DNA of 64,000 nucleotides, taken from contig JAHCMI010000023.1 of assembly GCA_019192545.1 (NCBI GenBank), forward strand, positions 1 through 64,000, written 5' to 3'. The notes under the pieces are model-generated. The model was not told the DNA's origin. It worked only from the letters and a program-made list of their open reading frames with translations, and searched no databases. The stretch's first letter is position 1; each line of letters starts with the position of its first letter. This DNA comes from Rivularia sp. MS3 (GTDB lineage: Bacteria > Cyanobacteriota > Cyanobacteriia > Cyanobacteriales > Nostocaceae). Shown here one piece after another: positions 1-64,000 of this stretch. A program made the translations under genes and the position numbers.

Positions 1-4
1 TTTT

Positions 5-187
5 GGCTCATCAGTTGTTAGTATGCTAAATTCTGAATAAAAATTACCGAAATATTTACTGCGTAGGGATTTGACATTTTATATGCTTAATTTTTGATAA
101 CTTTACTCTTTTTCCCCTACTGCCGACTGCCGACTGCCGACTGCCTAAAAACGACTACTTAAATAGCATACCAAGTGCTGAAGAACC
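5..187. mobile_element. 183-bp MITE, left copy
   Basis: Non-coding element identical, as reverse complement, to the copy at 1971-2207 apart from a 54-bp insertion in that copy. Its ends form imperfect terminal inverted repeats (GGCTCATCAG...GTATGCTA outside, GGTTCTTCAG...GTATGCTA inside). The inner flank AAACTTTT (188-195) fits an 8-bp target duplication, because the four bases visible before the element are TTTT; the rest lies outside the window. The interior carries GCCGACT heptads. GG-starting ends with AT-rich 8-bp duplications resemble ISL3-family elements, so mobilisation by such a transposase is an inference. Confidence 0.85.
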
Positions 188-355
188 AAACTTTTTTAGT
201 GTTGACTGCGCTAACAGCTTTTAAGTAAAAAATTTCTGTCAAAGAATCAAAAATCTTATTAGTTTTTAGTCAAACCCGGAAACGCGCTTGCGTTTCCAGA
301 CGATATTTTTTAGCAAAGCGGCATTAATTATTAACTAAATTTACTATGGCAGCTT

Positions 356-475
356 ATGAATAATACAGAATATCCTATAGCGGTAGAAATAAAAAACTCT
401 GAAGACTTAAATATAGACTTGCAGCAATATTGGTTTGCGCTTAAGCGTAGATTTTTACCTGCAATGGCAATTACA
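356..475 (+). pseudogene. Wzc-type polysaccharide co-polymerase, N-terminal remnant
   Basis: The reading frame from 356 encodes about 40 residues that look like the cytoplasmic start of cyanobacterial Wzc-type chain-length proteins: an acidic stretch, then DLQQYWFALKRRFLPA leading into the first membrane helix. The helix begins (MAITGGFF) and similarity is then lost; within about 30 bases the DNA resembles the C-terminal part of a GT2 glycosyltransferase in another frame. This is a junction remnant of a deleted or recombined wzc gene. An intact but different Wzc-type gene is at 15251-17299. The family assignment rests on this short motif, so it is moderate. Confidence 0.55.
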
Positions 476-497
476 GGTGGATTTTTTGCTCACTCCA

Positions 498-985
498 TCC
501 TACGTACTTTGTCGCAATCCCGTGGGAAACAATTCGGCAGCAGTAACTAGACGTGAAGTCTTTGAAGATATCAAGTTTCAAGATAATTTATACGGTAATT
601 TAGAAGACTACTACTTCGACGAGCGGTTGCATCGAGCCGAGAATATTGAATGCTGGTTAAGAATATCAATCTTGACTCATTGAAGACACGAAGGAATTCC
701 CGAAGTATTAACTTTTTACAGAATTACTTCTTTTGGACTTTCTTTCTGCAAATGCTCTGACACAGCTAAAAGCATTAGAAGACGTAGTAGAAAAAACTCG
801 TGTTTACGCTCCAGACATCGTTGCTCATTGTGAAAGGGCTGCAAAAGCTTACCACTTAAGGTATACGGTACGCCGTTTAGTCAGTTTGGGTGATGGATTA
901 ACTGCTGCCAAGCTATTCAACTAAGTTTTAGCAAATCACTGGCGCATTCTTTTAAGAGTCTTCGCTTCACTTAATGCCGTGAATA
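498..985 (+). pseudogene. GT2 glycosyltransferase, C-terminal remnant
   Basis: A decayed family 2 glycosyltransferase. One frame gives NPVGNNSAAVTRREVFEDI and HRAENIECWLRIS, the usual acceptor-side GT2 segment (GNGSA..., E-x-x-E-x-W). A TGA stop at 681-683 interrupts it, the same frame continues through GIPEVLTFYRITSFGLS, then a frameshift near 745 moves similarity to another frame (LEDVVEKTRVYAPDIVAHCE...), which a TAA at 922 interrupts before VLANHWRILL. The catalytic N-terminal half is missing and its place is taken by the Wzc remnant just upstream. No functional product is expected. Confidence 0.75.
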
Positions 986-1004
986 ATTTTATGTAACTAA
1001 TGTC

Positions 1005-1862
1005 ATGAAACAAGTAAAAATTTTGAATTTACAGATTCATAATCTGACAATGTCAGAACTTCTAAACAAGTTAAGGTTTGGTGGTGTTGTGTTTACCCCA
1101 AATTTAGACCATTTGATGAAAATACAAAAAAACTATCAATTTTATCTTGCCTATAAAAAAGCCGATTATGTAGTTTGCGATAGCAAAGTTCTGATGTATG
1201 CATTTAAGTTCTTAGGTACTCCTATTCAAGAAAAGATATCTGGCTCGGACTTATTTCCTGCTTTTTATAATTATTACAAGCACGATAAGCAAGTCAAAAT
1301 ATTTTTATTAGGCGGTATTGGAGAAACAGCTACACTTGCTCAACAGAAAATTAATGCAAAAGTTGGTAGAGATATGGTTATTTCAACTTATTCGCCTCCC
1401 TTTGGTTTTGAAAATGACGAGCAAGAATGTCAACATATTATTGAATTAATTAATAATTCCGGGGCAAATGTATTAGCTATTGGAGTTGGTGCCCCCAAAC
1501 AGGAATTATGGCTCGATAAATTTAAACATCGATTGAAAAACGTTAAAACATTCTTCGCGATTGGTGCGACAATTAATTTTGAGGCAGGATATGTTAAACG
1601 TGCCCCTAAATGGATGAGTGAAATTGGTTTAGAATGGCTCTACCGGCTTTTATGCGAACCTCAACGTCTGTGGAAAAGATATTTACTCGACGATATTCCT
1701 TTCTTTTGGTTAGTTTTAAAACAAAAATTGACACTTTATAAAAATCTTTGGGCGCAAGTTTGGAAATATCAAAATAGTCTTGCTTCCAGTCAACTCGCAA
1801 ATGCTAAAAGTAAAATTTTGGATTTAAAAAGTCAATCCACTAGTATCGCTACGCGGAAATAA
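1005..1862 (+). CDS. WecG/TagA/CpsF-family glycosyltransferase (GT26)
   Basis: A 285-residue member of the WecG/TagA/CpsF family, which transfers a sugar (N-acetylmannosamine-type in characterised members) from a UDP donor to a lipid-linked intermediate during assembly of surface polysaccharide. Family landmarks: TPNLDHLMKIQ (residues ~31-41), VVCDSKVLMYAF, KISGSDLFP, AIGVGAPKQELWLDK and the C-terminal GLEWLYRLLCEPQRLWKRY. Length is slightly above the usual ~250 because of a lysine- and serine-rich tail. No clear ribosome-binding site precedes the ATG. The gene lies between two oppositely oriented MITEs, after a GT2 remnant, so it may have been moved or isolated from its operon. The specific sugar cannot be read from sequence. 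Confidence 0.85.
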   Translation: MKQVKILNLQIHNLTMSELLNKLRFGGVVFTPNLDHLMKIQKNYQFYLAYKKADYVVCDSKVLMYAFKFLGTPIQEKISGSDLFPAFYNYYKHDKQVKIFLLGGIGETATLAQQKINAKVGRDMVISTYSPPFGFENDEQECQHIIELINNSGANVLAIGVGAPKQELWLDKFKHRLKNVKTFFAIGATINFEAGYVKRAPKWMSEIGLEWLYRLLCEPQRLWKRYLLDDIPFFWLVLKQKLTLYKNLWAQVWKYQNSLASSQLANAKSKILDLKSQSTSIATRK

Positions 1863-1970
1863 AAAGTAATAAGTAAAAAGCCTTATAGGATAAAGATTTT
1901 AACCGTTGCTAATGGGTACTTTATTTACGCCATGATGTACTAGATAGTAAATAAAAACGATAAATAATAT

Positions 1971-2207
1971 GGTTCTTCAGCACTTGGTATGCTATTTAAG
2001 TAGTCGTTTTTAGGCAGTCGGCAGTCGGCAGTGAACCCCATAAAAGTTTTTTCTTCTAAAAAACTTTTATGGGAACCCGTGGCAGTCGGCAGTAGGGGAA
2101 AAAGAGTAAAGTTATCAAAAATTAAGCATATAAAATGTCAAATCCCTACGCAGTAAATATTTCGGTAATTTTTATTCAGAATTTAGCATACTAACAACTG
2201 ATGAGCC
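1971..2207. mobile_element. 183-bp MITE, right copy, with 54-bp nested insertion
   Basis: Reverse-complement copy of the element at 5-187. It is flanked by a perfect 8-bp direct repeat AATAATAT (1963-1970 and 2208-2215), which shows independent transposition. A 54-bp insertion (2033-2086) in the GCCGACT heptad tract accounts for the whole length difference. The two copies are otherwise identical, so at least one transposition was recent or the copies have been homogenised. Confidence 0.88.
2037..2073. repeat. Perfect 16-bp-stem hairpin inside the MITE
   Basis: Perfect inverted repeat, CCCATAAAAG plus six T, loop CTTCT, then the exact complement. It is the core of the 54-bp insertion at 2033-2086. 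The element boundary duplicates GGCAGT on both sides, although the surrounding heptads make that ambiguous. It is probably a second, smaller palindromic element nested in the first. Confidence 0.8.
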
Positions 2208-2215
2208 AATAATAT

Positions 2216-2796
2216 TAATTTTATTGATAATACTGAAATTGTTTTTATCGTTTTATGCTTTGGAGGCATATATCTAAAACTGTATCAAAATCTTTAGCGG
2301 GCGATCGCCAATTATCAAATTCGGTGATAAGTAGGTTAGCGTTGAAAATTGTAATCAGGGCAGGGCGATAGGCAGTCGGCAGTCGGAGTAAGAATTTAAG
2401 GGCTATTTACATCTTGTTACATAGTGATGCTTTTTCTTGCTGGCTTACTTACAGCATTTTGCAGCTAAATGAGGTACAAAGCTATATGTTGAAACTCTTG
2501 TAGGATGGAGAGAAGTTAGGGGGAAGATGAACTTCGGATCGAACTGAGCCGCACCCTTGCTGGTTAACGGGGCATCCCTGCCCTTGGGAATGTACTTTAC
2601 CAAAACATGTAATTAAACCTAAACCTGTTTTTGCCCTGTGACTGAAGAATTCATTAAAGCACGATAAGAATAAAATTTCAAGTAATTAATCGCTATCTAT
2701 TTCTGTCTTTTCAATTTTCGTCTATCTATCTTTAGGTAAGTATTTTTTGGTGCTCTAACATTTGGGCTACTCCTATAGATAGAATTATCTAAATAC
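2216..2796. other. Non-coding spacer with a dispersed-repeat fragment
   Basis: No convincing gene. It contains a HIP1-like GGCGATCGCC (~2300), two GGCAGTC heptads (~2370) and a ~60-bp segment at 2450-2509 that recurs in the same orientation at 47350-47408 (shared text TTACAGCA..TTTGCAG and GAAACTCTTGTAGG). Confidence 0.6.
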
Positions 2797-3342
2797 GGTA
2801 TTGCCTTACATATTCTTTACTATGCTTTGTATTCCCTGACTTTTCTAGATGTACGAAAGGTTGGGGATTTAACATTTTATGTTTTTTTACTTAAAAATTG
2901 TATCTAGACATACTTTTATTTTTAAATTGGTTAATTATACTGACCGCAGAAAAATAAAGTTGAACGGGTGTTTCTACCGAAGCGATTGAATCGTCTCAAC
3001 AATAAAACTTCTTCTTCCGAATCTGTAATATTTTGGGGATTGTAGATTTTTGTTGTTGAATAAAGAAACTGTGCGAGTTATTGTCAGTTTTTTTGGTTAT
3101 CTACATAGTTTAGTCAGTAAGTCTGCTTATACCCGTCAGCAGGAAAATTATTGTGTATGGCAAGCTCCTTTTCTTTTTTAAGAACACCTTCCGGTTTTCA
3201 TGGTGATGTTACAGTCTCGAATACACATAATCCATCAATAAATGATAGGCAAATAGACAAACCTACTGCTTCAAGTGTCTATTTATTGGAGCGAAGAATA
3301 GACTGCATATCTATATCTTCAATTGTGGAAGCAATTGATAAG
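2797..3342 (+). repeat. Leader plus wecG 5' end, duplicate copy 1
   Basis: About 545 bp that match 10946-11493 in the same orientation with scattered mismatches. It comprises a ~360-bp non-coding leader (shared landmarks TTAATTATACTGACCGCA, GTTTCTACCGAAGCGATTGA and AAAGAAACTGTGCGAGTT) and the first ~62 codons of a WecG-type gene. Conservation of the leader alongside coding sequence could reflect either recent duplication or a retained promoter or leader function. Confidence 0.85.
3157..3342 (+). pseudogene. WecG-type glycosyltransferase, 5' fragment
   Basis: The frame starting MASSFSFLRTPSGFHGDV runs in parallel with the intact WecG at 11309-12226 up to SSIVEAIDK, then enters unrelated sequence at 3342-3343 and meets a stop near 3459. 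Only about 62 of 305 codons remain, without the catalytic core. It is the breakpoint of the 545-bp duplication. A short product could still be translated, but no activity is expected. Confidence 0.85.
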
Positions 3343-3707
3343 AGAAATTTCTATTGGTATTTATTGACGAAAAACATATCTTGCGGCGTTGCTTTAAGTC
3401 AGATTCACTTAAAATTTTGTGCGGAAATATTTCCTTGCATCACTTTACTGAAAATGTAGGTTATTGCAAAAAAAAATAATTAGATATTTGCGTTGCTTAA
3501 TAAGTATTTTTCAAGTTTGTTATTATCCATTGCGAGTTATAACAGATTTTATAAATGTTTAACCGAAGATTATATTATATGGTTTCTTTTCCAAATAAAG
3601 TTGGAAAGTAAAGTAGATTCATTTAAATACAATCAACCAACATTTATATTTCTCATTTTTAAATTAATCATTACCTTGGGGTATTTATATCTTCATCAGG
3701 AAGCATC
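3343..3707. other. AT-rich spacer after the duplication breakpoint
   Basis: Apart from the run-out of the wecG fragment frame, nothing supports a gene. A TTG-started frame of about 70 codons at 3493-3711 has low-complexity, hydrophobic content and no recognisable relatives. The end of the spacer holds AGGAAG, the ribosome-binding site of the next gene. Confidence 0.5.
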
Positions 3708-4649
3708 ATGAAAATTTGTTATTTGATACAAACGCATCAAAACGCTCGCCAAATTCATCGTTTAATTAATAGGATTCAACAATCAAATTTTAGAAGTAAA
3801 ATTATTATCAGTCATGACTTTACTAACTGCGATTTAGATGAAGTTTACTTACAAGAGCAAGGTATTGAGGTATTAAAAACTCAAGCAGGTAAACGCGGGG
3901 ACTTTTTTGTCATTCAATCTTATCTAAATGGTATTAAATGGTTGATTGATAATCGGATTGAATACGATTGGCTAATTTATCTTTCCGGTCAAGATTACCC
4001 AATTAAACCAATATCCCAAATTGAGGATTTTTTGTCAAAAACTAGTTATGATGCCTTCCTGGAATACTTTAAAGTCTTTTCACCAGAAAGTCATTGGAGT
4101 ATGCGAGAAGGCAAAAGCCGTTATTTATTTAAATATACGAATATTAATTTTTTCAAGAAAATGCCAAACTGGCTGCATAAGTTAATTGAACCAATTAAAA
4201 TAATCAATTATTTACAACCGTTATTCAGAATAAAATTGGCATATGAAATGTTTGGGATAAGAAGAAAATCATTGTTCAATGAAGAATTTATATGTTACGG
4301 CGGTTCTTCTTTTACAACATTAACTAAAGGATGTGTAGATTATTTGTATAGTTTTTCTCAAAATCATCCTGAATTCATTGAATACTACAGGGGAGTATGT
4401 AATTCAGATGAATCTTTTATCCAAACAATTTTAGTTAATAGCCAAAAATTTAATTTATGCAATGATAATAAGCGCTACTTTGATTTTTCTGAAACAAAGA
4501 ATGGGCGGCCAAAGATTTTAACTGCAAATGATTATGAAGCAATAGTACAAAATGGCGCTCATTTTGCCAGAAAGTTTGATATCTCTAAAGACAGTGAAAT
4601 ATTAGATGTTTTAGACCGAAAAATCAATAGCCTTGTAAGTAATCATTAA
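3708..4649 (+). CDS. GT14 glycosyltransferase (core-2/I-branching type)
   Basis: A 313-residue protein of the beta-1,6-N-acetylglucosaminyltransferase family GT14, a metal-independent GT-A transferase also found in bacterial polysaccharide loci. Landmarks: N-terminal strand KICYLIQTHQNARQIHRLI, the family-typical LIYLSGQDYPIK near residue 90, AFLEYFKVF, CYGGSSFTTLTKGCVDYL, and the acidic CNSDESFIQTIL near 240, which corresponds to the family's catalytic carboxylate region. An AGGAAG ribosome-binding site stands 7 bases before the ATG. It heads a run of same-strand exopolysaccharide genes. It probably adds a branching or side-chain sugar; donor and acceptor are unknown. Confidence 0.82.
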   Translation: MKICYLIQTHQNARQIHRLINRIQQSNFRSKIIISHDFTNCDLDEVYLQEQGIEVLKTQAGKRGDFFVIQSYLNGIKWLIDNRIEYDWLIYLSGQDYPIKPISQIEDFLSKTSYDAFLEYFKVFSPESHWSMREGKSRYLFKYTNINFFKKMPNWLHKLIEPIKIINYLQPLFRIKLAYEMFGIRRKSLFNEEFICYGGSSFTTLTKGCVDYLYSFSQNHPEFIEYYRGVCNSDESFIQTILVNSQKFNLCNDNKRYFDFSETKNGRPKILTANDYEAIVQNGAHFARKFDISKDSEILDVLDRKINSLVSNH

Positions 4650-4691
4650 GCTGAATTTAAATTATTAGGGAATTTACTCGGAGGAATAATT

Positions 4692-5678
4692 ATGCAAGGG
4701 GAACCAAAAGTTAGTATTGTAGTTCCAGCTTACAACGTTAATAAGTATCTTAAATATGCTTTAGCTTCTTTAGAAGAACAAACTTTTCCAAACTTTGAAG
4801 CTTTGATAGTTGATGATGGTTCGACAGATAATACTGCGGCTGTTGCAAAAGAATTTTGTCGGCGAGATTCTCGATTTAAATTATTACAAAAATCGAATGG
4901 TGGCTTATCTTCTGCACGTAACTACGGTATTCGTCATGCGCGAGGTGAATATATTGCTTTACTCGATGGTGATGATGTTTATCACAAAGATAAATTAGCA
5001 ACCCATATAGCTAGATTGTATAGCTGTGCCGATGTGGGGGTAGTTTATAGCGCTTCGCGCACAATTCGCGATGATGGAAAACCTACATTTATCACCCTGA
5101 GTGGTAAACCCGTACATCCAAATCCGCTCTCGGCTTTGCTGTGTAAAAACTTTATTGGACATGGTTCTAATGCCGTGTTTCGTCGTTGTTTGATAGATGA
5201 AATAGGCGAGTTTAACGAAAGCTTACGCAGTTGGGAAGATATTGATTTATGGTTGCGAATCGCTGCAACGCAAAAATGGCGTTTTTACCGAGAAAAGCGG
5301 ATTTTATCTTACTACCGGGTTCGCCCTTCTGGACTGTCTTTCAATGTCTCACAAATGCAGGCTTGTGGCGAGCAGGTTCTTAAAGATGCTTATCTGCGAT
5401 CGCCAGAATTAGTCAAGTCGATGTTACCCACTGCTTACGCCTATATGTATCGCTATTTAGCGCGGTTGTCGGTTCAAGGTGGCGATATGGAAGCAGCACG
5501 TCAATTCATTCGACAAGCTTTAGCTAGCGACAAATCAATATTTTTAAACGATATACGCTCTTTGCTTACTCTGGTATCAGTAAGTTTGTCTCCTGTTACC
5601 AAGGTAATTGTGGGACGTTCCCTTGGGAGGGGCAAGTTCAGCAACAGCGAAGTAGCACAAGTGCAAGGTAAGAATTAA
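4692..5678 (+). CDS. Family 2 glycosyltransferase
   Basis: A 328-residue GT-A fold transferase. The N-terminal nucleotide-binding strand (VSIVVPAYNV), DD at 41-42 and the metal-binding DGDD motif at residues 92-95 are intact, as is the acceptor-side SWEDIDLWLRIA near 185. The last ~110 residues form a helical tail without membrane segments, so the enzyme is probably a peripheral cytoplasmic glycosyltransferase. A strong GGAGGA ribosome-binding site precedes the ATG. It ends 2 bases before the flippase gene, which suggests translational coupling. It resembles the two paralogues at 7195 and 12719 in layout but is more divergent. Confidence 0.9.
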   Translation: MQGEPKVSIVVPAYNVNKYLKYALASLEEQTFPNFEALIVDDGSTDNTAAVAKEFCRRDSRFKLLQKSNGGLSSARNYGIRHARGEYIALLDGDDVYHKDKLATHIARLYSCADVGVVYSASRTIRDDGKPTFITLSGKPVHPNPLSALLCKNFIGHGSNAVFRRCLIDEIGEFNESLRSWEDIDLWLRIAATQKWRFYREKRILSYYRVRPSGLSFNVSQMQACGEQVLKDAYLRSPELVKSMLPTAYAYMYRYLARLSVQGGDMEAARQFIRQALASDKSIFLNDIRSLLTLVSVSLSPVTKVIVGRSLGRGKFSNSEVAQVQGKN

Positions 5679-5680
5679 TA

Positions 5681-7117
5681 GTGAAAACAGCTAAACTTTT
5701 CAAAAATGGTTTGTGGATTACTTACGCCACATTTGCAACTCGTATTTTTGCTTTTCTGAGCAGTTTGGTTTTAGCAAGGTTACTTCAACCCTCTGATTTC
5801 GGAATCATCGGTATTGCCTATGTTTTCTGGTCTTTTTTTACGCTGTTTACTCAAAAAGTTGCCAGTAGTTTCATAATTTACAAAGGACTGGAAAATCCAA
5901 ACTACGTTAACACTGCTTACACAGTAAGTTTGATATTTAGCGGATTTATCGGACTAGTAGTTATAGGAGTATCGCCCCTTGTAGGGAATTTCTTTAACGA
6001 ACCAGTTCTTACCTGGATATTAATCGCTTTTGTATTCCATCTGAACATGGCTTGTCTTAGTTTCGTTCATACTGGCGTGATGACGCGACAGATGAAATAT
6101 CGAGCTATGGCAAATATTAATTTAGTAAGCTCCATCATGCGATTGCTGAGTACAGTTGGATGTGCTTTCTTAGGGTTGAGTTATTGGTCGTTTGTGATTG
6201 GTGATGGGGTTTCTTGGATATTTAACTTTTTCCTCAACAGACATTTTTCAGGATATAGGTTTCGTCTGCAAATCGATACTGAAGTTAAATCTGAAGTTAT
6301 TTCTTTTTACTTAGGCTCTGTTGGCTCCAGTTTTGGAAATTATGTCAACTATAATCTTGATAGCTTTACAGTTGGAAAAATACTAGGTAATGCAAGTCTT
6401 GGTTTTTACAATTTAGCCTTTCAACTAACAACAGCATTATCAACAATTTTAACCTCAGTAATCAACCAATTGGGAATGCCAATCTTTGCCCAATTATCAG
6501 ACGATAAGCAGCAAAAAAACGCTCTTCTCAAAGTAGTAGAACAAACAGCTATTTTAGCTGTACCGATATATGCTCTAATTTTTTTGATGATGGATTCACA
6601 AGTTGTTACCTTAGTTTTTGGAGCTAAGTGGACACCGATTTGTAAAGTGATTCCTGGGTTACTATTTTTTTCATATTTCAGCGTCATTAATGCCCCTCTT
6701 TTTTCAATGATGATTGCTAAAGGTCGTCCCGATATTAACGCTAGAGTTAATCTTCAGATAGCTCCTATAGCCGTTATTGGTTTTATATTTGGGGCTTATC
6801 AAGGTGGAATAGTTGGAGTTAGTTTGGTATCGGCAACAGTATTAGGATTTATCTGGAATATTTACTGGTGGTGGACAGCTTGTCGGGAAATGAAATGGCC
6901 ATTAAAACAGTTTTGTATCGCTAATTTGTTTCCACTATTGCTGATTATTCCGGGAATTCTGATTTCATTTAAATTACCTTTGTTAGTCAGACCATTCACA
7001 TTCGTCATCACTTATTTAATTGGGTTAAGAATTTTTCTAGCCAAGTATTTTCTCTTGTATCAAGAAAAACTAATGCAATTAGCAAATCATATGAAGTCTG
7101 TTAAGAGTCGAAGCTAA
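5681..7117 (+). CDS. Wzx-type lipopolysaccharide/polysaccharide flippase (MOP superfamily)
   Basis: A 478-residue integral membrane protein with about 12 or more hydrophobic helices spread along its length and the family start KLFKNGLWITYATFATRIFA followed by LARLLQPSDFGI, typical of the PST/MviN-type flippases that move undecaprenyl-linked repeat units across the inner membrane. The start is GTG at 5681, two bases after the upstream stop; an earlier in-frame start would overlap the GT2. In a Wzx/Wzy/Wzc system it would work with the polymerase at 9573 and the co-polymerase at 15251. The substrate is not predictable. Confidence 0.88.
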   Translation: MKTAKLFKNGLWITYATFATRIFAFLSSLVLARLLQPSDFGIIGIAYVFWSFFTLFTQKVASSFIIYKGLENPNYVNTAYTVSLIFSGFIGLVVIGVSPLVGNFFNEPVLTWILIAFVFHLNMACLSFVHTGVMTRQMKYRAMANINLVSSIMRLLSTVGCAFLGLSYWSFVIGDGVSWIFNFFLNRHFSGYRFRLQIDTEVKSEVISFYLGSVGSSFGNYVNYNLDSFTVGKILGNASLGFYNLAFQLTTALSTILTSVINQLGMPIFAQLSDDKQQKNALLKVVEQTAILAVPIYALIFLMMDSQVVTLVFGAKWTPICKVIPGLLFFSYFSVINAPLFSMMIAKGRPDINARVNLQIAPIAVIGFIFGAYQGGIVGVSLVSATVLGFIWNIYWWWTACREMKWPLKQFCIANLFPLLLIIPGILISFKLPLLVRPFTFVITYLIGLRIFLAKYFLLYQEKLMQLANHMKSVKSRS

Positions 7118-7194
7118 AAAACTAAAATTCAATTCCAAATCTTCCCAATCAATTAGTTTATTTTTACCGTATCAAGTAAAAATAGTATATAAAT

Positions 7195-8190
7195 ATGACA
7201 AGTAATACTACGCCGCTTATATCTGTAATTATCCCAGTCTACAATGGTGAGGAAACGATTCTATCGACAATTGAATCGGTGTTACAACAAACGTTTACAG
7301 ACTTAGAATTAATAGTTATAAATGACGCTTCTCAGGACTCAACATTAAGTATTTTATCTCAGATAGAAGATTCTCGTTTAAAGGTATTTTCTTACGAAAA
7401 TGCTGGTGTTGCAATCAGTCGCAACCGAGGAATTGAACAAGCCTGCGGTCAGTTTATTTCCTTTTTGGATGCTGATGATATTTGGACTCAAGACAAACTA
7501 GAAGCGCAATTAAAAGCTTTACAGGCAAATCCTCAAGCAGGAGTTGCTTATAGTTGGGTTAACTATATTAATGAAGATGGCAGTTTTTTTCGTAATGGTA
7601 ATCATATAACTATTAATGGTAATGCATACGAAAAAATGCTGATGCAAAATGTTTTAGAAAACGGCTCTAATCCTTTAATTCGTCGGGAAGCATTAAGCGA
7701 AATTGGTGGTTTTAACAAGTCATTAACTCTTGTAGAAGATTGGGATATGTGGTTGCGTTTAGCTGCTCGCTATGATTTTGTAGCGGTGCCCTATCCTCAG
7801 ATTTTATACCGGATTTCTTGTAGCTCGGCATCTACGAATATCGTGAAAATGGAAAAAGCCTGTTTAAAATTTATAGAACAAGCTTTTAGCAATGCTCCTG
7901 CATCCCTTCAATATCTCAAGAAAAGAACTATTATCACCTTTTATCATTATCTCACCTTTAAATCACTAGAATCTCCTTTAAGCCGCAAAAATGGCATAAT
8001 TGCGATGCGATGTTTTTGGAATGTGATTTACAGAGATATATCTGTAATTTGGAAATGGCAAACCATGTTGAAAGCATTATCAAAAATTTCTACAGTACTG
8101 ATTCTACCTCCCGATAAATATAAAAAATTGAAAACAATAGCTAAAAAGCTTCTGATTAAACAACCAACAAATCAACTGCAACGAGGTTAA
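7195..8190 (+). CDS. Family 2 glycosyltransferase (paralogue of 12719)
   Basis: A 331-residue GT-A transferase starting PLISVIIPVYNGEETI, with an intact DADD at 92-95 and EDWDMWLRLA as the acceptor-side acidic motif. It is closely similar over its full length to the GT2 at 12719-13705: the two share QAxVAYSWV, NVLENGSNPLIRR, KMEKACLKFIEQA and HYLTFKSLESP. The pair is in the same orientation 5.5 kb apart, so it is a duplication within the locus. The lysine-rich C-terminal tail (KKLKTIAKKLLIK) may hold the protein to the membrane. Confidence 0.9.
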   Translation: MTSNTTPLISVIIPVYNGEETILSTIESVLQQTFTDLELIVINDASQDSTLSILSQIEDSRLKVFSYENAGVAISRNRGIEQACGQFISFLDADDIWTQDKLEAQLKALQANPQAGVAYSWVNYINEDGSFFRNGNHITINGNAYEKMLMQNVLENGSNPLIRREALSEIGGFNKSLTLVEDWDMWLRLAARYDFVAVPYPQILYRISCSSASTNIVKMEKACLKFIEQAFSNAPASLQYLKKRTIITFYHYLTFKSLESPLSRKNGIIAMRCFWNVIYRDISVIWKWQTMLKALSKISTVLILPPDKYKKLKTIAKKLLIKQPTNQLQRG

Positions 8191-8220
8191 AAGGTTAAAA
8201 TGCCAAACTTAATTACCTTA

Positions 8221-8375
8221 GAGGATGTTTGAAAAATATAGTTTTGATCGCAATTCTCGGATAATCCCCCCTTTCCCCCGCTAAATTGGGGGAGCCGTTA
8301 CCCCCCAATTTAGCGGGGGATTTAGGGGGATCTCAACAATTTAGAGTATCATTTATAGCGCATCATTACATCCTC
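8221..8375. mobile_element. Small palindromic MITE between GT genes
   Basis: Terminal inverted repeats GAGGATGT and ACATCCTC sit at the two ends and each is bordered by TTA, which fits a 2-3-bp target duplication. The middle is a strong hairpin, CCCCCGCTAAATTGGGGG (8275-8292), pairing with its complement at 8302-8319, then TTTAGGGGGATCT. The left half recurs at 47475-47551 (TTAGAAGATGTTTTAAAAGT, then TATAGTTTTGA and ATCCCCCCTT). In this position the hairpin could also weaken read-through between the flanking genes. Confidence 0.7.
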
Positions 8376-8430
8376 TTAATGAAAATCATATCCCAGAAAT
8401 TTTGCTCACAATATAAGGCAGTAAATAACC

Positions 8431-9552
8431 ATGTCTAAATATTCACCCGATATTGCCATCTTTCTACGTTGCCTTTACGGTGGTGGTGCCGAAAGAATTT
8501 TATTAAATTTAGCTCGTTGTTTCGTAGAGCAAGAACTAAAAGTTGATATGGTGCTTGCAAAGGCAGAAGGTTCCTTACTCAAGCAATTACCAGCAGAAAT
8601 TCGACTTATAGATTTAAAAGCGCAATCAAAGCTTGGTACTATACCAAAATTAGTGCAATATTTGCGACGAGAAGAGCCTAAAAGTATGTTAGCGGCTCTA
8701 CACTATCCTTGTGAAATTGCCCTTTTAGCCAAGCGTATTGCTGGGGTATCAACGCGAGTTGTAGTTTCCGAACGCAATCATTTATCTCTCGAAGCAAAAC
8801 GCATTCCTCAACTTTCAGTACGTTTAACACCATTAGCAGCAAGACTTTTATACCCCTGGGCAGATGGTATTGTGGCAATTTCTCAAGGAGTAGGGAAAGA
8901 TTTAGCCAATGTAACTCGTTTGCCCTTAGAACGGATTGATACAATTTACAATCCGATTTTAACTCCTGAAGTATTTGCCAAAGCAAAAGAACCAGTCGAT
9001 CATCCGTGGTTTCAACCAGGAGAACCGCCAGTCATCATAGCAGTAGGCAGGCTATATCCACAAAAAGATTATCCGACTTTGTTGCGCGCCTTTGCTCGAG
9101 TGCATCAAGTGCAACCTTGTCGATTAGTAATTTTGGGAGAGGGGCCTGAAAAAGATAATATCAAGGATTTAATTTGCGAATTAGGTTTGCAAGAAGATGT
9201 TGCCATGTTGGGTTTTGTTGATAACCCTCATGCTTATATGGCACACAGCGCAGTTTTCGTTTTATCTTCTGCTTGGGAAGGTTTTGGTAATGTCGTTGCA
9301 GAAGCCTTAGCTGTGGGAACTCCAGTAGTGTCTACAAATTGTCACAGCGGGCCTGCGGAGATTCTAGCAGATGGCAAGTATGGAGAATTAACTCCAGTTG
9401 GGGAACCAGATGCTATGGCTGGGGCTATTTTAAAGGTACTTGCTGGCAATATTAAGCAAGCAGACTCTCAGTGGCTAAATCAATTCACCATAAAATATGG
9501 TGCCGAAAAGTACTTAAACGCATTGAATATACCTGCCAAAGTCTTAGTTTAA
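8431..9552 (+). CDS. Family 4 glycosyltransferase
   Basis: A 373-residue GT-B retaining transferase. The N-terminal Rossmann domain begins with DIAIFLRCLYGGGAERILLNLA (acceptor side); the C-terminal donor-binding domain has VGRLYPQKDYPTLLRAFA, LVILGEGPEKDNI and the E-x7-E signature in EGFGNVVAEALAVGTP. Length and motifs match full-length GT4 enzymes. AAGG precedes the ATG by about 12 bases. A fragment with the same motifs and its own N-terminus survives at 14944-15174, so this gene had a second copy. The Wzy-type gene follows after 20 bases. It probably adds an alpha-linked sugar to the repeat unit. Confidence 0.9.
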   Translation: MSKYSPDIAIFLRCLYGGGAERILLNLARCFVEQELKVDMVLAKAEGSLLKQLPAEIRLIDLKAQSKLGTIPKLVQYLRREEPKSMLAALHYPCEIALLAKRIAGVSTRVVVSERNHLSLEAKRIPQLSVRLTPLAARLLYPWADGIVAISQGVGKDLANVTRLPLERIDTIYNPILTPEVFAKAKEPVDHPWFQPGEPPVIIAVGRLYPQKDYPTLLRAFARVHQVQPCRLVILGEGPEKDNIKDLICELGLQEDVAMLGFVDNPHAYMAHSAVFVLSSAWEGFGNVVAEALAVGTPVVSTNCHSGPAEILADGKYGELTPVGEPDAMAGAILKVLAGNIKQADSQWLNQFTIKYGAEKYLNALNIPAKVLV

Positions 9553-9572
9553 AAACTAAAAAATTCTTGATA

Positions 9573-10910
9573 ATGCTGCAATTGAACCACTTTAGTCAAA
9601 ATCGCAAACAATCCGAGTCAAAATCTGAAGCTAAATCATTTGCAGAAAGAGTAATTTACTGGACAATTGTCCTTACACCACTTTGGTGGCTGATGGGAAT
9701 ACAAACTATTGTCTATCCGATTGTCAGCGTATTTTTACTAGTAGCTGGTTTGAAGCTAGATAAGCTCATGAAACAATCCTTACCGATTTGTAACTGGGCA
9801 TGGTTGGGAATGATTTTTGCTGCACTGTGGACAAATATTTTAGGTTTAGAATCAATCGGCTTTCCAGCTTTAAAAACAGCAGCAACACTCTTTACTTTAT
9901 TCAAAGGCTACTTAATGATATTTGCCTGCATGACTTTACCCTTTTGGCATCGCATTCAGGTGAAAACCATTGTAAGAGCCGTATCCTGGATGACTGCTGG
10001 TTTATTAGTAACCCTGGCGATTCAACTAATAATACTTTTTGTAATGGGGCCTCAAGAGTCAATATTACCGCCTCTAGCTCGATTAATTCCAGGTGAAAAA
10101 GAAAGTATGATGGTCAAGTTTGCTACGATTCGAGCATTTTTTGGCGTTCCTTTACCCAGGGCAGTTTTGTATACAGCCGACCCACCTATTTTAGGGGTTT
10201 GCGGTCTTTTATGTTTCTTTATGTGTTTGGGTGAAAGCAACCAAAGATTGCGTAAATTTGCTATTGCCGGTAGTATAATCAGTTTAATAATTTCTCAAAG
10301 TCGTCTTGCTTGGATATGTTTTCCCTTGGTTTGGCTAATTATATATTGCTTTCGTAGCGGGTTGGCTCGACAAGGTTATTTATGGATAGTATCTTTGATT
10401 TCTTTGTTTGCTGCTGTGTTAAGTTTGAGCGTACAAGATTTAATCGCTTTACCTCTAGCAACTTTTAATAGCGGCCGTCCAGAATCATCTAAAGATAGAG
10501 AATATGTGATTAATGCCACTATTGATGCATGGAAAGATTCTCCTTGGTTGGGTTGGGGAGTTATGGATAAAACTGTAAGTTGGGGGAATGGAGCTTTTGT
10601 ACTTCCTTTAGGAACCTTTTCTTCCTATGCTAAAGTGCTTTACATTCACGGTATTTTGGGATTTATTTTCTTTATTGCGGCACTGGTTTCAACTTTGTGC
10701 AGCTTTTGGGAACCTGCTATCAAAGGAAACCCAATTTGTCAGCGTGCATTTGGGTGTTTAGTTGCTTTATATTTATTACTTCATGCCACTAATTTAACTT
10801 GGATGGCGATTTATTTTTGGTTCTTTTTTGTTTGGTTGGGAGCGATTCTTTCCGAACAGCAGCAGCAAGATTTAAATGTTAGTCAATGGGAAGAGTTAAT
10901 AGGTAATTGA
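9573..10910 (+). CDS. O-antigen ligase/Wzy-type polymerase
   Basis: The open frame reaches back to 9471 inside the GT4 gene, but the first ATG clear of that gene is at 9573, giving 445 residues. About ten or more hydrophobic helices surround a large loop containing FNSGRPESSKDREYVINATIDAWKDSPWLGWG, the usual signature of the Wzy_C/O-antigen ligase superfamily; SQSRLAW lies before it. Such proteins polymerise or ligate lipid-linked repeat units on the outer face of the membrane. With the flippase and co-polymerase this completes a Wzx/Wzy/Wzc set. Ligase versus polymerase cannot be decided from sequence alone; the context favours polymerase. Confidence 0.82.
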   Translation: MLQLNHFSQNRKQSESKSEAKSFAERVIYWTIVLTPLWWLMGIQTIVYPIVSVFLLVAGLKLDKLMKQSLPICNWAWLGMIFAALWTNILGLESIGFPALKTAATLFTLFKGYLMIFACMTLPFWHRIQVKTIVRAVSWMTAGLLVTLAIQLIILFVMGPQESILPPLARLIPGEKESMMVKFATIRAFFGVPLPRAVLYTADPPILGVCGLLCFFMCLGESNQRLRKFAIAGSIISLIISQSRLAWICFPLVWLIIYCFRSGLARQGYLWIVSLISLFAAVLSLSVQDLIALPLATFNSGRPESSKDREYVINATIDAWKDSPWLGWGVMDKTVSWGNGAFVLPLGTFSSYAKVLYIHGILGFIFFIAALVSTLCSFWEPAIKGNPICQRAFGCLVALYLLLHATNLTWMAIYFWFFFVWLGAILSEQQQQDLNVSQWEELIGN

Positions 10911-10945
10911 TAATGGGTAATTGCTAAATTTTCGCGGCAATAACT

Positions 10946-11308
10946 GGTATTATCTTACATATTCTTCACTATGCTTTGCTTTACCTGACTTTTTTAGATG
11001 CGTGAAAGTTCGGTGATTTAACATTCTACAATTTTTTTACTTTAAAATTGTATCTGGACATACTTTTATTTTTGAATTGGTTAATTATACTGACCGCATA
11101 AAAATAAAGTTGAACGAGTGTTTCTACCGAAGCGATTGAGTCACCTCAACAATAAGACTTCTTTTTCGCAATGTTTTTTAATTGTGGGGATTGTACATTT
11201 TTTTGCTGAATAAAGAAACTGTGCGAGTTCTTGTCAGTTTTTTTTGGTTATCTACATAGTCAACGAACCTAAGTCTGCTTATACCCGTTAGCAGGGAAAT
11301 TATTGTGT
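10946..11308 (+). promoter_or_regulatory. Long conserved leader of wecG, duplicate copy 2
   Basis: A 360-bp non-coding leader conserved with 2797-3156. It ends in GCAGGGA, a ribosome-binding site about 11 bases before the ATG at 11309. The length before a single gene and the shared blocks suggest that the promoter and 5' untranslated region were duplicated with the gene start. I saw no JUMPstart-type element or recognisable riboswitch. Confidence 0.55.
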
Positions 11309-12226
11309 ATGGCAAGCTCCTTTTCTTTTTTAAGAACACCTTCCGGTTTTCATAGTGATATTAGTGTCTCTAATACACATAATCCATCAATAAATGATAG
11401 GCAAATAGACAAACCTACTGCTTTAAGTGTCTATTTATTGGAGCGAAGAATAGACTGCATGTCTATCTCTTCAATTGTGGAAGCAATTGATAAAGCCTGT
11501 AGAGAGGATAAGAAAATCACTGTAGCCAATTATAATATCCACAGTTTTAATTTATCGATGCAACTGCCTTGGTATTACGAGTTTTTGCAAAGTGCAGAGA
11601 TTGCTAATTGCGATAGTGTAGGAATATTGAAAGCAATCGGCTATATGGGATTGGATTTACCTTTAAATTATCGAACTTCCTATACGCTTTTAATGCCTAG
11701 AGTCTTGGAAAGCTGCAATCAGAAAAAGTATTCGGTATTTTTATTAGGTGGAAATCCTCAATGTTTAACAACTGCGATTAATAATTTGCAACTGCAATAC
11801 CCCAGAGTTAGTTTTACAGGGCATCACGGATATTTTGATAAACAGGATGTGCAAGCAAATCAGTCAGTAATCGAGCAAATTAATCAATTTCAACCAAATG
11901 TTTTAATTGTAGGCATGGGAATGCCGATTCAGGAACATTGGGTACAGCAGCATCGCGATAGCTTAAGGGTTAATGCGATTATGCTTGGTGGAGCAATTAT
12001 CGATAGAATGGCCGGAATTGTTCCGGATTGTCCAAATGTTATATCTGATGCTGGTTTGGAGTGGTTTTATCGCTTTTGTCGCGAGCCTAAACGTTTAGCA
12101 GCCCGTTATTTGTTAGGAAATCCGGCTTTTGCGCTGCATATTGCTTTGGCAATGTTTAATAAAATGTCTTTACGAGTTGAATTAACACCAAAGTTAGAGA
12201 ATTTTGATTGTAGAGTAGGTGATTAG
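11309..12226 (+). CDS. WecG/TagA/CpsF-family glycosyltransferase (GT26)
   Basis: A 305-residue second intact member of the WecG/TagA/CpsF family. A ~45-residue polar N-terminal extension (MASSFSFLRTPSGF...) precedes the domain, which starts near YLLERRIDCMSISSIVEAID. Landmarks: NYNIHSFNLSM, ANCDSVGILKAIG, VFLLGGNPQC, VLIVGMGMPIQEHWVQQH and GLEWFYRFCREPKRLAARYLLG. A TTG six bases upstream is in frame, but ATG at 11309 has better spacing to GCAGGGA. It differs clearly from the WecG at 1005, so the two probably act on different intermediates. Its own 5' third is duplicated at 2797-3342. It may start synthesis of the repeat unit or add its second sugar. Confidence 0.87.
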   Translation: MASSFSFLRTPSGFHSDISVSNTHNPSINDRQIDKPTALSVYLLERRIDCMSISSIVEAIDKACREDKKITVANYNIHSFNLSMQLPWYYEFLQSAEIANCDSVGILKAIGYMGLDLPLNYRTSYTLLMPRVLESCNQKKYSVFLLGGNPQCLTTAINNLQLQYPRVSFTGHHGYFDKQDVQANQSVIEQINQFQPNVLIVGMGMPIQEHWVQQHRDSLRVNAIMLGGAIIDRMAGIVPDCPNVISDAGLEWFYRFCREPKRLAARYLLGNPAFALHIALAMFNKMSLRVELTPKLENFDCRVGD

Positions 12227-12343
12227 TATTTGAACGAGCCTTAATTGCTGGGTGAGGGTTAGGAGTGGGAGGGGGGGGAAATTATTTTTCAGTCTTTTTG
12301 TTTTACCTGTCAAAACTTATGAAATGAAGTACTACTAATAGTC

Positions 12344-12457
12344 TGTCCCGTTAGTTTTGATGGGCATATCGTAAATATAAAAAATATTTTCTTCCCCCAC
12401 TCCCCCACTCTCCCCCTCTCCCCCTCCCTGCCCTTACCCGTCAATTTTAATGGGACA
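12344..12457. mobile_element. TGTCCC-ended MITE, copy 1
   Basis: Terminal inverted repeats TGTCCCGTTAGTTTTGATGG and its partner ending CAATTTTAATGGGACA. The interior is a C-rich tract of CTCCCC/CCCACT units. A copy in the opposite orientation stands at 28810-28911 with the same ends. AATAGTC occurs just outside both ends here and may be a target duplication. The rest of the 12227-12718 spacer shows no gene. Confidence 0.72.
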
Positions 12458-12718
12458 AACCAATAGTCTTTTTCGTTAATTTCGAGGGTTTATAAACTCT
12501 TTTAAAAAAAATTCTTATAGTACCCAGAAGAAGAGAATATAGAGGTTTTCATTTGAATAGAATATTACCTAACCCTCAGTTCCTAGCTTTATTAAGGAGA
12601 GAAGTACCGAAGGCGGGATGAGGTTTCCACAAAAAGATTATATATATCTGGTAGTTAAAATTTACTTCCGGAAATTATTAGCGAAATATTTTTAACCTTT
12701 GAAACAACAGAAGTAATT

Positions 12719-13705
12719 ATGAAAAATAACGCAACACCATTAATTTCTGTAATTATTCCCGTATATAACGGTGAAAAAACGATTCGGCAAACAATTGAAT
12801 CGGTATTGAATCAAACCTATACAAATTTAGAGTTAATAGTTATAAATGATGGCTCTCGGGATTTAACGCTAAACGTAATATGTAGTATCAAAGATTATCG
12901 TTTAAAGGTATTTTCCTATGATAATGCTGGTGTTTGTATGAGCCGCAATCGGGGAATTGAACGCGCTCGTGGTCAGTTTATTTCGTTTTTGAATGCTGAT
13001 GATACTTGGACTCGGGATAAACTCGAAGCTCAGTTAAAAGCCTTAGAAGCAAATCCTCAAGCATCAGTAGCTTATTCTTGGGTTGACTACATTGATGAAT
13101 ATGGTGAGTTTATCCGTGATGGCAATCATATAACGATTAATGGTGATGCCTACGAACAATTATTAATCCAAAACGTTTTAGAAAATGGCTCAAATCCTTT
13201 AATTCGCAGGCAGGCTTTGATTAATACTGGTACTTTCAACGAATTATTAACCCTTGCTGAAGATTGGGATATGTGGTTGCGCTTAGCAAAGCGGTATGAT
13301 TTCGTGACGGTACCGCGTCCCCAGGTTTTATACCGTGCTTCTTCTCGTTCGGTATCTACTAATGTTTTAAAAATGGAAAAAGCCTGTTTAAAATTTATCG
13401 AACAAGCTTACAATTGCGCTCCTAAGTCATTGCAAAAATTAAAAAGAAAGTCACTCGCAAGCCTTTATCACTATCTCACCTTTAAATCATTAGAATCACC
13501 ATCGGGACAAAAAAACGGGGCGATCGCCATCAAATTTTTGGCGAATGCGATTTGGAACGATTTATCTGTAATTATCCAGTGGCAAACTATGTCTGAAGCA
13601 TTATTCAAAATTTGTATGGTGTTTCTTCTACCTCCCCAGCAGTATCAAATTTTGAAAATCAAACTTAAGACACGTTTTTTAAGAAGGCAGAAGGTTATGG
13701 GGTGA
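12719..13705 (+). CDS. Family 2 glycosyltransferase (paralogue of 7195)
   Basis: A 328-residue GT-A transferase with PLISVIIPVYNGEKTI, the metal motif NADD at 92-95 (first position Asn where the paralogue has Asp; NADD/NSDD variants are also seen in active GT2 enzymes) and EDWDMWLRLA. It aligns along its length with the protein at 7195-8190 and differs mainly in scattered substitutions. Both end in a basic tail (LKIKLKTRFLRRQK). The spacer before it is 490 bp with a MITE, so it may be transcribed apart from wecG. The pair probably diverged in donor or acceptor use after duplication. Confidence 0.9.
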   Translation: MKNNATPLISVIIPVYNGEKTIRQTIESVLNQTYTNLELIVINDGSRDLTLNVICSIKDYRLKVFSYDNAGVCMSRNRGIERARGQFISFLNADDTWTRDKLEAQLKALEANPQASVAYSWVDYIDEYGEFIRDGNHITINGDAYEQLLIQNVLENGSNPLIRRQALINTGTFNELLTLAEDWDMWLRLAKRYDFVTVPRPQVLYRASSRSVSTNVLKMEKACLKFIEQAYNCAPKSLQKLKRKSLASLYHYLTFKSLESPSGQKNGAIAIKFLANAIWNDLSVIIQWQTMSEALFKICMVFLLPPQQYQILKIKLKTRFLRRQKVMG

Positions 13706-13707
13706 AA

Positions 13708-13779
13708 AATGTTTGTAGTTGCGCTTAAGCGCATCACATTCCGGAGGAGGGCTAAAGCCCAACTACGAACCGGCGCAAA
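13708..13779. repeat. Palindromic GTAGTTGCGCTTAAGCGC-type element
   Basis: An inverted-repeat element whose ends are TTTGTAGTTGCGCTTAAGCG and GCCCAACTACGAAC. The same type recurs at 46682-46738 as a tighter hairpin (GTTCGTAGTTGCGCTTTAGC...GCAACTACGAAC). It fills most of the spacer between two glycosyltransferase genes. Confidence 0.7.
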
Positions 13780-13796
13780 ATTAAGGTTAAAAATAA

Positions 13797-14951
13797 ATGT
13801 TTAATTTCGGTTTTATTGTAGAGCAGGCATTAGGACATGTTACCCATTATCAAAATCTGAAATATTGGGTAGATAAAGATAGTAATATCAAACCTAACTG
13901 GATGCCTGTAGGAACAAAGACGAATGATATTTGGGAAAAATTTCCGGTTATTCGTAATAATTGGTCGTTGCAAGTTAGTCTGCGCGCCCGTCGAGCTATA
14001 AATGCAGCAATGAAGTTACAAAAACCAGACGCATTGTTTCTGCATACTCAAACGCTGGCACTGTTTTCTATTCCTTTTATGCATCGCATTCCTACGATTA
14101 TTTCTACCGATGCTACACCTTTAAACCTTGATAGTATTGCCACTGGATACAATCATCAAGTCGGTGGTAATTATTTAGTAGAGCGGGGAAAATTTCAGTG
14201 GAATAAAAGTACTTATAGTGCTGCTACTGCAATTGTGACGTGGTGCGAATGGGCTAAAAGTTCTTTGATTAATGATTACGATATATCTCCGGAAAAAATC
14301 ATTGTCATTCCGCCGGGAGTGGATTTAGAAAAGTGGAATTTTAAAAACGAAAAATCTCTAAAAAATGAAAATACACGAGCAAATCCTTTAAAGTTATTAT
14401 TCGTGGGAGGAGATTTTGCTCGTAAGGGGGGTTATACTCTACTCGAAGCCTTTCTTGATGGTTTAGATAAGGATTATACCCTCGATATCGTCACCAAAGA
14501 TAACACCTTACAGAGGGAATTAACCGGCATCGAAAACCTAAAGCTACATTGCGATTTAACTCCTAACAGCCAGCGTCTCAAACAGCTTTACCAACAAGCA
14601 GATATTTTCGTTTTCCCTACCGAAGCAGATTGCTTGCCCAGTGCGATTTCCGAAGCAATGGCAGCAGGTTTACCAATAATTACTACCAATGTTGGTGCTA
14701 TAGCAGAGCAAGTTCAACATGGCATCAACGGCTTAATCGTGCCGCCATCAGATGCTACAGCTTTAGCGATCGCTTTGAAAAGTCTGAAAAATAATCCTGC
14801 AAAAATAGCAGAAATGGCTGTTGCCAGTCGTCGGTTAGCCGAAAAGCGTTTTGATGCTCGGTGTAATTATGGCGAGATTCTTAATTTAATGAAAACTATA
14901 TCGGAAAAATCTGGTTTGCAGTATAAAGCAAAGAATCTTTTCCATGCTTAA
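13797..14951 (+). CDS. Family 4 glycosyltransferase
   Basis: A 384-residue GT-B transferase. The N-terminal acceptor half includes HVTHYQNLKYWVDKD and FSIPFMHRIPTIISTDATP; the C-terminal donor half has LLFVGGDFARKGGYTLLEAF, ADIFVFPTEADCLPSAISEAMAAGLP (E-x7-E type signature) and NGLIVPPSD. It is full length and unlike the GT4 at 8431. AGG lies ~10 bases before the ATG. Its last bases overlap the start codon of the deleted GT4 fragment that follows. The substrate is unknown; context places it in exopolysaccharide synthesis. Confidence 0.88.
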   Translation: MFNFGFIVEQALGHVTHYQNLKYWVDKDSNIKPNWMPVGTKTNDIWEKFPVIRNNWSLQVSLRARRAINAAMKLQKPDALFLHTQTLALFSIPFMHRIPTIISTDATPLNLDSIATGYNHQVGGNYLVERGKFQWNKSTYSAATAIVTWCEWAKSSLINDYDISPEKIIVIPPGVDLEKWNFKNEKSLKNENTRANPLKLLFVGGDFARKGGYTLLEAFLDGLDKDYTLDIVTKDNTLQRELTGIENLKLHCDLTPNSQRLKQLYQQADIFVFPTEADCLPSAISEAMAAGLPIITTNVGAIAEQVQHGINGLIVPPSDATALAIALKSLKNNPAKIAEMAVASRRLAEKRFDARCNYGEILNLMKTISEKSGLQYKAKNLFHA

Positions 14952-15174
14952 ATCGCCATTGGATATTGCTATCTTTCTCCAATAGCATCAATGTCGATTG
15001 GTAATCTTAGGAGAAGGTTTAGAAAAGAAAAATTTCAACAATTTAATTTATGAATTGCAATTACGAGCAGAAGTTTCACTCTTGGGTTTTGTCGATAATC
15101 CTTATGCTTACATGGCTCATAGTACAGTTTTCGTTTTGTCCTCTGCTTGGCAAGGCTTTAGTAACGTAATTTAC
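14944..15174 (+). pseudogene. Internally deleted GT4 glycosyltransferase
   Basis: Starts MLKSPLDIAIFLQ then a stop, matching the beginning of the GT4 at 8431 (DIAIFLR). Immediately after, in another frame, comes HQCRLVILGEGLEKKNFNNL and LLGFVDNPYAYMAHSTVFVL, matching its residues from about 225 to 285. Roughly 210 codons are deleted. Similarity ends near 15174 where heptad repeats begin. It is a relic of a second copy of that gene in the same order relative to the duplicated GT2. Confidence 0.85.
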
Positions 15175-15182
15175 TCGTCAAC

Positions 15183-15243
15183 TGGCTACTTGTTAACTGT
15201 TAACTGTTCACTGCTCACTGCTCACTGCTCACTGCTCACTGAT
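15183..15243. repeat. Heptad tandem repeat (GTTAACT/GCTCACT)
   Basis: Tandem 7-bp units TTAACTG, TTCACTG and CTCACTG, a short tandemly repeated repetitive sequence typical of heterocystous cyanobacteria. It fills the space between the GT4 relic and the Wzc gene and leaves only seven bases before that ATG, with no visible ribosome-binding site. Confidence 0.85.
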
Positions 15244-15250
15244 TAATATC

Positions 15251-17299
15251 ATGAATAAAATAACTGCAATAACTCTTAGACATTGGAAGCCTGTAATTCT
15301 ATGGAATTTGTTAGTTTTAGGTGTAACTAGCTATATTGCTATAGTTACACCTCGGATGTGGAATGCCTCGGCTCAATTAACTATTCCGGCAACAAATGGC
15401 AATTTAGATGCAAGTTTGGGTATTTTAGGTTCTTTCAGAAAAGATAATTCTAGTATTTCTGCAAGTAGCGATAGTCAACTACAGCTACAGAAAAGTATTT
15501 TGACTAGCGATACTTTGATGGAAAAGGTTCTTAGCGTCGATCCACAAAAAGATAAATTTACAAATGTGTCTGGCTATAAGTCGCTGTATGAAATTTCCGT
15601 CGATGAAAACTCGCGAATAATTACCATACATACGAAAGGTTCATCGCCAGAATTAGCTAAAATCCGTACTAATAATCTCATCACTTTATTTCAACAACGG
15701 CTCAAAGAACTTCGACAGCAAAACCGTTTATCAAAAAGACAATTTAGTGCAGTTGAATTAGAAGAAGCTCGCAATAATTTAATGGCAGCACAGCAAACTT
15801 TAGCGCAATTTAAACAGTCAACTGCTTTAATTGATGCTGAAGAACAAACCAAAGCTATCGTAACTACAATTGACGGTTTAACGAAAGCTCGATTAGAAGC
15901 ATTATCTCTTGCCGAATACAATCAAAATCGCGTTAATACGCTATCAAATTTATTGAGCATGTCCTCCAACCAAGCAATTCGTTCATTAAGCTTGGGAGAA
16001 AATCGCGATTATCAATTTATCAGAGGCAAACTAGCAGAAATCAAAGCCGAATTGTCTGGCTTACAGGCTAAATATACCAATAACCACCCGCAAGTTCGTC
16101 AGCTTCTACAGCAGGAACAAGTATTATTAAATCGGATGCAAAACCAAGTCCAACGAACTTCTGGCGGCATGGCTATCGACACTACAGTCAGCGGTGAAGG
16201 GCAAGGGCGCGCTGGTTTAATCGAACAATTAGTATTGGCAGAAACTGAAGCTTCCGGGCAACAAAGGCGTGCTATATTAATACAAAATCAAATAGAAAAG
16301 CTGACAGCGAACTTAAATTCTATTCCCAACCAACAAAAGCGATTAACAGAACTTCAGCGTAACGTTGATGTCGCTGAAGGTGTTTATAAAGGTTTAGTCG
16401 CTCAAGTTCAGCAGACAAATATCGATGTTTTTGACGTTTATCCGAATGTGGAAACTTTAGATTCACCCAGAGTTAATAACAACCCGATTTCTCCCAAAAA
16501 ATCTTTGATGATTCTCAATGCTTTATTAGCAGGAATCACCGGCAGTATTGCATTAATTTTACTATTAGAAAGACGCAATCCGTTGTTAAGCCCTCAAGAT
16601 TTGCAGGATATGAAATTCCCGATGGTTGTTTCTATTCCCCAACTCAAAGACACAGAATTAACATCAGATTTAGATGACAAACAAGTTAAATTTGAACGTC
16701 TGGCTTCAGCCCTGAGTTTACAACCTTTAAATAACCGTCATCTGTTAATTACCAGCGCGATGGAAAGCGAAGGTAAAACAACCGTAACTTTAGGTTTAGG
16801 AAAAGCATTAGTAGAATTAGGTTTTCGAGTGCTGCTAGTCGATGGTGATTTTATCCGCGCTGAATTGACTCAAAATTTAGGCTTTACTCAAGAATTAAAT
16901 ATTACAAACGAAGTTGTTTCCATAGAGCCGAATTTGGATTTATTACCCGCAACACCGCGCAGCAGTAAAATTGTGCAAATGGTATCCCAAGGAAGATTTC
17001 AGCAGGCTTTAGCAGATGCTGAGTCTCATACAGAGTACGATTACGTGTTAGTTGATACTGCTCCCGTTAGCGCTACAACCGCTACAGCATTAATGACGGC
17101 TCAAATTCCCAATGTATTGTTTGTAGTTAAACCAGGCATGAGTTTTAGTAGCTCGGTACGCGATAGCTTGCAGCAGTTAATGGAACATCAAGCTCATATA
17201 TTAGGTTTGGTTGTTAACGGCGTGGAAACTTCGGCTAAACCTTATAAGCTAAAGTTGCATTCTTCAGGTAAGGATACGGCGGATTCTGTTTTAAGCTAA
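15251..17299 (+). CDS. Wzc-type polysaccharide co-polymerase with BY-kinase-like ATPase domain
   Basis: A 682-residue inner-membrane protein that would control chain length and export with Wzx/Wzy. First membrane helix ~14-32, Wzz-type domain, periplasmic coiled-coil (~150-390, Gln- and Leu-rich), proline-rich NNPISPKKS before a second helix (~415-435), then a cytoplasmic ATPase domain: Walker A SAMESEGKTT (Lys 509), Walker A' VLLVDGDF and Walker B DYVLVDTAP. The usual PGEGK is SEGK here, and the tail after the ATPase has a single Tyr (SAKPYKLKL), so the Tyr cluster typical of Wzc autokinases is absent. No ribosome-binding site is visible next to the upstream heptads. Confidence 0.88.
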   Translation: MNKITAITLRHWKPVILWNLLVLGVTSYIAIVTPRMWNASAQLTIPATNGNLDASLGILGSFRKDNSSISASSDSQLQLQKSILTSDTLMEKVLSVDPQKDKFTNVSGYKSLYEISVDENSRIITIHTKGSSPELAKIRTNNLITLFQQRLKELRQQNRLSKRQFSAVELEEARNNLMAAQQTLAQFKQSTALIDAEEQTKAIVTTIDGLTKARLEALSLAEYNQNRVNTLSNLLSMSSNQAIRSLSLGENRDYQFIRGKLAEIKAELSGLQAKYTNNHPQVRQLLQQEQVLLNRMQNQVQRTSGGMAIDTTVSGEGQGRAGLIEQLVLAETEASGQQRRAILIQNQIEKLTANLNSIPNQQKRLTELQRNVDVAEGVYKGLVAQVQQTNIDVFDVYPNVETLDSPRVNNNPISPKKSLMILNALLAGITGSIALILLLERRNPLLSPQDLQDMKFPMVVSIPQLKDTELTSDLDDKQVKFERLASALSLQPLNNRHLLITSAMESEGKTTVTLGLGKALVELGFRVLLVDGDFIRAELTQNLGFTQELNITNEVVSIEPNLDLLPATPRSSKIVQMVSQGRFQQALADAESHTEYDYVLVDTAPVSATTATALMTAQIPNVLFVVKPGMSFSSSVRDSLQQLMEHQAHILGLVVNGVETSAKPYKLKLHSSGKDTADSVLS

Positions 17300-17356
17300 G
17301 GGCGATCGCGTTTAAGTCCTTATAAGTTATAAGGGGTAAAGACATTTCTTCGTAGG

Positions 17357-17414
17357 TAGGTTGGGTTAAGCTCCGCGCAACCCAACATCCGAGTTGAGTT
17401 TCTCTGTGTTCAAC
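17357..17414. repeat. TAGGTTGGGTTAAGCTCCGC dispersed repeat
   Basis: A 58-bp segment that recurs inverted at 28743-28800 with few differences. It contains the inverted pair GGTTGGGTT and AACCCAACA around CTCCGCG. It lies between the two convergent gene blocks and may be transcribed from either side; a terminator role is possible but unproven. Confidence 0.7.
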
Positions 17415-17441
17415 AATTTTGAGGGGTTTTAAGAATTATTC

Positions 17442-18293
17442 CTAATTATTTTTGCTGCTACCCAATTTTATCAAATTATTCAAAGTAAGTTTAATCCCTT
17501 TAACAAAACTCTTTGGCATTGCTCTTACAATATCCTTGAAATACCAATTATTCGGGTCGGACTGATATTTATACCATTCCAGACTTTTAGATAAATTTTG
17601 GTTATCTTGATGTTTTTCTAAATATTTTTTAGGATGTACTATAGGTAATGAAGAAAAATTTGTCTTCTGAAATTCTTCTTTCAACTTAGGATAGCTGTCT
17701 AAGGAATTCTTATCGATAAACAGAAAGGTATTTTGAGCGTACCAAAAATCTACCTGAGAATTATTCCATACTCTATACCTAATACAATCAACAGCTACAT
17801 AACCTAACTTAGAAAACTTTTTTACCCAATAATTTTGCCATTGTTCATTTACATGATTTACCCCTCCTTGAAAAGGTATAGCTGCGGAGAATAAAATAAC
17901 TTTTCCTAAATTGGTTAAAGATGTTACGAAAGAAATGGATTCTTCCTCCGGTAAATGTTCCGCTACTTCAAGTGACATTACCAAATCAAACTTTCTATCA
18001 AACTTGAAAGATTGAGTTAAATCTTGAGCTTGGAAATTATACTCGGGTATTTTAAGCTCACATTTTTGAATATAGTCTCCATCTAACCCTAGAATATCAT
18101 CGATACCAAGTTGTTTGAGAACAGAAAGCCAGATTCCTTGTCCACAACCAACATCTATGACACTTTTGGGTTGAACTAAATCGACTACTATCGGAAGAAT
18201 TATCTGTGCTGAGTTAAAAGAACCCTCCGATACTAACCCAAAGAAATCAGAATTATAGTCAGTTGGTGGAGACATAAAATCTTCTTGTTGCAT
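17442..18293 (-). CDS. Class I SAM-dependent methyltransferase
   Basis: A 283-residue methyltransferase. Motif I is VIDVGCGQGIWLSVL, motif II-like LGLDGDYI, motif IV SLEVAEHLPEEESISFV. A TTG 12 bases upstream could extend it, but ATG at 18293 (MQQEDFMSPP) is the better start. The C-terminal 90 residues are aromatic and basic and specific to sugar-locus methyltransferases of this kind (WQNYWVKKF). It is the last gene of the - strand block, 195 bases after the second methyltransferase. Likely acts on a sugar or sugar nucleotide; no precise substrate. Confidence 0.85.
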   Translation of the reverse strand: MQQEDFMSPPTDYNSDFFGLVSEGSFNSAQIILPIVVDLVQPKSVIDVGCGQGIWLSVLKQLGIDDILGLDGDYIQKCELKIPEYNFQAQDLTQSFKFDRKFDLVMSLEVAEHLPEEESISFVTSLTNLGKVILFSAAIPFQGGVNHVNEQWQNYWVKKFSKLGYVAVDCIRYRVWNNSQVDFWYAQNTFLFIDKNSLDSYPKLKEEFQKTNFSSLPIVHPKKYLEKHQDNQNLSKSLEWYKYQSDPNNWYFKDIVRAMPKSFVKGIKLTLNNLIKLGSSKNN

Positions 18294-18488
18294 GGTTTTT
18301 ATCAATTTAAAATATAATTAATAATAAGTTGTGAGTCTTAATTACTTAATAAATAATCTCAAATTGTTAAGATATATACTATTAAAATAAATATAATAAT
18401 AGCAGTCGTAAAACAACTAACTGCTGATGGCAATCTTAGAGAAAATTCATTGTACCCAGACAATTTCATTGAAAGTACAATTAACAAA

Positions 18489-19244
18489 TTAAGGTTTTCG
18501 CCATGCATATGCGGTTTCCGTACCTTTAGAATCTGGTTTATGAAGAAAATATCCCGTCAAAGTTAAAGGAATTACAAGAGTACTTAAAGATTGGCGAATT
18601 AAATATGGTAAACGTGAAAATGCAATGTCGTGTCCAATAACGGTAATTGGATTGATAAAAGTAGCGTAGTTTTCGCAAGTTAAGCCAATCAAATTTTCCA
18701 AATTTTCGAGAGTATACCCCCGACGAACGTGTCCCCATTCTGCCATTACTTCGCTATCTTTAGGACAAAAGCTTTGCATAATTTCGTAATAAGGAAATTT
18801 CCAATTTTCGTTGGGAGTACTTATTAATAATATCCCTCCCGGACGAAGAACTCGCAACGCTTCAGAAATAGCTGTTTTGTCATCCGGTATATGTTCTAGT
18901 AAATCAAACATAGTTACAGCATCAAAACAACTATCTTCAAAAGGAAGATTCGTTGCATCACCACATATAAATTTAACGCGATGCTGTTGATTTAAAACTG
19001 AATTAGCATAATCCGAATTTAAATCAATGTTAGTAATTTGTGCTTGAGGAAATAGCATCGCTGAAAGCCCACTTTGTCCACCTCCAACTTCCAAAACTTT
19101 TTTATAAGCAAAATCCGGAGTAACTCTGTGAATAGCGTGCATTTTTTCTCGATAAAAGAATCCTTGAGTTAATGGATGTGTAAACGGATTCTGCTTTAAA
19201 AATTCCGGTAAAGATAATTTGTAACTAGATAAACTTTGATTCAT
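18489..19244 (-). CDS. Class I SAM-dependent methyltransferase
   Basis: A 251-residue methyltransferase of the Methyltransf_11 type: VLEVGGGQSGLSAML (motif I), ITNIDLN, FICGDATNLPFEDSCFDAVTM (motif IV region) and EALRVLRPGGILLISTPNE (motif VI). The C-terminal third has a hydrophobic stretch (RQSLSTLVIPLTLTGYFL) that could touch the membrane. Its ATG overlaps the stop of the GT2 gene by four bases (ATGA), so translational coupling is likely. It probably methylates a glycan intermediate made by the neighbouring transferases. Confidence 0.85.
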   Translation of the reverse strand: MNQSLSSYKLSLPEFLKQNPFTHPLTQGFFYREKMHAIHRVTPDFAYKKVLEVGGGQSGLSAMLFPQAQITNIDLNSDYANSVLNQQHRVKFICGDATNLPFEDSCFDAVTMFDLLEHIPDDKTAISEALRVLRPGGILLISTPNENWKFPYYEIMQSFCPKDSEVMAEWGHVRRGYTLENLENLIGLTCENYATFINPITVIGHDIAFSRLPYLIRQSLSTLVIPLTLTGYFLHKPDSKGTETAYAWRKP

Positions 19245-20578
19245 AATGTTTCTGTATTGTTATTAATAAAATTAGAGAATTGCTTATGGTTAATAAAGTA
19301 ATAGCCTATACCTGCCATACAGCCTCTTACCTCAGCCAAATAAGTTTTATAAGTGGGAAATTTTCTCCATATAATGGCTTTGATAACTAAAGCTAAATAG
19401 TACTTTGGTATGCTAATCAAAATCCGATACAGATTACCCCAATGCCAGTGTTGTTCAAATTGAACTAGTAAAGCCGTAATGTGACCGCGCATGTACTGAT
19501 ACATTTGGCTATTTAAACTTTTTATATCGCTACGGTGACGATGAAAAACGACTACTGAAGGGTCATAATAGCAATGCCATCCGTCAGCTAAAATTCGATA
19601 CCAAAATTCGGAATCTTCACTACAGCCAGATGCTCCAGCACCAAGCCCTTCATTAAAATTACCTACCTTACTAAAAATTTCTCGGCGAAAAATCATGTTT
19701 GCACCCGCACCAATTCGCCAAGCAGGAACTCCTACACGTCTTGTCTGCTCAAAGAAATTACTATCAAATAACCGACTGCGAAAACCCCAGCTAAAATTTC
19801 CGTGCCCTTGTTCAAAAATTAATTGCGATTCTGTTTCTAATTCTAGCGGCAGCATTAGTCCGGTTACTGCCATTATTTGAGGACTTTTAAAACTTTTTTT
19901 TAATCGAAATATCCAGTCTGGGTGAGTTTCAACATCGTCATCTGTGAACGCAATTAAATCGCATACTGATTGTTTTATACCTGTATTTCTAGCAATACTC
20001 AAACCTGCTCTAGGTTCTCTCACATATTCAATTTTAAGCGGTGATTTTTTTACAATATCAAAAGTTTCATCGTTTTGGTCTTGATTATCAACTACTATTA
20101 TTTGGTCGGGTAAGGTTGAAAGTTTTTCAAGCGACTTGATACAATTTTTTAACTGTTCTGGTCTATTTCTAGTACAGATAATGACCGATACTGTAAGTTG
20201 TTCAATTTCATCATTTTGAGATTGAGAATTAATATGATTTAACTTAGAAAGAGGACTATTGATTTTTTGTATTTCTTTTATATCGGGAACTTGATTTTTT
20301 AAATGTCGTATAAAGTGTTCCGAAAGAAATGGTTTAAATCCACTATTTAGTAATTTATCGCCGACTGTATTCGTAATAGACATTGCAACTATACTTTTTA
20401 GACGTTCGGTAGGAATCGGTAGTTCGTTAATGCTGATATTATGATTACCTAAAGCAATATTATCTAGCCAAAAAAAACAACTATAGCCAGCAATATTTAT
20501 ATCGTAAAAATCTTCTGAAAAATTGGGCAGAGGATTATTTAGATTAATATGCAATATTTTCCAAGGTTTAATCATCAC
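19241..20578 (-). CDS. Family 2 glycosyltransferase with N-terminal extension
   Basis: A 445-residue protein. A ~130-residue N-terminal region without recognised motifs precedes the GT-A domain: SVIICTRNRPEQLKNCIKSL, IVVDNQDQND, LIAFTDDDVETHPDW (DDD metal motif), FRREIFSKVGNFNE and SEDSEFWYRILADGWHCYY (acceptor-side motif). A hydrophobic stretch in the C-terminal 80 residues may anchor it. The frame opens with GTG; ATG three bases later is equally plausible. Its layout, including the N-terminal part, matches the next gene upstream, so the two are distant paralogues. Likely cytoplasmic face, adding a sugar to a lipid-linked glycan. Confidence 0.86.
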   Translation of the reverse strand: MMIKPWKILHINLNNPLPNFSEDFYDINIAGYSCFFWLDNIALGNHNISINELPIPTERLKSIVAMSITNTVGDKLLNSGFKPFLSEHFIRHLKNQVPDIKEIQKINSPLSKLNHINSQSQNDEIEQLTVSVIICTRNRPEQLKNCIKSLEKLSTLPDQIIVVDNQDQNDETFDIVKKSPLKIEYVREPRAGLSIARNTGIKQSVCDLIAFTDDDVETHPDWIFRLKKSFKSPQIMAVTGLMLPLELETESQLIFEQGHGNFSWGFRSRLFDSNFFEQTRRVGVPAWRIGAGANMIFRREIFSKVGNFNEGLGAGASGCSEDSEFWYRILADGWHCYYDPSVVVFHRHRSDIKSLNSQMYQYMRGHITALLVQFEQHWHWGNLYRILISIPKYYLALVIKAIIWRKFPTYKTYLAEVRGCMAGIGYYFINHKQFSNFINNNTETL

Positions 20579-20636
20579 AAATATTATCTACAATTAATAA
20601 TTACTTATGTATGCAAAAAAAAACTCATTATCTCGA

Positions 20637-21923
20637 TTACGAAGCATTAATACAAGTATCCTGCGGCAATTTTGAACTTTCCGAATTAGCTTTGCGGATT
20701 TTCTCAACTCTTCGTTGAGACCTTTGGTATTCTCCGAATAAACCTTGAATACCTCCCCAAATTTCAGCCCAAACCATAGAAGGTGGTAGAATTCGGGTAC
20801 CTAGATAGCTGTCTGCAAGCTGCTGTAATTGGTACTGAAACCACCACAAAATAAGACTTATTAGTTTTGCTCGCTGGCTGACATCCTGCTGAAAAGATTT
20901 AATGACAAAAGCCATAAATCCCGCTCCCCAACTCCAATACTGATGCTGAAGTTTTTCTATCTCTTGGCGATGCTGGTGATAAATTAGGTATTGGGGTTCG
21001 TAAACTAATGGATAACCTGCCCGTATAACTCGATAGAAAATATCTAAATCTCCTCCACCTGGTAAGGGTTTACCTGTATCTAAAGCTTCGTCAAAGCCTC
21101 CCAATTTGAGCAACACCTCTCGTCGGAAAGCCATGTTACACCCAGCCCCGAAAATACCAGCACCACAAGGATAGAGGGGATTTCCATCTAAGCTAGAACC
21201 TTGATAGCGAATTTTCTCAAAACCCCGTCGAAACCCACCGCGATGCTCGAAGATAATCTGTGCTTCTGTTTCTAGTTCATAAGGTAGAACTAAACCCGTA
21301 AATGCACCAGCATCGGGATTTTCTGCCCAAGCTTCTTGTAAACCTCTTAGCCACTGACGATCCACCACTACATCGTCATCTAAAAAAGCCAACAGTTCTC
21401 CCTTAGCTTCTTGTACGGCTCGATTGCGGGCAAAGTCTAAACCCGGCTTAGGTTCGCGAGTATAGCCGACGCTAGCCATTGATTTGACTAACTCATGGGT
21501 ACGCTCGTCACTAGGAGCATTATCAACTACTAATATTTCAAATTTAGCTGGTTGATTAATATTTGGTAGTTGTAAATTTAACAATGAATTCAAACAGCGT
21601 TTTACGTTATCAGGACGGTCTTTAGTGCAAATAGCAACAGTTAAGCTAGGAAATTTTTCTGTATTTGTACAGACAATCAAGTCTTGGCGAATCTTCTCCT
21701 GTAAAAGTTTTGCTCCTACCTCTTTGCTCAAGAGAGTATTTAATCCTACCTCCGACAACGAGCAGTTGGGCTGCATAGGTAAAAGCACAAAACCAATCGG
21801 GCGTTCAGCTTTGCTGGTGCAATCGCCATAGCGAAGAATTAGCGCCAACCCGTTATCTTGCTTACCCGTGGCAACAGTTGGCAAGGGTTTGGTTAATTCG
21901 ATGTCAAGAATTTGATAACGCAT
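20637..21923 (-). CDS. Family 2 glycosyltransferase with N-terminal extension
   Basis: The frame is open from 22010, deep inside the ABC gene; MRYQILDIEL at 21923 is the best start and leaves a 20-base overlap. The 428-residue product has an N-terminal ~100-residue domain like its paralogue at 19241, then SLTVAICTKDRPDNVKRCL, LVVDNAPSD, LLAFLDDDVVVDRQW (DDD motif) and GGGDLDIFYRVIRAGYP. The shared extension (LPT..., LLP..., a small helical domain) suggests a common subfamily with a distinct donor or partner. It is coupled to the ABC exporter by overlap. Confidence 0.86.
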   Translation of the reverse strand: MRYQILDIELTKPLPTVATGKQDNGLALILRYGDCTSKAERPIGFVLLPMQPNCSLSEVGLNTLLSKEVGAKLLQEKIRQDLIVCTNTEKFPSLTVAICTKDRPDNVKRCLNSLLNLQLPNINQPAKFEILVVDNAPSDERTHELVKSMASVGYTREPKPGLDFARNRAVQEAKGELLAFLDDDVVVDRQWLRGLQEAWAENPDAGAFTGLVLPYELETEAQIIFEHRGGFRRGFEKIRYQGSSLDGNPLYPCGAGIFGAGCNMAFRREVLLKLGGFDEALDTGKPLPGGGDLDIFYRVIRAGYPLVYEPQYLIYHQHRQEIEKLQHQYWSWGAGFMAFVIKSFQQDVSQRAKLISLILWWFQYQLQQLADSYLGTRILPPSMVWAEIWGGIQGLFGEYQRSQRRVEKIRKANSESSKLPQDTCINAS

Positions 21924-23706
21924 TACGATATTGCAATTGATAGAGTTGATTAAATAAGCTTTTGTTTTCAAGTAATTGCGGTAAGTTTCCTTGTTCGACA
22001 ATTTGCCCATCTTTTAAAACAAGGATTTGATCTGCCTGCTCGATAGTAGATAATCTATGAGCTATAACAATTACCGTGCGCTCTTGACTAAATATTTCTA
22101 AAGCTTGCTGAATCAAGTTTTCAGACAAGGTATCTAAAGCGTTAGTGGCTTCATCTAAAATGAGAATATCGGGATTGCGGACAATAGCGCGTGCTAAAGC
22201 TAAACGCTGGCGTTGCCCTCCAGATAAACGGGTACCGCGCTCGCCGACAGGTGTGTCATAACCAAAAGGTAGTTCTAGAATAAATTCGTGGGCATGAGCC
22301 TGCTTAGCTGCGGCAATAATTTCTGCTTCTGTTGCCTCTAACTTACCGTAGGCAATATTCTCGCGAATGGTTGAACTAAAAATATGAATATCCTGGCTAA
22401 CAATGGCAATCCGCTCTCGCCAGTCGTGCAGGTTCAAACTATCTAAAGAAACTCCATCTACATAAATTTCTCCCTCGGTGAGATTGTAGAATCGACAAAT
22501 TAATTTAATCAACGTCGATTTACCACCTCCAGAAGGACCTACTATAGCTGTAGTTTGTCCGTGGGGAATATCCACAGAAATATTCTCTAAGGCCAGGGAT
22601 TTGCCTTTACTATACCCAAAGCTGACTTTATCAAATGCAATTTTGTGCTGTAACCCAGAAAAAGCTTTATACCCTGTAATCGGATGGTTTTTATCGTGGC
22701 TATTAAAAAACTCCATCACGGCTTGAACTCCTCCCTCTGTCGCTAACAGATTCACCCGATAGAAATCAATCAACTTAATATGAGGTTGCAAGCGGTAGAG
22801 CATAAACATAAAAGTTAAAATAGCCGATAAGGCTGTGGGATCTCGGAGTAAAGAAATAACTAAAACTCCTACCACTAAAAAAGTTGATAATCCTTCATGC
22901 AAAGGATCGACTGCACCATATAAAAGTTCCAGTTGCCAAAATGTTTTCTTTACCAGGTTTGACGATTCATCGAAACGTTGCTGCTCGTAACCCTCACGAT
23001 TAAAAGCCCGGATGGTTTGCATACCCGTCAAACCTTCACACATCAGAGTAGTCAGTTGAGAATTTGCTTTCACTGTTTGCTGCCCCAAAGCTTTAGCGCG
23101 ACGAGTTACCTGTTGGACGATGACTGAAATTAGTAAAGTTAAGAAGCTTACAAGTACCATCAAACGCCATGAAAGCAGTAGAAGCAGCACGGTAAATACC
23201 ACCAGAGTGCAAAGACTAATAACAATATTGACCAACATCTCTAAAGCGCGAATCACCTGCCAGCTTTCGCCAGCTAAAAGGTTTAGTAGCTCTCCAGAAT
23301 CCTTTGCTTCTAAGTAGTTGTAGTTAATATTAAGTAACTGATTAAAAATCTTCGAGCGCAACCGATGACCAACTTGATGCTTGAACCAGCCGAATAGAGC
23401 TTTATTGGTATATACTAGAACATTCTTCAACAGGATAGCTACTGTCATGGCAACAGCAACAATAGCTAAGCGATGTTCCACAGAAAAACCTTGAAAAGGA
23501 CTTTCGAGAATACTTATCCAACCTTGCTGCTGAGTACTTTGAAATGCTTCTGCCTCCAAACTCTGTAACAAAGGCACCATCAAGCTAATCCCTATTCCCT
23601 CAGCAAGTGAAGCCAAAATACCCAAGCCGATGATGATAAATACGACCCAATTATAAGAGCGGATTAAAAGCATTAGTTTCCGCACTAATCGCAATTCTCC
23701 AATCAC
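21904..23706 (-). CDS. MsbA-like ABC exporter (fused membrane and ATPase domains)
   Basis: A 600-residue half-transporter. Six membrane helices occupy residues ~15-300; the ATPase domain has Walker A GPSGGGKST (390-398), signature LSGGQRQRLALARAI, Walker B ILILDEATNALD and the switch His in VIVIAHRLSTIEQ. It starts with GTG in a GTGA overlap with the upstream GT2 gene. Family members flip lipid A, lipid-linked oligosaccharides or glycolipids. In this block of glycosyltransferases a lipid-linked glycan is the likely substrate, giving an export route independent of the Wzx at 5681. Homodimer expected. Confidence 0.9.
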   Translation of the reverse strand: MIGELRLVRKLMLLIRSYNWVVFIIIGLGILASLAEGIGISLMVPLLQSLEAEAFQSTQQQGWISILESPFQGFSVEHRLAIVAVAMTVAILLKNVLVYTNKALFGWFKHQVGHRLRSKIFNQLLNINYNYLEAKDSGELLNLLAGESWQVIRALEMLVNIVISLCTLVVFTVLLLLLSWRLMVLVSFLTLLISVIVQQVTRRAKALGQQTVKANSQLTTLMCEGLTGMQTIRAFNREGYEQQRFDESSNLVKKTFWQLELLYGAVDPLHEGLSTFLVVGVLVISLLRDPTALSAILTFMFMLYRLQPHIKLIDFYRVNLLATEGGVQAVMEFFNSHDKNHPITGYKAFSGLQHKIAFDKVSFGYSKGKSLALENISVDIPHGQTTAIVGPSGGGKSTLIKLICRFYNLTEGEIYVDGVSLDSLNLHDWRERIAIVSQDIHIFSSTIRENIAYGKLEATEAEIIAAAKQAHAHEFILELPFGYDTPVGERGTRLSGGQRQRLALARAIVRNPDILILDEATNALDTLSENLIQQALEIFSQERTVIVIAHRLSTIEQADQILVLKDGQIVEQGNLPQLLENKSLFNQLYQLQYRNALSNS

Positions 23707-24857
23707 CGCTTTTCCTCCATCGACAATGATGTCTGGGAATTAGGTCGAAAATGTTGCAAACCTTTGATGAGAAAGTTTACTAAGTAGTTAAAAATATTAC
23801 CTACCGCAATCATTATACCGATTTTGAATTGAGATATTTTGAAAGAGGTGAGTGCATTCTGGAATCCTTGAGAAGGCTGGATATTTATATTATTTTCTGT
23901 AGATGATACTGACAATTGTACTGTTAATGATTGAGTCATTGAACTCCAAGTACTGTTTAATAGCAGCCGATAGAATCCAAATCGTATAAAGGTAGTAAAG
24001 GGTTCTGCATTCAAAGCTTCCTTCAGCCAAAAACGAGTAATGTCATGGTGTTGGTAGCGATCGCTTTGATGGGCAAAGTACATATAAAGATTGCTACCCG
24101 ACAGTTTGAATAAATATTGAGGTAGATAAGGATGTCGCTGTCGTACCGATGCCATTACCAAAGCATGGGATTTGGCCATTGAGCGATAGTCACAAGACAT
24201 ACTATTACTAACTTTGCGATAGCCCACAAGAAACTCAGGAACTACTTGAAATTCATATTGCTCTGCAATTCGTAAATAAAAGTCCCAGTCTTCGCATCCC
24301 TGAGCATTTTGGAGTCGGAGTCTAGCGTCGTAGTAACCAATTCTATCAAGACAGCTTAGACGTATCATCGTCGCACTAGCATTACCAATAAAGTTATATG
24401 CAACAAAGGTTTTGAATACATTACCTGTAATCCTAGCTGCTTTAAATCCACCGGTTGGTCGATCCAACTCATCAATATCTACTGACCAGGAATAGACTAG
24501 TCCGACGCAGGAACCTCCTCGCTGCATCGCTTGAACCTGTTTTTCAATATTCTGGGGATACCAAATATCATCGGCATCTATGGGAGCAACAAATTCTCCT
24601 TGGGATTTACTTATTCCTAAATTTCGAGCTGCTGCGACTCCAGCGTTTGTTTGACTAAACAGATGTATTCTCGAGTCTTTTTGCATGTATTCTCGAACAA
24701 TCCGAGCGGTATTGTCTGTAGATCCATCGTCTACTACCAATATTTCTAAATTTCGGTAAGTCTGAGCAATTACCGATTCCAAAGTTTTGCCAATAAAAGC
24801 TTCTGCATTGTAGGCGGGAATTATTACTGAAACAAGGGAATTAGATGAATGTTCCAT
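23703..24857 (-). CDS. Family 2 glycosyltransferase
   Basis: A 384-residue GT-A transferase: LVSVIIPAYNAEAFIGKTLES, LVVDDGSTDNTARIV, FVAPIDADDIWYPQN (DADD) and QGCEDWDFYLRIAEQYEF. The last ~110 residues are hydrophobic in part (FKIGIMIAVGNIFNYLVNFLI), probably a membrane anchor. Its start lies 15 bases after the FAD-protein gene and its stop overlaps the GTG of the ABC exporter. The tight arrangement argues for one transcript from 26366 or 27492 to 17442. Confidence 0.88.
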   Translation of the reverse strand: MEHSSNSLVSVIIPAYNAEAFIGKTLESVIAQTYRNLEILVVDDGSTDNTARIVREYMQKDSRIHLFSQTNAGVAAARNLGISKSQGEFVAPIDADDIWYPQNIEKQVQAMQRGGSCVGLVYSWSVDIDELDRPTGGFKAARITGNVFKTFVAYNFIGNASATMIRLSCLDRIGYYDARLRLQNAQGCEDWDFYLRIAEQYEFQVVPEFLVGYRKVSNSMSCDYRSMAKSHALVMASVRQRHPYLPQYLFKLSGSNLYMYFAHQSDRYQHHDITRFWLKEALNAEPFTTFIRFGFYRLLLNSTWSSMTQSLTVQLSVSSTENNINIQPSQGFQNALTSFKISQFKIGIMIAVGNIFNYLVNFLIKGLQHFRPNSQTSLSMEEKR

Positions 24858-24872
24858 ATTTTTCTACCCACA

Positions 24873-26366
24873 TTATTTTTTGCCCGCAAACAAGAATGAT
24901 TTATCTTCAGTGGCAGTTACTTTACTTTGTTTCACTTTTGACCATTCTTTATCAGTAAAATTCTCGTGGTAAGAACGCTCAACGTTGATATTCCACAAAT
25001 CGTGATTCTCACCCAAAATATTCTTAGCTGCTAACAGGGCACTGAGCATGGAATGGTCTTGGTTGTTATAGCGGTGCATCCCGTTACGGCCGACTGTTTG
25101 CAGGTTTTCAAAGCCTTGGAGATAATCTTGCAACACCTGTAAATGTTGGCGGTATTCGCCATCGTAAACTGGATAAGCTTTATGCTGACGAATTATGCAG
25201 CCGTCTTCTACGTCACCGGGTTTGACACCTAAATCTAGCTGAATAATTTCTTTAGTTGCTAGTTCGATTAATTCAGCTTCCGACATTTGCCATAGCTCAT
25301 CTCCTTGACTACAGAAATATTCCATACCCAAGCAAGTCTTGCTGGCATCGGGAACCATAGCCGGACTCCAATTTTTGAAGTTTTGAATCCGCCCCACTTT
25401 AAATTCTGGGCTGTGTATATAAAGCCAGTTGTCGGGAAAAAGATGTTGGCGATTAACAACCAGCGACACGATGAGAAAATCGCGATACTTCAGCCCTCGA
25501 GATGCTGCCAAAACTTCTTCGGGAGGTAAAGGATCGAGTCTATGCACTAAAGCGCTTATAGGCATGGAGTTGATGAAATGTTCTCCTGTTAGCTCAAAGG
25601 TGCGATCGCCTTGTTTGGCAACCACCTTGGTAATACGCATACCTTGTCGCTCAACTCTTACGACTTCGGTATTTAGATGAACTGGGGAATCTTTACTATC
25701 TAATATTTCTTGACATCTTTCCCACATCATGCCGGGGCCTAAACGTGGATAATCAAACTTTTTGATTAAGCTTTTAGCGTTTTGGCTGCCAAAAGCCGCA
25801 TTGATTACGGCTTGTTTGAGGGACATGTTTTTGATGCGTTGAGCCGCCCAATCGGCTCGAATTTGGTTGCAGGGAATGCCCCAAACTTTTTCAGTGTAAG
25901 TCTTGAAGAAAATCCGATAAAGTCTTTCTCCGAAGCAATCGATTACCCAATCTTCAAAGGTTTCTGCTTCCAACTCGGGATTTAAACGCTTCTTGAGTTT
26001 GGCTTTGAGATAGCTATTTAAAATCAGCAAACTGCGAACCGGGCCAAGATTAGTTAAGGTTTTGAAGAGAGACAGGGGATAGTCGTAAAATTTACCTTCA
26101 TAATAAATCCGCGACATTCTGGGAACTTGAATAAAGTCAGAGCCTAAAATTTCTTTCCATACAGCTTCAACTTCGCCTACTTTTGTAAAAAAGCGATGTC
26201 CGCCAATGTCGAAACGGTAGCCTTTATAGGTTTCTGTTCTGGAAATGCCCCCAACCTTGTCAGCTTTTTCAAGGATGACTGACTTTGTACCATGTTTCAT
26301 TAATTCGTAGGCTGCCGTCAGCCCAGCCGGACCGCCTCCGATAACGACTACAGGGCGAGAATCCAT
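24873..26366 (-). CDS. FAD-dependent UDP-galactopyranose-mutase-like protein
   Basis: A 497-residue flavoprotein with an N-terminal Rossmann motif VVVIGGGPAGLTAAYELMK and ILEKADKVGGISRTETYKG, then FDIGGHRFFTK and YTEKVWGIPCNQIRADW, as in the NAD(P)-binding/amine-oxidase-type proteins found in polysaccharide loci and related to UDP-galactopyranose mutase. The latter interconverts UDP-galactopyranose and UDP-galactofuranose with reduced FAD. The protein is longer than classical Glf (~370-390), so another sugar or lipid oxidoreductase remains possible. A good GGAG ribosome-binding site precedes the ATG. Confidence 0.75.
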   Translation of the reverse strand: MDSRPVVVIGGGPAGLTAAYELMKHGTKSVILEKADKVGGISRTETYKGYRFDIGGHRFFTKVGEVEAVWKEILGSDFIQVPRMSRIYYEGKFYDYPLSLFKTLTNLGPVRSLLILNSYLKAKLKKRLNPELEAETFEDWVIDCFGERLYRIFFKTYTEKVWGIPCNQIRADWAAQRIKNMSLKQAVINAAFGSQNAKSLIKKFDYPRLGPGMMWERCQEILDSKDSPVHLNTEVVRVERQGMRITKVVAKQGDRTFELTGEHFINSMPISALVHRLDPLPPEEVLAASRGLKYRDFLIVSLVVNRQHLFPDNWLYIHSPEFKVGRIQNFKNWSPAMVPDASKTCLGMEYFCSQGDELWQMSEAELIELATKEIIQLDLGVKPGDVEDGCIIRQHKAYPVYDGEYRQHLQVLQDYLQGFENLQTVGRNGMHRYNNQDHSMLSALLAAKNILGENHDLWNINVERSYHENFTDKEWSKVKQSKVTATEDKSFLFAGKK

Positions 26367-26478
26367 AATTGGTAAACTCCAAATAATTTTACTTTGCGTG
26401 CTTTAGTGTTGTGTAAGGCTACTTTTAGCAAGTGATTTTTCTATTAATTGAGAAATTCATCCTATATTCACGCGGTTA

Positions 26479-27492
26479 TTAGATTCTTTCGGGTTTAGGC
26501 AACCTAAATCGACCGAAATAATGCTTCAGCGTGCCATAGGCAAAAGCAGTTCCTCCATAAAGAAAGTAAAGCCAGTGCCAAGGAATAACTCGCAGGGTAA
26601 ATAACAAACCTCGTTTTTGATAGAAAAACCGATAAACATCTAAATTCAGGAGCAGTAATCCGAAAATTATGGCAATAGCAACTAGTAGTAACCATGAAAT
26701 CAGGGTACTCGCAGCTAAACTAACAATGAATATCAAAACCAAGACAACACTCAAACGATTGCTGTAACTGAGATTCAGGTCAGCATTTAAATTGCGATCG
26801 CGTAGAATCAACTCTGTCCAAGGCAAAGCCCGATAAAAGATTTCTGCCCTGAGCAAAGAGATAAATTGCCATCGCTTTAAATGCTTTACTTGAATGTCTT
26901 TATATAAACCGATGGAGTAACCAGCTTTTCTCAAGCGGTATCCTAATTCAATATCTTCAATACAAGGTTTGCAATAACTTTCATCAAACCCACCAATTTC
27001 ATCAAAAACTGAGCGACGAATCGCTCCACAGGCACCCCAAAAAGTAGACGCAACTTCCGAAGATATTTGATGGTTATAGTGGTGAAACAAGTTTTTGTAC
27101 TGAGACAAAAAGTTATCTGCACCAGGCGCATCGTCATAGGAGCCAATCAGGGCAGCTAAGTCTGCCTGCTGTTGAAACTTTTCTTCGATGAGACTCAAGG
27201 TATTAGGATGAAGCATTACATCCGCATCCACGAAGAACAAAATATCTCCGCGAGCTGCCTTTGCGCCTATATTTCTAGCGCGAGCCGGACCCCCAGAAGC
27301 AGGCAATCGCAATACCTTTGCTCCCGATGCTTCTGCTGTTTGCCAAGAGCCATCAGTATCTCCATCTGATACGACAATTACTTCATCTGGACAACGGAAA
27401 CTTTTTCCTATGCTGTCCAAACACTTGCGGAAATCTTCTCCGCCGTTGTATACGGGAATCACAATCGAAATACTAATTGAAGATACCACCAT
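26479..27492 (-). CDS. Membrane-bound family 2 glycosyltransferase
   Basis: A 337-residue GT-A transferase: ISIVIPVYNGGEDFRKCLDS, VVSDGDTDGSW, DILFFVDADVMLHPNTL (DAD metal motif) and CIEDIELGYRLRKAGYSI. Two hydrophobic segments follow (LVLIFIVSLAAS... and LLLVAIAIIFGLLLLNL), so it is an integral inner-membrane enzyme. Related proteins use polyprenyl-phosphate or other lipid acceptors. It is the first gene of the - strand block, after a 1.4-kb gene-poor region that should contain its promoter. Confidence 0.87.
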   Translation of the reverse strand: MVVSSISISIVIPVYNGGEDFRKCLDSIGKSFRCPDEVIVVSDGDTDGSWQTAEASGAKVLRLPASGGPARARNIGAKAARGDILFFVDADVMLHPNTLSLIEEKFQQQADLAALIGSYDDAPGADNFLSQYKNLFHHYNHQISSEVASTFWGACGAIRRSVFDEIGGFDESYCKPCIEDIELGYRLRKAGYSIGLYKDIQVKHLKRWQFISLLRAEIFYRALPWTELILRDRNLNADLNLSYSNRLSVVLVLIFIVSLAASTLISWLLLVAIAIIFGLLLLNLDVYRFFYQKRGLLFTLRVIPWHWLYFLYGGTAFAYGTLKHYFGRFRLPKPERI

Positions 27493-28742
27493 ATAGCAAG
27501 TAACAATTAATACCTAACGTATATTTTCTGACTGCTTGACAAGATTAAACTTAAAGGATGTTTTAAGTAGAAGCTTTTTAGAATCTCTATCGTGGACAAT
27601 ATCAAGCAACAACTGGGATAAAATATTGCTTTCTAGGTGATAGATAGTAATTTTTGAAAAAGTTTGCTGTCATTTGCTTCTAATACATCTAAATTAAATA
27701 AACAGTTCTTTGAACAATCGCAATAAACAAAAATCTCCTCTTCCTAAAATTATGTATATTTCCCCCATCTTTATGTACTGAGTTACTGATATCGTATCCG
27801 TAAAAAAACTAAATAATTAGTCAATAGCAATTAGATTTTAGGTAAATGCACGAATGTAAAAAATTTATATATTTCCACTACAGGACAAGCCGAATTAACT
27901 GAATAATCGACTGCAATGATTCATCTAGAAAAACAATAGATAGCGAGAAACAACAATCAAAGTACTCTGAAGATATTTAGAGATATTAAAAAAACTGCAT
28001 GAGTTTTAGAAGAGTTTTCTTAAATAAATAAATCATATTGAATAAACGCTATAGATAACCTTTCATAATTTTAATTAAGCAAAACGTTAATTGTTTGATT
28101 TAAGAATTTCTCAACTTACGATGCAATTTATTATCTTCTACTTACCTTGCATAAATATGTACTTTTGTCTCCACTCAATTGAATTACTGCTTTTCAACTA
28201 TATTTTTCTCAACTCAATCCAAAACACACTATATCGAGCATTTATTAGCATATTTACCCGTACTAAAAAACAGTACAGCTTTGATAGCTGCTTGCTCGCG
28301 CAAACAAAGAGTAATAAATGTAATCTGGAAAACAAATGGGGATAAAGGATAGAAAATTTTCTTCATATCTTTTAATCACCTATACCGTGCCTAACACAAA
28401 GTCATTTCAAAAAAAATTGTTCTAACCAGTATTAAATAGGGCTTTTCTGGTTTACTTAAGACCTATAGTTTTGAGTTTTAACTGATTTCGCAATCGGGAA
28501 CACTGTCAATAGATTAATTTTATACAATAACAATTATAGACTTTTTTTACTAAATAAACGTAATAAAAATTACTTTAGCATCTTATATTTACTCAATTAA
28601 TAAGTAGAAATACTAGTAAATACAGTGTATATCATTTTTGTAAGCTACATTAGCATGGGCAGGGAGTCCATGCCATAAAAGAAATCACTGGTACTCTGCC
28701 ACATTAATTTTGATGACTTGATAAGACTCTTGCTCCGGTTGG
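27493..28742. other. Gene-poor AT-rich region
   Basis: More than 1.2 kb with no supported gene. The longest frame (28091-28345, TTG start, 84 codons) is a low-complexity hydrophobic translation of AT-rich DNA. The region lies upstream of the - strand glycan block and should hold its promoter, but I cannot place it. Two dispersed repeats follow at 28743-28800 and 28810-28911. Confidence 0.5.
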
Positions 28743-28800
28743 GTTGAACGAAGAGAAACCAAACTCGGTTGTTGGGTTGCGCGGAGCTTAACCCAACCTA
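28743..28800. repeat. TAGGTTGGGTT dispersed repeat, inverted copy
   Basis: Reverse complement of 17357-17414 with few differences (shared core AACCCAAC, CGCGGAGCTTAACCCAACCTA). It directly abuts the TGTCCC-ended element at 28810. The two copies bracket the whole - strand glycan block (17.4-28.7 kb) in inverted orientation. Confidence 0.75.
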
Positions 28801-28809
28801 CTGCTGATC

Positions 28810-28911
28810 TGTCCCATTAAAATTGACGGGTGGGGCAAGCAGGGGGGCAGGGGAGTAGGGGGAGAAAGAACTTTTTGTTTTCACGATACACCCATCAGAA
28901 TTAACGGGACA
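28810..28911. mobile_element. TGTCCC-ended MITE, copy 2
   Basis: Ends TGTCCCATTAAAATTGACGG and CATCAGAATTAACGGGACA. Same family as 12344-12457 in the opposite orientation: G-rich interior here, C-rich there. It lies 16 bases beyond the stop codon of the response regulator gene. Confidence 0.75.
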
Positions 28912-28927
28912 GACTACTACAATAAAA

Positions 28928-29293
28928 CTAAATCACTTCCATTATCTGTTGTGCGAGATTCAAAGGGCGTAATGGCTTAGTAAATATTGCTGCAACATCT
29001 AGATTAGCAAAGCTTTCCTCAACGGATGATTTACTTTTTGCAGTCATCAGAATTACAGGTATTTGCTGCGTTAAGGGGTTATCTTTCAATTTTTTTAATG
29101 TCGTTTTACCGTCCATATCCGGCATCATTAAATCTAATAAAATCGCATCCGGCTGTTGAGTTTCAGCAATTTTAATTGCTTCTTCTCCAGAGTTGCTATT
29201 AAGCACTTTCCAACCTGCTTGCATTTCTAAGCCTAATTGAATCAGCGCCCTAATATCTTCTTCGTCATCAACTACTAAAATTGATTTAGTCAT
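28928..29293 (-). CDS. Single-domain response regulator
   Basis: A 121-residue receiver domain only: VVDDEED acidic pocket at 8-13, phosphoacceptor D54 in ILLDLMMPDMDG, T of LMTAKSK and conserved K in FTKPL near 106. The open frame continues upstream through a heptad repeat, giving an artefactual N-terminus; ATG at 29293 fits the family start (MTKSILVVDD). With no output domain it probably acts as a CheY-like shuttle or sink for the kinases encoded just upstream. It is last in a run of six signalling genes. Confidence 0.9.
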   Translation of the reverse strand: MTKSILVVDDEEDIRALIQLGLEMQAGWKVLNSNSGEEAIKIAETQQPDAILLDLMMPDMDGKTTLKKLKDNPLTQQIPVILMTAKSKSSVEESFANLDVAAIFTKPLRPLNLAQQIMEVI

Positions 29294-29335
29294 AAAACAG
29301 CGAACAGTGAACAGTGAACAGTGAGCAGTGAACAA
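29294..29335. repeat. Heptad tandem repeat
   Basis: Units GAACAGT and GAGCAGT between two signalling genes, the reverse complement of the TTCACTG/CTCACTG units seen elsewhere. It sits where the ribosome-binding site of the response regulator would be expected. Confidence 0.8.
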
Positions 29336-29359
29336 TTACCAATTATCAATCCCCAATTC

Positions 29360-30829
29360 CTAATTACCAATTGGCAAGTTTATATAAAAAGTACTGCCTT
29401 TGCCAAAAATACTTTCTACCCAAATTCTACCTTTATGTTGTTCTATAATGCTGCGACAAATGGGAAGCCCTAAGCCGGTACCTCCTTTACTGCGGGAATC
29501 GGAAGCGTCAACTTGTTGAAAACGTTCAAAGATTAATTGTATTTTGTCGGGTGGTATTCCTCTTCCTCGATCTTGAATTTCTATTTGTAGATAATTTGAT
29601 TTTACAATACTCCGTAAGTAGACAGTTTGACCTGGTTGAGAAAATTTTATTGCATTGCTTACTAAGTTAGTTAAAGCTTGTAAAATTCTATCTGAGTCTA
29701 CAATAATTTCGGTTGATACTGGTTCTACATTCAAGTTGATTTGGGCTGAGTCTGCCATTGATTGCATTGTTTGGGCTGCTTGTATTAATAATTCGGCAGC
29801 ATTGCTTTTTGATGGCTGCATGGTGATTTTTCCCGATTTAATTCGTTCTAAATCGAGAATGTCATTAACTAAGCGAATCAGGCGTTCGGTATTGTTTATG
29901 GCGATATTTATAATTTGTTTTCCTTTATCAGTTAAAGTTCCTAACTGTTGAGTATTTAATAAATCTAAGGCACCAATAATTGAGTTCATCGGGGTGCGTA
30001 GTTCATGACTTACTAAAGATATAAATTCATCTTCTAAGCGTTTGCGTTCGGTAATATCGTTAATAATATTTAAAGTACAAGGTAAACCATTAAGTTCAAT
30101 TAGCTCGATGGAAAGTAAAACTGTTTTTATTTCACTTTGTTTGCGACGAAGCTGACATTCTAGATTGTGCAAAGAACCTGTTTCTAATAGTTTTTTAATT
30201 GAAAAATCGTACAGTTGAGGATTTACCCAGATATTAAGGTTGTTAACAGATTCGCCGATGATTTCTGCTTGAGAATAACCGGTGATTTCTAAAAAGCTGC
30301 TGTTAATATCAACAAAACTATTTTCTGTGAGGGTAGTAATAGCAATCGGATTCGGGCTAGAGCGAAATGCTTTGGCAAATTTTTCTTCGGCTGCGGCACG
30401 CTGGGTAATTTCTTGCTGTAAGTGTTGATTTTGGGTTTGAAGTTGCTTCTGTAGTTGTCGGATGGTTAAATGTGTTTCTATCCGAGCTAAAACTTCTTCT
30501 ACTTGCAGGGGCTTGGTAATATAATCAACACCGCCGACTTCAAAGGCTTTGACTTTATCTAGCACGTCACCTAAAGCGCTGATAAAAATTACGGGAATAT
30601 CGCGAGTAGATGCATCTGCTTTTAGATGCTGACAAACTTCATAGCCGTTCATTTCTGGCATTTTGACATCAAGTAAAATCAAATCTGGCGGTGCGGCTTT
30701 TGCTCCTCGCAAACCGGTAGAGGCTTTGGTGACGCTACGAACTTTATAGTTTTTGTCTTTGAGTATTTGCGATAGCAAAGCCAAGTTTTCTGGCGTGTCG
30801 TCAATGACTAAAATATCTGCTTTGGGCAT
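29360..30829 (-). CDS. REC-PAS-histidine kinase
   Basis: A 489-residue soluble kinase. N-terminal receiver (1-120, phosphoacceptor D54 in ILLDVKMPEMNG, K in ITKPL ~106), short coiled coil (~122-150), PAS (~155-262, with ITTLTENSFVDINSSFLEITGYS), then HisKA with H275 in SHELRTPMNSIIG and HATPase with N box SNAIKFSQPG, DRGRGIPPD and GGTGLGLPI. No membrane segments. The receiver-first layout suggests it takes phosphate or an inhibitory signal from another protein of the cluster and answers through the single-domain regulator that follows. Confidence 0.9.
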   Translation of the reverse strand: MPKADILVIDDTPENLALLSQILKDKNYKVRSVTKASTGLRGAKAAPPDLILLDVKMPEMNGYEVCQHLKADASTRDIPVIFISALGDVLDKVKAFEVGGVDYITKPLQVEEVLARIETHLTIRQLQKQLQTQNQHLQQEITQRAAAEEKFAKAFRSSPNPIAITTLTENSFVDINSSFLEITGYSQAEIIGESVNNLNIWVNPQLYDFSIKKLLETGSLHNLECQLRRKQSEIKTVLLSIELIELNGLPCTLNIINDITERKRLEDEFISLVSHELRTPMNSIIGALDLLNTQQLGTLTDKGKQIINIAINNTERLIRLVNDILDLERIKSGKITMQPSKSNAAELLIQAAQTMQSMADSAQINLNVEPVSTEIIVDSDRILQALTNLVSNAIKFSQPGQTVYLRSIVKSNYLQIEIQDRGRGIPPDKIQLIFERFQQVDASDSRSKGGTGLGLPICRSIIEQHKGRIWVESIFGKGSTFYINLPIGN

Positions 30830-30859
30830 TGGGGATTGGGGATGGGTAATTGGTAATTG

Positions 30860-30950
30860 GGGAGGAGTAGCGAGTAGTGAGTAGCGAGTAGCGAGTAGCG
30901 AGTAGCGAGTAGCGAGTAGTGAGTAGCGAGTAACAAGTAGTAATTAATAA
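30860..30950. repeat. GAGTAGC heptad tandem repeat
   Basis: About ten tandem units of GAGTAGC/GAGTAGT between the two kinase genes, bounded by CT-rich CCCCTCTCCCC sequence (30965-31005). Read through, it would give a repetitive TRYSLL-type peptide, which is not a real gene. Confidence 0.85.
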
Positions 30951-31015
30951 TTCTTCTCCTTGTCTACCCCCTCTCCCCTTTCTTCCCCCTCTCCCCACAC
31001 TCTCCCTCTCTCTCT

Positions 31016-33463
31016 TCATTCTTCCTTACTTAATGCAATAATCGCGTCAAAGTCATAGCTGCGAGTTAAGTTTGTGAGTTTTTCGATTAATAATTGATAT
31101 TGATGGGGGATTTGGGCGATAAGTTGGAAAATGGTATCGGCATCGACTTCTATTGCTGCTTGATGAAGGTTGAAAATCCATTCTTCAGACATTATTCGCA
31201 GATTTTTACTTGTTAAAGTTTCTTGCTGTAATTCTTCTGATAAATGAAGTGTTGGTTGTTGGGTTGCTGTATTTACAGTTTGGGAAGATTCTAATAAATT
31301 AATTACGATATCAAATTTAAAAATACAACCTTCTCCGATGCTACTTTCTACTTCTAAATTTCCTCCCATCAGTTGCACGAATTCATGGCTGATTGATAAC
31401 CCCAAACCGGTACCATTTTTAGTTTGATAATTGTTATTTGTTTGAACAAAAGGCTGGAATAATTTATTCTTATCTTCCGAAGCGATACCGCATCCGGTGT
31501 CTTCGACGCTAAAGGAAAGGGAAGATGTGGAAACAGGGGAAGAAGTAGGAATATTAACTTTTAAAATAATTCTGCCGCTGTCGGTAAATTTTATCGCGTT
31601 GCTTAAGAGATTGGATAAAATTTGCTGAAGTTTGTTTTTGTCGGCGATAATATGTTGCGGTAAGTATGGCGGTAAGTCAAATTGCAGCGATAGATTTTTT
31701 GATTCTGCTTGTGGTTGAAAATTTGACCACAAAATTTCTAGTAAACTATGTAAATCGAAGGGAATTGTATTTAATATAGTTTGTCCGGCTTCGATTTTTG
31801 CCATTTCTAAGACATCATTGATTAAATTTAACAGAGATTTTCCGCTACGATTAATAATTTGTAAATGTTCTTGATTTTGAGTATTAATCGCAGAATTTTG
31901 CTGCATCAGCTTAGAAAAACCGATAATTGCATTTAGAGGAGTTCGTAATTCATGACTCATATTAGCAAGAAATGTACTTTTGGCATGATTTGCAGTTTCA
32001 GCTTGGTTTTTTGCTATTTGTAAAAGCTTGGCGTTTTCTCTTTCTTGTTCCAAAAGTCTTGCTTGGGCTAATGCAATTCCTACCTGTGCTGCAACTGCTT
32101 CTAAAAGTGCGATTTCATCTTTTGTCCAATCGCGAATCCTATCGCATTGATGCAAAACTATTATTCCATTAGCTTCTCCTTGATAAGATGTCCTTACTGC
32201 TAATAATGATTTGACTTGCCATTGCTTGCAAATATTTTGCACCGGCTGTAATGACGGTTCTTTATTAATATCTGATGCTACACAAGCTGCATCTTGCATT
32301 AAAATTTTCTGACCGTTAAGCTTACCATTAATTGGAATATTAATTCCCAGCATCGAAGAATAATCCGGATTACGATATTCAGCAACTAAAGGTATTTGCG
32401 GTTGTGGATAATTAATATAGGTATGGATATGACAGCGACTAACGCCAAATACTTTACCAAGTTGATCGACTGTGGTTTGAAAAATTTGCTGACTATCTAA
32501 ACTATTACGTATTTTTTGCGTAATTTGGCTTAATAAAGCTTCTCTTTCTACTTGTTTTAATAAAGCTGTTTCTAAATTTATTCTTTCTAATTCTGCTCCG
32601 GCTCTAGCTGCAAATATTTTTAATATTGATTCTTCTGCTTCTGTATTTTCTGGTAATGGTTTATCATCTAATGCGGCGATTAAACCGATAATATTTCCAC
32701 TTTTATCTAATAAAGGAATACCAATATAGCTTTCGGCTTGCAAATATTTTAAATGTGGATCGTCAGGAAACAAACTTTGTACGGCATGAGGATATAAACG
32801 CATTTTTCCTAACAGCAATGTTTCGCAAGGATTATTTATTAAAGAATAGTCAAAGTTTTCACCAAATCCTTCTCCATTCCAAAATGCTAAAGTACGTACT
32901 TTATCTTTAGATTCGCAACATAAACCGGCAATTAAAACATAACGCATTCTCAAAAGAGTTGCTAAAGAACGAACGCAAGAATAGAAAAAATCGCTACCAA
33001 CTTGTGTAGTAGTTCCTTCTACAATTAACTGTAGTGTTTCTTCTCGACGCTGTAGTTTGCTAACATCTCGAAAGTTCCATATTCTACCGTAATATTCTCC
33101 GCGACTCGATTGAATTGGACTAGTATAACGTTCAAAAATCCTACCATCTTTAAAATGAATTGTATCTCTACGAATTTCTTCGGGATGTTCGTAGAGATAA
33201 TTGATTTTTTCAATAAAAGATTCTGGATGTAAAACCTGAGTTAATACATACTCAAGTAATTTCGGCGAACTACCTTCACTAATAATATCATCCGGTATTT
33301 TCCATAACTTACAAAAATGCTGGTTGTAAGAAACTATCTGCCGATTTTCATCCACAACCAAAATACCATCAAGCGCCGCCTCTTGTTGTGCCTTTAATAA
33401 TGCATTGTTGCGATTTAAAAGATTATATAAATTATTTTCTTGTATTAATTCATTATCTTCCAT
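31016..33463 (-). CDS. PAS-GAF-GAF histidine kinase
   Basis: An 815-residue soluble sensor kinase. PAS ~25-135 ([24 protein letters not shown]), GAF1 ~150-295, GAF2 ~315-465 (with [11 protein letters not shown] and [17 protein letters not shown]), HisKA with H504 in [13 protein letters not shown], HATPase with [17 protein letters not shown] and GTGLGLSI, then a ~60-residue C-terminal helical domain ([20 protein letters not shown]...YDFDAIIAL) that recurs in the kinase at 36484. The GAF domains lack an obvious bilin-attachment Cys motif (Cys-His), though GAF2 has SRCHIHTY, which contains Cys-His and should be tested. Ligands unknown. Confidence 0.88.
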
Positions 33464-33483
33464 TTCATTATGAGCTTAAAAAA

Positions 33484-33602
33484 TAATAGGGAATTGGGAA
33501 TTGGGAATAGGAAATAGGGAATAGGGAATAGGGAATAGGGGATTGGGCATTGGTAACTTATAACTGTTCACTGCTCACTGCTCACTGTTAACTGTTAACT
33601 GA
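33484..33602. repeat. Two heptad tandem repeats, one entering coding sequence
   Basis: First GGGAATA units (33488-33545), then TTCACTG/CTCACTG/TTAACTG units (~33565-33602). The second array runs into the 3' end of the regulator gene on the - strand and encodes its last residues (VNSEQ) and stop codon. Confidence 0.85.
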
Positions 33603-35827
33603 TATAAAGAATGTACGGTTTTACCATCGCTGGGGTATTCTGCGATTGTGCAATTACAAGCTACTTGAAATCGCTTGCCGTCGAATGCTGTAAATATCTG
33701 CTGTCGGAGAATAGCTAAAATTTCTATAAATCTTTCTTTTGCCTGGGTTTTATTAGTTTCTCTCAACCCAATAATAAATTCTCCATTTCCCCAATATCCG
33801 ATTACTTCATCACCACGAAACACTTTTTGGATTAAATCTGCCCATCTTTGTAATATTTGATTGCCGATGTTATGACCGTAATTTAAATTTAGTTTAGCTA
33901 ATTCTGCCACAGTTAAAATAGCCAGACAAGCAGTAGTTTTATTTTCTTTACTTTTATCAAACAATATATCTAATTTTCTTTTTGATTCTGCATAATTGTT
34001 GATTCCCGTCTGCGAATCTTTTGTAGAAATAGTTTTTAACAAACGGTTTCTTTCCAAACGGTTGGTGATTCTAGTTAATAATTCTGCTCCTACAACGGGC
34101 TTATTTATATAGTCATCAGCCCCAGCAGCAAATACTTTTTCAATTGTTTCCCCATCTCGATGGGAAGTTAAAAATAATATCGGCAAACTCTGCCATTTTT
34201 GCTCGGTGCGAACTGCTTGACAAAGCTCTATACCGTTAATTTCTGGCATTTCAACGTCTAAAATGAGTAAATCTGGTTCTACTGACTGCAATACCTCCCA
34301 AAAACGTTGAGAATTTTCCAATCCCGTAAATTTAATTCCCCAAGGTTCCAACAAATTATGTAAAGCTGATAGAAATATTGGATCGTCGTCTACTACTAAC
34401 ACTTTTGTAAAATAGTTGCGATCGCGCTCTAATAGCTGCCGGGTTAAATCCCATATCTGAGTTGCGCTTGGCTTAACTAAAAAGCTACATCCCCCAGCCC
34501 TGGCAACTTCGATACGATATTCTAAATTATCCTCCAATGAAATAACTATTGCCGGTATTGCCGGGGTGCGTGCTGCTAAATCGGCAATCAAATTTAATTG
34601 TTGGGGTTTAATGTTTCGATGCAAACTCAATACAATTAAGTCTGGAATATGATTTTGCAACCATTCTTGGGCTAACTGCATATTCTTAACTTGATACCAA
34701 CTCATTCCTTGAGTTGATGCCAGTTGCTGTAGCTGCTCGCACAGTTGTAAATTACCATTGCTATCAATATCAATAAATAATAGCCTTGCAGTATCCTTTG
34801 TAGAAGCAGCATCACCTACTGATAATGCCAAAAGTTTATTTAATTCTTGCACCAAAGACGGCAGTTTTTGATTAGCAAAACTATTTTCTGCTGTCAGCAA
34901 TTCTTCAATTTCTCTTGCTAGCTGGGTTCCAGTTTCTCTACCAAACATCCCTAAAACTCCCGCTAGTTTATGAGCTTCTTTCTTTGCAGACTTTTGCAAC
35001 TCTTGTGTTAGCTTCCCGGCTTTGACTGCTGTAACTGCTGTTTGCAAAACCGTCATTCTTTGCACCATCACATCTTGATATTGCTGCCACATTTTTTCCA
35101 CAGCATCGCCATACTTTTGTTCAACTGATGGGGTTGCTTCAACTTTAGTAGCATCAATTTTGGGATTAAGACGATATCCCAAACCGTACACATTCTCAAT
35201 CCAATCAACAGCCCCGACTTTTTTCAATTTTTGCCGCAATCCTTTAATATGAGCCTTGACGCTTTCTTCTAAGGGTGGCTCGTCAAAATTCCATAAACGA
35301 TCAACTATTTGAGTGCGACTGTAAACCCGCGATGGATTTCGGAGAAATAATTCTAATAAATTAAATTCTTTTGGTGTTAACTTTAACTCCTTGCCGCCAT
35401 ATTTAACCTTAGCCGTACCAGGATCTAAAGATAGTTCGCCAACAGATAAAATAGTAGTTGGTGCAACCTCTCCCCGACGCAACAAAGCTCTGACTCTTGC
35501 CTGCAACTCACCCAAATCTAAAGGCTTGCTCAAATAGTCATCCGCACCAGCATCTAAACCACGAATTCTGTCTGCGATCGCATTCTTTGCAGTCATCAGT
35601 AAAATTGGTGTAGAGCAATTATTCTGGCGCAGCCTTTGACATAAACTAATGCCATCAAGCAATGGTAAACCTACATCCATTAAGATAAGTTCGTAGTTAC
35701 CACTTTGAGCATATTCCCAACCGCTTTCACCATCAGCAACCGCATCTACAACATAATGTTGATGAGTCAGAGATTTTATTAATATATTTGATAATACTTC
35801 GTCATCTTCTAATAGTAAAATACGCAT
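33575..35827 (-). CDS. Multidomain response regulator REC-wHTH-HPt-REC-REC-GGDEF
   Basis: A 750-residue regulator. REC1 1-118 (D51 in LMDVGLPLLDG, K101 in SKPL); OmpR-type winged helix ~125-222 (LTPKEFNLLELFLRNP, YGLGYRL); HPt ~240-335 with H286 in KEAHKLAGVLGMFG; REC2 ~345-465 in which the phosphoacceptor position reads LIVLSLHRN, so it is probably not phosphorylated; REC3 ~474-590 with D524; a GGDEF-like domain ~600-750 whose signature is WGNGEF (679-684) and whose C-terminus is cut short where a heptad array supplies VNSEQ and the stop. It can bind DNA and relay phosphate. Diguanylate cyclase activity is doubtful. Confidence 0.9.
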   Translation of the reverse strand: MRILLLEDDEVLSNILIKSLTHQHYVVDAVADGESGWEYAQSGNYELILMDVGLPLLDGISLCQRLRQNNCSTPILLMTAKNAIADRIRGLDAGADDYLSKPLDLGELQARVRALLRRGEVAPTTILSVGELSLDPGTAKVKYGGKELKLTPKEFNLLELFLRNPSRVYSRTQIVDRLWNFDEPPLEESVKAHIKGLRQKLKKVGAVDWIENVYGLGYRLNPKIDATKVEATPSVEQKYGDAVEKMWQQYQDVMVQRMTVLQTAVTAVKAGKLTQELQKSAKKEAHKLAGVLGMFGRETGTQLAREIEELLTAENSFANQKLPSLVQELNKLLALSVGDAASTKDTARLLFIDIDSNGNLQLCEQLQQLASTQGMSWYQVKNMQLAQEWLQNHIPDLIVLSLHRNIKPQQLNLIADLAARTPAIPAIVISLEDNLEYRIEVARAGGCSFLVKPSATQIWDLTRQLLERDRNYFTKVLVVDDDPIFLSALHNLLEPWGIKFTGLENSQRFWEVLQSVEPDLLILDVEMPEINGIELCQAVRTEQKWQSLPILFLTSHRDGETIEKVFAAGADDYINKPVVGAELLTRITNRLERNRLLKTISTKDSQTGINNYAESKRKLDILFDKSKENKTTACLAILTVAELAKLNLNYGHNIGNQILQRWADLIQKVFRGDEVIGYWGNGEFIIGLRETNKTQAKERFIEILAILRQQIFTAFDGKRFQVACNCTIAEYPSDGKTVHSLYQLTVNSEQ

Positions 35828-35987
35828 TTTTCAAATCAAAATTCCAAATTTAGAATTCGGGAAAAACGATATAGAGAAGCAATTACAGCACCTCTATATC
35901 TAATTGCAAGAGCATATTGTCATCTAGATTAGCAAGCAATCGAGAAGAAATAGAGAAGATTCAAGCTTTCTTAAATGTCTATAGCTT

Positions 35988-36055
35988 GTAGGGTGCTGTG
36001 ACACTTTAATTAATTGTGAACGTAGTAGTAACAATGTTTTTAGTGTCACGCACCA
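35988..36055. repeat. GTAGGGTGCTGTGACAC repeat, copy overlapping a small gene
   Basis: A 68-bp element with ends GTAGGGTGCTGTGACACT and AGTGTCACGCACCA (imperfect inverted repeats). An inverted relative stands at 36359-36425, and related GTAGGGTG...GCACCA elements occur at 43179, 43291 and 49931. It covers the last ~16 codons and stop of the small gene at 36006-36179. Confidence 0.75.
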
Positions 36056-36179
36056 CCTGAGTTGTGTGATGCTTATATTCAGCTTCATAAGCATCCGCAT
36101 AAACACTATTAGAAAGCAGGGCTGTTATTGCGACTGCGCTTCCAAAGGTAGAGATAGTTTGTTTAATATTAGATTTCAT
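36006..36179 (-). CDS. Small secreted protein, 3' end from a repeat
   Basis: A 57-residue open frame. ATG at 36179 has a good AGGAAACAAT ribosome-binding region. The N-terminus is a signal peptide: basic MKSNIK, hydrophobic STFGSAVAITALL and a likely Ala-x-Ala-type cleavage after SVYA (residue 28), leaving only DAYEAEYKHHTTQ and a tail. From about residue 42 (VVRDTKNIV...) the sequence lies in the 68-bp dispersed repeat. Either a longer secreted protein has been cut short by the insertion, or the repeat gave the mature peptide a new end. No function is assignable. It lies between two genes of the phosphorelay cluster. Confidence 0.6.
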   Translation of the reverse strand: MKSNIKQTISTFGSAVAITALLSNSVYADAYEAEYKHHTTQVVRDTKNIVTTTFTIN

Positions 36180-36358
36180 AATTGTTTCCTTAAATAAAAT
36201 TGCTGTTTGTTTGAGAAACTAATCTTAAATTAAGGAATAATCGAGAATAACTAGAGAACAAATCGGGAATTTACAGCGAGTTTTCAACTCTCGGTGGATT
36301 ATGTTACATTGCCACAGAATTATTCACACTGCTAAGTGTTAACTGTTAATAGCTTGGA

Positions 36359-36425
36359 TGGTGCGTGACACTGAAAAATGATTATACTACGTTCCTACAT
36401 TAGTCCAAGTGTCACAGCACCCTAC
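36359..36425. repeat. GTAGGGTGCTGTGACAC repeat, inverted copy
   Basis: A 67-bp inverted relative of 35988-36055: ends TGGTGCGTGACACT and AAGTGTCACAGCACCCTAC, with shared interior TACTACGTTC. Just downstream (36460-36483) heptads CACTGTT run into the stop of the hybrid kinase gene. Confidence 0.75.
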
Positions 36426-36483
36426 TAAAAAATGTGACGTTGCTGCCATTCCTATTAATAATTCACTGTTCACTGTTCACTAT

Positions 36484-38964
36484 TTATTGTTCGCTGACTT
36501 CAATAATTGCATCAAAATCGTACTCTAAGGTTAACTTTTTTAACTTCTGAGCTAGTATTTGATATTGTTGGGGAATTTGCTCGATTATTTGCAATACTAA
36601 ATCTGCATCTACCTCTAACGCTGCTTGATACAAAGAAGCCACCCATTGCATAGGCATTACACTAAGTTCTTGTGGAGTTATTTCAACACTTAAATTAATA
36701 GGTGATTGATTATCAATTTCTAAATTATCATCTTCGTAAATATACTCTACTCCTAAATATTGATGCATTTTCTCAAAAATTACTGATTCTCGAAACGGTT
36801 TGCGAACTAAATCGTCACAACCTGCGGCAAAAATATCTGGCTCTTCTTCTTCAAAAGCACTTGCAGTTAAAGCTATGACAATTGTTGGTTGATGTTGTGA
36901 ATTTGCTTTGATCCATTTTGTTGCTTGATAACCATCCATCACAGCCATCCGCATATCCATCCAAATTAAATGCGGTTGCCATGTCTGCCACAGAGCGATC
37001 GCCTCTTTTCCATTGCAGGCTGTACGAGTATCAAAACCAACTGTATCTAACAGCTTGGCTAATAAATTCCGATTTTCTAAACGGTCGTCAACTACGAGAA
37101 TACGATAATTAAGTTGAGATGGTGCAATTTTCAATACCTGGTTTTGAGGCAAACATTCTTCTGATGCTGTTTGAGGTAAACTAACTCGAATATCAAAGCT
37201 AAAACTTGAACCCTGCCCTAAAACGCTACTAGGATAAATATCACCCCCCATCAAACGCACGAATTGACGGCTGATAGCAAGCCCTAAGCCAGTACCACCT
37301 CTAGCTTGAATCCCATTCGCAGTTTGTACAAATGGATCGAAAATTTTATCGATTTCTTCAGCAGCAATACCTCTTCCCGTGTCTTTTACCTCGAAGTTGA
37401 TGGTGAGAGAGGGGGAAGTATTTAATAACTGCTCACTGTTAACTGATGACTGTTCCCTGTTAACTGATGACTGCTCACTGTTAACTGTTAAAATGACTCC
37501 TCCGTTTTCAGTAAACTTAATTGCATTACCCAAAAGATTAATTAAAATTTGCCGAAGTTTACCTTCATCAGTAACAATACATTGTGGTAAATTAGAGCCT
37601 AAATTGAACTTTAAAAATAATCCTTTGGCAGTTGCTCGCAACTGAAACATTTCTTGGAGAGTTTGCAACAAAAGATGTAAATTAAAAACTTCTGAATGTA
37701 AAACAGTTTTTCCGGCTTCAATTTTTGACATATCCAATACATCATTAATTAAAGACAGTAAATGTTCGCCGCTGCGGTTAATAGTTGCGACAAAATCCCG
37801 CTGTTGGGCAGATAAGAATTTATCTCGCTTCATTAACTGAGCAAAACCTAAAATAGCATTCAAAGGAGTGCGTAATTCGTGGCTCATATTTGCCAAAAAC
37901 TCACTTTTAGAATGGTTAGCAGTTTCTGCTTCTTGGGCTTTTATTTCTAACTGGTGACTATAATCTTCCGACTGTCGGCGATAAATGCTTAACTGCTGCG
38001 ATAGATAATATACTCCCATCAATAAAATACCTACCGCTGTCAAACCAATTAATATAACTCGATTAGCTAATTTGCGGGCTGGAGCAAATGCCTCCTGCTG
38101 ATTTATTTCTACTAATAATGCTAAACCTTGGTTATTTACCCCGCGATAATCTCCTAATACGGGAACTCCTTCATAATTAGGATATTCTCCCCTATCGCTA
38201 ATACCGCTCATCGCTAAATCAATTCCTTTAGAAGAAATGTCTCGGTATTTTTCTTTATTATTTGTTTTTGATTTAGAAATAAATGTTTTTTTACTGCTTC
38301 TTAAAGAACCAACTAAATAAGTATCACCACTCTCACCTAAACCCGCACTTTCTCGAACAATTTCATCTATTCGCTCTAAGCTAAGATTCGCTAAAACAAT
38401 CCCCTGACGAACTCTCTGGGCATTACGTAGAGTAAGAGCTAAAGTAACTGCCGTTTTCCCTGTTTCTGGAGAAATATAAAAAATAGGAATAAAATTATTT
38501 TTACTGTTGACTATTTCTACATCGCTAACATTTGCTAATAATTCGTACTTGCCAATACGATTCTTATTAGTGGAAACAATTATTTTATTACTGCGATTAA
38601 GAATAGAAATCTCTTTAAAATTAAGTTTAACGATATTTATCTTTCGTAAATAATCATTTAAAACTTGATAAGATTTTTTATATTCAGATTCTGATACATC
38701 TGAGCGAAGAATTGTCTTCAATTTTGACTTTAAATAGGGAATCTCTGCGATAAAAATGAAATCTTCTCGTTGTGAAGAAAACCAACGATTAATTTCTTGT
38801 TCTTTAAGCGTTGCTGCGACATTAAGACGTTTGAGAGCAGCATCTCTCAAAGCATTCCGCGCATTAAAAAATGTTACCCCTCCCACAACGCCAACAGTGA
38901 AAAGGGATAACAGTAAAAAAGAACTTGCAATTTTAGTTGTTAAATGTTGCTGCCAAAATTTCAT
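36484..38964 (-). CDS. Membrane hybrid histidine kinase with extracytoplasmic sensor
   Basis: An 826-residue kinase. Helix ~12-32, extracytoplasmic CACHE-like sensor ~35-300 (NAQRVRQGIVLANLS, GESGDTYLVGS), helix ~302-322, HisKA with H362 in [13 protein letters not shown], HATPase (~455-595: GNAIKFTENG, DTGRGIA, GGTGLGLAI), receiver ~620-740 with D670 in IWMDMRMAVMDG, and a C-terminal ~60-residue helical domain shared with the kinase at 31016. Residues ~493-514 inside the ATPase domain are encoded by heptad repeats (NSEQSSVNREQSSVNSEQ). The gene follows the binding-protein gene, which could deliver its ligand. Confidence 0.9.
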   Translation of the reverse strand: MKFWQQHLTTKIASSFLLLSLFTVGVVGGVTFFNARNALRDAALKRLNVAATLKEQEINRWFSSQREDFIFIAEIPYLKSKLKTILRSDVSESEYKKSYQVLNDYLRKINIVKLNFKEISILNRSNKIIVSTNKNRIGKYELLANVSDVEIVNSKNNFIPIFYISPETGKTAVTLALTLRNAQRVRQGIVLANLSLERIDEIVRESAGLGESGDTYLVGSLRSSKKTFISKSKTNNKEKYRDISSKGIDLAMSGISDRGEYPNYEGVPVLGDYRGVNNQGLALLVEINQQEAFAPARKLANRVILIGLTAVGILLMGVYYLSQQLSIYRRQSEDYSHQLEIKAQEAETANHSKSEFLANMSHELRTPLNAILGFAQLMKRDKFLSAQQRDFVATINRSGEHLLSLINDVLDMSKIEAGKTVLHSEVFNLHLLLQTLQEMFQLRATAKGLFLKFNLGSNLPQCIVTDEGKLRQILINLLGNAIKFTENGGVILTVNSEQSSVNREQSSVNSEQLLNTSPSLTINFEVKDTGRGIAAEEIDKIFDPFVQTANGIQARGGTGLGLAISRQFVRLMGGDIYPSSVLGQGSSFSFDIRVSLPQTASEECLPQNQVLKIAPSQLNYRILVVDDRLENRNLLAKLLDTVGFDTRTACNGKEAIALWQTWQPHLIWMDMRMAVMDGYQATKWIKANSQHQPTIVIALTASAFEEEEPDIFAAGCDDLVRKPFRESVIFEKMHQYLGVEYIYEDDNLEIDNQSPINLSVEITPQELSVMPMQWVASLYQAALEVDADLVLQIIEQIPQQYQILAQKLKKLTLEYDFDAIIEVSEQ
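37423..37488 (-). repeat. In-frame heptad repeat inside a kinase ATPase domain
   Basis: TTAACTG/ATGACTG/CTCACTG units in the coding sequence of the hybrid kinase, read as repeated NSEQSSV. The insert separates two strands of the Bergerat-fold ATPase between the N box and the DTGRG box. Without frameshift, since its length is a multiple of three. Confidence 0.85.
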
Positions 38965-38965
38965 T

Positions 38966-39095
38966 CATTTAGTTGTTAGTTGTTAGTTGTTAGTGGTTAG
39001 GTGTTAGGTGTTAGTTGTTAGTTGTTAGTGGTTAGTTATTTATAAGTAATTTACCAATGCCCCATCCCCAATGAACCTTTAACCTTTAACCTTTA
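38966..39095. repeat. TTAGTTG and AACCTTT heptad repeats
   Basis: GTTAGTT/GTTAGTG/GTTAGGT units at 38966-39038, then AACCTTT units at 39076-39098 that reach the stop of the binding-protein gene. They fill the spacer between the binding protein and the hybrid kinase. Confidence 0.85.
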
Positions 39096-39097
39096 AC

Positions 39098-40552
39098 CTA
39101 CTTTTCCCATTCTTCATAAATTAATTTAATTTTTTGAATTGCTTCATCTGCGGCTTTTTCTGGTGAAATTTGTTTGACAATAACTTTGCTAATTGCCTCA
39201 CCCCAAATATTTCGATCTAAAACTCGACTATAGGCTGGATTTTGAGCAGTATGAAAATAACGAATTCTGCCTTCAGTAAAAGTTTTGGTAGCGTAAGAAA
39301 TATGAGGATCTTCTGGATTTGTCCAAAAAGAATCTTGCCAAACTGTTTCCATCGCTGGTGAATTTCTTCCTCCTGCTTTTGTCAGATAATCTTTCATTAC
39401 TTGTGTTTGTACCAGATACTTCAAAAACTCTTTAGCCAATTTCTGATTTTTTGATTCTGATAAGATTGCAGCTTGCTCTGCCATTGTTAAATGACGCATA
39501 GGCTCGCCGCTTGGCTTGTTAGGAAATTCTAGAATACCCAGCTTATTTTTATAAATATCGGCATCTTGACGCACTGCCACTGGGATTGAAAGAGTGGAAT
39601 TAGGAGTCATAACTATCTCGCGATTCAATATGCTGCGATTGTTATCTGGATTCAACCATTTCAAAGCTGCGGGGGGAATATAACCCTGTTGATAAAAGTT
39701 GCGATACCAGTTTAAAACTTTGATGATGCCCAGTCGTACTTTTACATCATCAATTAACAGTTTTCCTCGGGAGTCAACAATTTTGACATCGTAAGCTTCT
39801 AGCATCTGCTCGAATAAGTAATAAGTATCGCCTGCTTCCGGTGAAATTGTAAAACCCAAACTATAGATTTTCGATTGATTTTTAGCGCGTAAATCATCCT
39901 GTACTTGTTTCCAAAATTCCCAAAAAGCATCCCATTCTTTTGGTATATCTTCCTCACTACGTCCAACTTCTGCTAACAAATCTCGCCAATAGTAAATATG
40001 CATTGTTCCTTGATGAATTGGAACTGCATAATAGCTGCGTTTTTTTTCTATATTGTTGTAAAAATTAACTGTTTTTAAAATATCTTTGGGATAACGGTTT
40101 TTAACAGAATTAATAATGTCAGAAACATCCAATAACTTATTATCCCAAGCCAAACGAGAATTAGGAGAGCTTTCAGCCTTGAAACTCATGACAATATCCG
40201 GAGGTAATCCAGCTTTTAAAGACCTACGAATTTTTTCTCCTAAAGAATCGGTGGTATAAAATACTAAATTGATTTTTTTCCCAGTTGTATTTTCCCAGTT
40301 ACTTACAAGTTGACGTAGTGCTTCATCTTCTTCCGGGTTGAAACCTTTATCCCACCAAATGTTTAAAGTGTCTTGATTAGGCGAGGAATTAGCAACTGAA
40401 GATGATTTACTAATTTCATTGTTACTGCAACTAATAATTGTCAATGAAGCCGCAAGAATCAGGGAAACAAATTTAACAAATCCCTGGCGATAGCTTTTGC
40501 GTAAATTTAAATATTTATCCAAATATTGATGATATTCATAGTTTAGAGCCAT
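39098..40552 (-). CDS. Family 1 solute-binding lipoprotein (sugar type)
   Basis: A 484-residue extracellular binding protein. N-terminal basic region, hydrophobic VSLILAASLTII and lipobox ending in Cys 42 (TIISC) predict a lipoprotein; the n-region is long (25 residues) but no later start is evident. Mature domain: LNIWWDKGFNPEED, VFYTTDSLGEKIRRSLKAGLPPDIV and HLTMAEQAAIL, as in carbohydrate-binding components of ABC importers. No permease or ATPase gene is in the window. It lies first in the signalling run, 133 bases before the membrane kinase, so a role as a sensory partner is plausible (compare LuxP-LuxQ or TorT-TorS type pairs). Confidence 0.85.
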   Translation of the reverse strand: MALNYEYHQYLDKYLNLRKSYRQGFVKFVSLILAASLTIISCSNNEISKSSSVANSSPNQDTLNIWWDKGFNPEEDEALRQLVSNWENTTGKKINLVFYTTDSLGEKIRRSLKAGLPPDIVMSFKAESSPNSRLAWDNKLLDVSDIINSVKNRYPKDILKTVNFYNNIEKKRSYYAVPIHQGTMHIYYWRDLLAEVGRSEEDIPKEWDAFWEFWKQVQDDLRAKNQSKIYSLGFTISPEAGDTYYLFEQMLEAYDVKIVDSRGKLLIDDVKVRLGIIKVLNWYRNFYQQGYIPPAALKWLNPDNNRSILNREIVMTPNSTLSIPVAVRQDADIYKNKLGILEFPNKPSGEPMRHLTMAEQAAILSESKNQKLAKEFLKYLVQTQVMKDYLTKAGGRNSPAMETVWQDSFWTNPEDPHISYATKTFTEGRIRYFHTAQNPAYSRVLDRNIWGEAISKVIVKQISPEKAADEAIQKIKLIYEEWEK

Positions 40553-40729
40553 TGGAGCCTCTTTTAAATCGTTTTTAGTTTTGTGTTTTTAGATTATTAT
40601 TTAATTATTCAAAACAAATAAAAAGATTACGCATTATAAAAAAGAAAACTATTAGACATACATCTAACTTAATACCTTACAGGATATTTTATGTATCGTT
40701 GTTGCTTTTAAATATTTCTTCTAATCTTT

Positions 40730-40858
40730 TCTACCCCCTCTACCCCCTCTCCCCCATCTTCCCCACGCCACTTTGCTCAAGGTCGGGATGACGACCCACG
40801 CAAGTGGCTCCTCTTCCCCCTCCCTGTCTTCACCCGTCAATTCTTATGAAACGAACTA
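40730..40858. repeat. C-rich repeat with nested hairpin
   Basis: CCCCCTCT-rich tract containing a palindrome at 40772-40807 (GCCACTTTGC and GCAAGTGGC around GGTCGggatgaCGACC) and ending ACCCGTCAATTCTTATGAA. The tract and CCCGTCAATT end resemble the TGTCCC-ended family (12344, 28810), but the outer end differs, so the relation is tentative. It abuts the truncated IsrB-like gene. Confidence 0.55.
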
Positions 40859-41478
40859 CTTATAGACCATTATCCGTTTTTGTTGTAGAAGATGTTCAAG
40901 CTAGTACTAGAAAGCAAACCAAGAAAAATAATGCAAAAAAATGGAATAGTCGTTTTTCCCCTTTACAAGTAGGGAAAGCTTGGTTTTACTATGAGTTGCA
41001 AAGAATAGCTCTTGTTATTTTGAAGCAAGGCTATGAAACAGCCTCTATGCGGAAAGAACTAGGATTGAAGAAAGGGAAAAACAAGAAAAAACTTGAGTTC
41101 AAGGCTCACTGTGTAGATTCTTGGGTATTAGCAAATAGTTCTGTTGGTGGTCATACCCAGCCAGACAACACCCGTATCATAGAGTTAGTACCACTACAGG
41201 TATATAGAAGGCAGTTGCACCGATTTCAAGCCAAAAAAGGTGGAGGCAGACCGCGATATGGTGGTACTTTGTCCGCAGGCTTGAAAAGAGGGGGAATTGC
41301 TAGGCACTTGAAATACGGTTTATGCTACATAGGGGGATGGTCAGAAAAACCTACCAAAAAAGAACCGAATAGAAAACAGATTAGTTTGCACGACTTAGCT
41401 ACAGGAAAACGTTTGACTCAAAATGCCAACCTGGGCGACATCAAGTTTTTAGCTTACAATTCTTGGAGAATTAGTTGA
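40846..41478 (+). pseudogene. IsrB-like RuvC protein (HNH-less IscB relative), N-terminally truncated
   Basis: About 210 codons from the C-terminal half of an IscB/IsrB-family protein of IS200/IS605-type elements. Visible parts: RuvC-II with catalytic Glu (SVFVVEDVQAST), a bridge with NSRFSPLQVGKAWFY and YETASMRKELGLKK, RuvC-III with AHCVDSWVLA, and the C-terminal RRQLHRFQ...YGGTLSAGLKRGG...KYGLCYIGGW. RuvC-II and RuvC-III are only ~75 residues apart, with no HNH domain, as in IsrB. The N-terminal PLMP region, RuvC-I and bridge helix are missing, and the frame begins in an adjacent repeat. IsrB proteins are RNA-guided nickases; this copy cannot be active. Confidence 0.8.
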
Positions 41479-41486
41479 GGAAGGAC

Positions 41487-41546
41487 GGCACATGAATGTG
41501 CCGGATCTCGCTTTCCTCCACCGCTTGTAAAGCGATGGAGGAAAGC
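41487..41546 (+). mobile_element. Right-end hairpins of the IsrB-like element
   Basis: Two hairpins directly after the stop codon: GGCACAT-ga-ATGTGCC (41487-41502) and a 17-bp stem CTTTCCTCCACCGCTT-gta-AAGCGATGGAGG (41510-41546) with one mismatch. Subterminal hairpins at the right end are characteristic of IS200/IS605-type elements. No matching left end survives upstream. Confidence 0.65.
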
Positions 41547-41585
41547 CTCGCACATACTTTATGAAAAAATCTACAGTGAAAAACT

Positions 41586-43154
41586 ATGGCGATTGAAGCA
41601 GCGGTGGGTGAAACTGCCGGTATCGAGCAAAATCTCAAACAATTTCTGTTAGTACTGTCTGTATCTCTGAGTGTGGCGACTTTACCACAAGTTTTTAGCT
41701 GGTTTCGCCAAATACCTTATACTTTATTATTGGTAATCGCGGGTTTGGGTTTAGCCTTCGTTGATGTACGATTGGTAAATCTTTCTCCCGAGCTAATCTT
41801 AGCGATTTTCTTGCCTCCCTTGTTGTTTGAGGCTGCATGGAATTTAAAATGGTCGAATTTAAAACGAGATTTCTTTCCAATAACTCTATATGCCGTTATC
41901 GGAGTAGTAATTTCGATTGTTGGTGTAGCGCTGGGTTTAAATCAAGTTGCAGGGCTACCTTTAACAACAGCTTTACTCGTTGGTGCGAGTCTTTCAGCAA
42001 CAGATCCAGTTTCCGTAACTGCTTTATTTCGGGAGTTGGGAGTTGACAAACGTCTGACTACCTTGATGGAAGGGGAAAGCTTATTTAATGACGGCATGGC
42101 TGTTGTTGCTTTTAGTTTCTTGGTAGCGCTGCCATTGGGCACGGCGAAACTAGGAGTACAAGAAATTATCTTAGAATTAATCAGCGTTGTTGGTGTCGGG
42201 CTTGCAGTTGGTGCCTTAATCGGCTTTGGTATTTCCTATTTAACTCAAAGATTCGATTTACCTTTAGTAGAGCAATCATTAACCTTAGTATCGGCATACG
42301 GTACTTATATAATTGCCGAAGAATTTGGTGGCTCCGGTGTAATAGGTGTTGTTACCTGCGGCTTAATTTTAGGTAACTTTGGTTCCCGAATCGGCATGAA
42401 TCCCCGTACTAGGGTAATTGTCAGCGAATTTTGGGAGTTTGTAGCTTTCTTTGTCAATTCAATTGTTTTCTTATTAATAGGTGACCAAATTCGATTTGCG
42501 AACCTCGCAGATAACTTATTAATTATCGGCGTAACCATTGTGGGAATGGTTGTATCAAGACTAATTTCAGTTTACGCTTTAGGATTTTTCAGCAACACCG
42601 TAGTTAAATCAGATATTAGTTTACCCCAACAAACAATACTTTGGTGGGGAGGTTTGCGGGGTTCGGTTTCTATTGCTTTAGCATTGAGCGTACCAACTAT
42701 TTTAGGCAACGAAAGAGAAGATTTAATTTCTACAGTATTTGGAGTAGTTTTGTTTACTTTATTAGTACAAGGATTAACAACCAAACCTTTACTAAAAAAA
42801 TTAAATTTACTCGGCGACCAACCATTAAAACAAGAATACATGACATTAGTAGCTCATGAAAATGCATTGCGACGAGTTCTTAAATACTTAGAAGAAGTAG
42901 ACGACGAACGCCCCAGAGTTGATCCAGAATTTTGTCGCTACCAAGAAGCATTAATTAAAGGAGAACTAAAGAACATAGAAGAAAAGATTGATATATTACA
43001 GGATGAGTATCCCAACTTAGCAGAATTTGCAAGGCAACAATTGCAAGACGAATTGCTCGCAGTAGAAGCCGATACTTACGCCGAATTTGTGCGTAATGGC
43101 AGATTAAATAATGAACTTGCACCTTTGTTGCAGGAAGTTTTAGAAGAAAAATAA
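41586..43154 (+). CDS. Na+/H+ antiporter, CPA1 (NhaP type)
   Basis: A 522-residue antiporter with about 12 membrane helices over residues 20-405. Conserved transport motifs: FLPPLLFEAAW, SLSATDPVSVTALF, LMEGESLFNDGMAVV (ion-binding Asn-Asp pair) and WWGGLRGSVSIALAL. A ~110-residue cytoplasmic C-terminal tail (from ~410) is charged and helical, probably regulatory. Family members exchange Na+ for H+ and serve in salt and pH tolerance. The start is the first ATG after the IsrB-element hairpins, so its original promoter region may have been displaced. Confidence 0.92.
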   Translation: MAIEAAVGETAGIEQNLKQFLLVLSVSLSVATLPQVFSWFRQIPYTLLLVIAGLGLAFVDVRLVNLSPELILAIFLPPLLFEAAWNLKWSNLKRDFFPITLYAVIGVVISIVGVALGLNQVAGLPLTTALLVGASLSATDPVSVTALFRELGVDKRLTTLMEGESLFNDGMAVVAFSFLVALPLGTAKLGVQEIILELISVVGVGLAVGALIGFGISYLTQRFDLPLVEQSLTLVSAYGTYIIAEEFGGSGVIGVVTCGLILGNFGSRIGMNPRTRVIVSEFWEFVAFFVNSIVFLLIGDQIRFANLADNLLIIGVTIVGMVVSRLISVYALGFFSNTVVKSDISLPQQTILWWGGLRGSVSIALALSVPTILGNEREDLISTVFGVVLFTLLVQGLTTKPLLKKLNLLGDQPLKQEYMTLVAHENALRRVLKYLEEVDDERPRVDPEFCRYQEALIKGELKNIEEKIDILQDEYPNLAEFARQQLQDELLAVEADTYAEFVRNGRLNNELAPLLQEVLEEK

Positions 43155-43178
43155 GTTAGGTTAGGTTAAAATTAATTT

Positions 43179-43245
43179 GTAGGGTGTGTTACGGCATGAG
43201 AAATATTGATAATTTGCATTATGTTGATATTGCCGTAACGCACCA
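43179..43245. repeat. GTAGGGTGTGTTACGGCA palindromic element
   Basis: Ends GTAGGGTGTGTTACGGCA and TGCCGTAACGCACCA form an inverted repeat of about 15 bp. Same broad family as the elements at 35988, 43291 and 49931. Confidence 0.75.
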
Positions 43246-43290
43246 TTTTATTAATATCAGCATTCAAAATAATAATTGTCGCAGATAAAT

Positions 43291-43361
43291 TGGTGCGTGA
43301 CGGTAAAATCAGTTTATTCTGTCAATATTGAAAATGTATCGTAACCGTCACACACCCTACA
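43291..43361. repeat. TGGTGCGTGACGGT palindromic element
   Basis: Ends TGGTGCGTGACGGT and ACCGTCACACACCCTACA form an inverted repeat. Its right part, extended to 43373, is repeated at 44191-44242 with one mismatch. Confidence 0.75.
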
Positions 43362-43400
43362 ATATTCCTAATTTTTGTAGTGATAATTTGATAAAAAATA

Positions 43401-44072
43401 ATGAAGTATGCTTTAGTATTTTATGTATTAGGAATTTTATTAATTATTTTTAGCTGTAATAAGTTTGACTTAATATTATTTAATTTTATTATATTCTGGT
43501 GTGGTCTAAGTTTTTTGACGTTAGGAATAGCTTATGGTGGTTTAGGAGCTAGAGTCTTTGGTAAGCAAAAAAATGGAAAAATAAGTAAATTCTCTTTCGG
43601 CTTCTTATTACCTTATCTATTATTAACTTGGGCAGTTTGGCATATTCAAAGACTAATAAGTAAAGAAGATTGCTGCAATCAAATAATTCCTGGTATTTGG
43701 CTAGGAAGAAGAGTATATGTTAATGAATTGCCTAAAAATATTAGTTTAATTGTTGATTTAACGGCTGAGTTTTCAGAACCAATTAATGTAATATCAGGTA
43801 AAACTTACATTTGCATTCCAACATTAGATACTGATGTTCCTTCAGAACGTGCATTTTACAAACTTATTGAAACAATCTCTAACTGGAAAGGAAATATATA
43901 TATTCATTGTGCTTTAGGACATGGACGCTCTGCAACAGTCGTTGCTGGAGTTTTGATTGTTAAAGGATTAGTGAATAACTTAGAAGAAGCAGAAAAATTA
44001 TTGAAGACAGTACGTCCTAAAATAAAATTCAGTCAAGCTCAAAAAAAATTGTTGAATAATTTTAAATTTTAG
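43401..44072 (+). CDS. Membrane-anchored dual-specificity-type phosphatase
   Basis: A 223-residue protein. Residues ~1-85 contain three hydrophobic segments (ALVFYVLGILLIIFSC, LILFNFIIFWCGLSFLTLG, FLLPYLLLTWAVWHI), so it is in the inner membrane. The cytoplasmic domain has the Cys-phosphatase loop HCALGHGRS with catalytic C170 and an upstream WLGRRVYV...IVDLTAEFSEP typical of dual-specificity phosphatases; the general-acid Asp is probably in PTLDTDVPSE. Members dephosphorylate proteins or phospholipids. It lies between two 52-bp direct repeats, which suggests it can be moved or lost as a unit. Confidence 0.86.
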   Translation: MKYALVFYVLGILLIIFSCNKFDLILFNFIIFWCGLSFLTLGIAYGGLGARVFGKQKNGKISKFSFGFLLPYLLLTWAVWHIQRLISKEDCCNQIIPGIWLGRRVYVNELPKNISLIVDLTAEFSEPINVISGKTYICIPTLDTDVPSERAFYKLIETISNWKGNIYIHCALGHGRSATVVAGVLIVKGLVNNLEEAEKLLKTVRPKIKFSQAQKKLLNNFKF

Positions 44073-44113
44073 AATAACTGGTTCTCAGTCTCTTCCTAGG
44101 AACCTATATCAAG

Positions 44114-44243
44114 AGGCTCTGCCTTGATAAATTATCTGGAGGCAGAGCCTCCATAAATGCATTACAAGGTAGAACCTTGTAACGAAAGATGTCAATGTTG
44201 AAAATGTATCGTAACCGTCACACACCCTACAATATTCCTAATA
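44114..44243. repeat. Palindromic elements and 52-bp direct repeat upstream of GH31
   Basis: AGGCTCTGCC (44114) pairs with AGGCAGAGCCT (44140-44150), a second small stem is ACAAGGT-agaa-CCTTGTA (~44163-44182), and 44191-44242 repeats 43321-43372 with one mismatch. Confidence 0.75.
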
Positions 44244-44292
44244 TTTCCAATTCAAGTTATTGTAGATTGCGTATTACCCCAACTTCCTGACA

Positions 44293-46635
44293 ATGCCAGA
44301 ATTCATCGGACAACTTCCCAAACTCGAACCAGCTTGGAATAAAATCTCTTCAGTACAAAGCTTCCAGCGCTACAACCAAGGAATACATTTCAATTGCGAT
44401 AATAATTCTCTTCTAATTCTCACAATCCTGGCTAATAATTTAATCCGAGTCAGATATTCACCCACGGGGGAGTTGACACCGAGACGCTCTTGGGCTGTAA
44501 ATTTACCCGATGAACAATGGAATGCTGTTAATTTTGATATTAAAGAAACTGACGAAAAAATAATTATCGAAACTGAGAAAATCAAGGTTTGCGTGCAGCG
44601 AAATCCTTGTCAAATAAAGTGTTTTGATAAGGCTGGTAACATGTTCGCTCATGATACAGATTTAGGAATTGCTTTTAGGAAGGGTGAAATTGCCAATTGG
44701 AAGCAAATAACCCCACAGGAAAGATTTTACGGTTTTGGGGAACGTTGTGGATTATTGAATCAAAGAGGTAAGTATATAACTAATTGGACGACTGATTGTT
44801 TGGATTACACTATGCTGACGGATGAGATGTACCAAGCGATTCCGTTTTTTATGTCTTTACGTCCGAATGTTGGCTATGGTTTGTTTTTCAATACTACTTT
44901 TTGGAGTCAGTTTGATGTCGGTGCTAGCGAAACAAATACTCTGCAACTAAAAACTAAGGACACTGAGCTAGATTACTATATTATTTACGGTGCCGAACCC
45001 GCTACAATTCTGGAAACTTACACCCAGCTTACCGGAAGAATGCCGCTACCACCACGCTGGGCTTTGGGTTATCATCAATGCCGTTGGAGTTATAACTCGG
45101 AAGCAGAAGTAAGGGAATTAGTCACTCAATTCCGCAACCGTCGCATTCCCTGCGATGTAGTTCACCTCGATATCGATTATATGCAGGGTTTTCGAGTATT
45201 TACCTGGAATAAACAGCGGTTTCCCAATCCTAAAAAATTGATAGAAGATTTGACACAAGAGGGAATCAAAGTTGTTAATATTATCGATCCAGGAGTAAAA
45301 TTCGACCCAGAGGCAGATTACAATGTCTGCGATGAAGGTTTGGAAAAAGACTATTTCATCCGCAGGGCAAATGGTAAAGTGTTCCACGGTTATGTATGGC
45401 CAGATAGAGCGGTTTTCCCGGATTTTATGCGTGTCCAAGTGCGGGAATGGTGGGGGAATTTGCAGCATAATCTTACCGATGTAGGTGTGGCTGGTATTTG
45501 GAATGATATGAACGAGCCAGCTTTGAATAATCAACCTTTTGGAGATTTGGAAGGTATTAAAATTACCTTTCCGATGGATGGTTTATCTGGTGATGGGGAG
45601 GATAAAACTACTTGGAAGGAAACCCATAATTTATATGGAATGAACATGGCTCGTGCTGCTTATGACGGATTGCAAAAACTGCGTTCCGATAAACGTTCGT
45701 TTGTATTAACTCGTTCGGGTTTTGCGGGAGTACAGCGTTATTCGGCGGTGTGGACGGGAGATAATCATTCAAAATGGGAATATCTGGAAATGTCTTTACC
45801 GATGCTGTGTAATTTGGGATTATCCGGTGTTGGTTTTGTCGGTGCAGATATCGGTGGTTTTGCAGGAGATGCCACACCAGAATTATTTGCCCGTTGGATG
45901 CAGGTAGGAATGCTCTACCCGTTGATGCGCGGACATTCGATGATTTATACCAAGCGTCACGAACCTTGGGAATTCGGTCAAGAAGTAGAAGATATCTGTC
46001 GTAAATATATTGAATTGCGATATCAATTATTAGCTTATTTCTATACTTTATTTTGGCAAGCAGCGAGTAATGGTGAACCAATTTTAAGACCTTTAGTTTA
46101 CCATTATCCCAATGATGAAAAAACCTACGAAACATACGACCAAGTATTAATAGGTTCTGCAATTATGGCAGCACCAATATATCGTCCGGGTGTAGAAAAT
46201 CGCATGGTTTATTTACCAGAAGGAACTTGGTACGACTGGTGGAGTAGAAAACAACTACAAGGTTCGCAACATATTCTTATTGATGCACCTCTAGAAAAAA
46301 TGCCTTTATTTATTCGTGCTGGTGCAATTATTCCTTTAGTTCCAGTAATGCAATATGCAGAAGAATTACCAGTAAATGAAATGCGGTTATTAGTTGCACC
46401 GGGTAAAGGAGAATTTACATTGTATGAAGACGACGGAAATACATTTGCCTACCGCGAAGGTGCTAGTTGTACTACCCAATATAAAGTTGATATAGAAGGG
46501 AATAATATAGTAGTTGAAATTAAAGAAAGAACTGGAAAATGGACTCCCGAAGAACGAAAAGTAATTATTGAAGTAATAGGTAAAGGTGAGCAAGAGTTTG
46601 TTGATAATGGGGAATTAAGAAGGTTGGTTTTTTAA
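44293..46635 (+). CDS. Alpha-glucosidase, GH31
   Basis: A 780-residue glycoside hydrolase family 31 enzyme. N-terminal beta domain (~1-230, with ERFYGFGERCG), catalytic barrel from ~250 (MPLPPRWALGYHQCRWSYN) with nucleophile D405 in GIWNDMNEPA, acid/base region WTGDNHSKWEYL, GGFAGDATPELFARWMQ and MRGHS, then C-terminal beta domains. No signal peptide, so it is cytoplasmic. It releases glucose from the non-reducing ends of alpha-glucosides such as maltose or malto-oligosaccharides, which fits the glycogen/trehalose genes 5 kb downstream. Length is as expected. Confidence 0.92.
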   Translation: MPEFIGQLPKLEPAWNKISSVQSFQRYNQGIHFNCDNNSLLILTILANNLIRVRYSPTGELTPRRSWAVNLPDEQWNAVNFDIKETDEKIIIETEKIKVCVQRNPCQIKCFDKAGNMFAHDTDLGIAFRKGEIANWKQITPQERFYGFGERCGLLNQRGKYITNWTTDCLDYTMLTDEMYQAIPFFMSLRPNVGYGLFFNTTFWSQFDVGASETNTLQLKTKDTELDYYIIYGAEPATILETYTQLTGRMPLPPRWALGYHQCRWSYNSEAEVRELVTQFRNRRIPCDVVHLDIDYMQGFRVFTWNKQRFPNPKKLIEDLTQEGIKVVNIIDPGVKFDPEADYNVCDEGLEKDYFIRRANGKVFHGYVWPDRAVFPDFMRVQVREWWGNLQHNLTDVGVAGIWNDMNEPALNNQPFGDLEGIKITFPMDGLSGDGEDKTTWKETHNLYGMNMARAAYDGLQKLRSDKRSFVLTRSGFAGVQRYSAVWTGDNHSKWEYLEMSLPMLCNLGLSGVGFVGADIGGFAGDATPELFARWMQVGMLYPLMRGHSMIYTKRHEPWEFGQEVEDICRKYIELRYQLLAYFYTLFWQAASNGEPILRPLVYHYPNDEKTYETYDQVLIGSAIMAAPIYRPGVENRMVYLPEGTWYDWWSRKQLQGSQHILIDAPLEKMPLFIRAGAIIPLVPVMQYAEELPVNEMRLLVAPGKGEFTLYEDDGNTFAYREGASCTTQYKVDIEGNNIVVEIKERTGKWTPEERKVIIEVIGKGEQEFVDNGELRRLVF

Positions 46636-46681
46636 ATATTTTATAATATCAGGTTCGCTTAATCGCTTATAAATAAAAATA

Positions 46682-46738
46682 TGTTCGTAGTTGCGCTTTA
46701 GCGCCAAAAATCTTGGTGCTAAAGCGCAACTACGAACC
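46682..46738. repeat. GTTCGTAGTTGCGCTTTAGC hairpin
   Basis: Near-perfect inverted repeat GTTCGTAGTTGCGCTTTAGC and its complement around a short loop, 46 bases after the GH31 stop. It could act as a terminator. Relative of 13708-13779. Confidence 0.75.
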
Positions 46739-46786
46739 TTATATCATAAGTATTCATCCGAACTTGGCATAAATTCTATTGTTAAA

Positions 46787-46894
46787 GTTTCAATCCCTGA
46801 TAGGGATTGAAGTTGATTTCAACAAGCGATTTCACCAAATAAATTATATTTTATGATGTTTCAATCCCTGATAGGGATTTGATTTTATTTCAAC
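46787..46894. CRISPR. Orphan mini-CRISPR: two repeats, one spacer
   Basis: Repeat 1 at 46787-46823 and repeat 2 at 46858-46894 are both 37 nt, start GTTTCAATCCCTGATAGGGA and end ATTTCAAC, and differ at four positions between. The spacer 46824-46857 is 34 nt. The repeat is of the GTTTCAATCCCTnATAGGGA type used by cyanobacterial arrays, with the internal ATCCCTGATAGGGAT palindrome. No cas genes are in the window and the repeats are diverged, so it is probably a relic or an array maintained in trans. Confidence 0.75.
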
Positions 46895-46956
46895 CTCTAC
46901 TTCGGAATTAAAGTAAAAGCGGATGTTATTCCAAAGTTGCGGAAAAGCTACTTATT

Positions 46957-47347
46957 AGGTTGGCTTAGATGAGGAAAGTAATTTAATCGATAACCGGAAT
47001 TTAGATTCTCCTGTGATAACCCAACATTCAAAATTACAGATAAATACTGCTTTAATATTGATAAGTAAATGTTGGGTTACGGCACTAATTCAGTTTTTTG
47101 ATGAAAAGCTATATTTGCTCGTGTGCCTAACCCAACCTACAATTCCCATTACCTATTATCAATTACCAAAGTCCCCTTTTTTAAGGGGGTTTAGGGGGAT
47201 CTAGTTAGTAGGTTGGGTTAGACACGAATACTAATTTAATTAATAACCGGTATTTAGATTATCGTGTCGTAACCCAACATCAGCATTGTGAATAAACCGA
47301 TATTATTTTTAACCAGATAAATCATGTTGGGTTACGGCGCTTTCATC
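46957..47347. repeat. Direct pair of ~135-bp AACCCAACAT elements and MITE fragments
   Basis: 46957-47088 and 47210-47347 are direct relatives (both TAGGTTGG...TTAGA, ATAACCGG, TAACCCAACAT and ATGTTGGGTTACGGC). Between them is CCCCTTTTTTAAGGGGGTTT with TTAGGGGGATCTAG, matching the right half of the element at 8221-8375. Confidence 0.65.
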
Positions 47348-47583
47348 AATTACAGCACTTTGCAGTTAAGTAAGGTACCAATCTATATACTGAAACTCTT
47401 GTAGGGTGGACATCCCTGTCCGCCCAAATGTACCTTACAAAGATAAAATCTGCTGTGTTTGTTAAAAACTAATCTTAGAAGATGTTTTAAAAGTATAGTT
47501 TTGAACCATTATCTTGGATGATCCCCCCTTCCCACCTTAAAAAGGGGGGTTAAAAGTAATTACCAATTACCAATTCCCAATCT
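47348..47583. repeat. Dispersed-repeat fragments downstream of the S9 peptidase gene
   Basis: 47350-47408 is the second copy of the 2450-2509 segment. 47475-47551 matches the left half of the 8221 MITE and ends in hairpin CCCCCCTT...AAGGGGGG (47523-47550), which could terminate the - strand peptidase transcript. No gene is seen. Confidence 0.65.
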
Positions 47584-49680
47584 TCACTGAGAAACTTCAA
47601 CTTTACTAATATCTACAGTCAAATCCTCAAGTTGTTTTTTAACTTCAGGAGCCACCGCTTCTTGATATCTTCCTTGAAGATGCTTGGCAAAAAACTTTTC
47701 TAATGCTGCTGCAACGGCTAATTTGTTAGTTTCTTCTCTAAAACCATGCCCTTCATCTGCTGCAAGAAGATAATCTACGTCTATTTCTTTAGTTCGCAGG
47801 GCTGCAACTATTTGATCTGATTCTGCTTGTTTAACTCTTGGATCGTTAGCTCCTTGAATCACCATCAATGGGACTTTGATATTGTTAGCTGAAAATAAGG
47901 GAGATTGTTGCTGTAGTTGTTGTTTCCCTTCCGGTGTATTTGGATCGCCCATTCTTAATTTTAATTCTGCTTTGAAACTTTCCCAGTAAGGCGGAACGGA
48001 ATTAAATAAAGTTATCAGATTGGAAGGACCGACATAGGAAACACCTGCTGCATAAAGTTCGGGGGTAAAAGCTAAACCTGCTAGAGTTGCATAACCTCCA
48101 TAGGAGCCACCGAAAATTCCCACTCGCTTTGGATCGGCAATTCCTTTATCGATGAGATATTTTACCCCATCGGTAATATCATGCTGCATTGCTCCGGTTC
48201 CCCACTGTTTGTTTCCAGCATTGAGGAACTTTTTACCGTAACCGGTAGATGCTCTAAAGTTCGGCTGAAACACTGCATAGCCGCGATTTGCTAAAAATTG
48301 AGTGTAAGGATTGTAACCCCAAACATCTCTCGCCCAAGGTCCGCCATGAGGCATTACTACTACCGGTAAATTACGGGCTGGTTTGCCTACGGGTAATGTT
48401 AAGTATCCCGGTATTTCTAATCCATCTCTAGCGGTGTAGCGAATTGGGGTCATTTTCGCTAAGTTTTCTCGCTTTAGTTCTGGAAGTATTTGGTAGAGTA
48501 ACGAAAGTTTCTTGGTTTGTCTATCAAATAAATAAGCAGAACCCGGATCTACATCGCTACTTACAGTCACAATCGCTTTCTGTCCGTCTTCTGTCATCGA
48601 ACTCATTCCCAGTTCTCCATCGGGCAATTTTTGTTTTAAATAAGTTAAATCTGCCGCGAATTCTTTGTCCTGGGGATAAATTCTCTGTTTATCTCCTATA
48701 TATACCGTCCCGATTAACTCTTCTGTTTCCTCAGAAAAAATCGCCGATCCAAAATCTACTTGCTTGTCTGGATCGGAATCTACTAATTCCAGCTTTTTGG
48801 TTCGGGGATTAAACAAAACTAGCTGGCTCAAGTCTACATCGTTACCTTTATTGGTTGTCATATAGACTTGCTGACCGTTTTTATGAAACCTAACCGGGGA
48901 GCAAGATTCTCCAAACTGACATCTATAAACTTCTTCAAAAGTATCGCCGTCGATGCGATTTATTTGGGTGCTGCCGTCTGGCAAATTAATTACAGCCAAA
49001 CGTAAATTACCATTCAAATCCGTTACCCAATTAGAAACATTACTATCGTTTTTATACAGTAATTTTCTTTCTCCAGTAGCAATATTTATACTATAAACAT
49101 CGTGAAATTTAGGGTCGCGGTCGTTTAATCCCACAATGATGGTATTAGGATTATTTTCTGGTACAGCGTAAATTCTCGCTTGTACTTGGTCATCGGGAGT
49201 CAAGTCTTTAGCTTTCGGTACTTGTCCATTTGCTACTTTATCTGTCGGTGAAACTGCATAAATCCGAAAATTTTCATTCCCTCCTTTATCTTGCACGAAT
49301 AGGATATATTGACTATCTTGACTCCAAAAATAAGCCGGAATCGGTCTGTTTTTATCCTCAGTTACCGGACGAGCAGCACTCATCGGTTCGTCTATCCCTT
49401 TAACCCAGACATTAATTACTCCATTTAAAGGTTTCCGAAAAGCCAGATATTTTCCATCTGGAGAAAGTTGCGCTCCAGAAATTTCTGGGTCTCCAAAAAA
49501 TATTTTTCGGTCAATTAGTGGAGGCTGTTGTTTAGAATTATCCTGATTTTGAGCTTGAATTTGTATAATTTTGTTATTCTGATAGTTTTGATTAAAAATC
49601 TCAGATGATTGCGCTTTAGCCGAACTAATGGAACTAACAGCAATTATTCCTAAGAAAAAGCCGAATGTTTTTAGTTTCAT
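47584..49680 (-). CDS. S9-family prolyl oligopeptidase-type serine peptidase
   Basis: A 698-residue secreted peptidase. Signal peptide ~1-23 (KTFGFFLGIIAVSSISSAKA), beta-propeller ~55-400, alpha/beta-hydrolase domain from ~410. Catalytic residues: S526 in GGSYGG, Asp in QGANDPRV and His in DEGHGF. These match the S9C acylaminoacyl-peptidase/oligopeptidase group. It is expected in the periplasm, cutting short peptides. Monocistronic on the - strand; repeats border both sides. Confidence 0.92.
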   Translation of the reverse strand: MKLKTFGFFLGIIAVSSISSAKAQSSEIFNQNYQNNKIIQIQAQNQDNSKQQPPLIDRKIFFGDPEISGAQLSPDGKYLAFRKPLNGVINVWVKGIDEPMSAARPVTEDKNRPIPAYFWSQDSQYILFVQDKGGNENFRIYAVSPTDKVANGQVPKAKDLTPDDQVQARIYAVPENNPNTIIVGLNDRDPKFHDVYSINIATGERKLLYKNDSNVSNWVTDLNGNLRLAVINLPDGSTQINRIDGDTFEEVYRCQFGESCSPVRFHKNGQQVYMTTNKGNDVDLSQLVLFNPRTKKLELVDSDPDKQVDFGSAIFSEETEELIGTVYIGDKQRIYPQDKEFAADLTYLKQKLPDGELGMSSMTEDGQKAIVTVSSDVDPGSAYLFDRQTKKLSLLYQILPELKRENLAKMTPIRYTARDGLEIPGYLTLPVGKPARNLPVVVMPHGGPWARDVWGYNPYTQFLANRGYAVFQPNFRASTGYGKKFLNAGNKQWGTGAMQHDITDGVKYLIDKGIADPKRVGIFGGSYGGYATLAGLAFTPELYAAGVSYVGPSNLITLFNSVPPYWESFKAELKLRMGDPNTPEGKQQLQQQSPLFSANNIKVPLMVIQGANDPRVKQAESDQIVAALRTKEIDVDYLLAADEGHGFREETNKLAVAAALEKFFAKHLQGRYQEAVAPEVKKQLEDLTVDISKVEVSQ

Positions 49681-49987
49681 TTGTTACTTTGGTAAAGTTT
49701 TTAGTTAACATATATATTTTATTGAAATTTGGTTTATTGTGTGGTTAATATATTTTTATTAGGAAAAAAGTCACTTTTTGAAGGTTAAAGGTTAAAGGTC
49801 AAAGGTTACAGGTCATTTCATTTTCTTATCTTTATCTTCCCATGACCAATTACCTATTACCTATTACAAGCAGCCAGATTTTACTGAGGAATTTTGGAAG
49901 AATAGAATATTTTTATCAATTAAATAAAAAAGGTGCGTTACGGCTAAAACCGATAACGCACCCTACAAATTGATAGCTGATAACTGA
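49681..49987. repeat. Spacer with AAAGGTT heptads and a GGTGCGTTA palindrome
   Basis: GGTTAAA/GGTCAAA heptads at ~49780-49813, then 49931-49968, an inverted repeat GGTGCGTTACGG and TAACGCACCCTAC, of the same family as 43179 and 43291. No gene. Confidence 0.65.
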
Positions 49988-50626
49988 TTAATTCTCTTTA
50001 CCGGTAGCAAGTGGTTCGTCAGTACTAGTTTCCAAAACTCTTACACGATTATTAAGTTGTTCTACAGTTTGCAGGTTGTAACGCTCTAAAGAATAACCCA
50101 ACCAAACTACAGTACCACCGAAAACGGCTGTTACAGCAACCAAAATACTAGCGAGCATTCTTACTTGCGATCGCAAATATTTAACTTCGCGGTTCTGACT
50201 TTCCAGTTTCATTACGGAAGTAGGATGTATCGGTGGTGTCGGTTCGGGTTCTAATCCTGCTTCTATTTCAGCCGCTTGTTTAACTGTAGTCGCTGGTTCA
50301 AAAGCAACTTGTTTGCGAAGCCAGTTAACAATTAGTTGAGGACAGTTTCTTTTATACCATTTCCACGCAATTACTTTAAATGCTGGTTTAGATACCCTAG
50401 CGATTAACTTTAAACTTCCGTTTAAGGTACGAGAACGAAACTTTTGGTTAATTAGATTAACGTATCCAACATCATACAGGCAATCGATAATCAACTTAAT
50501 CGAAGCTTCTTCTCTAGAGGTCAAATTTTCTAATAGCAGAAGAACGTCATGCATTTTTTGTTCTTCTATTTTCTTAACCGGTGACACTTTTGTTAAGTCA
50601 TCCAATTCTTCTATCTGAGTATGCAT
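49988..50626 (-). CDS. Hypothetical protein with one membrane helix
   Basis: A 212-residue protein I do not recognise as a named family. Residues 1-110 are helical and basic (LLENLTSREEASIKLIIDCLYDVGYVNLIN... KWYKRNCPQLIVNWL), 115-150 are proline- and acid-rich, 160-182 form one membrane helix (SILVAVTAVFGGTVVWLGY), and the rest is a short coiled coil (LQTVEQLNNRVRVLE). It could be a tail-anchored membrane protein. Codon use and composition look like its neighbours, so it is probably a real gene. No operon partner. Confidence 0.65.
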   Translation of the reverse strand: MHTQIEELDDLTKVSPVKKIEEQKMHDVLLLLENLTSREEASIKLIIDCLYDVGYVNLINQKFRSRTLNGSLKLIARVSKPAFKVIAWKWYKRNCPQLIVNWLRKQVAFEPATTVKQAAEIEAGLEPEPTPPIHPTSVMKLESQNREVKYLRSQVRMLASILVAVTAVFGGTVVWLGYSLERYNLQTVEQLNNRVRVLETSTDEPLATGKEN

Positions 50627-51224
50627 GGTATTTTGGCTGATAGCTAATTAGCCTTATCTTTAGCTGTATTACGACAATTTTTTCACAAACAAACTTAAGC
50701 AAGCAAGATAAATTCTTATAAATTAAGATATTTATCTCACGAATATAAAAAATAAATAGTTTCTACCGAACTTTATCTTATTCGTTTTTTATTAATTATC
50801 AAAATAAAAGCCCTAAAAATTAAGTAGAAACTACATTGTTTTAAGACAGTGTTTTTTATCTTTAAAATACTGTGTATAAAATATTCAAAATAAATACTTA
50901 GCAAAAATTAATTCATAATATTATTTTAAAGCAGATAACTGTTTAACAAGATTACCTCCAGGATGATTTTGTTTCATCTTCAGGGGTATTTCTGGCAAAT
51001 TTCCACTAACGGACTTTTACGTAGATTAAGGTATAAATTTTAATAATATATCGTTTAAATACCCCTCTCTTTAATAAGGGGAGAGGGGAAGGGGTAAGGT
51101 AAAACTACGTTGTCTCAGCCAAAGACAAAACCTTAAAAGGAAAAGAACGCAAAGAGATAGTAAGAGGCAAGAGTATAAATTAATTTTTTAAAGCAATTAG
51201 CTACCAATTACTACCTTTAACCTT
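50627..51224. other. Spacer with one hairpin, no gene
   Basis: Nearly 600 AT-rich bases. ACCCCTCTC...AATAAGGGGAGAGGGG (51061-51090) forms a strong hairpin that could terminate the treY transcript coming from the other side. The 300 bases upstream of the 49988-50626 gene should contain its promoter; none is identified. Confidence 0.5.
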
Positions 51225-54041
51225 TTACTGCTCCTCGCTAGCTGATAACTGTTTGTTAACTAGTAAAGCGACGGGGAAGTTTTGCAGAATATCTCTTACC
51301 CAAAGAGCGTCTTCGCCTTCTATAACTTTTCCTGTAAACACATCTTGCCAAACACTATTTGAATCAGTAGGGGGAACGATGCGAGTTTCTTGCCAGACTT
51401 GTTCTCCGAAAGGATATTCACCAATTTCTACTAAGGAACTAAAGAAACGGGGTGCAATGACGATTACTTTTTGTTCTGCCAATTCTCTACTAAATCCCAC
51501 AATATGGCTTTTCAAGCTTCCGACTATTGTAAGTTTTTCGTAGGTACCTCGCTGAAATAACTCTAAAAATTCTCGACGGGTTTGCAAGGTTTTGTAAATT
51601 AAGAACAATTTAACTCTGGCATCTTCGGGAGTTTCCAGTATTTTCGCGATGTAATCGAGTAAATGCTCTTCATCTTGGGATTTAATTTCCCCGAGATATT
51701 TTTGTCTTTGCTCAAAATCTACCGGGCGACGGTTATCTGGATCTACTAAACTTAAATCCCAAAGTTCGGTTCCTTGATAAATATCCGGTAATCCGGGTGC
51801 AGTAAGTTTGATTAAGGATTGAGACAGAGAATTTAAAATGCCGTAATGCTGAATTTTTTGCTGAAAAGGACGGAAAGCTTCTAAAAATTCATTTTCTGGG
51901 CTATCTTTTAAAACTTTTTCGGCAAAGTTAGTAAAACCGTCTTCGTAATCGCTATCATTTTTCAGCCATGCGGTATGGACTTTTGCTTCTCGAATTGCTT
52001 TGATAATATACTCTTTAATTCGTTCTACAAAGGTGGGATATTCTTCTTTACTAAAGGGGAAAGCACCGATAAGAGTTTGATAGAACAAATATTCATCGTT
52101 AAAGGTAGGAATATCGCGTCCGCCGACGTAATCTTTATGGGCAGCGTTAATTTCGCGCCATTGCTTTAGATTTTGCTCCCATTCTTCCGGAATTTCCGAT
52201 AAAACGTTAATTCTAGCTCTGACATCTTCACCACGTTTGGTATCGTGGGTAGATGTAGTATTCATCGTATGGGGCCAATTTGCAGTACGGTTGGAATTGT
52301 AGGTATGAAAATCTTCTATAGATACCCCGAAACTACCAGGATGGGAACCAACTTCATTCAGCGAAACTAATCTGTTGTATACATAAAGTACAGTGTCTTC
52401 CACACCTTTAGCCATCAAAGGGCCAGTAAATTGCTGCAATCTCATCAAGAAGCGCAACCATTCTTCTTTATTTTCTTCAGTGAGATTTTCGTCAAATTCT
52501 AATAGTAGAAATTGTTCGATAAAATTGAGTTCGTTCAAGAAGTTAGGAATATTCTTTTTAGCTTGAGTCATTACCCGCTCAATATATTCCCTATCGGCCG
52601 AACTTGCTCCCCCACTATTTATATATGTACGATAAACCGGGAATAAAGCTAAAATCTCTACTAAAGCGGCTTTTAATCCGTACATTGTGAAATCGCTAGC
52701 ATAGCGATAGCCAGCAGATATCTTCTTGAAAAGATGAGCTAAATTATCAATATCTCCAGCTAAATGTTTTTCAATAATTAGTCTTTTGTTTTTATCAATC
52801 AATTCTTCACAGTCAACAGCTTTACCTATAAACCGCTGGTAAATATCGTCAAATTGCTGTTCGTTTGATTGGTCGCACAAAAGACCATTAAGTTGGTTAA
52901 GAAAATCGTATCCTGATGTTCCTTGAATTGGCCAAGTTATGGGTAATTCTTCTTCAGGCTCAAGAATTTTTTCGACAATCAAGTAAACATCTGGTGCTTT
53001 TTCTCGAAGTCTATTAAGATATTGTGCTGGGTCATATAAACCGTCTATATGGTCAATTCGTAAACCATCAAACTTACCTTCTTCAACTAATTGAAGAATC
53101 AGGGAATGAGTAGTGTCAAAAACGTTTTCATCTTCAATACGCAGCGATATTAAATCATTAACGGTAAAAAACCGTCTGTAATTAAGTTCTTCATTCCCAA
53201 CCTTCCAATAAGCAAGACGGAAAAATTGCTCTGTTAATAAATTTTCTAATAAATCAAAGCTTTCTGGTTTTCCGACTTCTCCATTAAAAGTACGGATATT
53301 TTCTTCAATATATTGTCTAACTTCCTCAGAATCATTCCAGAGTTCCCATAACATCCTTTTAATAAAGCTGATTTGGTCTTCTCTTTCTCTTCCTTCTTCA
53401 CCAGAAGGAATATACTTTAATGTATAAAGAACGCCTAAAAGTTTTACAAAAGCAGGATGGTCTCTTCCCAGCTTTTCTTGCAAGCGACTCAAGTCATAAG
53501 TAAGAACTTGGCTATAAGATTCAATACGGATAGGGAATTTATTATCGTAATAATTAATTGTTAAACCCTGTTTTTCGTATTGAATTTGTAATTCACCACT
53601 TTCAAGGCAATCACCACAAAATTTCCCTAAAAAAGGCGCTAGTACTTTACAAGTATTTTCTGGGTAATGATGATTCCAGTCAATATCAAAAAAATCTCTA
53701 TATATAGAATCAGCACCATTTTCCAAAACATCCATCAGCATCTCATTTTGGCTGTTAAAAGCCATATGATTGGGTACAATATCTTGCAGCCAATTAATAT
53801 TTAAACCTTGAAGCTGTTCGACTAACTGATTAAATTTCTCGGCTCCTCCTAATTCCGGGTCAATTTCACGAGGATTTACCGCATCATAACCGTGAGTACT
53901 ACCTTTTCTAGAAGTCAGAATTGGAGAAGCATATAAATGAGAAACACCCAACTGTTCCAAATAAGAAGCAATAGCCGCAGCTGCTGTAAAACCAAAGCTA
54001 GGAGTAAACTGAATTCGATAGGTTGCTAAAGGTATTTGCAT
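51225..54041 (-). CDS. treY: Malto-oligosyltrehalose synthase
   Basis: A 938-residue GH13 enzyme that rearranges the reducing-end alpha-1,4 bond of a malto-oligosaccharide to alpha-1,1, leaving a trehalosyl terminus. Landmarks: ATYRIQFTPSFGF, GSTHGYDAVNPREIDPELGG, LQDIVPNHMAF, catalytic regions DGLRIDHIDGLYDP and YLIVEKILEPEEELP, and NTTSTHDTKRGEDVRAR with the third acidic residue. Length is somewhat above the usual 700-860. The last codons (ASEEQ) and stop run up to heptad-like DNA. It follows treZ on the same strand after 198 bases; the two act in sequence. Confidence 0.95.
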   Translation of the reverse strand: MQIPLATYRIQFTPSFGFTAAAAIASYLEQLGVSHLYASPILTSRKGSTHGYDAVNPREIDPELGGAEKFNQLVEQLQGLNINWLQDIVPNHMAFNSQNEMLMDVLENGADSIYRDFFDIDWNHHYPENTCKVLAPFLGKFCGDCLESGELQIQYEKQGLTINYYDNKFPIRIESYSQVLTYDLSRLQEKLGRDHPAFVKLLGVLYTLKYIPSGEEGREREDQISFIKRMLWELWNDSEEVRQYIEENIRTFNGEVGKPESFDLLENLLTEQFFRLAYWKVGNEELNYRRFFTVNDLISLRIEDENVFDTTHSLILQLVEEGKFDGLRIDHIDGLYDPAQYLNRLREKAPDVYLIVEKILEPEEELPITWPIQGTSGYDFLNQLNGLLCDQSNEQQFDDIYQRFIGKAVDCEELIDKNKRLIIEKHLAGDIDNLAHLFKKISAGYRYASDFTMYGLKAALVEILALFPVYRTYINSGGASSADREYIERVMTQAKKNIPNFLNELNFIEQFLLLEFDENLTEENKEEWLRFLMRLQQFTGPLMAKGVEDTVLYVYNRLVSLNEVGSHPGSFGVSIEDFHTYNSNRTANWPHTMNTTSTHDTKRGEDVRARINVLSEIPEEWEQNLKQWREINAAHKDYVGGRDIPTFNDEYLFYQTLIGAFPFSKEEYPTFVERIKEYIIKAIREAKVHTAWLKNDSDYEDGFTNFAEKVLKDSPENEFLEAFRPFQQKIQHYGILNSLSQSLIKLTAPGLPDIYQGTELWDLSLVDPDNRRPVDFEQRQKYLGEIKSQDEEHLLDYIAKILETPEDARVKLFLIYKTLQTRREFLELFQRGTYEKLTIVGSLKSHIVGFSRELAEQKVIVIAPRFFSSLVEIGEYPFGEQVWQETRIVPPTDSNSVWQDVFTGKVIEGEDALWVRDILQNFPVALLVNKQLSASEEQ

Positions 54042-54069
54042 CTTAGTAATTTTAGATTTTAGATTTTAA

Positions 54070-54239
54070 AGATAGTTGTTAGTTGTTAGTAGATAGTTGT
54101 AAAAGGTTAAAGGTTAAAGGTTAAAGGTTAAAGGTCAAAGTTTAAAATTATCTTTGTCCCCTTCCTTATCCCCCTCCCCCTACCTCTCCCTTCCTTACAA
54201 CTGTTTGCTGTTAACTGCTCGCTGCTTGCTGTTAACTGC
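54070..54239. repeat. Heptad tandem repeats between treZ and treY
   Basis: AAAGGTT units (~54095-54140), CCCTCCC-rich tract (~54160-54195), then GTTAACTGCTCGCTG/CTTGCTG units to 54240 that supply the final residues and stop of treZ. Confidence 0.85.
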
Positions 54240-56069
54240 TCACTGATTCTCGTAAACCACAACGCTATAGGGATTAATCATCAATTCGGGGTTATTTGCT
54301 CCATCAAGTTTTTCGGGTAACTCAGAACCCTTTCCTCCCCAAGTTTCTGCGCTTGAATCAAGTACTTTTTTCCAAGTTCCGTTGTTGTTATCTGTAATCT
54401 TAGCAGCTTCCGAGCCAAAGTTAAGCCAGCAAAGAATTTGGCTATCTTGATGATGTCTTTGGATGCACAATACTTTGTCTGGTTGTAGTACTTTTGCTTC
54501 TAATTGATTTCTATCTAAGTTCCGCAATGCTGGAATATTTTTCCGCATTTGCAATAATTTCTGATGAAACAACCATAGCTTTTCATGCTCTCCGGTTTTA
54601 CGCTTGTCCCAATTTAACTGCGATTTTTTAAAGGTTTCTTCTGCTTGGGGATCTGGCGCTTCTTTGCCGTCTATTTCATGGAATGCTGCAAATTCGGCTT
54701 TTCTGCCTTTCCTGACTGCTTCGATTAAATCTGGATCTCCATGACTGACAAAATAAAGAAATGGCGCTTTTTCACCGTATTCTTCACCCATAAACAACAT
54801 AGGCACGTAAGGCGAGAGTAAAAGCGCTGCTGCTGTCAGCTTCAAAGATTCAAAGGATATTAAATTAGATAATCTATCCCCTAACATTCGATTTCCCACT
54901 TGATCGTGGTTTTGGGCACAGACTACAAACTGACTCGAAGCACAACCTGTAGGTTCTCCGCCATGATATCTTTTACGATGGGGAGAGTAATCCCAAGTAT
55001 AAACAAATCCCTGGCGGTAAATCTTTGCTAGCTGCTCTAAACTGCCAAAATCTTCGTAATATCCATTATTTTCCCCAGTTAATACCGTATGCAAAGCATG
55101 GTGGAAATCATCACTCCATTGAGCATCGATTCCGTATCCACCTACTTCCGGAGAACGAATAATTCTAGGATCGTTAAGATCGCTTTCAGCAATTAAATAA
55201 AATTGACGATTTTTTCTTTGTTCTAATTCAGCTACAGCTTCCGCCATTTCTGCCAAAATATGCTTTGCTCCAAAGTCATAAATAGCATGAACGGCATCTA
55301 AACGTAATCCATCTAAATGGTAATTTTCTAACCAGTACAAAACGTTTTGTACAAAATAATTGCGGACTCCATCGCTATAAGCACCATCAAAATTTATAGC
55401 GCTACCCCAAGGAGTCTTATAGTTATCTGTAAAGTAAGTTCCGAAACCCCAAAGGTAATTTCCTTCTGGCCCGAGGTGATTGTAAACTACATCTAAAACT
55501 ACCGAAATTCCTTGTTGATGACAAGCATCAACCAGTTTTTTCAAACCGTCAACACCACCGTAAGAATTTTGTACGGCGTATGGAAAAACACCATCATAGC
55601 CCCAGTTACGACTTCCAGGAAACTGAGCTACAGGCATGATTTCAATAGTATTTACGCCCAAATCTTTTAATTCCGATAATCGAGGAATCATCGATTCAAA
55701 CGTACCTTCTTCAGTAAACGTCCCTACATGTAACTCGTAGATAACCATTTCCGATAGAGGAACACCCTGCCATTGGTCATCATTCCACTTAAAGCTATGG
55801 TGGTCAATTATTTCCGTAGCACCGTGAACCCCATTTGGCTGGGAATGAGCGGCAGGATCTGCTGTATCCTTTTCACCATCTAGCTGATAATAATAGAGGC
55901 TACCCGGTTTTATATCTGCAATAGAACCATGCCAATAACCGCGTTCGTCTTTTTCCAAAGGTACAATTTTATCTGATGGTTCAACTACATGAACCGCAAC
56001 TTTGCCTACAAGAGGTGCCCACAAAGTAAAGTTGCAAGCATTATTTGAATATTGAGAACCGATATGCAT
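54240..56069 (-). CDS. treZ: Malto-oligosyltrehalose trehalohydrolase
   Basis: A 609-residue GH13 enzyme that cuts trehalose from maltooligosyl-trehalose. N-terminal CBM48-type domain (NACNFTLWAPLVGKVAVHV), then ELHVGTFTEEGTFES, IMPVAQFPGSRNWGYDG, VLDVVYNHLGPEG; catalytic LDGLRLDAVHAIYD (nucleophile), YLIAESDLNDPR (acid) and VCAQNHDQVGNR (stabiliser). Length as expected. C-terminal ENQ and stop come from the adjoining heptad array. Works with TreY to give free trehalose from glycogen-derived chains. Confidence 0.95.
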   Translation of the reverse strand: MHIGSQYSNNACNFTLWAPLVGKVAVHVVEPSDKIVPLEKDERGYWHGSIADIKPGSLYYYQLDGEKDTADPAAHSQPNGVHGATEIIDHHSFKWNDDQWQGVPLSEMVIYELHVGTFTEEGTFESMIPRLSELKDLGVNTIEIMPVAQFPGSRNWGYDGVFPYAVQNSYGGVDGLKKLVDACHQQGISVVLDVVYNHLGPEGNYLWGFGTYFTDNYKTPWGSAINFDGAYSDGVRNYFVQNVLYWLENYHLDGLRLDAVHAIYDFGAKHILAEMAEAVAELEQRKNRQFYLIAESDLNDPRIIRSPEVGGYGIDAQWSDDFHHALHTVLTGENNGYYEDFGSLEQLAKIYRQGFVYTWDYSPHRKRYHGGEPTGCASSQFVVCAQNHDQVGNRMLGDRLSNLISFESLKLTAAALLLSPYVPMLFMGEEYGEKAPFLYFVSHGDPDLIEAVRKGRKAEFAAFHEIDGKEAPDPQAEETFKKSQLNWDKRKTGEHEKLWLFHQKLLQMRKNIPALRNLDRNQLEAKVLQPDKVLCIQRHHQDSQILCWLNFGSEAAKITDNNNGTWKKVLDSSAETWGGKGSELPEKLDGANNPELMINPYSVVVYENQ

Positions 56070-56094
56070 TTTTTTTAATTGATAATTGGTAGAT

Positions 56095-56225
56095 GGGTAA
56101 AAGGTAGAAGGTTAAAGGTTAAAGGTTAAAGGTTAAAGGTTAAAGGTTAGAGGTTAGAGGTTAAAGCTTTAAAATTTTTAACTCCTAACTTCTAACTCCT
56201 AACTCCTAACTGTTCACTGTTCACT
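56095..56225. repeat. Heptad tandem repeats between glgX and treZ
   Basis: AGGTTAA units (56108-56165), then AACTCCT/AACTTCT (56178-56209) and TTCACTG/CTCATAG up to the glgX stop. Confidence 0.85.
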
Positions 56226-58377
56226 GCTCATAGTCGTATTCTTGGTTGAGTTGTCCCAGCCTCTGGAGTATAACTATAGAACGCGATTCGACAATGATTG
56301 GTTTATCTTCGATATAGCGTTTACCGCGTTGAACAAATCTAGGTTTGGTGGTGTCAACAATAGTTACCCATTCCCATTCCTGCAATTCTGGGGGAATGAT
56401 AAATTCCAACATTTCGTAGTGAGCGTTAAATAATATTAGGAAATTTTCGTCAATAATCCGCTCTCCCCGAGGACCAGGTGAAGCTATCCCTTCTCCATTC
56501 AGAAAAATTCCAATAGCTTTAGCAAAACCGCTATTCCATTGTTCTTCGGTCATTGTACCGCCATCGGGGTTAAACCAAGAAATATCGGTTACTTCAGTAC
56601 CGCGAATTGCTCTTCCTTGGAACCATTTACGTCTCTTAAATACTGGGTGTCGGCGACGAAAATCAATTAATTGCCGGGTAAAGTCGAGTAAATTCTCGTT
56701 TTCTTCCTGTAAATCCCAATCCAACCAGGAAATCTCGTTATCCTGACAATAAGGATTGTTATTTCCTCCTTGAGTTCTTCCCATTTCGTCACCCATAACT
56801 ATCATGGGTACACCTTGGGAAAGTAATAAAGTAACTAAAAAGTTTCGTCGCTGTTTTTTACGAAGTTTCTCAATTGCTAAGTCTTCTGTTTCTCCTTCTG
56901 CACCGCAATTCCACGAACGGTTATGACTTTCTCCATCGCGGTTACCTTCACCGTTAGCTTCGTTGTGCTTTTCGTTGTAGCTAACTAAGTCATTCAACGT
57001 AAAACCATCGTGGGCAGTAATAAAATTAATACTGGCGCTGGGGCTGCGTCCATTAAATTCGTAAAGGTCGGAACTACCCGTAAATCTGTAGGCAAATTCT
57101 GCTAAACGACTGTCTTCTCCACGCCAAAAGTCTCGTACTGTGTCGCGATATTTTCCATTCCACTCAGACCACAATAAGGGAAATTCACCTACTTGGTAGC
57201 CTCCTTCACCTACGTCCCAAGGTTCGGCAATTAATTTCACATCTGCTAGAACTGGGTCTTGGTGAATAATATCGAAGAAAGCTGCTAGTTTGTCTACTGC
57301 GTATAATTCTCTAGCTAACGCAGAAGCTAAGTCAAAACGGAAACCATCTACGTGACATTCCAAAACCCAGTATCGCAAACTATCCATAATCAGCTTGAGT
57401 ACTTGGGGATGACGCACGTTAAGGGAATTACCGCAACCAGTAAAATCCATATAGTAGCGTAAATCGCCATCTACTAAACGGTAGTAAGAGACATTGTCAA
57501 TACCGCGTAAAGATATAGTTGGCCCCATATGATTACCTTCACCCGTATGGTTGTAAACCACATCAAGGATGACTTCTATCCCGGCTTGATGTAGGCGCTT
57601 GACCATATGCTTAAATTCTTTAAGCTGTTGTCCCAAACTACCGCTAGCACTGTAACCGGAATAAGGAGCTAAATAAGAAATTGAATCATAGCCCCAATAG
57701 TTTTTTAAATTCTTACCGACTAAATGTCCGGGTTGCGATAAAAAATGGTGGATAGGCATTAATTCTACCGCAGTTACACCTAAAGACTGGAGGTGCGAAA
57801 TAGCGGCAGGGTGCGCTAGTCCGGCATAAGTTCCTCTTAATTTTGCCGGGATTTCTTCATGTAATTTAGTAAAACCTTTGACATGAGTTTCGTAGATTAC
57901 CGTTTCGTGCCAAGGAGTTTGTAAAAGTTCATCTCCTTCCCAATCAAAGCTTTTATCTACAACTACCGATTTAGGAATTAAATGAGCATCATTCAAATCC
58001 GAAAATCCCAAATCATCTTTAGGATCGTCCCAACGATACCCAAAAATTTCTTCACCGAAACCAATTTCTCCATCAATCGCGTAAGCGTAGGGATCGATCA
58101 ATAATTTATTCGGATTAAATCTGTGTCCTTCATGGGGAGCAAACGCACCGTGTACTCTAAACCCATAGCGCTGACCCGGCCCAATAGAAGGTACGTAGCC
58201 GTGCCAAGTAAAATTGCTAACTTCTCTTAAAGCTAAACGAGTTTCTCGTCCTTCTTTATCGAACAAGCACAACTCTACGGCTGTAGCATTTTCTGAGAAT
58301 AAAGCGAAATTAGTACCTTTGCCATCCCAGTTCGCACCTAAAGGATAAGGCTTACCAGGCCATAGTGAGAGGTACAT
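56221..58377 (-). CDS. glgX: Glycogen debranching enzyme, GlgX/TreX type
   Basis: A 718-residue GH13 isoamylase. CBM48 N-terminus (PYPLGANWDGKGTNFALFSENATAVELCLFD), WHGYVPSIGPGQRYGFRVHG, VILDVVYNHTGEGN; catalytic VDGFRFDLASAL, LIAEPWDVGEGGYQVG and INFITAHDGFTLND. It hydrolyses alpha-1,6 branches of glycogen to release the linear chains used by TreY. An AGGAG ribosome-binding site lies upstream of ATG 58377. Its C-terminal YEQ and stop lie at a heptad array. Same strand as treY/treZ, spacing 151 bases. Confidence 0.95.
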   Translation of the reverse strand: MYLSLWPGKPYPLGANWDGKGTNFALFSENATAVELCLFDKEGRETRLALREVSNFTWHGYVPSIGPGQRYGFRVHGAFAPHEGHRFNPNKLLIDPYAYAIDGEIGFGEEIFGYRWDDPKDDLGFSDLNDAHLIPKSVVVDKSFDWEGDELLQTPWHETVIYETHVKGFTKLHEEIPAKLRGTYAGLAHPAAISHLQSLGVTAVELMPIHHFLSQPGHLVGKNLKNYWGYDSISYLAPYSGYSASGSLGQQLKEFKHMVKRLHQAGIEVILDVVYNHTGEGNHMGPTISLRGIDNVSYYRLVDGDLRYYMDFTGCGNSLNVRHPQVLKLIMDSLRYWVLECHVDGFRFDLASALARELYAVDKLAAFFDIIHQDPVLADVKLIAEPWDVGEGGYQVGEFPLLWSEWNGKYRDTVRDFWRGEDSRLAEFAYRFTGSSDLYEFNGRSPSASINFITAHDGFTLNDLVSYNEKHNEANGEGNRDGESHNRSWNCGAEGETEDLAIEKLRKKQRRNFLVTLLLSQGVPMIVMGDEMGRTQGGNNNPYCQDNEISWLDWDLQEENENLLDFTRQLIDFRRRHPVFKRRKWFQGRAIRGTEVTDISWFNPDGGTMTEEQWNSGFAKAIGIFLNGEGIASPGPRGERIIDENFLILFNAHYEMLEFIIPPELQEWEWVTIVDTTKPRFVQRGKRYIEDKPIIVESRSIVILQRLGQLNQEYDYEQ

Positions 58378-58519
58378 ACTATGTTGCTCCTAATGAAAAT
58401 GAATACTTCTGCAATACTGCCAAATTTTCAATATTAAATAAATATTAAATCTTCTGTGGTTATTTTAAGCCAGTTTAAGGTCGTAATTATGTTTTATATC
58501 TATAGGAAGATGTGGAAAT

Positions 58520-58627
58520 TAGTAATTGGGAATGGGGAATAGGGAATAGAGTAATTAGAAACTCCTAACTCCTAACTCCCAACTCCCAACTTCTAACTCC
58601 TAACTCCTAACTCCTAACTATTAACTG
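58520..58627. repeat. GGGAATA and AACTCCT heptad repeats
   Basis: GGGAATG/GGGAATA units (~58527-58550), then about eight AACTCCT/AACTCCC/AACTTCT units to 58620, ending next to the stop of the fusion gene. Confidence 0.85.
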
Positions 58628-61600
58628 CTAAGCCGTTTCTAATAGTTCTAAAATACGATACAAAGGCACTTCTACCCAGTTGGGACGGTTTTTAAGTTCG
58701 TGTTCTAGCTCTATTATGACTTTTTCTAGTACGAATCCATCTAAGATTAGTTGTAGTTCTGATGGTTCGGATGGAATAAAAGATGCGCCTTTTGCTGCAT
58801 TTAGGTAAGATTGCAAGAAAGCAATACTAGACCAAGTGTAGAAGAATTGCGCCCATTGTTCCATTAACGGCTGGTCGTCTGGAAGAATAATGCCGCTTTC
58901 TTTTTCGTTGCGTAAACCGATGCGACTAGAATAATAGAAGGATTCTAACATTCCGGCGACATCGCGCAATGGCGATCGCTTCATGCGTCGTTCGCTTAAC
59001 GGACGGGTTTGGTCGCCTTCAAAGTCAATGATGATAAAGTCTTTACCGGTATATAGAACTTCGTTAAGGCATAAGTTCCCGTGGGTACGGGTTCGCATGG
59101 CGTTGACTTTCTGGTTGAGTATTGATTTTAATCGAGCTAATATCATTTCTCGATTGTTCAATACCACCTGTGCCACGGATTGTAAATCGCTTGGTAGCTG
59201 TATCAAATGCTTTTTGAGCAGCAGCAATACCTGTCCGGCTTGATTCCGCATATATTGGTAAATCGAGCGCTGGTAAAAAGAAGTAAATGCTTCTGGGGCA
59301 AAATTGGGGTCTTCTGCGTCAGATGCCAAAGCTAAATGCATTTCGGCTGTACGTTCGCCTAATAGTTGAGCATTCCGCAAATAGGAGCCAATCATTTCCT
59401 GAGCTATTTCGGGAATTTCGCTTTCTAAGGCTGCTGTTAATAAGGTAGGAGGTAGATCAATATCGGCAATAGCGTCTATTTGCGTTACCTGTACTTGCTC
59501 GAAAAAGTCCCGTAAGCTATCAAGGCTATAAACCCAACCATCTCTGATATCGGGAATATATTTTTGTACCATTCCCAAGGTCATAGTCTCAAAGCCTTTA
59601 CGGCTATAATTCAAGCTACCGGCGACAGGAGCAAAATTTTCAGGTCTTGGTAATCCTTTTGTTGCCGAACTGTGGGTAAGAAACTGACCCACTTCTAAAT
59701 CCGGGTTGATGCCCTCTCCTACTACTTTGCGGAACAACTTGCACATTAGGCGATCGCCGTATATTACGCAGGTGTTGTTATGTTCTCCACGTAACAAATG
59801 CGCTTCCAAGTTAGCTTTCAATCCGAAGTTAGAACCAGCACCAGCTAACTCGGTAAAATCTTTGCTAGATTCAGCAACTAGTTGACCTGCCATGCCTGTA
59901 TAGGTTTCTTTATTGGCGATCGCTTCGAGGGGGAAGTTAAGAAATTCTTTGTCTGCGAAAGCATCAAACAACACCCCTGTTTGTTTCTGGCTGCGTATTT
60001 CTATATTGGCTACAACTTCTTCGCGATAAGAACTAAAGCGTTCGTGACTGATACCTTCGGGTTCGTAAGCCAAGGGTAATACGTAGGTTTCGGGGTCGCC
60101 TTCGGTGTAGTCAAGCTGAATTAAAACAATTGCAGCTTCGAGGGAACGGAAAGAAATAGGAATAGCTTCAATTACGTGAGAAGACTGAATTACCCGCCTT
60201 TTACTGTCAAACCAGCTACAGGCACACATATAATCCGGCAACATTTCTTCTAATGCTGCCTTTGTTTCTGATTTGCTGAAAATATTTCGCCAATTGTCGC
60301 TGACAACGATTGTTGGTATTTGGTTATGAGGTCTTACAGCGCAGGTAATATTTGTCTGTACTTGCAGGGTAAACCAGTAAAACGCATGGGGCGCTAAACT
60401 CATGAAATAAGGTGAATCGTTAATCGCAGGGAATGTTGTCCTTCCGAAAATTTCCACCGGAATCATACCGTTAAATGCTGCTAAGTCCAACTCTACTGTC
60501 TGTACGAAGCGAGACAAGTTGGTAACAACCAGAATGTGTTCCCCGTTGTAAGTCCGAGTAAACGCCAAAACCTTGCGATTTTCTGGATACAGTAACTCAA
60601 AAGTACCCCTACCAAAAGCCTGAAAGCGTCCGCGAGTGGCTATCAAACGTTTCATCCACCACCATAGGGAATTGCGGTTTTCTCGCTGGGCTTCAACGTT
60701 GACTGCTTCAAAATGATATTCTGGGTCGATAATTACCGGAGCATAAAGCTTGTGGGGATTGCAACGACTAAAACCACCATTGCGATCTGCACTCCACTGC
60801 ATGGGAGTACGTACACCGTTCCTATCTCCCAAATAAATATTGTCCCCCATCGCGATTTCATCACCGTAGTAAAGCACTGGGGTTCCGGGTAAGGACATTA
60901 GCAATGCATTCATCACTTCTATGCGTCGCCGATTATTACCCATCAAAGGAGCCAAACGGCGGCGAATACCCAAATTCAATCTTGCTTGGTGATCTTGAGC
61001 GTAGACGCGGTACATATAGTCTCTGTCTTCATCGCTGACCATTTCCAAAGTCAATTCATCGTGATTCCGCAGGAATAAGGCCCACTGACAGTTACCTGGA
61101 ATCGGCGGCGTTTGCTGCAAAATATCGATAATTGGAAAACTATCTTCCATTTGCAACCCCATAAATAAACGGGGCATCAAAGGGAAATGGAAATTCATGT
61201 GACATTCATCCCCACCACTGTAATACTCTACAGCATCTTCGGGCCACTGGTTTGCTTCAGCCAGCATCATCCGATTGGGAAACTTTTCGTCCATGTGCTT
61301 GCGTATCTTCTTCAGAAAAGCATGGGTTTCCTCGAGGTTTTCACAGTTAGTTCCTTCGCGCTCGTATAGATAAGGCACGGCATCCAACCGCAACCCATCA
61401 ACGCCCATCTCCAACCAAAAATCCACCACATCAAATAGCGCTTCTTGCATTTGAGGGTTTTCAAAATTCAAATCCGGCTGGTGAGAATAAAAGCGGTGCC
61501 AGTAATAAGCTTTTGCAACGGGGTCCCAAGTCCAGTTAGAAGTTTCAAAATCCTTAAAGATAATTCTTGCTTCTTGATATTTCTCGGGAGTGTCGCTCCA

Positions 61601-62005
61601 AACATAAAAATCTCGTTCCGGACTACCGGGAGGAGCCTTGCGTGCCCGCTGGAACCAAGGATGCTGGTCGGAAGTATGATTAACAATTAACTCAATGATT
61701 ACCCGAATACCCCTTTGATGGGCGGCATTCAAGCAATTCTTGAAATCTTCCAAATTACCGTATATCGGATTAACGCTATGATAGTCAGCGATATCGTAGC
61801 CATCATCTCGCAAGGGAGAAGGGAAAAAAGGTAGCACCCAGATAGCCGTTACTCCCAAGTCTCGGAGATAATCTAACTTTTCAGTTAGCCCCCCAAAATC
61901 GCCTATACCATCACCATCACTATCGGCAAAAGCACGTACAGGTACCTCATAGATAACTGCATCCTTAAACCATAGCGGATCATCTTTCAACAATGGATTT
62001 TGCAT
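58628..62005 (-). CDS. treS: Trehalose synthase-maltokinase fusion
   Basis: A 1125-residue bifunctional-type protein. TreS domain ~1-555: YEVPVRAFADSDGDGIGD, GVDGLRLDAVPYLYE (nucleophile D208), MMLAEANQWPED and LFLRNHDELTLEMV, which interconverts maltose and trehalose. Maltokinase-like domain ~570-1125: CVIYGDRLMCKLFR (ATP-site region) and DFIIIDFEGDQTRPLSERR. The catalytic loop reads HGNLCLNE (975-982) where maltokinases have HGDxHLGQ, so kinase activity is doubtful. TreS-Mak fusions are common in bacteria and supply maltose-1-phosphate; no GlgE gene is in the window. Divergent from malQ (109-bp shared promoter region). Confidence 0.93.
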   Translation of the reverse strand: MQNPLLKDDPLWFKDAVIYEVPVRAFADSDGDGIGDFGGLTEKLDYLRDLGVTAIWVLPFFPSPLRDDGYDIADYHSVNPIYGNLEDFKNCLNAAHQRGIRVIIELIVNHTSDQHPWFQRARKAPPGSPERDFYVWSDTPEKYQEARIIFKDFETSNWTWDPVAKAYYWHRFYSHQPDLNFENPQMQEALFDVVDFWLEMGVDGLRLDAVPYLYEREGTNCENLEETHAFLKKIRKHMDEKFPNRMMLAEANQWPEDAVEYYSGGDECHMNFHFPLMPRLFMGLQMEDSFPIIDILQQTPPIPGNCQWALFLRNHDELTLEMVSDEDRDYMYRVYAQDHQARLNLGIRRRLAPLMGNNRRRIEVMNALLMSLPGTPVLYYGDEIAMGDNIYLGDRNGVRTPMQWSADRNGGFSRCNPHKLYAPVIIDPEYHFEAVNVEAQRENRNSLWWWMKRLIATRGRFQAFGRGTFELLYPENRKVLAFTRTYNGEHILVVTNLSRFVQTVELDLAAFNGMIPVEIFGRTTFPAINDSPYFMSLAPHAFYWFTLQVQTNITCAVRPHNQIPTIVVSDNWRNIFSKSETKAALEEMLPDYMCACSWFDSKRRVIQSSHVIEAIPISFRSLEAAIVLIQLDYTEGDPETYVLPLAYEPEGISHERFSSYREEVVANIEIRSQKQTGVLFDAFADKEFLNFPLEAIANKETYTGMAGQLVAESSKDFTELAGAGSNFGLKANLEAHLLRGEHNNTCVIYGDRLMCKLFRKVVGEGINPDLEVGQFLTHSSATKGLPRPENFAPVAGSLNYSRKGFETMTLGMVQKYIPDIRDGWVYSLDSLRDFFEQVQVTQIDAIADIDLPPTLLTAALESEIPEIAQEMIGSYLRNAQLLGERTAEMHLALASDAEDPNFAPEAFTSFYQRSIYQYMRNQAGQVLLLLKKHLIQLPSDLQSVAQVVLNNREMILARLKSILNQKVNAMRTRTHGNLCLNEVLYTGKDFIIIDFEGDQTRPLSERRMKRSPLRDVAGMLESFYYSSRIGLRNEKESGIILPDDQPLMEQWAQFFYTWSSIAFLQSYLNAAKGASFIPSEPSELQLILDGFVLEKVIIELEHELKNRPNWVEVPLYRILELLETA

Positions 62006-62114
62006 AATTTTTTAACTGCCCTTATTTCCCATAAGTTATCTTACTAATATATATTTCGAGCTACTGATGAAATATTGACAATTTGTTATTGTTTTAGTTT
62101 ATTGGGGTCATTTT

Positions 62115-63629
62115 ATGAGTTTTGAAAGAGCAAGTGGAGTTTTACTCCATCCTACTAGTTTGCCAAGTCAATTTGGCATTGGTGACTTAGGTGAATCGGC
62201 TTACAAGTTCGTTGATTTTCTTGTTTCAAGCGGTCAAAAGTTGTGGCAAATTCTACCTTTAGGTCCGACTGGTTACGAACATTCACCTTACACGATGAAT
62301 TTTAGCGCTTTCGCTGGAAATCCTTTAATGATTTCTCTAGAACAGTTGCTAGAAGAAGGTTTGCTAATGCCAGAAGAATTAGTTCCTTTAGAAAACACCG
62401 AATCCAATCTTCGGAGAGTTGACTTTGATGCAGTCATTCCTCACAAAACAAAAATTCTTTACTCAGCTTATCAACGTTTTGAGCAATCTTTAGCAAAAAA
62501 ACGATTACCAGAATTTGAAACGTTTTGCAAAGAACAAGCTTCTTGGTTAGATGATTATGTGCTTTTTATGGCACTACTAGAAGCTAACGATTACAAAGCT
62601 TGGAATTTTTGGGATAGTGCCGTAGCTCGTCGCGAAAAAGATGCATTAAAAGCTGAGGAAGAGAAACTAAAAGACAAGCTATCATACCATAAATTCTTAC
62701 AGTTTAAATTCTTTCAACAGTGGAAAAAAATACGCGATTACGCTAACAATAAAGACATCAAAATAGTTGGTGATATATCAATTTATGTTTGTCATAACAG
62801 CGCTGATGTTTGGGCAAATCCAGAGATATTTCAATTAAATTCAGAAACCCTAGAATCTGCCTACATCGCTGGAGTACCACCAGATTACTTTAGCGCCACC
62901 GGTCAGCTGTGGGGTAATCCCGTATACGACTGGGATAAACTAGAACAAACTGACTATGCTTGGTGGGTAGAACGTTTTCGGGCAACATTACAATATGTAG
63001 ACATAGTTCGTATCGACCACTTTCGAGGATTTGAAGCATATTGGCGAGTACCCGCAGGAGAGGAAACAGCCATCAACGGCGAATGGGTAAAAGGGCCGGA
63101 TGCCAAATTCTTTGAAGTTTTGAATTCTGCTCTAGGTAGTTTACCGGTAATGGCAGAAGATTTAGGAATTATTACCCCCGAAGTCGAAGAATTGCGAGAT
63201 AGATTTGATTTTCCCGGAATGCGTATTTTGCAATTTGCTTTTGGTGGAGAAGCCGACAATCCTTACTTGCCCCATAACTACATTCCCAACTGCGTCGTGT
63301 ATCCCGGTACCCACGACAACGACACCAGTATTGGGTGGTGGAATCAAACAGGAGAAGCAGAAAAGCAGCACGTAGCCAAATATCTAGGATATTCTTCACC
63401 CGAGGAAATCAAAGAAATTAACTGGGAATTTATCCGTATGGCTTTATCTTCAGTCGGTGACTTGGCCATTCTCTCAGTCCAAGATTTCCTAGATTTAGGC
63501 AATGAAGGTAGAATGAACGACCCCAGTGTTAGTGCCGGAAACTGGCGCTGGCGTTACGAAAGCAACGAACAGCTTACCCCACAAATAAGTCAGCGATTGC
63601 TAGAAATGACCCGACTTTATAACAGGTAA
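62115..63629 (+). CDS. malQ: 4-alpha-glucanotransferase (amylomaltase)
   Basis: A 504-residue GH77 enzyme that moves alpha-1,4-glucan segments between malto-oligosaccharides. ASGVLLHPTSLPSQFGIGDLG at the N-terminus, LPLGPTGYEHSPY, SGQLWGNPVYDW, catalytic VRIDHFRGFEAYW (nucleophile), PVMAEDLGIITPEVE (acid) and YPGTHDNDTSIGWW (stabiliser). Full length. It would rebuild longer chains from the maltose and short oligosaccharides left by TreX/TreY/TreZ. Divergent from treS. Confidence 0.95.
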   Translation: MSFERASGVLLHPTSLPSQFGIGDLGESAYKFVDFLVSSGQKLWQILPLGPTGYEHSPYTMNFSAFAGNPLMISLEQLLEEGLLMPEELVPLENTESNLRRVDFDAVIPHKTKILYSAYQRFEQSLAKKRLPEFETFCKEQASWLDDYVLFMALLEANDYKAWNFWDSAVARREKDALKAEEEKLKDKLSYHKFLQFKFFQQWKKIRDYANNKDIKIVGDISIYVCHNSADVWANPEIFQLNSETLESAYIAGVPPDYFSATGQLWGNPVYDWDKLEQTDYAWWVERFRATLQYVDIVRIDHFRGFEAYWRVPAGEETAINGEWVKGPDAKFFEVLNSALGSLPVMAEDLGIITPEVEELRDRFDFPGMRILQFAFGGEADNPYLPHNYIPNCVVYPGTHDNDTSIGWWNQTGEAEKQHVAKYLGYSSPEEIKEINWEFIRMALSSVGDLAILSVQDFLDLGNEGRMNDPSVSAGNWRWRYESNEQLTPQISQRLLEMTRLYNR

Positions 63630-63639
63630 GAATAGGGGT

Positions 63640-63800
63640 AATGGGCATAAGGCATGGGGCATAGGTTAATAAGTAAGGAGTTGGGAGTAGTAATGAGTAA
63701 TGAGTAACCACAACTGAGTTAAAAATTACAAATTATCAATTACCCATTACCAAATCCCCTATGCCCAATCCCCCATTCCCCATTCCCTATTCCCTATTTT
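63640..63800. repeat. Heptad-like repeats
   Basis: GGGCATA, GAGTAAT, ATTACCA, CCCCATT and CCCTATT units in short runs downstream of malQ; no hairpin terminator stands out. Confidence 0.7.
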
Positions 63801-63922
63801 CAATTCTCATCAAACTATAGACTGATACGGAATAGATAAAATTAGGTCGTAAGCAGGAAGAAAAGTCATAAGTATTTTTTTTACACTCTAGTTTAGATGT
63901 AAAACAATTAGAAATAACTTCT

Positions 63923-64000
63923 ATGACACTATATAAACTTGAAGATTTCGACCCCAACTATAAAGAAGTTTTTGGTGGCGAAGATATCAAAGAAATGTCT
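63923..64000 (+). CDS. PRC-barrel-type protein, N-terminal part only
   Basis: Twenty-six codons starting MTLYKLEDFDPNYKEVFGG and DIKEMS before the window ends. The motif resembles the start of cyanobacterial PRC-barrel (often PRC-barrel/DUF2382) stress-associated proteins. ATG at 63923 is the first start and follows an AT-rich promoter-like stretch; no strong ribosome-binding site. The assignment rests on the short N-terminal motif only. Confidence 0.5.
   Translation, partial: MTLYKLEDFDPNYKEVFGGEDIKEMS

What the first reader, a model, noticed from the sequence alone, without database searches (positions are those of the whole stretch)
1..2215. Two identical MITEs in opposite orientation bracket a wecG cassette, each with its own 8-bp target duplication
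The 183-bp elements at 5-187 and 1971-2207 are identical apart from one 54-bp insertion. The right copy has the perfect 8-bp duplication AATAATAT; the left copy's visible flank (AAACTTTT, with TTTT at the window edge) fits its own. The ends begin GG and are bordered by AT-rich 8-mers, as in ISL3-family elements. Inverted identical copies 1.8 kb apart allow inversion of the segment holding wecG, or its movement as a composite unit.
Basis: partly seen in the sequence, partly recalled or inferred. Interest (0 to 1): 0.72.

Follow-up and report, generated by a model that had tools for sequence, protein, structure and literature searches.

The report
Two ISL3-type mini-transposons beside wecG
Two copies of a tiny, gene-less jumping element landed separately on either side of a sugar-transfer gene in a filamentous cyanobacterium; the element family looks recently active and has a likely full-size helper, but this kind of element is already known.

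Summary
The elements at 5-187 (+) and 1971-2207 (-) are identical once 54 bp are removed. The right copy has AATAATAT on both sides. The left copy's flank is inferred to be the end of contig C129, which reads AAAACTTTT, so the predicted AAAC is met.

The element is a family of about 20 young copies. Of 13 assembled through, 12 have exact 8-bp duplications; 7 more were paired from contig ends by exact matches. An ISL3 insertion sequence with near-identical ends and 8-bp duplications exists in same-genus genomes. In this genome its ends sit on 22 contig ends that pair into 11 insertions; its interior is unassembled.

The composite reading fails: in G003 wecG has the same place and orientation with neither MITE, and the outer duplications differ. 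The right copy's intact duplication shows that the assembled state is not inverted. These are two independent insertions of a MITE probably moved by ISL3: a new member of a known kind, like the 187-bp Microcystis MITE (PMC11448079).

The parts
1..4 (.). TTTT, last half of the left copy's 8-bp target duplication; contig C90 starts here
   Evidence: window = C90:1-64000; contig C129 supplies AAACTTTT (adjacency inferred)
5..187 (+). left MITE copy, 183 bp, no insertion
   Evidence: identical to the copies on C158, C14, C2 and C1
188..195 (.). AAACTTTT, right half of the left copy's target duplication
356..924 (+). remnants of two EPS genes (first 44 codons of a Wzc-like gene, then part of a family-2 glycosyltransferase gene) joined across a ~6.3-kb deletion relative to G003; gene names are my reading of the G003 translations
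   Evidence: no Pfam match for the three short window ORFs
1005..1862 (+). wecG/tagA/cpsF-family glycosyltransferase gene, 285 aa, in the same position and orientation as in G003
   Evidence: Pfam PF03808; G003 colinearity
1844..1943 (.). another dispersed repeat (~100 bp) between ACTAG copies (1839-1843, 1939-1943), absent from the G003 site; it overlaps the last codons of wecG
1963..1970 (.). AATAATAT, left half of the right copy's target duplication
1971..2207 (-). right MITE copy, 237 bp = 183 bp + 54-bp palindromic insertion
2037..2073 (.). hairpin of the 54-bp nested insertion (16-bp perfect arms, 5-nt loop), in the GGCAGTC heptad array
2208..2215 (.). AATAATAT, right half of the right copy's target duplication

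Best explanation
Both repeats are copies of a recently active, gene-less MITE with 24-bp imperfect inverted ends (GGCTCATCAGTTGTTAGTATGCTA / GGTTCTTCAGCACTTGGTATGCTA). Each inserted on its own into AT-rich intergenic DNA of an exopolysaccharide gene cluster and made its own 8-bp duplication. Shown: family, ends, duplications, uninterrupted sites in a relative, and an ISL3 insertion sequence in the genus with near-identical ends and 8-bp duplications, whose two ends also occur in this genome. Inferred: the ISL3 transposase binds the MITE ends and moves the MITE in trans; a ~47-bp palindromic repeat later entered the heptad array of the right copy. Flanking wecG is coincidence, not a cassette.
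For: 43 matches in the genome. About 20 young copies: of 13 assembled through, 12 have exact duplications and one 7 of 8; the other 7 left flanks each find exactly one exact partner among the 7 right flanks. Among 380 non-cognate flank pairs 0 are exact and 6 are at least 7/8. 12 copies without gaps differ from their consensus by 0-2 bases. ISL3 partner: G006 L099 533-2138, 1606 bp, 415-aa transposase (PF01610 E 6e-66; NF033550 E 1e-96), duplication AAAAGTAT. Own genome: 11 + 11 contig ends pair one to one by exact 8-bp duplications and match the G006 element's first 34 bp at 100% and its last 46-55 bp at 84-87%. The 3' class encodes LLHWNFSS-stop, against LLNWYFDC-stop in G006. MITE ends differ from the own genome's IS end at 3 of 24 bases each. 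The uninterrupted left site aligns to G003 in one piece across the join, where G003 has AAAGTTTT once; the right site is a single AATAATAT there.
Against: MITE and IS share only the ends; the MITE interior is not seen in the IS, so it is not a simple deletion derivative of this IS. No intact transposase gene is in the assembly: PF01610 gave only a MerR-type gene, and the transposase protein matched one N-terminal fragment, residues 1-147, 69% identical. The 11 collapsed copies are read from about 50 bases at each end only, and their pairing, like that of 7 MITE copies, rests on the duplications themselves. No transposition was observed.
Confidence: 0.9

Rival explanations
1. The two MITEs and wecG form a composite unit that moved here together.
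For: Two near-identical inverted copies 1.8 kb apart.
Against: Outer flanks do not form one duplication (AAACTTTT left, AATAATAT right). Each copy has its own duplication. In G003 the segment is at the same place and in the same order and orientation, without MITEs; G001 and G007 keep the same order (MITEs not looked for there).
Confidence: 0.02
2. Recombination between the inverted copies flips 188-1970 as an on/off switch for wecG.
For: 129 bp and 71 bp of near-perfect inverted identity. The assembly breaks at the left copy, so a mixed population is not excluded. In Nostoc 210A, 3 of 10 ISL3 copies tested have matching ends but unlike 8-mers outside, which exchange between copies could explain.
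Against: The right copy is assembled through and keeps its cognate duplication, which one inversion would break. Orientation is as in G003, G001 and G007. All 13 young MITE copies assembled through keep cognate duplications (12 exact, one 7 of 8), so no fixed exchange is seen among those; the other 7 cannot speak to this because they were paired by duplication.
Confidence: 0.05
3. The MITE is moved by a transposase other than the ISL3 element (for example another family with 8-bp duplications).
For: Only the 24-bp ends are shared with the ISL3 element. Other families, such as IS6, also make 8-bp duplications (recalled).
Against: ISL3 elements with these ends and 8-bp AT-rich duplications are in the genus, and their ends are in this genome. 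I did not search for other transposase families, and the place list was cut.
Confidence: 0.08

Closest known systems
187-bp MITE of Microcystis aeruginosa PCC 7806 linked to ISL3 (PMC11448079; passages, and section 21)
   Same: Cyanobacterial, ~185 bp, no transposase, 8-nt target duplications, many identical copies, proposed ISL3 transposase whose ends begin GGCTCTTCG and match the MITE's, with the same duplication length
   Different: Their end repeat is 9 nt, here 24 nt (imperfect); whether the sequences are homologous was not tested (their sequence was not in hand)
ISL3-family insertion sequences of Nostocales (e.g. L099/L175, L100/L197, L177-L186)
   Same: Similar 24-bp ends, 8-bp AT-rich duplications
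   Different: 1.4-2.0 kb with a transposase gene of about 415 aa (broken in some copies); the MITE has neither the gene nor the IS interior
Nezha MITE of cyanobacteria, proposed to be moved by ISNpu3-like elements (passage in PMC3049150; reference in PMC10969869)
   Same: Cyanobacterial MITE with a proposed insertion-sequence helper
   Different: Sequence, ends and duplication length could not be compared; the paper is not held
Small dispersed repeats of Nostoc, Elhai et al. 2008 (title seen as a reference in PMC3733652; content recalled; paper not held)
   Same: Small palindromic repeats reported inside heptad arrays and mini-transposons (recalled), like the 54-bp insertion here
   Different: The core here is ~47 bp, longer than the 21-27 nt recalled for SDRs; sequences not compared

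Membership tests
MITE (non-autonomous, IS-related) | Short, multicopy, no transposase gene | tested here: met
   183 bp, 43 matches; no ORF of 50 aa or more is listed inside 5-187
MITE (non-autonomous, IS-related) | Terminal inverted repeats and fixed-length target duplication | tested here: met
   18 of 24 end bases match between the two ends (6 mismatches); 12 of 13 young copies assembled through have exact 8-bp duplications, 7 more were paired from contig ends by exact matches
MITE mobilised by ISL3 | An ISL3 element with matching ends and the same duplication length | tested here: met
   L099: PF01610/NF033550 transposase, 8-bp duplication; MITE ends 3 of 24 bases from the IS end. Of 24 named loci tested (79 fetched), 17 show such ends with at most 1 mismatch in the duplication, 5 show ends with unlike flanks and 2 show no end pair
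MITE mobilised by ISL3 | That element in the same genome | tested here: inconclusive
   11 + 11 contig ends pairing by exact duplications and matching both IS ends, the 3' ends coding the last residues of a transposase, plus one N-terminal fragment; no intact transposase gene assembled
MITE mobilised by ISL3 | Movement by the transposase | not testable with these tools
   needs an experiment
Composite transposon around wecG | One duplication at the outer ends of the whole unit; unit absent from relatives' locus | tested here: not met
   outer duplications differ; wecG in place in G003 without MITEs
Nezha MITE | Sequence and end similarity to Nezha / ISNpu3 | not testable with these tools
   paper and sequence not held
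Invertible switch | Both orientations occur | not testable with these tools
   assembly only; its state is uninverted

The most novel reading that the evidence does not exclude
The 54-bp insertion in the right copy is a very small mobile element in its own right: a ~47-bp palindrome with GGGAACCC-like borders, at 17 or more places in this genome, that enters heptad arrays and short GTCA-like sites and leaves a 5-7-bp duplication, so the right repeat is a mobile element inside a mobile element.
Probability: 0.35. Interest if true: 0.45.

Novelty: new member of a known kind. Interest (0 to 1): 0.25.

Why it matters
It adds a recently active MITE family with a likely ISL3 helper in a filamentous cyanobacterium, and shows that 8-bp duplications can propose joins between broken contigs: 7 at MITEs and 11 at the insertion sequence here. 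It also shows that two inverted copies round a gene are not by themselves evidence of a cassette or a switch. Biologically it is ordinary.

Tried and rejected
Composite unit and fixed inversion: rejected by the duplications and by G003 synteny. PF01610 in the own genome at first suggested no partner: its one hit (C91) is a MerR-type regulator; the partner's ends are on contig ends. A named-genome scan for a degenerate MITE left end found 0 stretches (the window's own genome may be left out of that collection). Plasmids: 1 of 72,556 records matched, over 39 bases only, mostly the heptad array. Paper searches (open-licence PMC only) showed me no description of this element, but the papers on Nezha, on the Anabaena insertion sequences and on small dispersed repeats are not held, so an earlier description is not excluded. 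The 8 of 8 genus tally (own genome included) overstates the family: many of its matches are only the heptad array or one end. Complete elements of 165-235 bp with duplications (at most 1 mismatch) were seen in 5 of the 7 other same-genus genomes, G001, G002, G003, G005 and G006; only one locus of G004 and four of G007 were in that scan. The palindrome's own target duplication is weak evidence: direct repeats of 5 bp or more in 7 of 17 copies against 22 of 272 non-cognate pairs, and the window copy is uninformative because it lies in a tandem array.

Full report
Setting. The window is bases 1-64000 of contig C90 of a 9.19-Mb, 174-contig genome. Three same-genus genomes have contigs whose lengths (99,397; 61,615; 20,498 and 32,666) equal those of named records of Rivularia sp. 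T60_A2020_040, Richelia sp. SL_2_1 and Richelia sp. UBA3308, so a Rivularia/Richelia-type member of the Nostocales is inferred.

Observation. The left copy (5-187) and the reverse complement of the right copy (1971-2207) are identical after removal of 54 bp. The right duplication is AATAATAT on both sides. The window shows only TTTT left of the left copy because the contig starts there. Contig C129 ends with AAATTTTAAAACTTTT followed by the first 51 bases of the element. C129 is inferred to be the left neighbour, from this match and from G003, in which the end of C129 and the start of C90 are adjacent.

Family. The element gives 43 matches in the genome, partial ones included. I count 20 young copies: 12 copies without gaps and with 0-2 differences from their consensus (one is the window's left copy), one copy at 91%, the interrupted right copy in the window, and six further pairs of contig ends. 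Thirteen are assembled through on both sides: 12 have exact duplications, one matches at 7 of 8. The remaining seven, the window's left copy among them, have at least one flank on another contig; each of their 7 left flanks finds exactly one exact match among the 7 right flanks. These seven support the insertions but not the present physical linkage. Among 380 mismatched pairings of flanks none is exact and six reach 7 of 8. The left 8-mers are 151 of 160 A or T. Older relatives at 71-80% identity also carry duplications. At 13 of 14 sites tested no frame longer than 65 codons runs through the restored site; one interrupts a 329-codon frame.

Partner. Pfam PF01610 found no true ISL3 transposase in the assembly. 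The end pattern, however, was present in 16 of 21 genomes searched (own included), with 248 matches in all against 3 for the pattern read backwards; in one of the 16 (G012) it did not exceed that control. In G006 it brackets a 415-aa ISL3 transposase in a 1606-bp element with duplication AAAAGTAT. In G005, G004 and G001 the similar elements I read have broken frames or deletions. In the own genome 22 contig ends carry this element's ends in two classes of 11; every member of one class pairs with one member of the other by an exact 8-bp duplication. One class matches the first 34 bases of the G006 element at 100%, the other its last 46-55 bases at 84-87%, and that class encodes a transposase-like C-terminus. 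An N-terminal transposase fragment is on C87. The simplest reading is 11 near-identical ISL3 copies that the assembler could not place; their interior is unseen. The MITE ends each differ from the IS end at 3 of 24 bases. Of 24 ISL3 loci tested in named genomes (79 fetched; ten of the 24 from one Nostoc genome, three the same elements as in G004-G006), 17 show such ends with 8-bp duplications of at most one mismatch, five (L180, L182, L184, L190, L198) have ends but unlike flanks, and two (L176, L192) gave no convincing end pair.

Locus. I compared G003 with the last 19 kb of C129 and the first 20 kb of the window: they are colinear with gaps. Window segments 219-488, 490-954, 973-1843, 2208-2330 and onwards appear in that order and orientation. 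The left insertion site aligns across the join, and the right site has a single AATAATAT. So both MITEs inserted into an existing exopolysaccharide cluster. The window has also lost about 6.3 kb (most of a Wzc-like gene, a polymerase, a flippase, one glycosyltransferase gene and part of another) and about 1.2 kb (a Branch-type glycosyltransferase gene) relative to G003. Those gene names are my reading of the G003 translations; only window proteins and one transposase were scanned with Pfam. This leaves wecG as the one apparently intact gene between the MITEs.

Mechanism. Shown: separate insertions, 8-bp duplications, near-identical copies, partner ends in the genome. Inferred: the ISL3 transposase acts in trans. 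One inversion between the copies would put AAAAGTTT and AATAATAT around the right copy; it is assembled through with AATAATAT on both sides, which excludes inversion for the assembled state but not for a minority of cells.

Nested insertion. The 54 bp hold a palindrome with 16-bp perfect arms. A covariance model of five copies finds 30 matches, which I read as 17 places, in the genome; the five training copies match by construction, E-values are rough, and only 150 of 6346 first-look candidates were scored, so 17 is a lower bound. At least two of the 17 (this one and C133) lie in heptad-like arrays, by eye. Mobility is plausible but weakly supported.

Known relatives. PMC11448079 (passages; section 21) reports a 187-bp Microcystis MITE with 8-nt duplications and an ISL3 partner with ends GGCTCTTCG. 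PMC3542288 (passages) reports 147 MITEs of 77-541 bp in Anabaena sp. 90 for which no insertion sequence with matching ends was found. The present element is the same kind of thing as the first, in another lineage, so interest is low.

Noticed in passing
window 2027-2086: 54-bp palindromic insertion in the GGCAGTC heptad array of the right MITE; a related palindrome with GGGAACCC-like borders occurs at 17 or more places in the genome.
   Followed up: partly
window 1839-1943: A ~100-bp dispersed repeat between ACTAG copies, absent at the G003 site, overlapping the wecG stop (protein 285 aa, 280 aa in G003); 5 other matches in this genome and dozens in the genus.
   Followed up: partly
window 356-972: Two deletions relative to G003 (about 6.3 kb and 1.2 kb) leave only fragments of EPS genes between the left MITE and wecG.
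   Followed up: partly
L001 1394-1768; L017 1342-1719: A MITE appears to sit inside another MITE with similar ends. In L017 all four flanking 8-mers read ATAATTTT, which I do not explain.
   Followed up: no
L009 (C156:34529-34711): A young MITE copy interrupts an open frame of 329 codons of unknown function.
   Followed up: no
L180, L182, L184 (Nostoc sp. 'Peltigera membranacea cyanobiont' 210A): 3 of 10 ISL3 copies tested have matching ends but unlike 8-mers outside, as exchange between copies or deletion would leave.
   Followed up: no
contig ends of G000: 8-bp duplications pair 7 MITE and 11 ISL3 contig-end pairs, proposing 18 contig joins, C129-C90 among them.
   Followed up: yes
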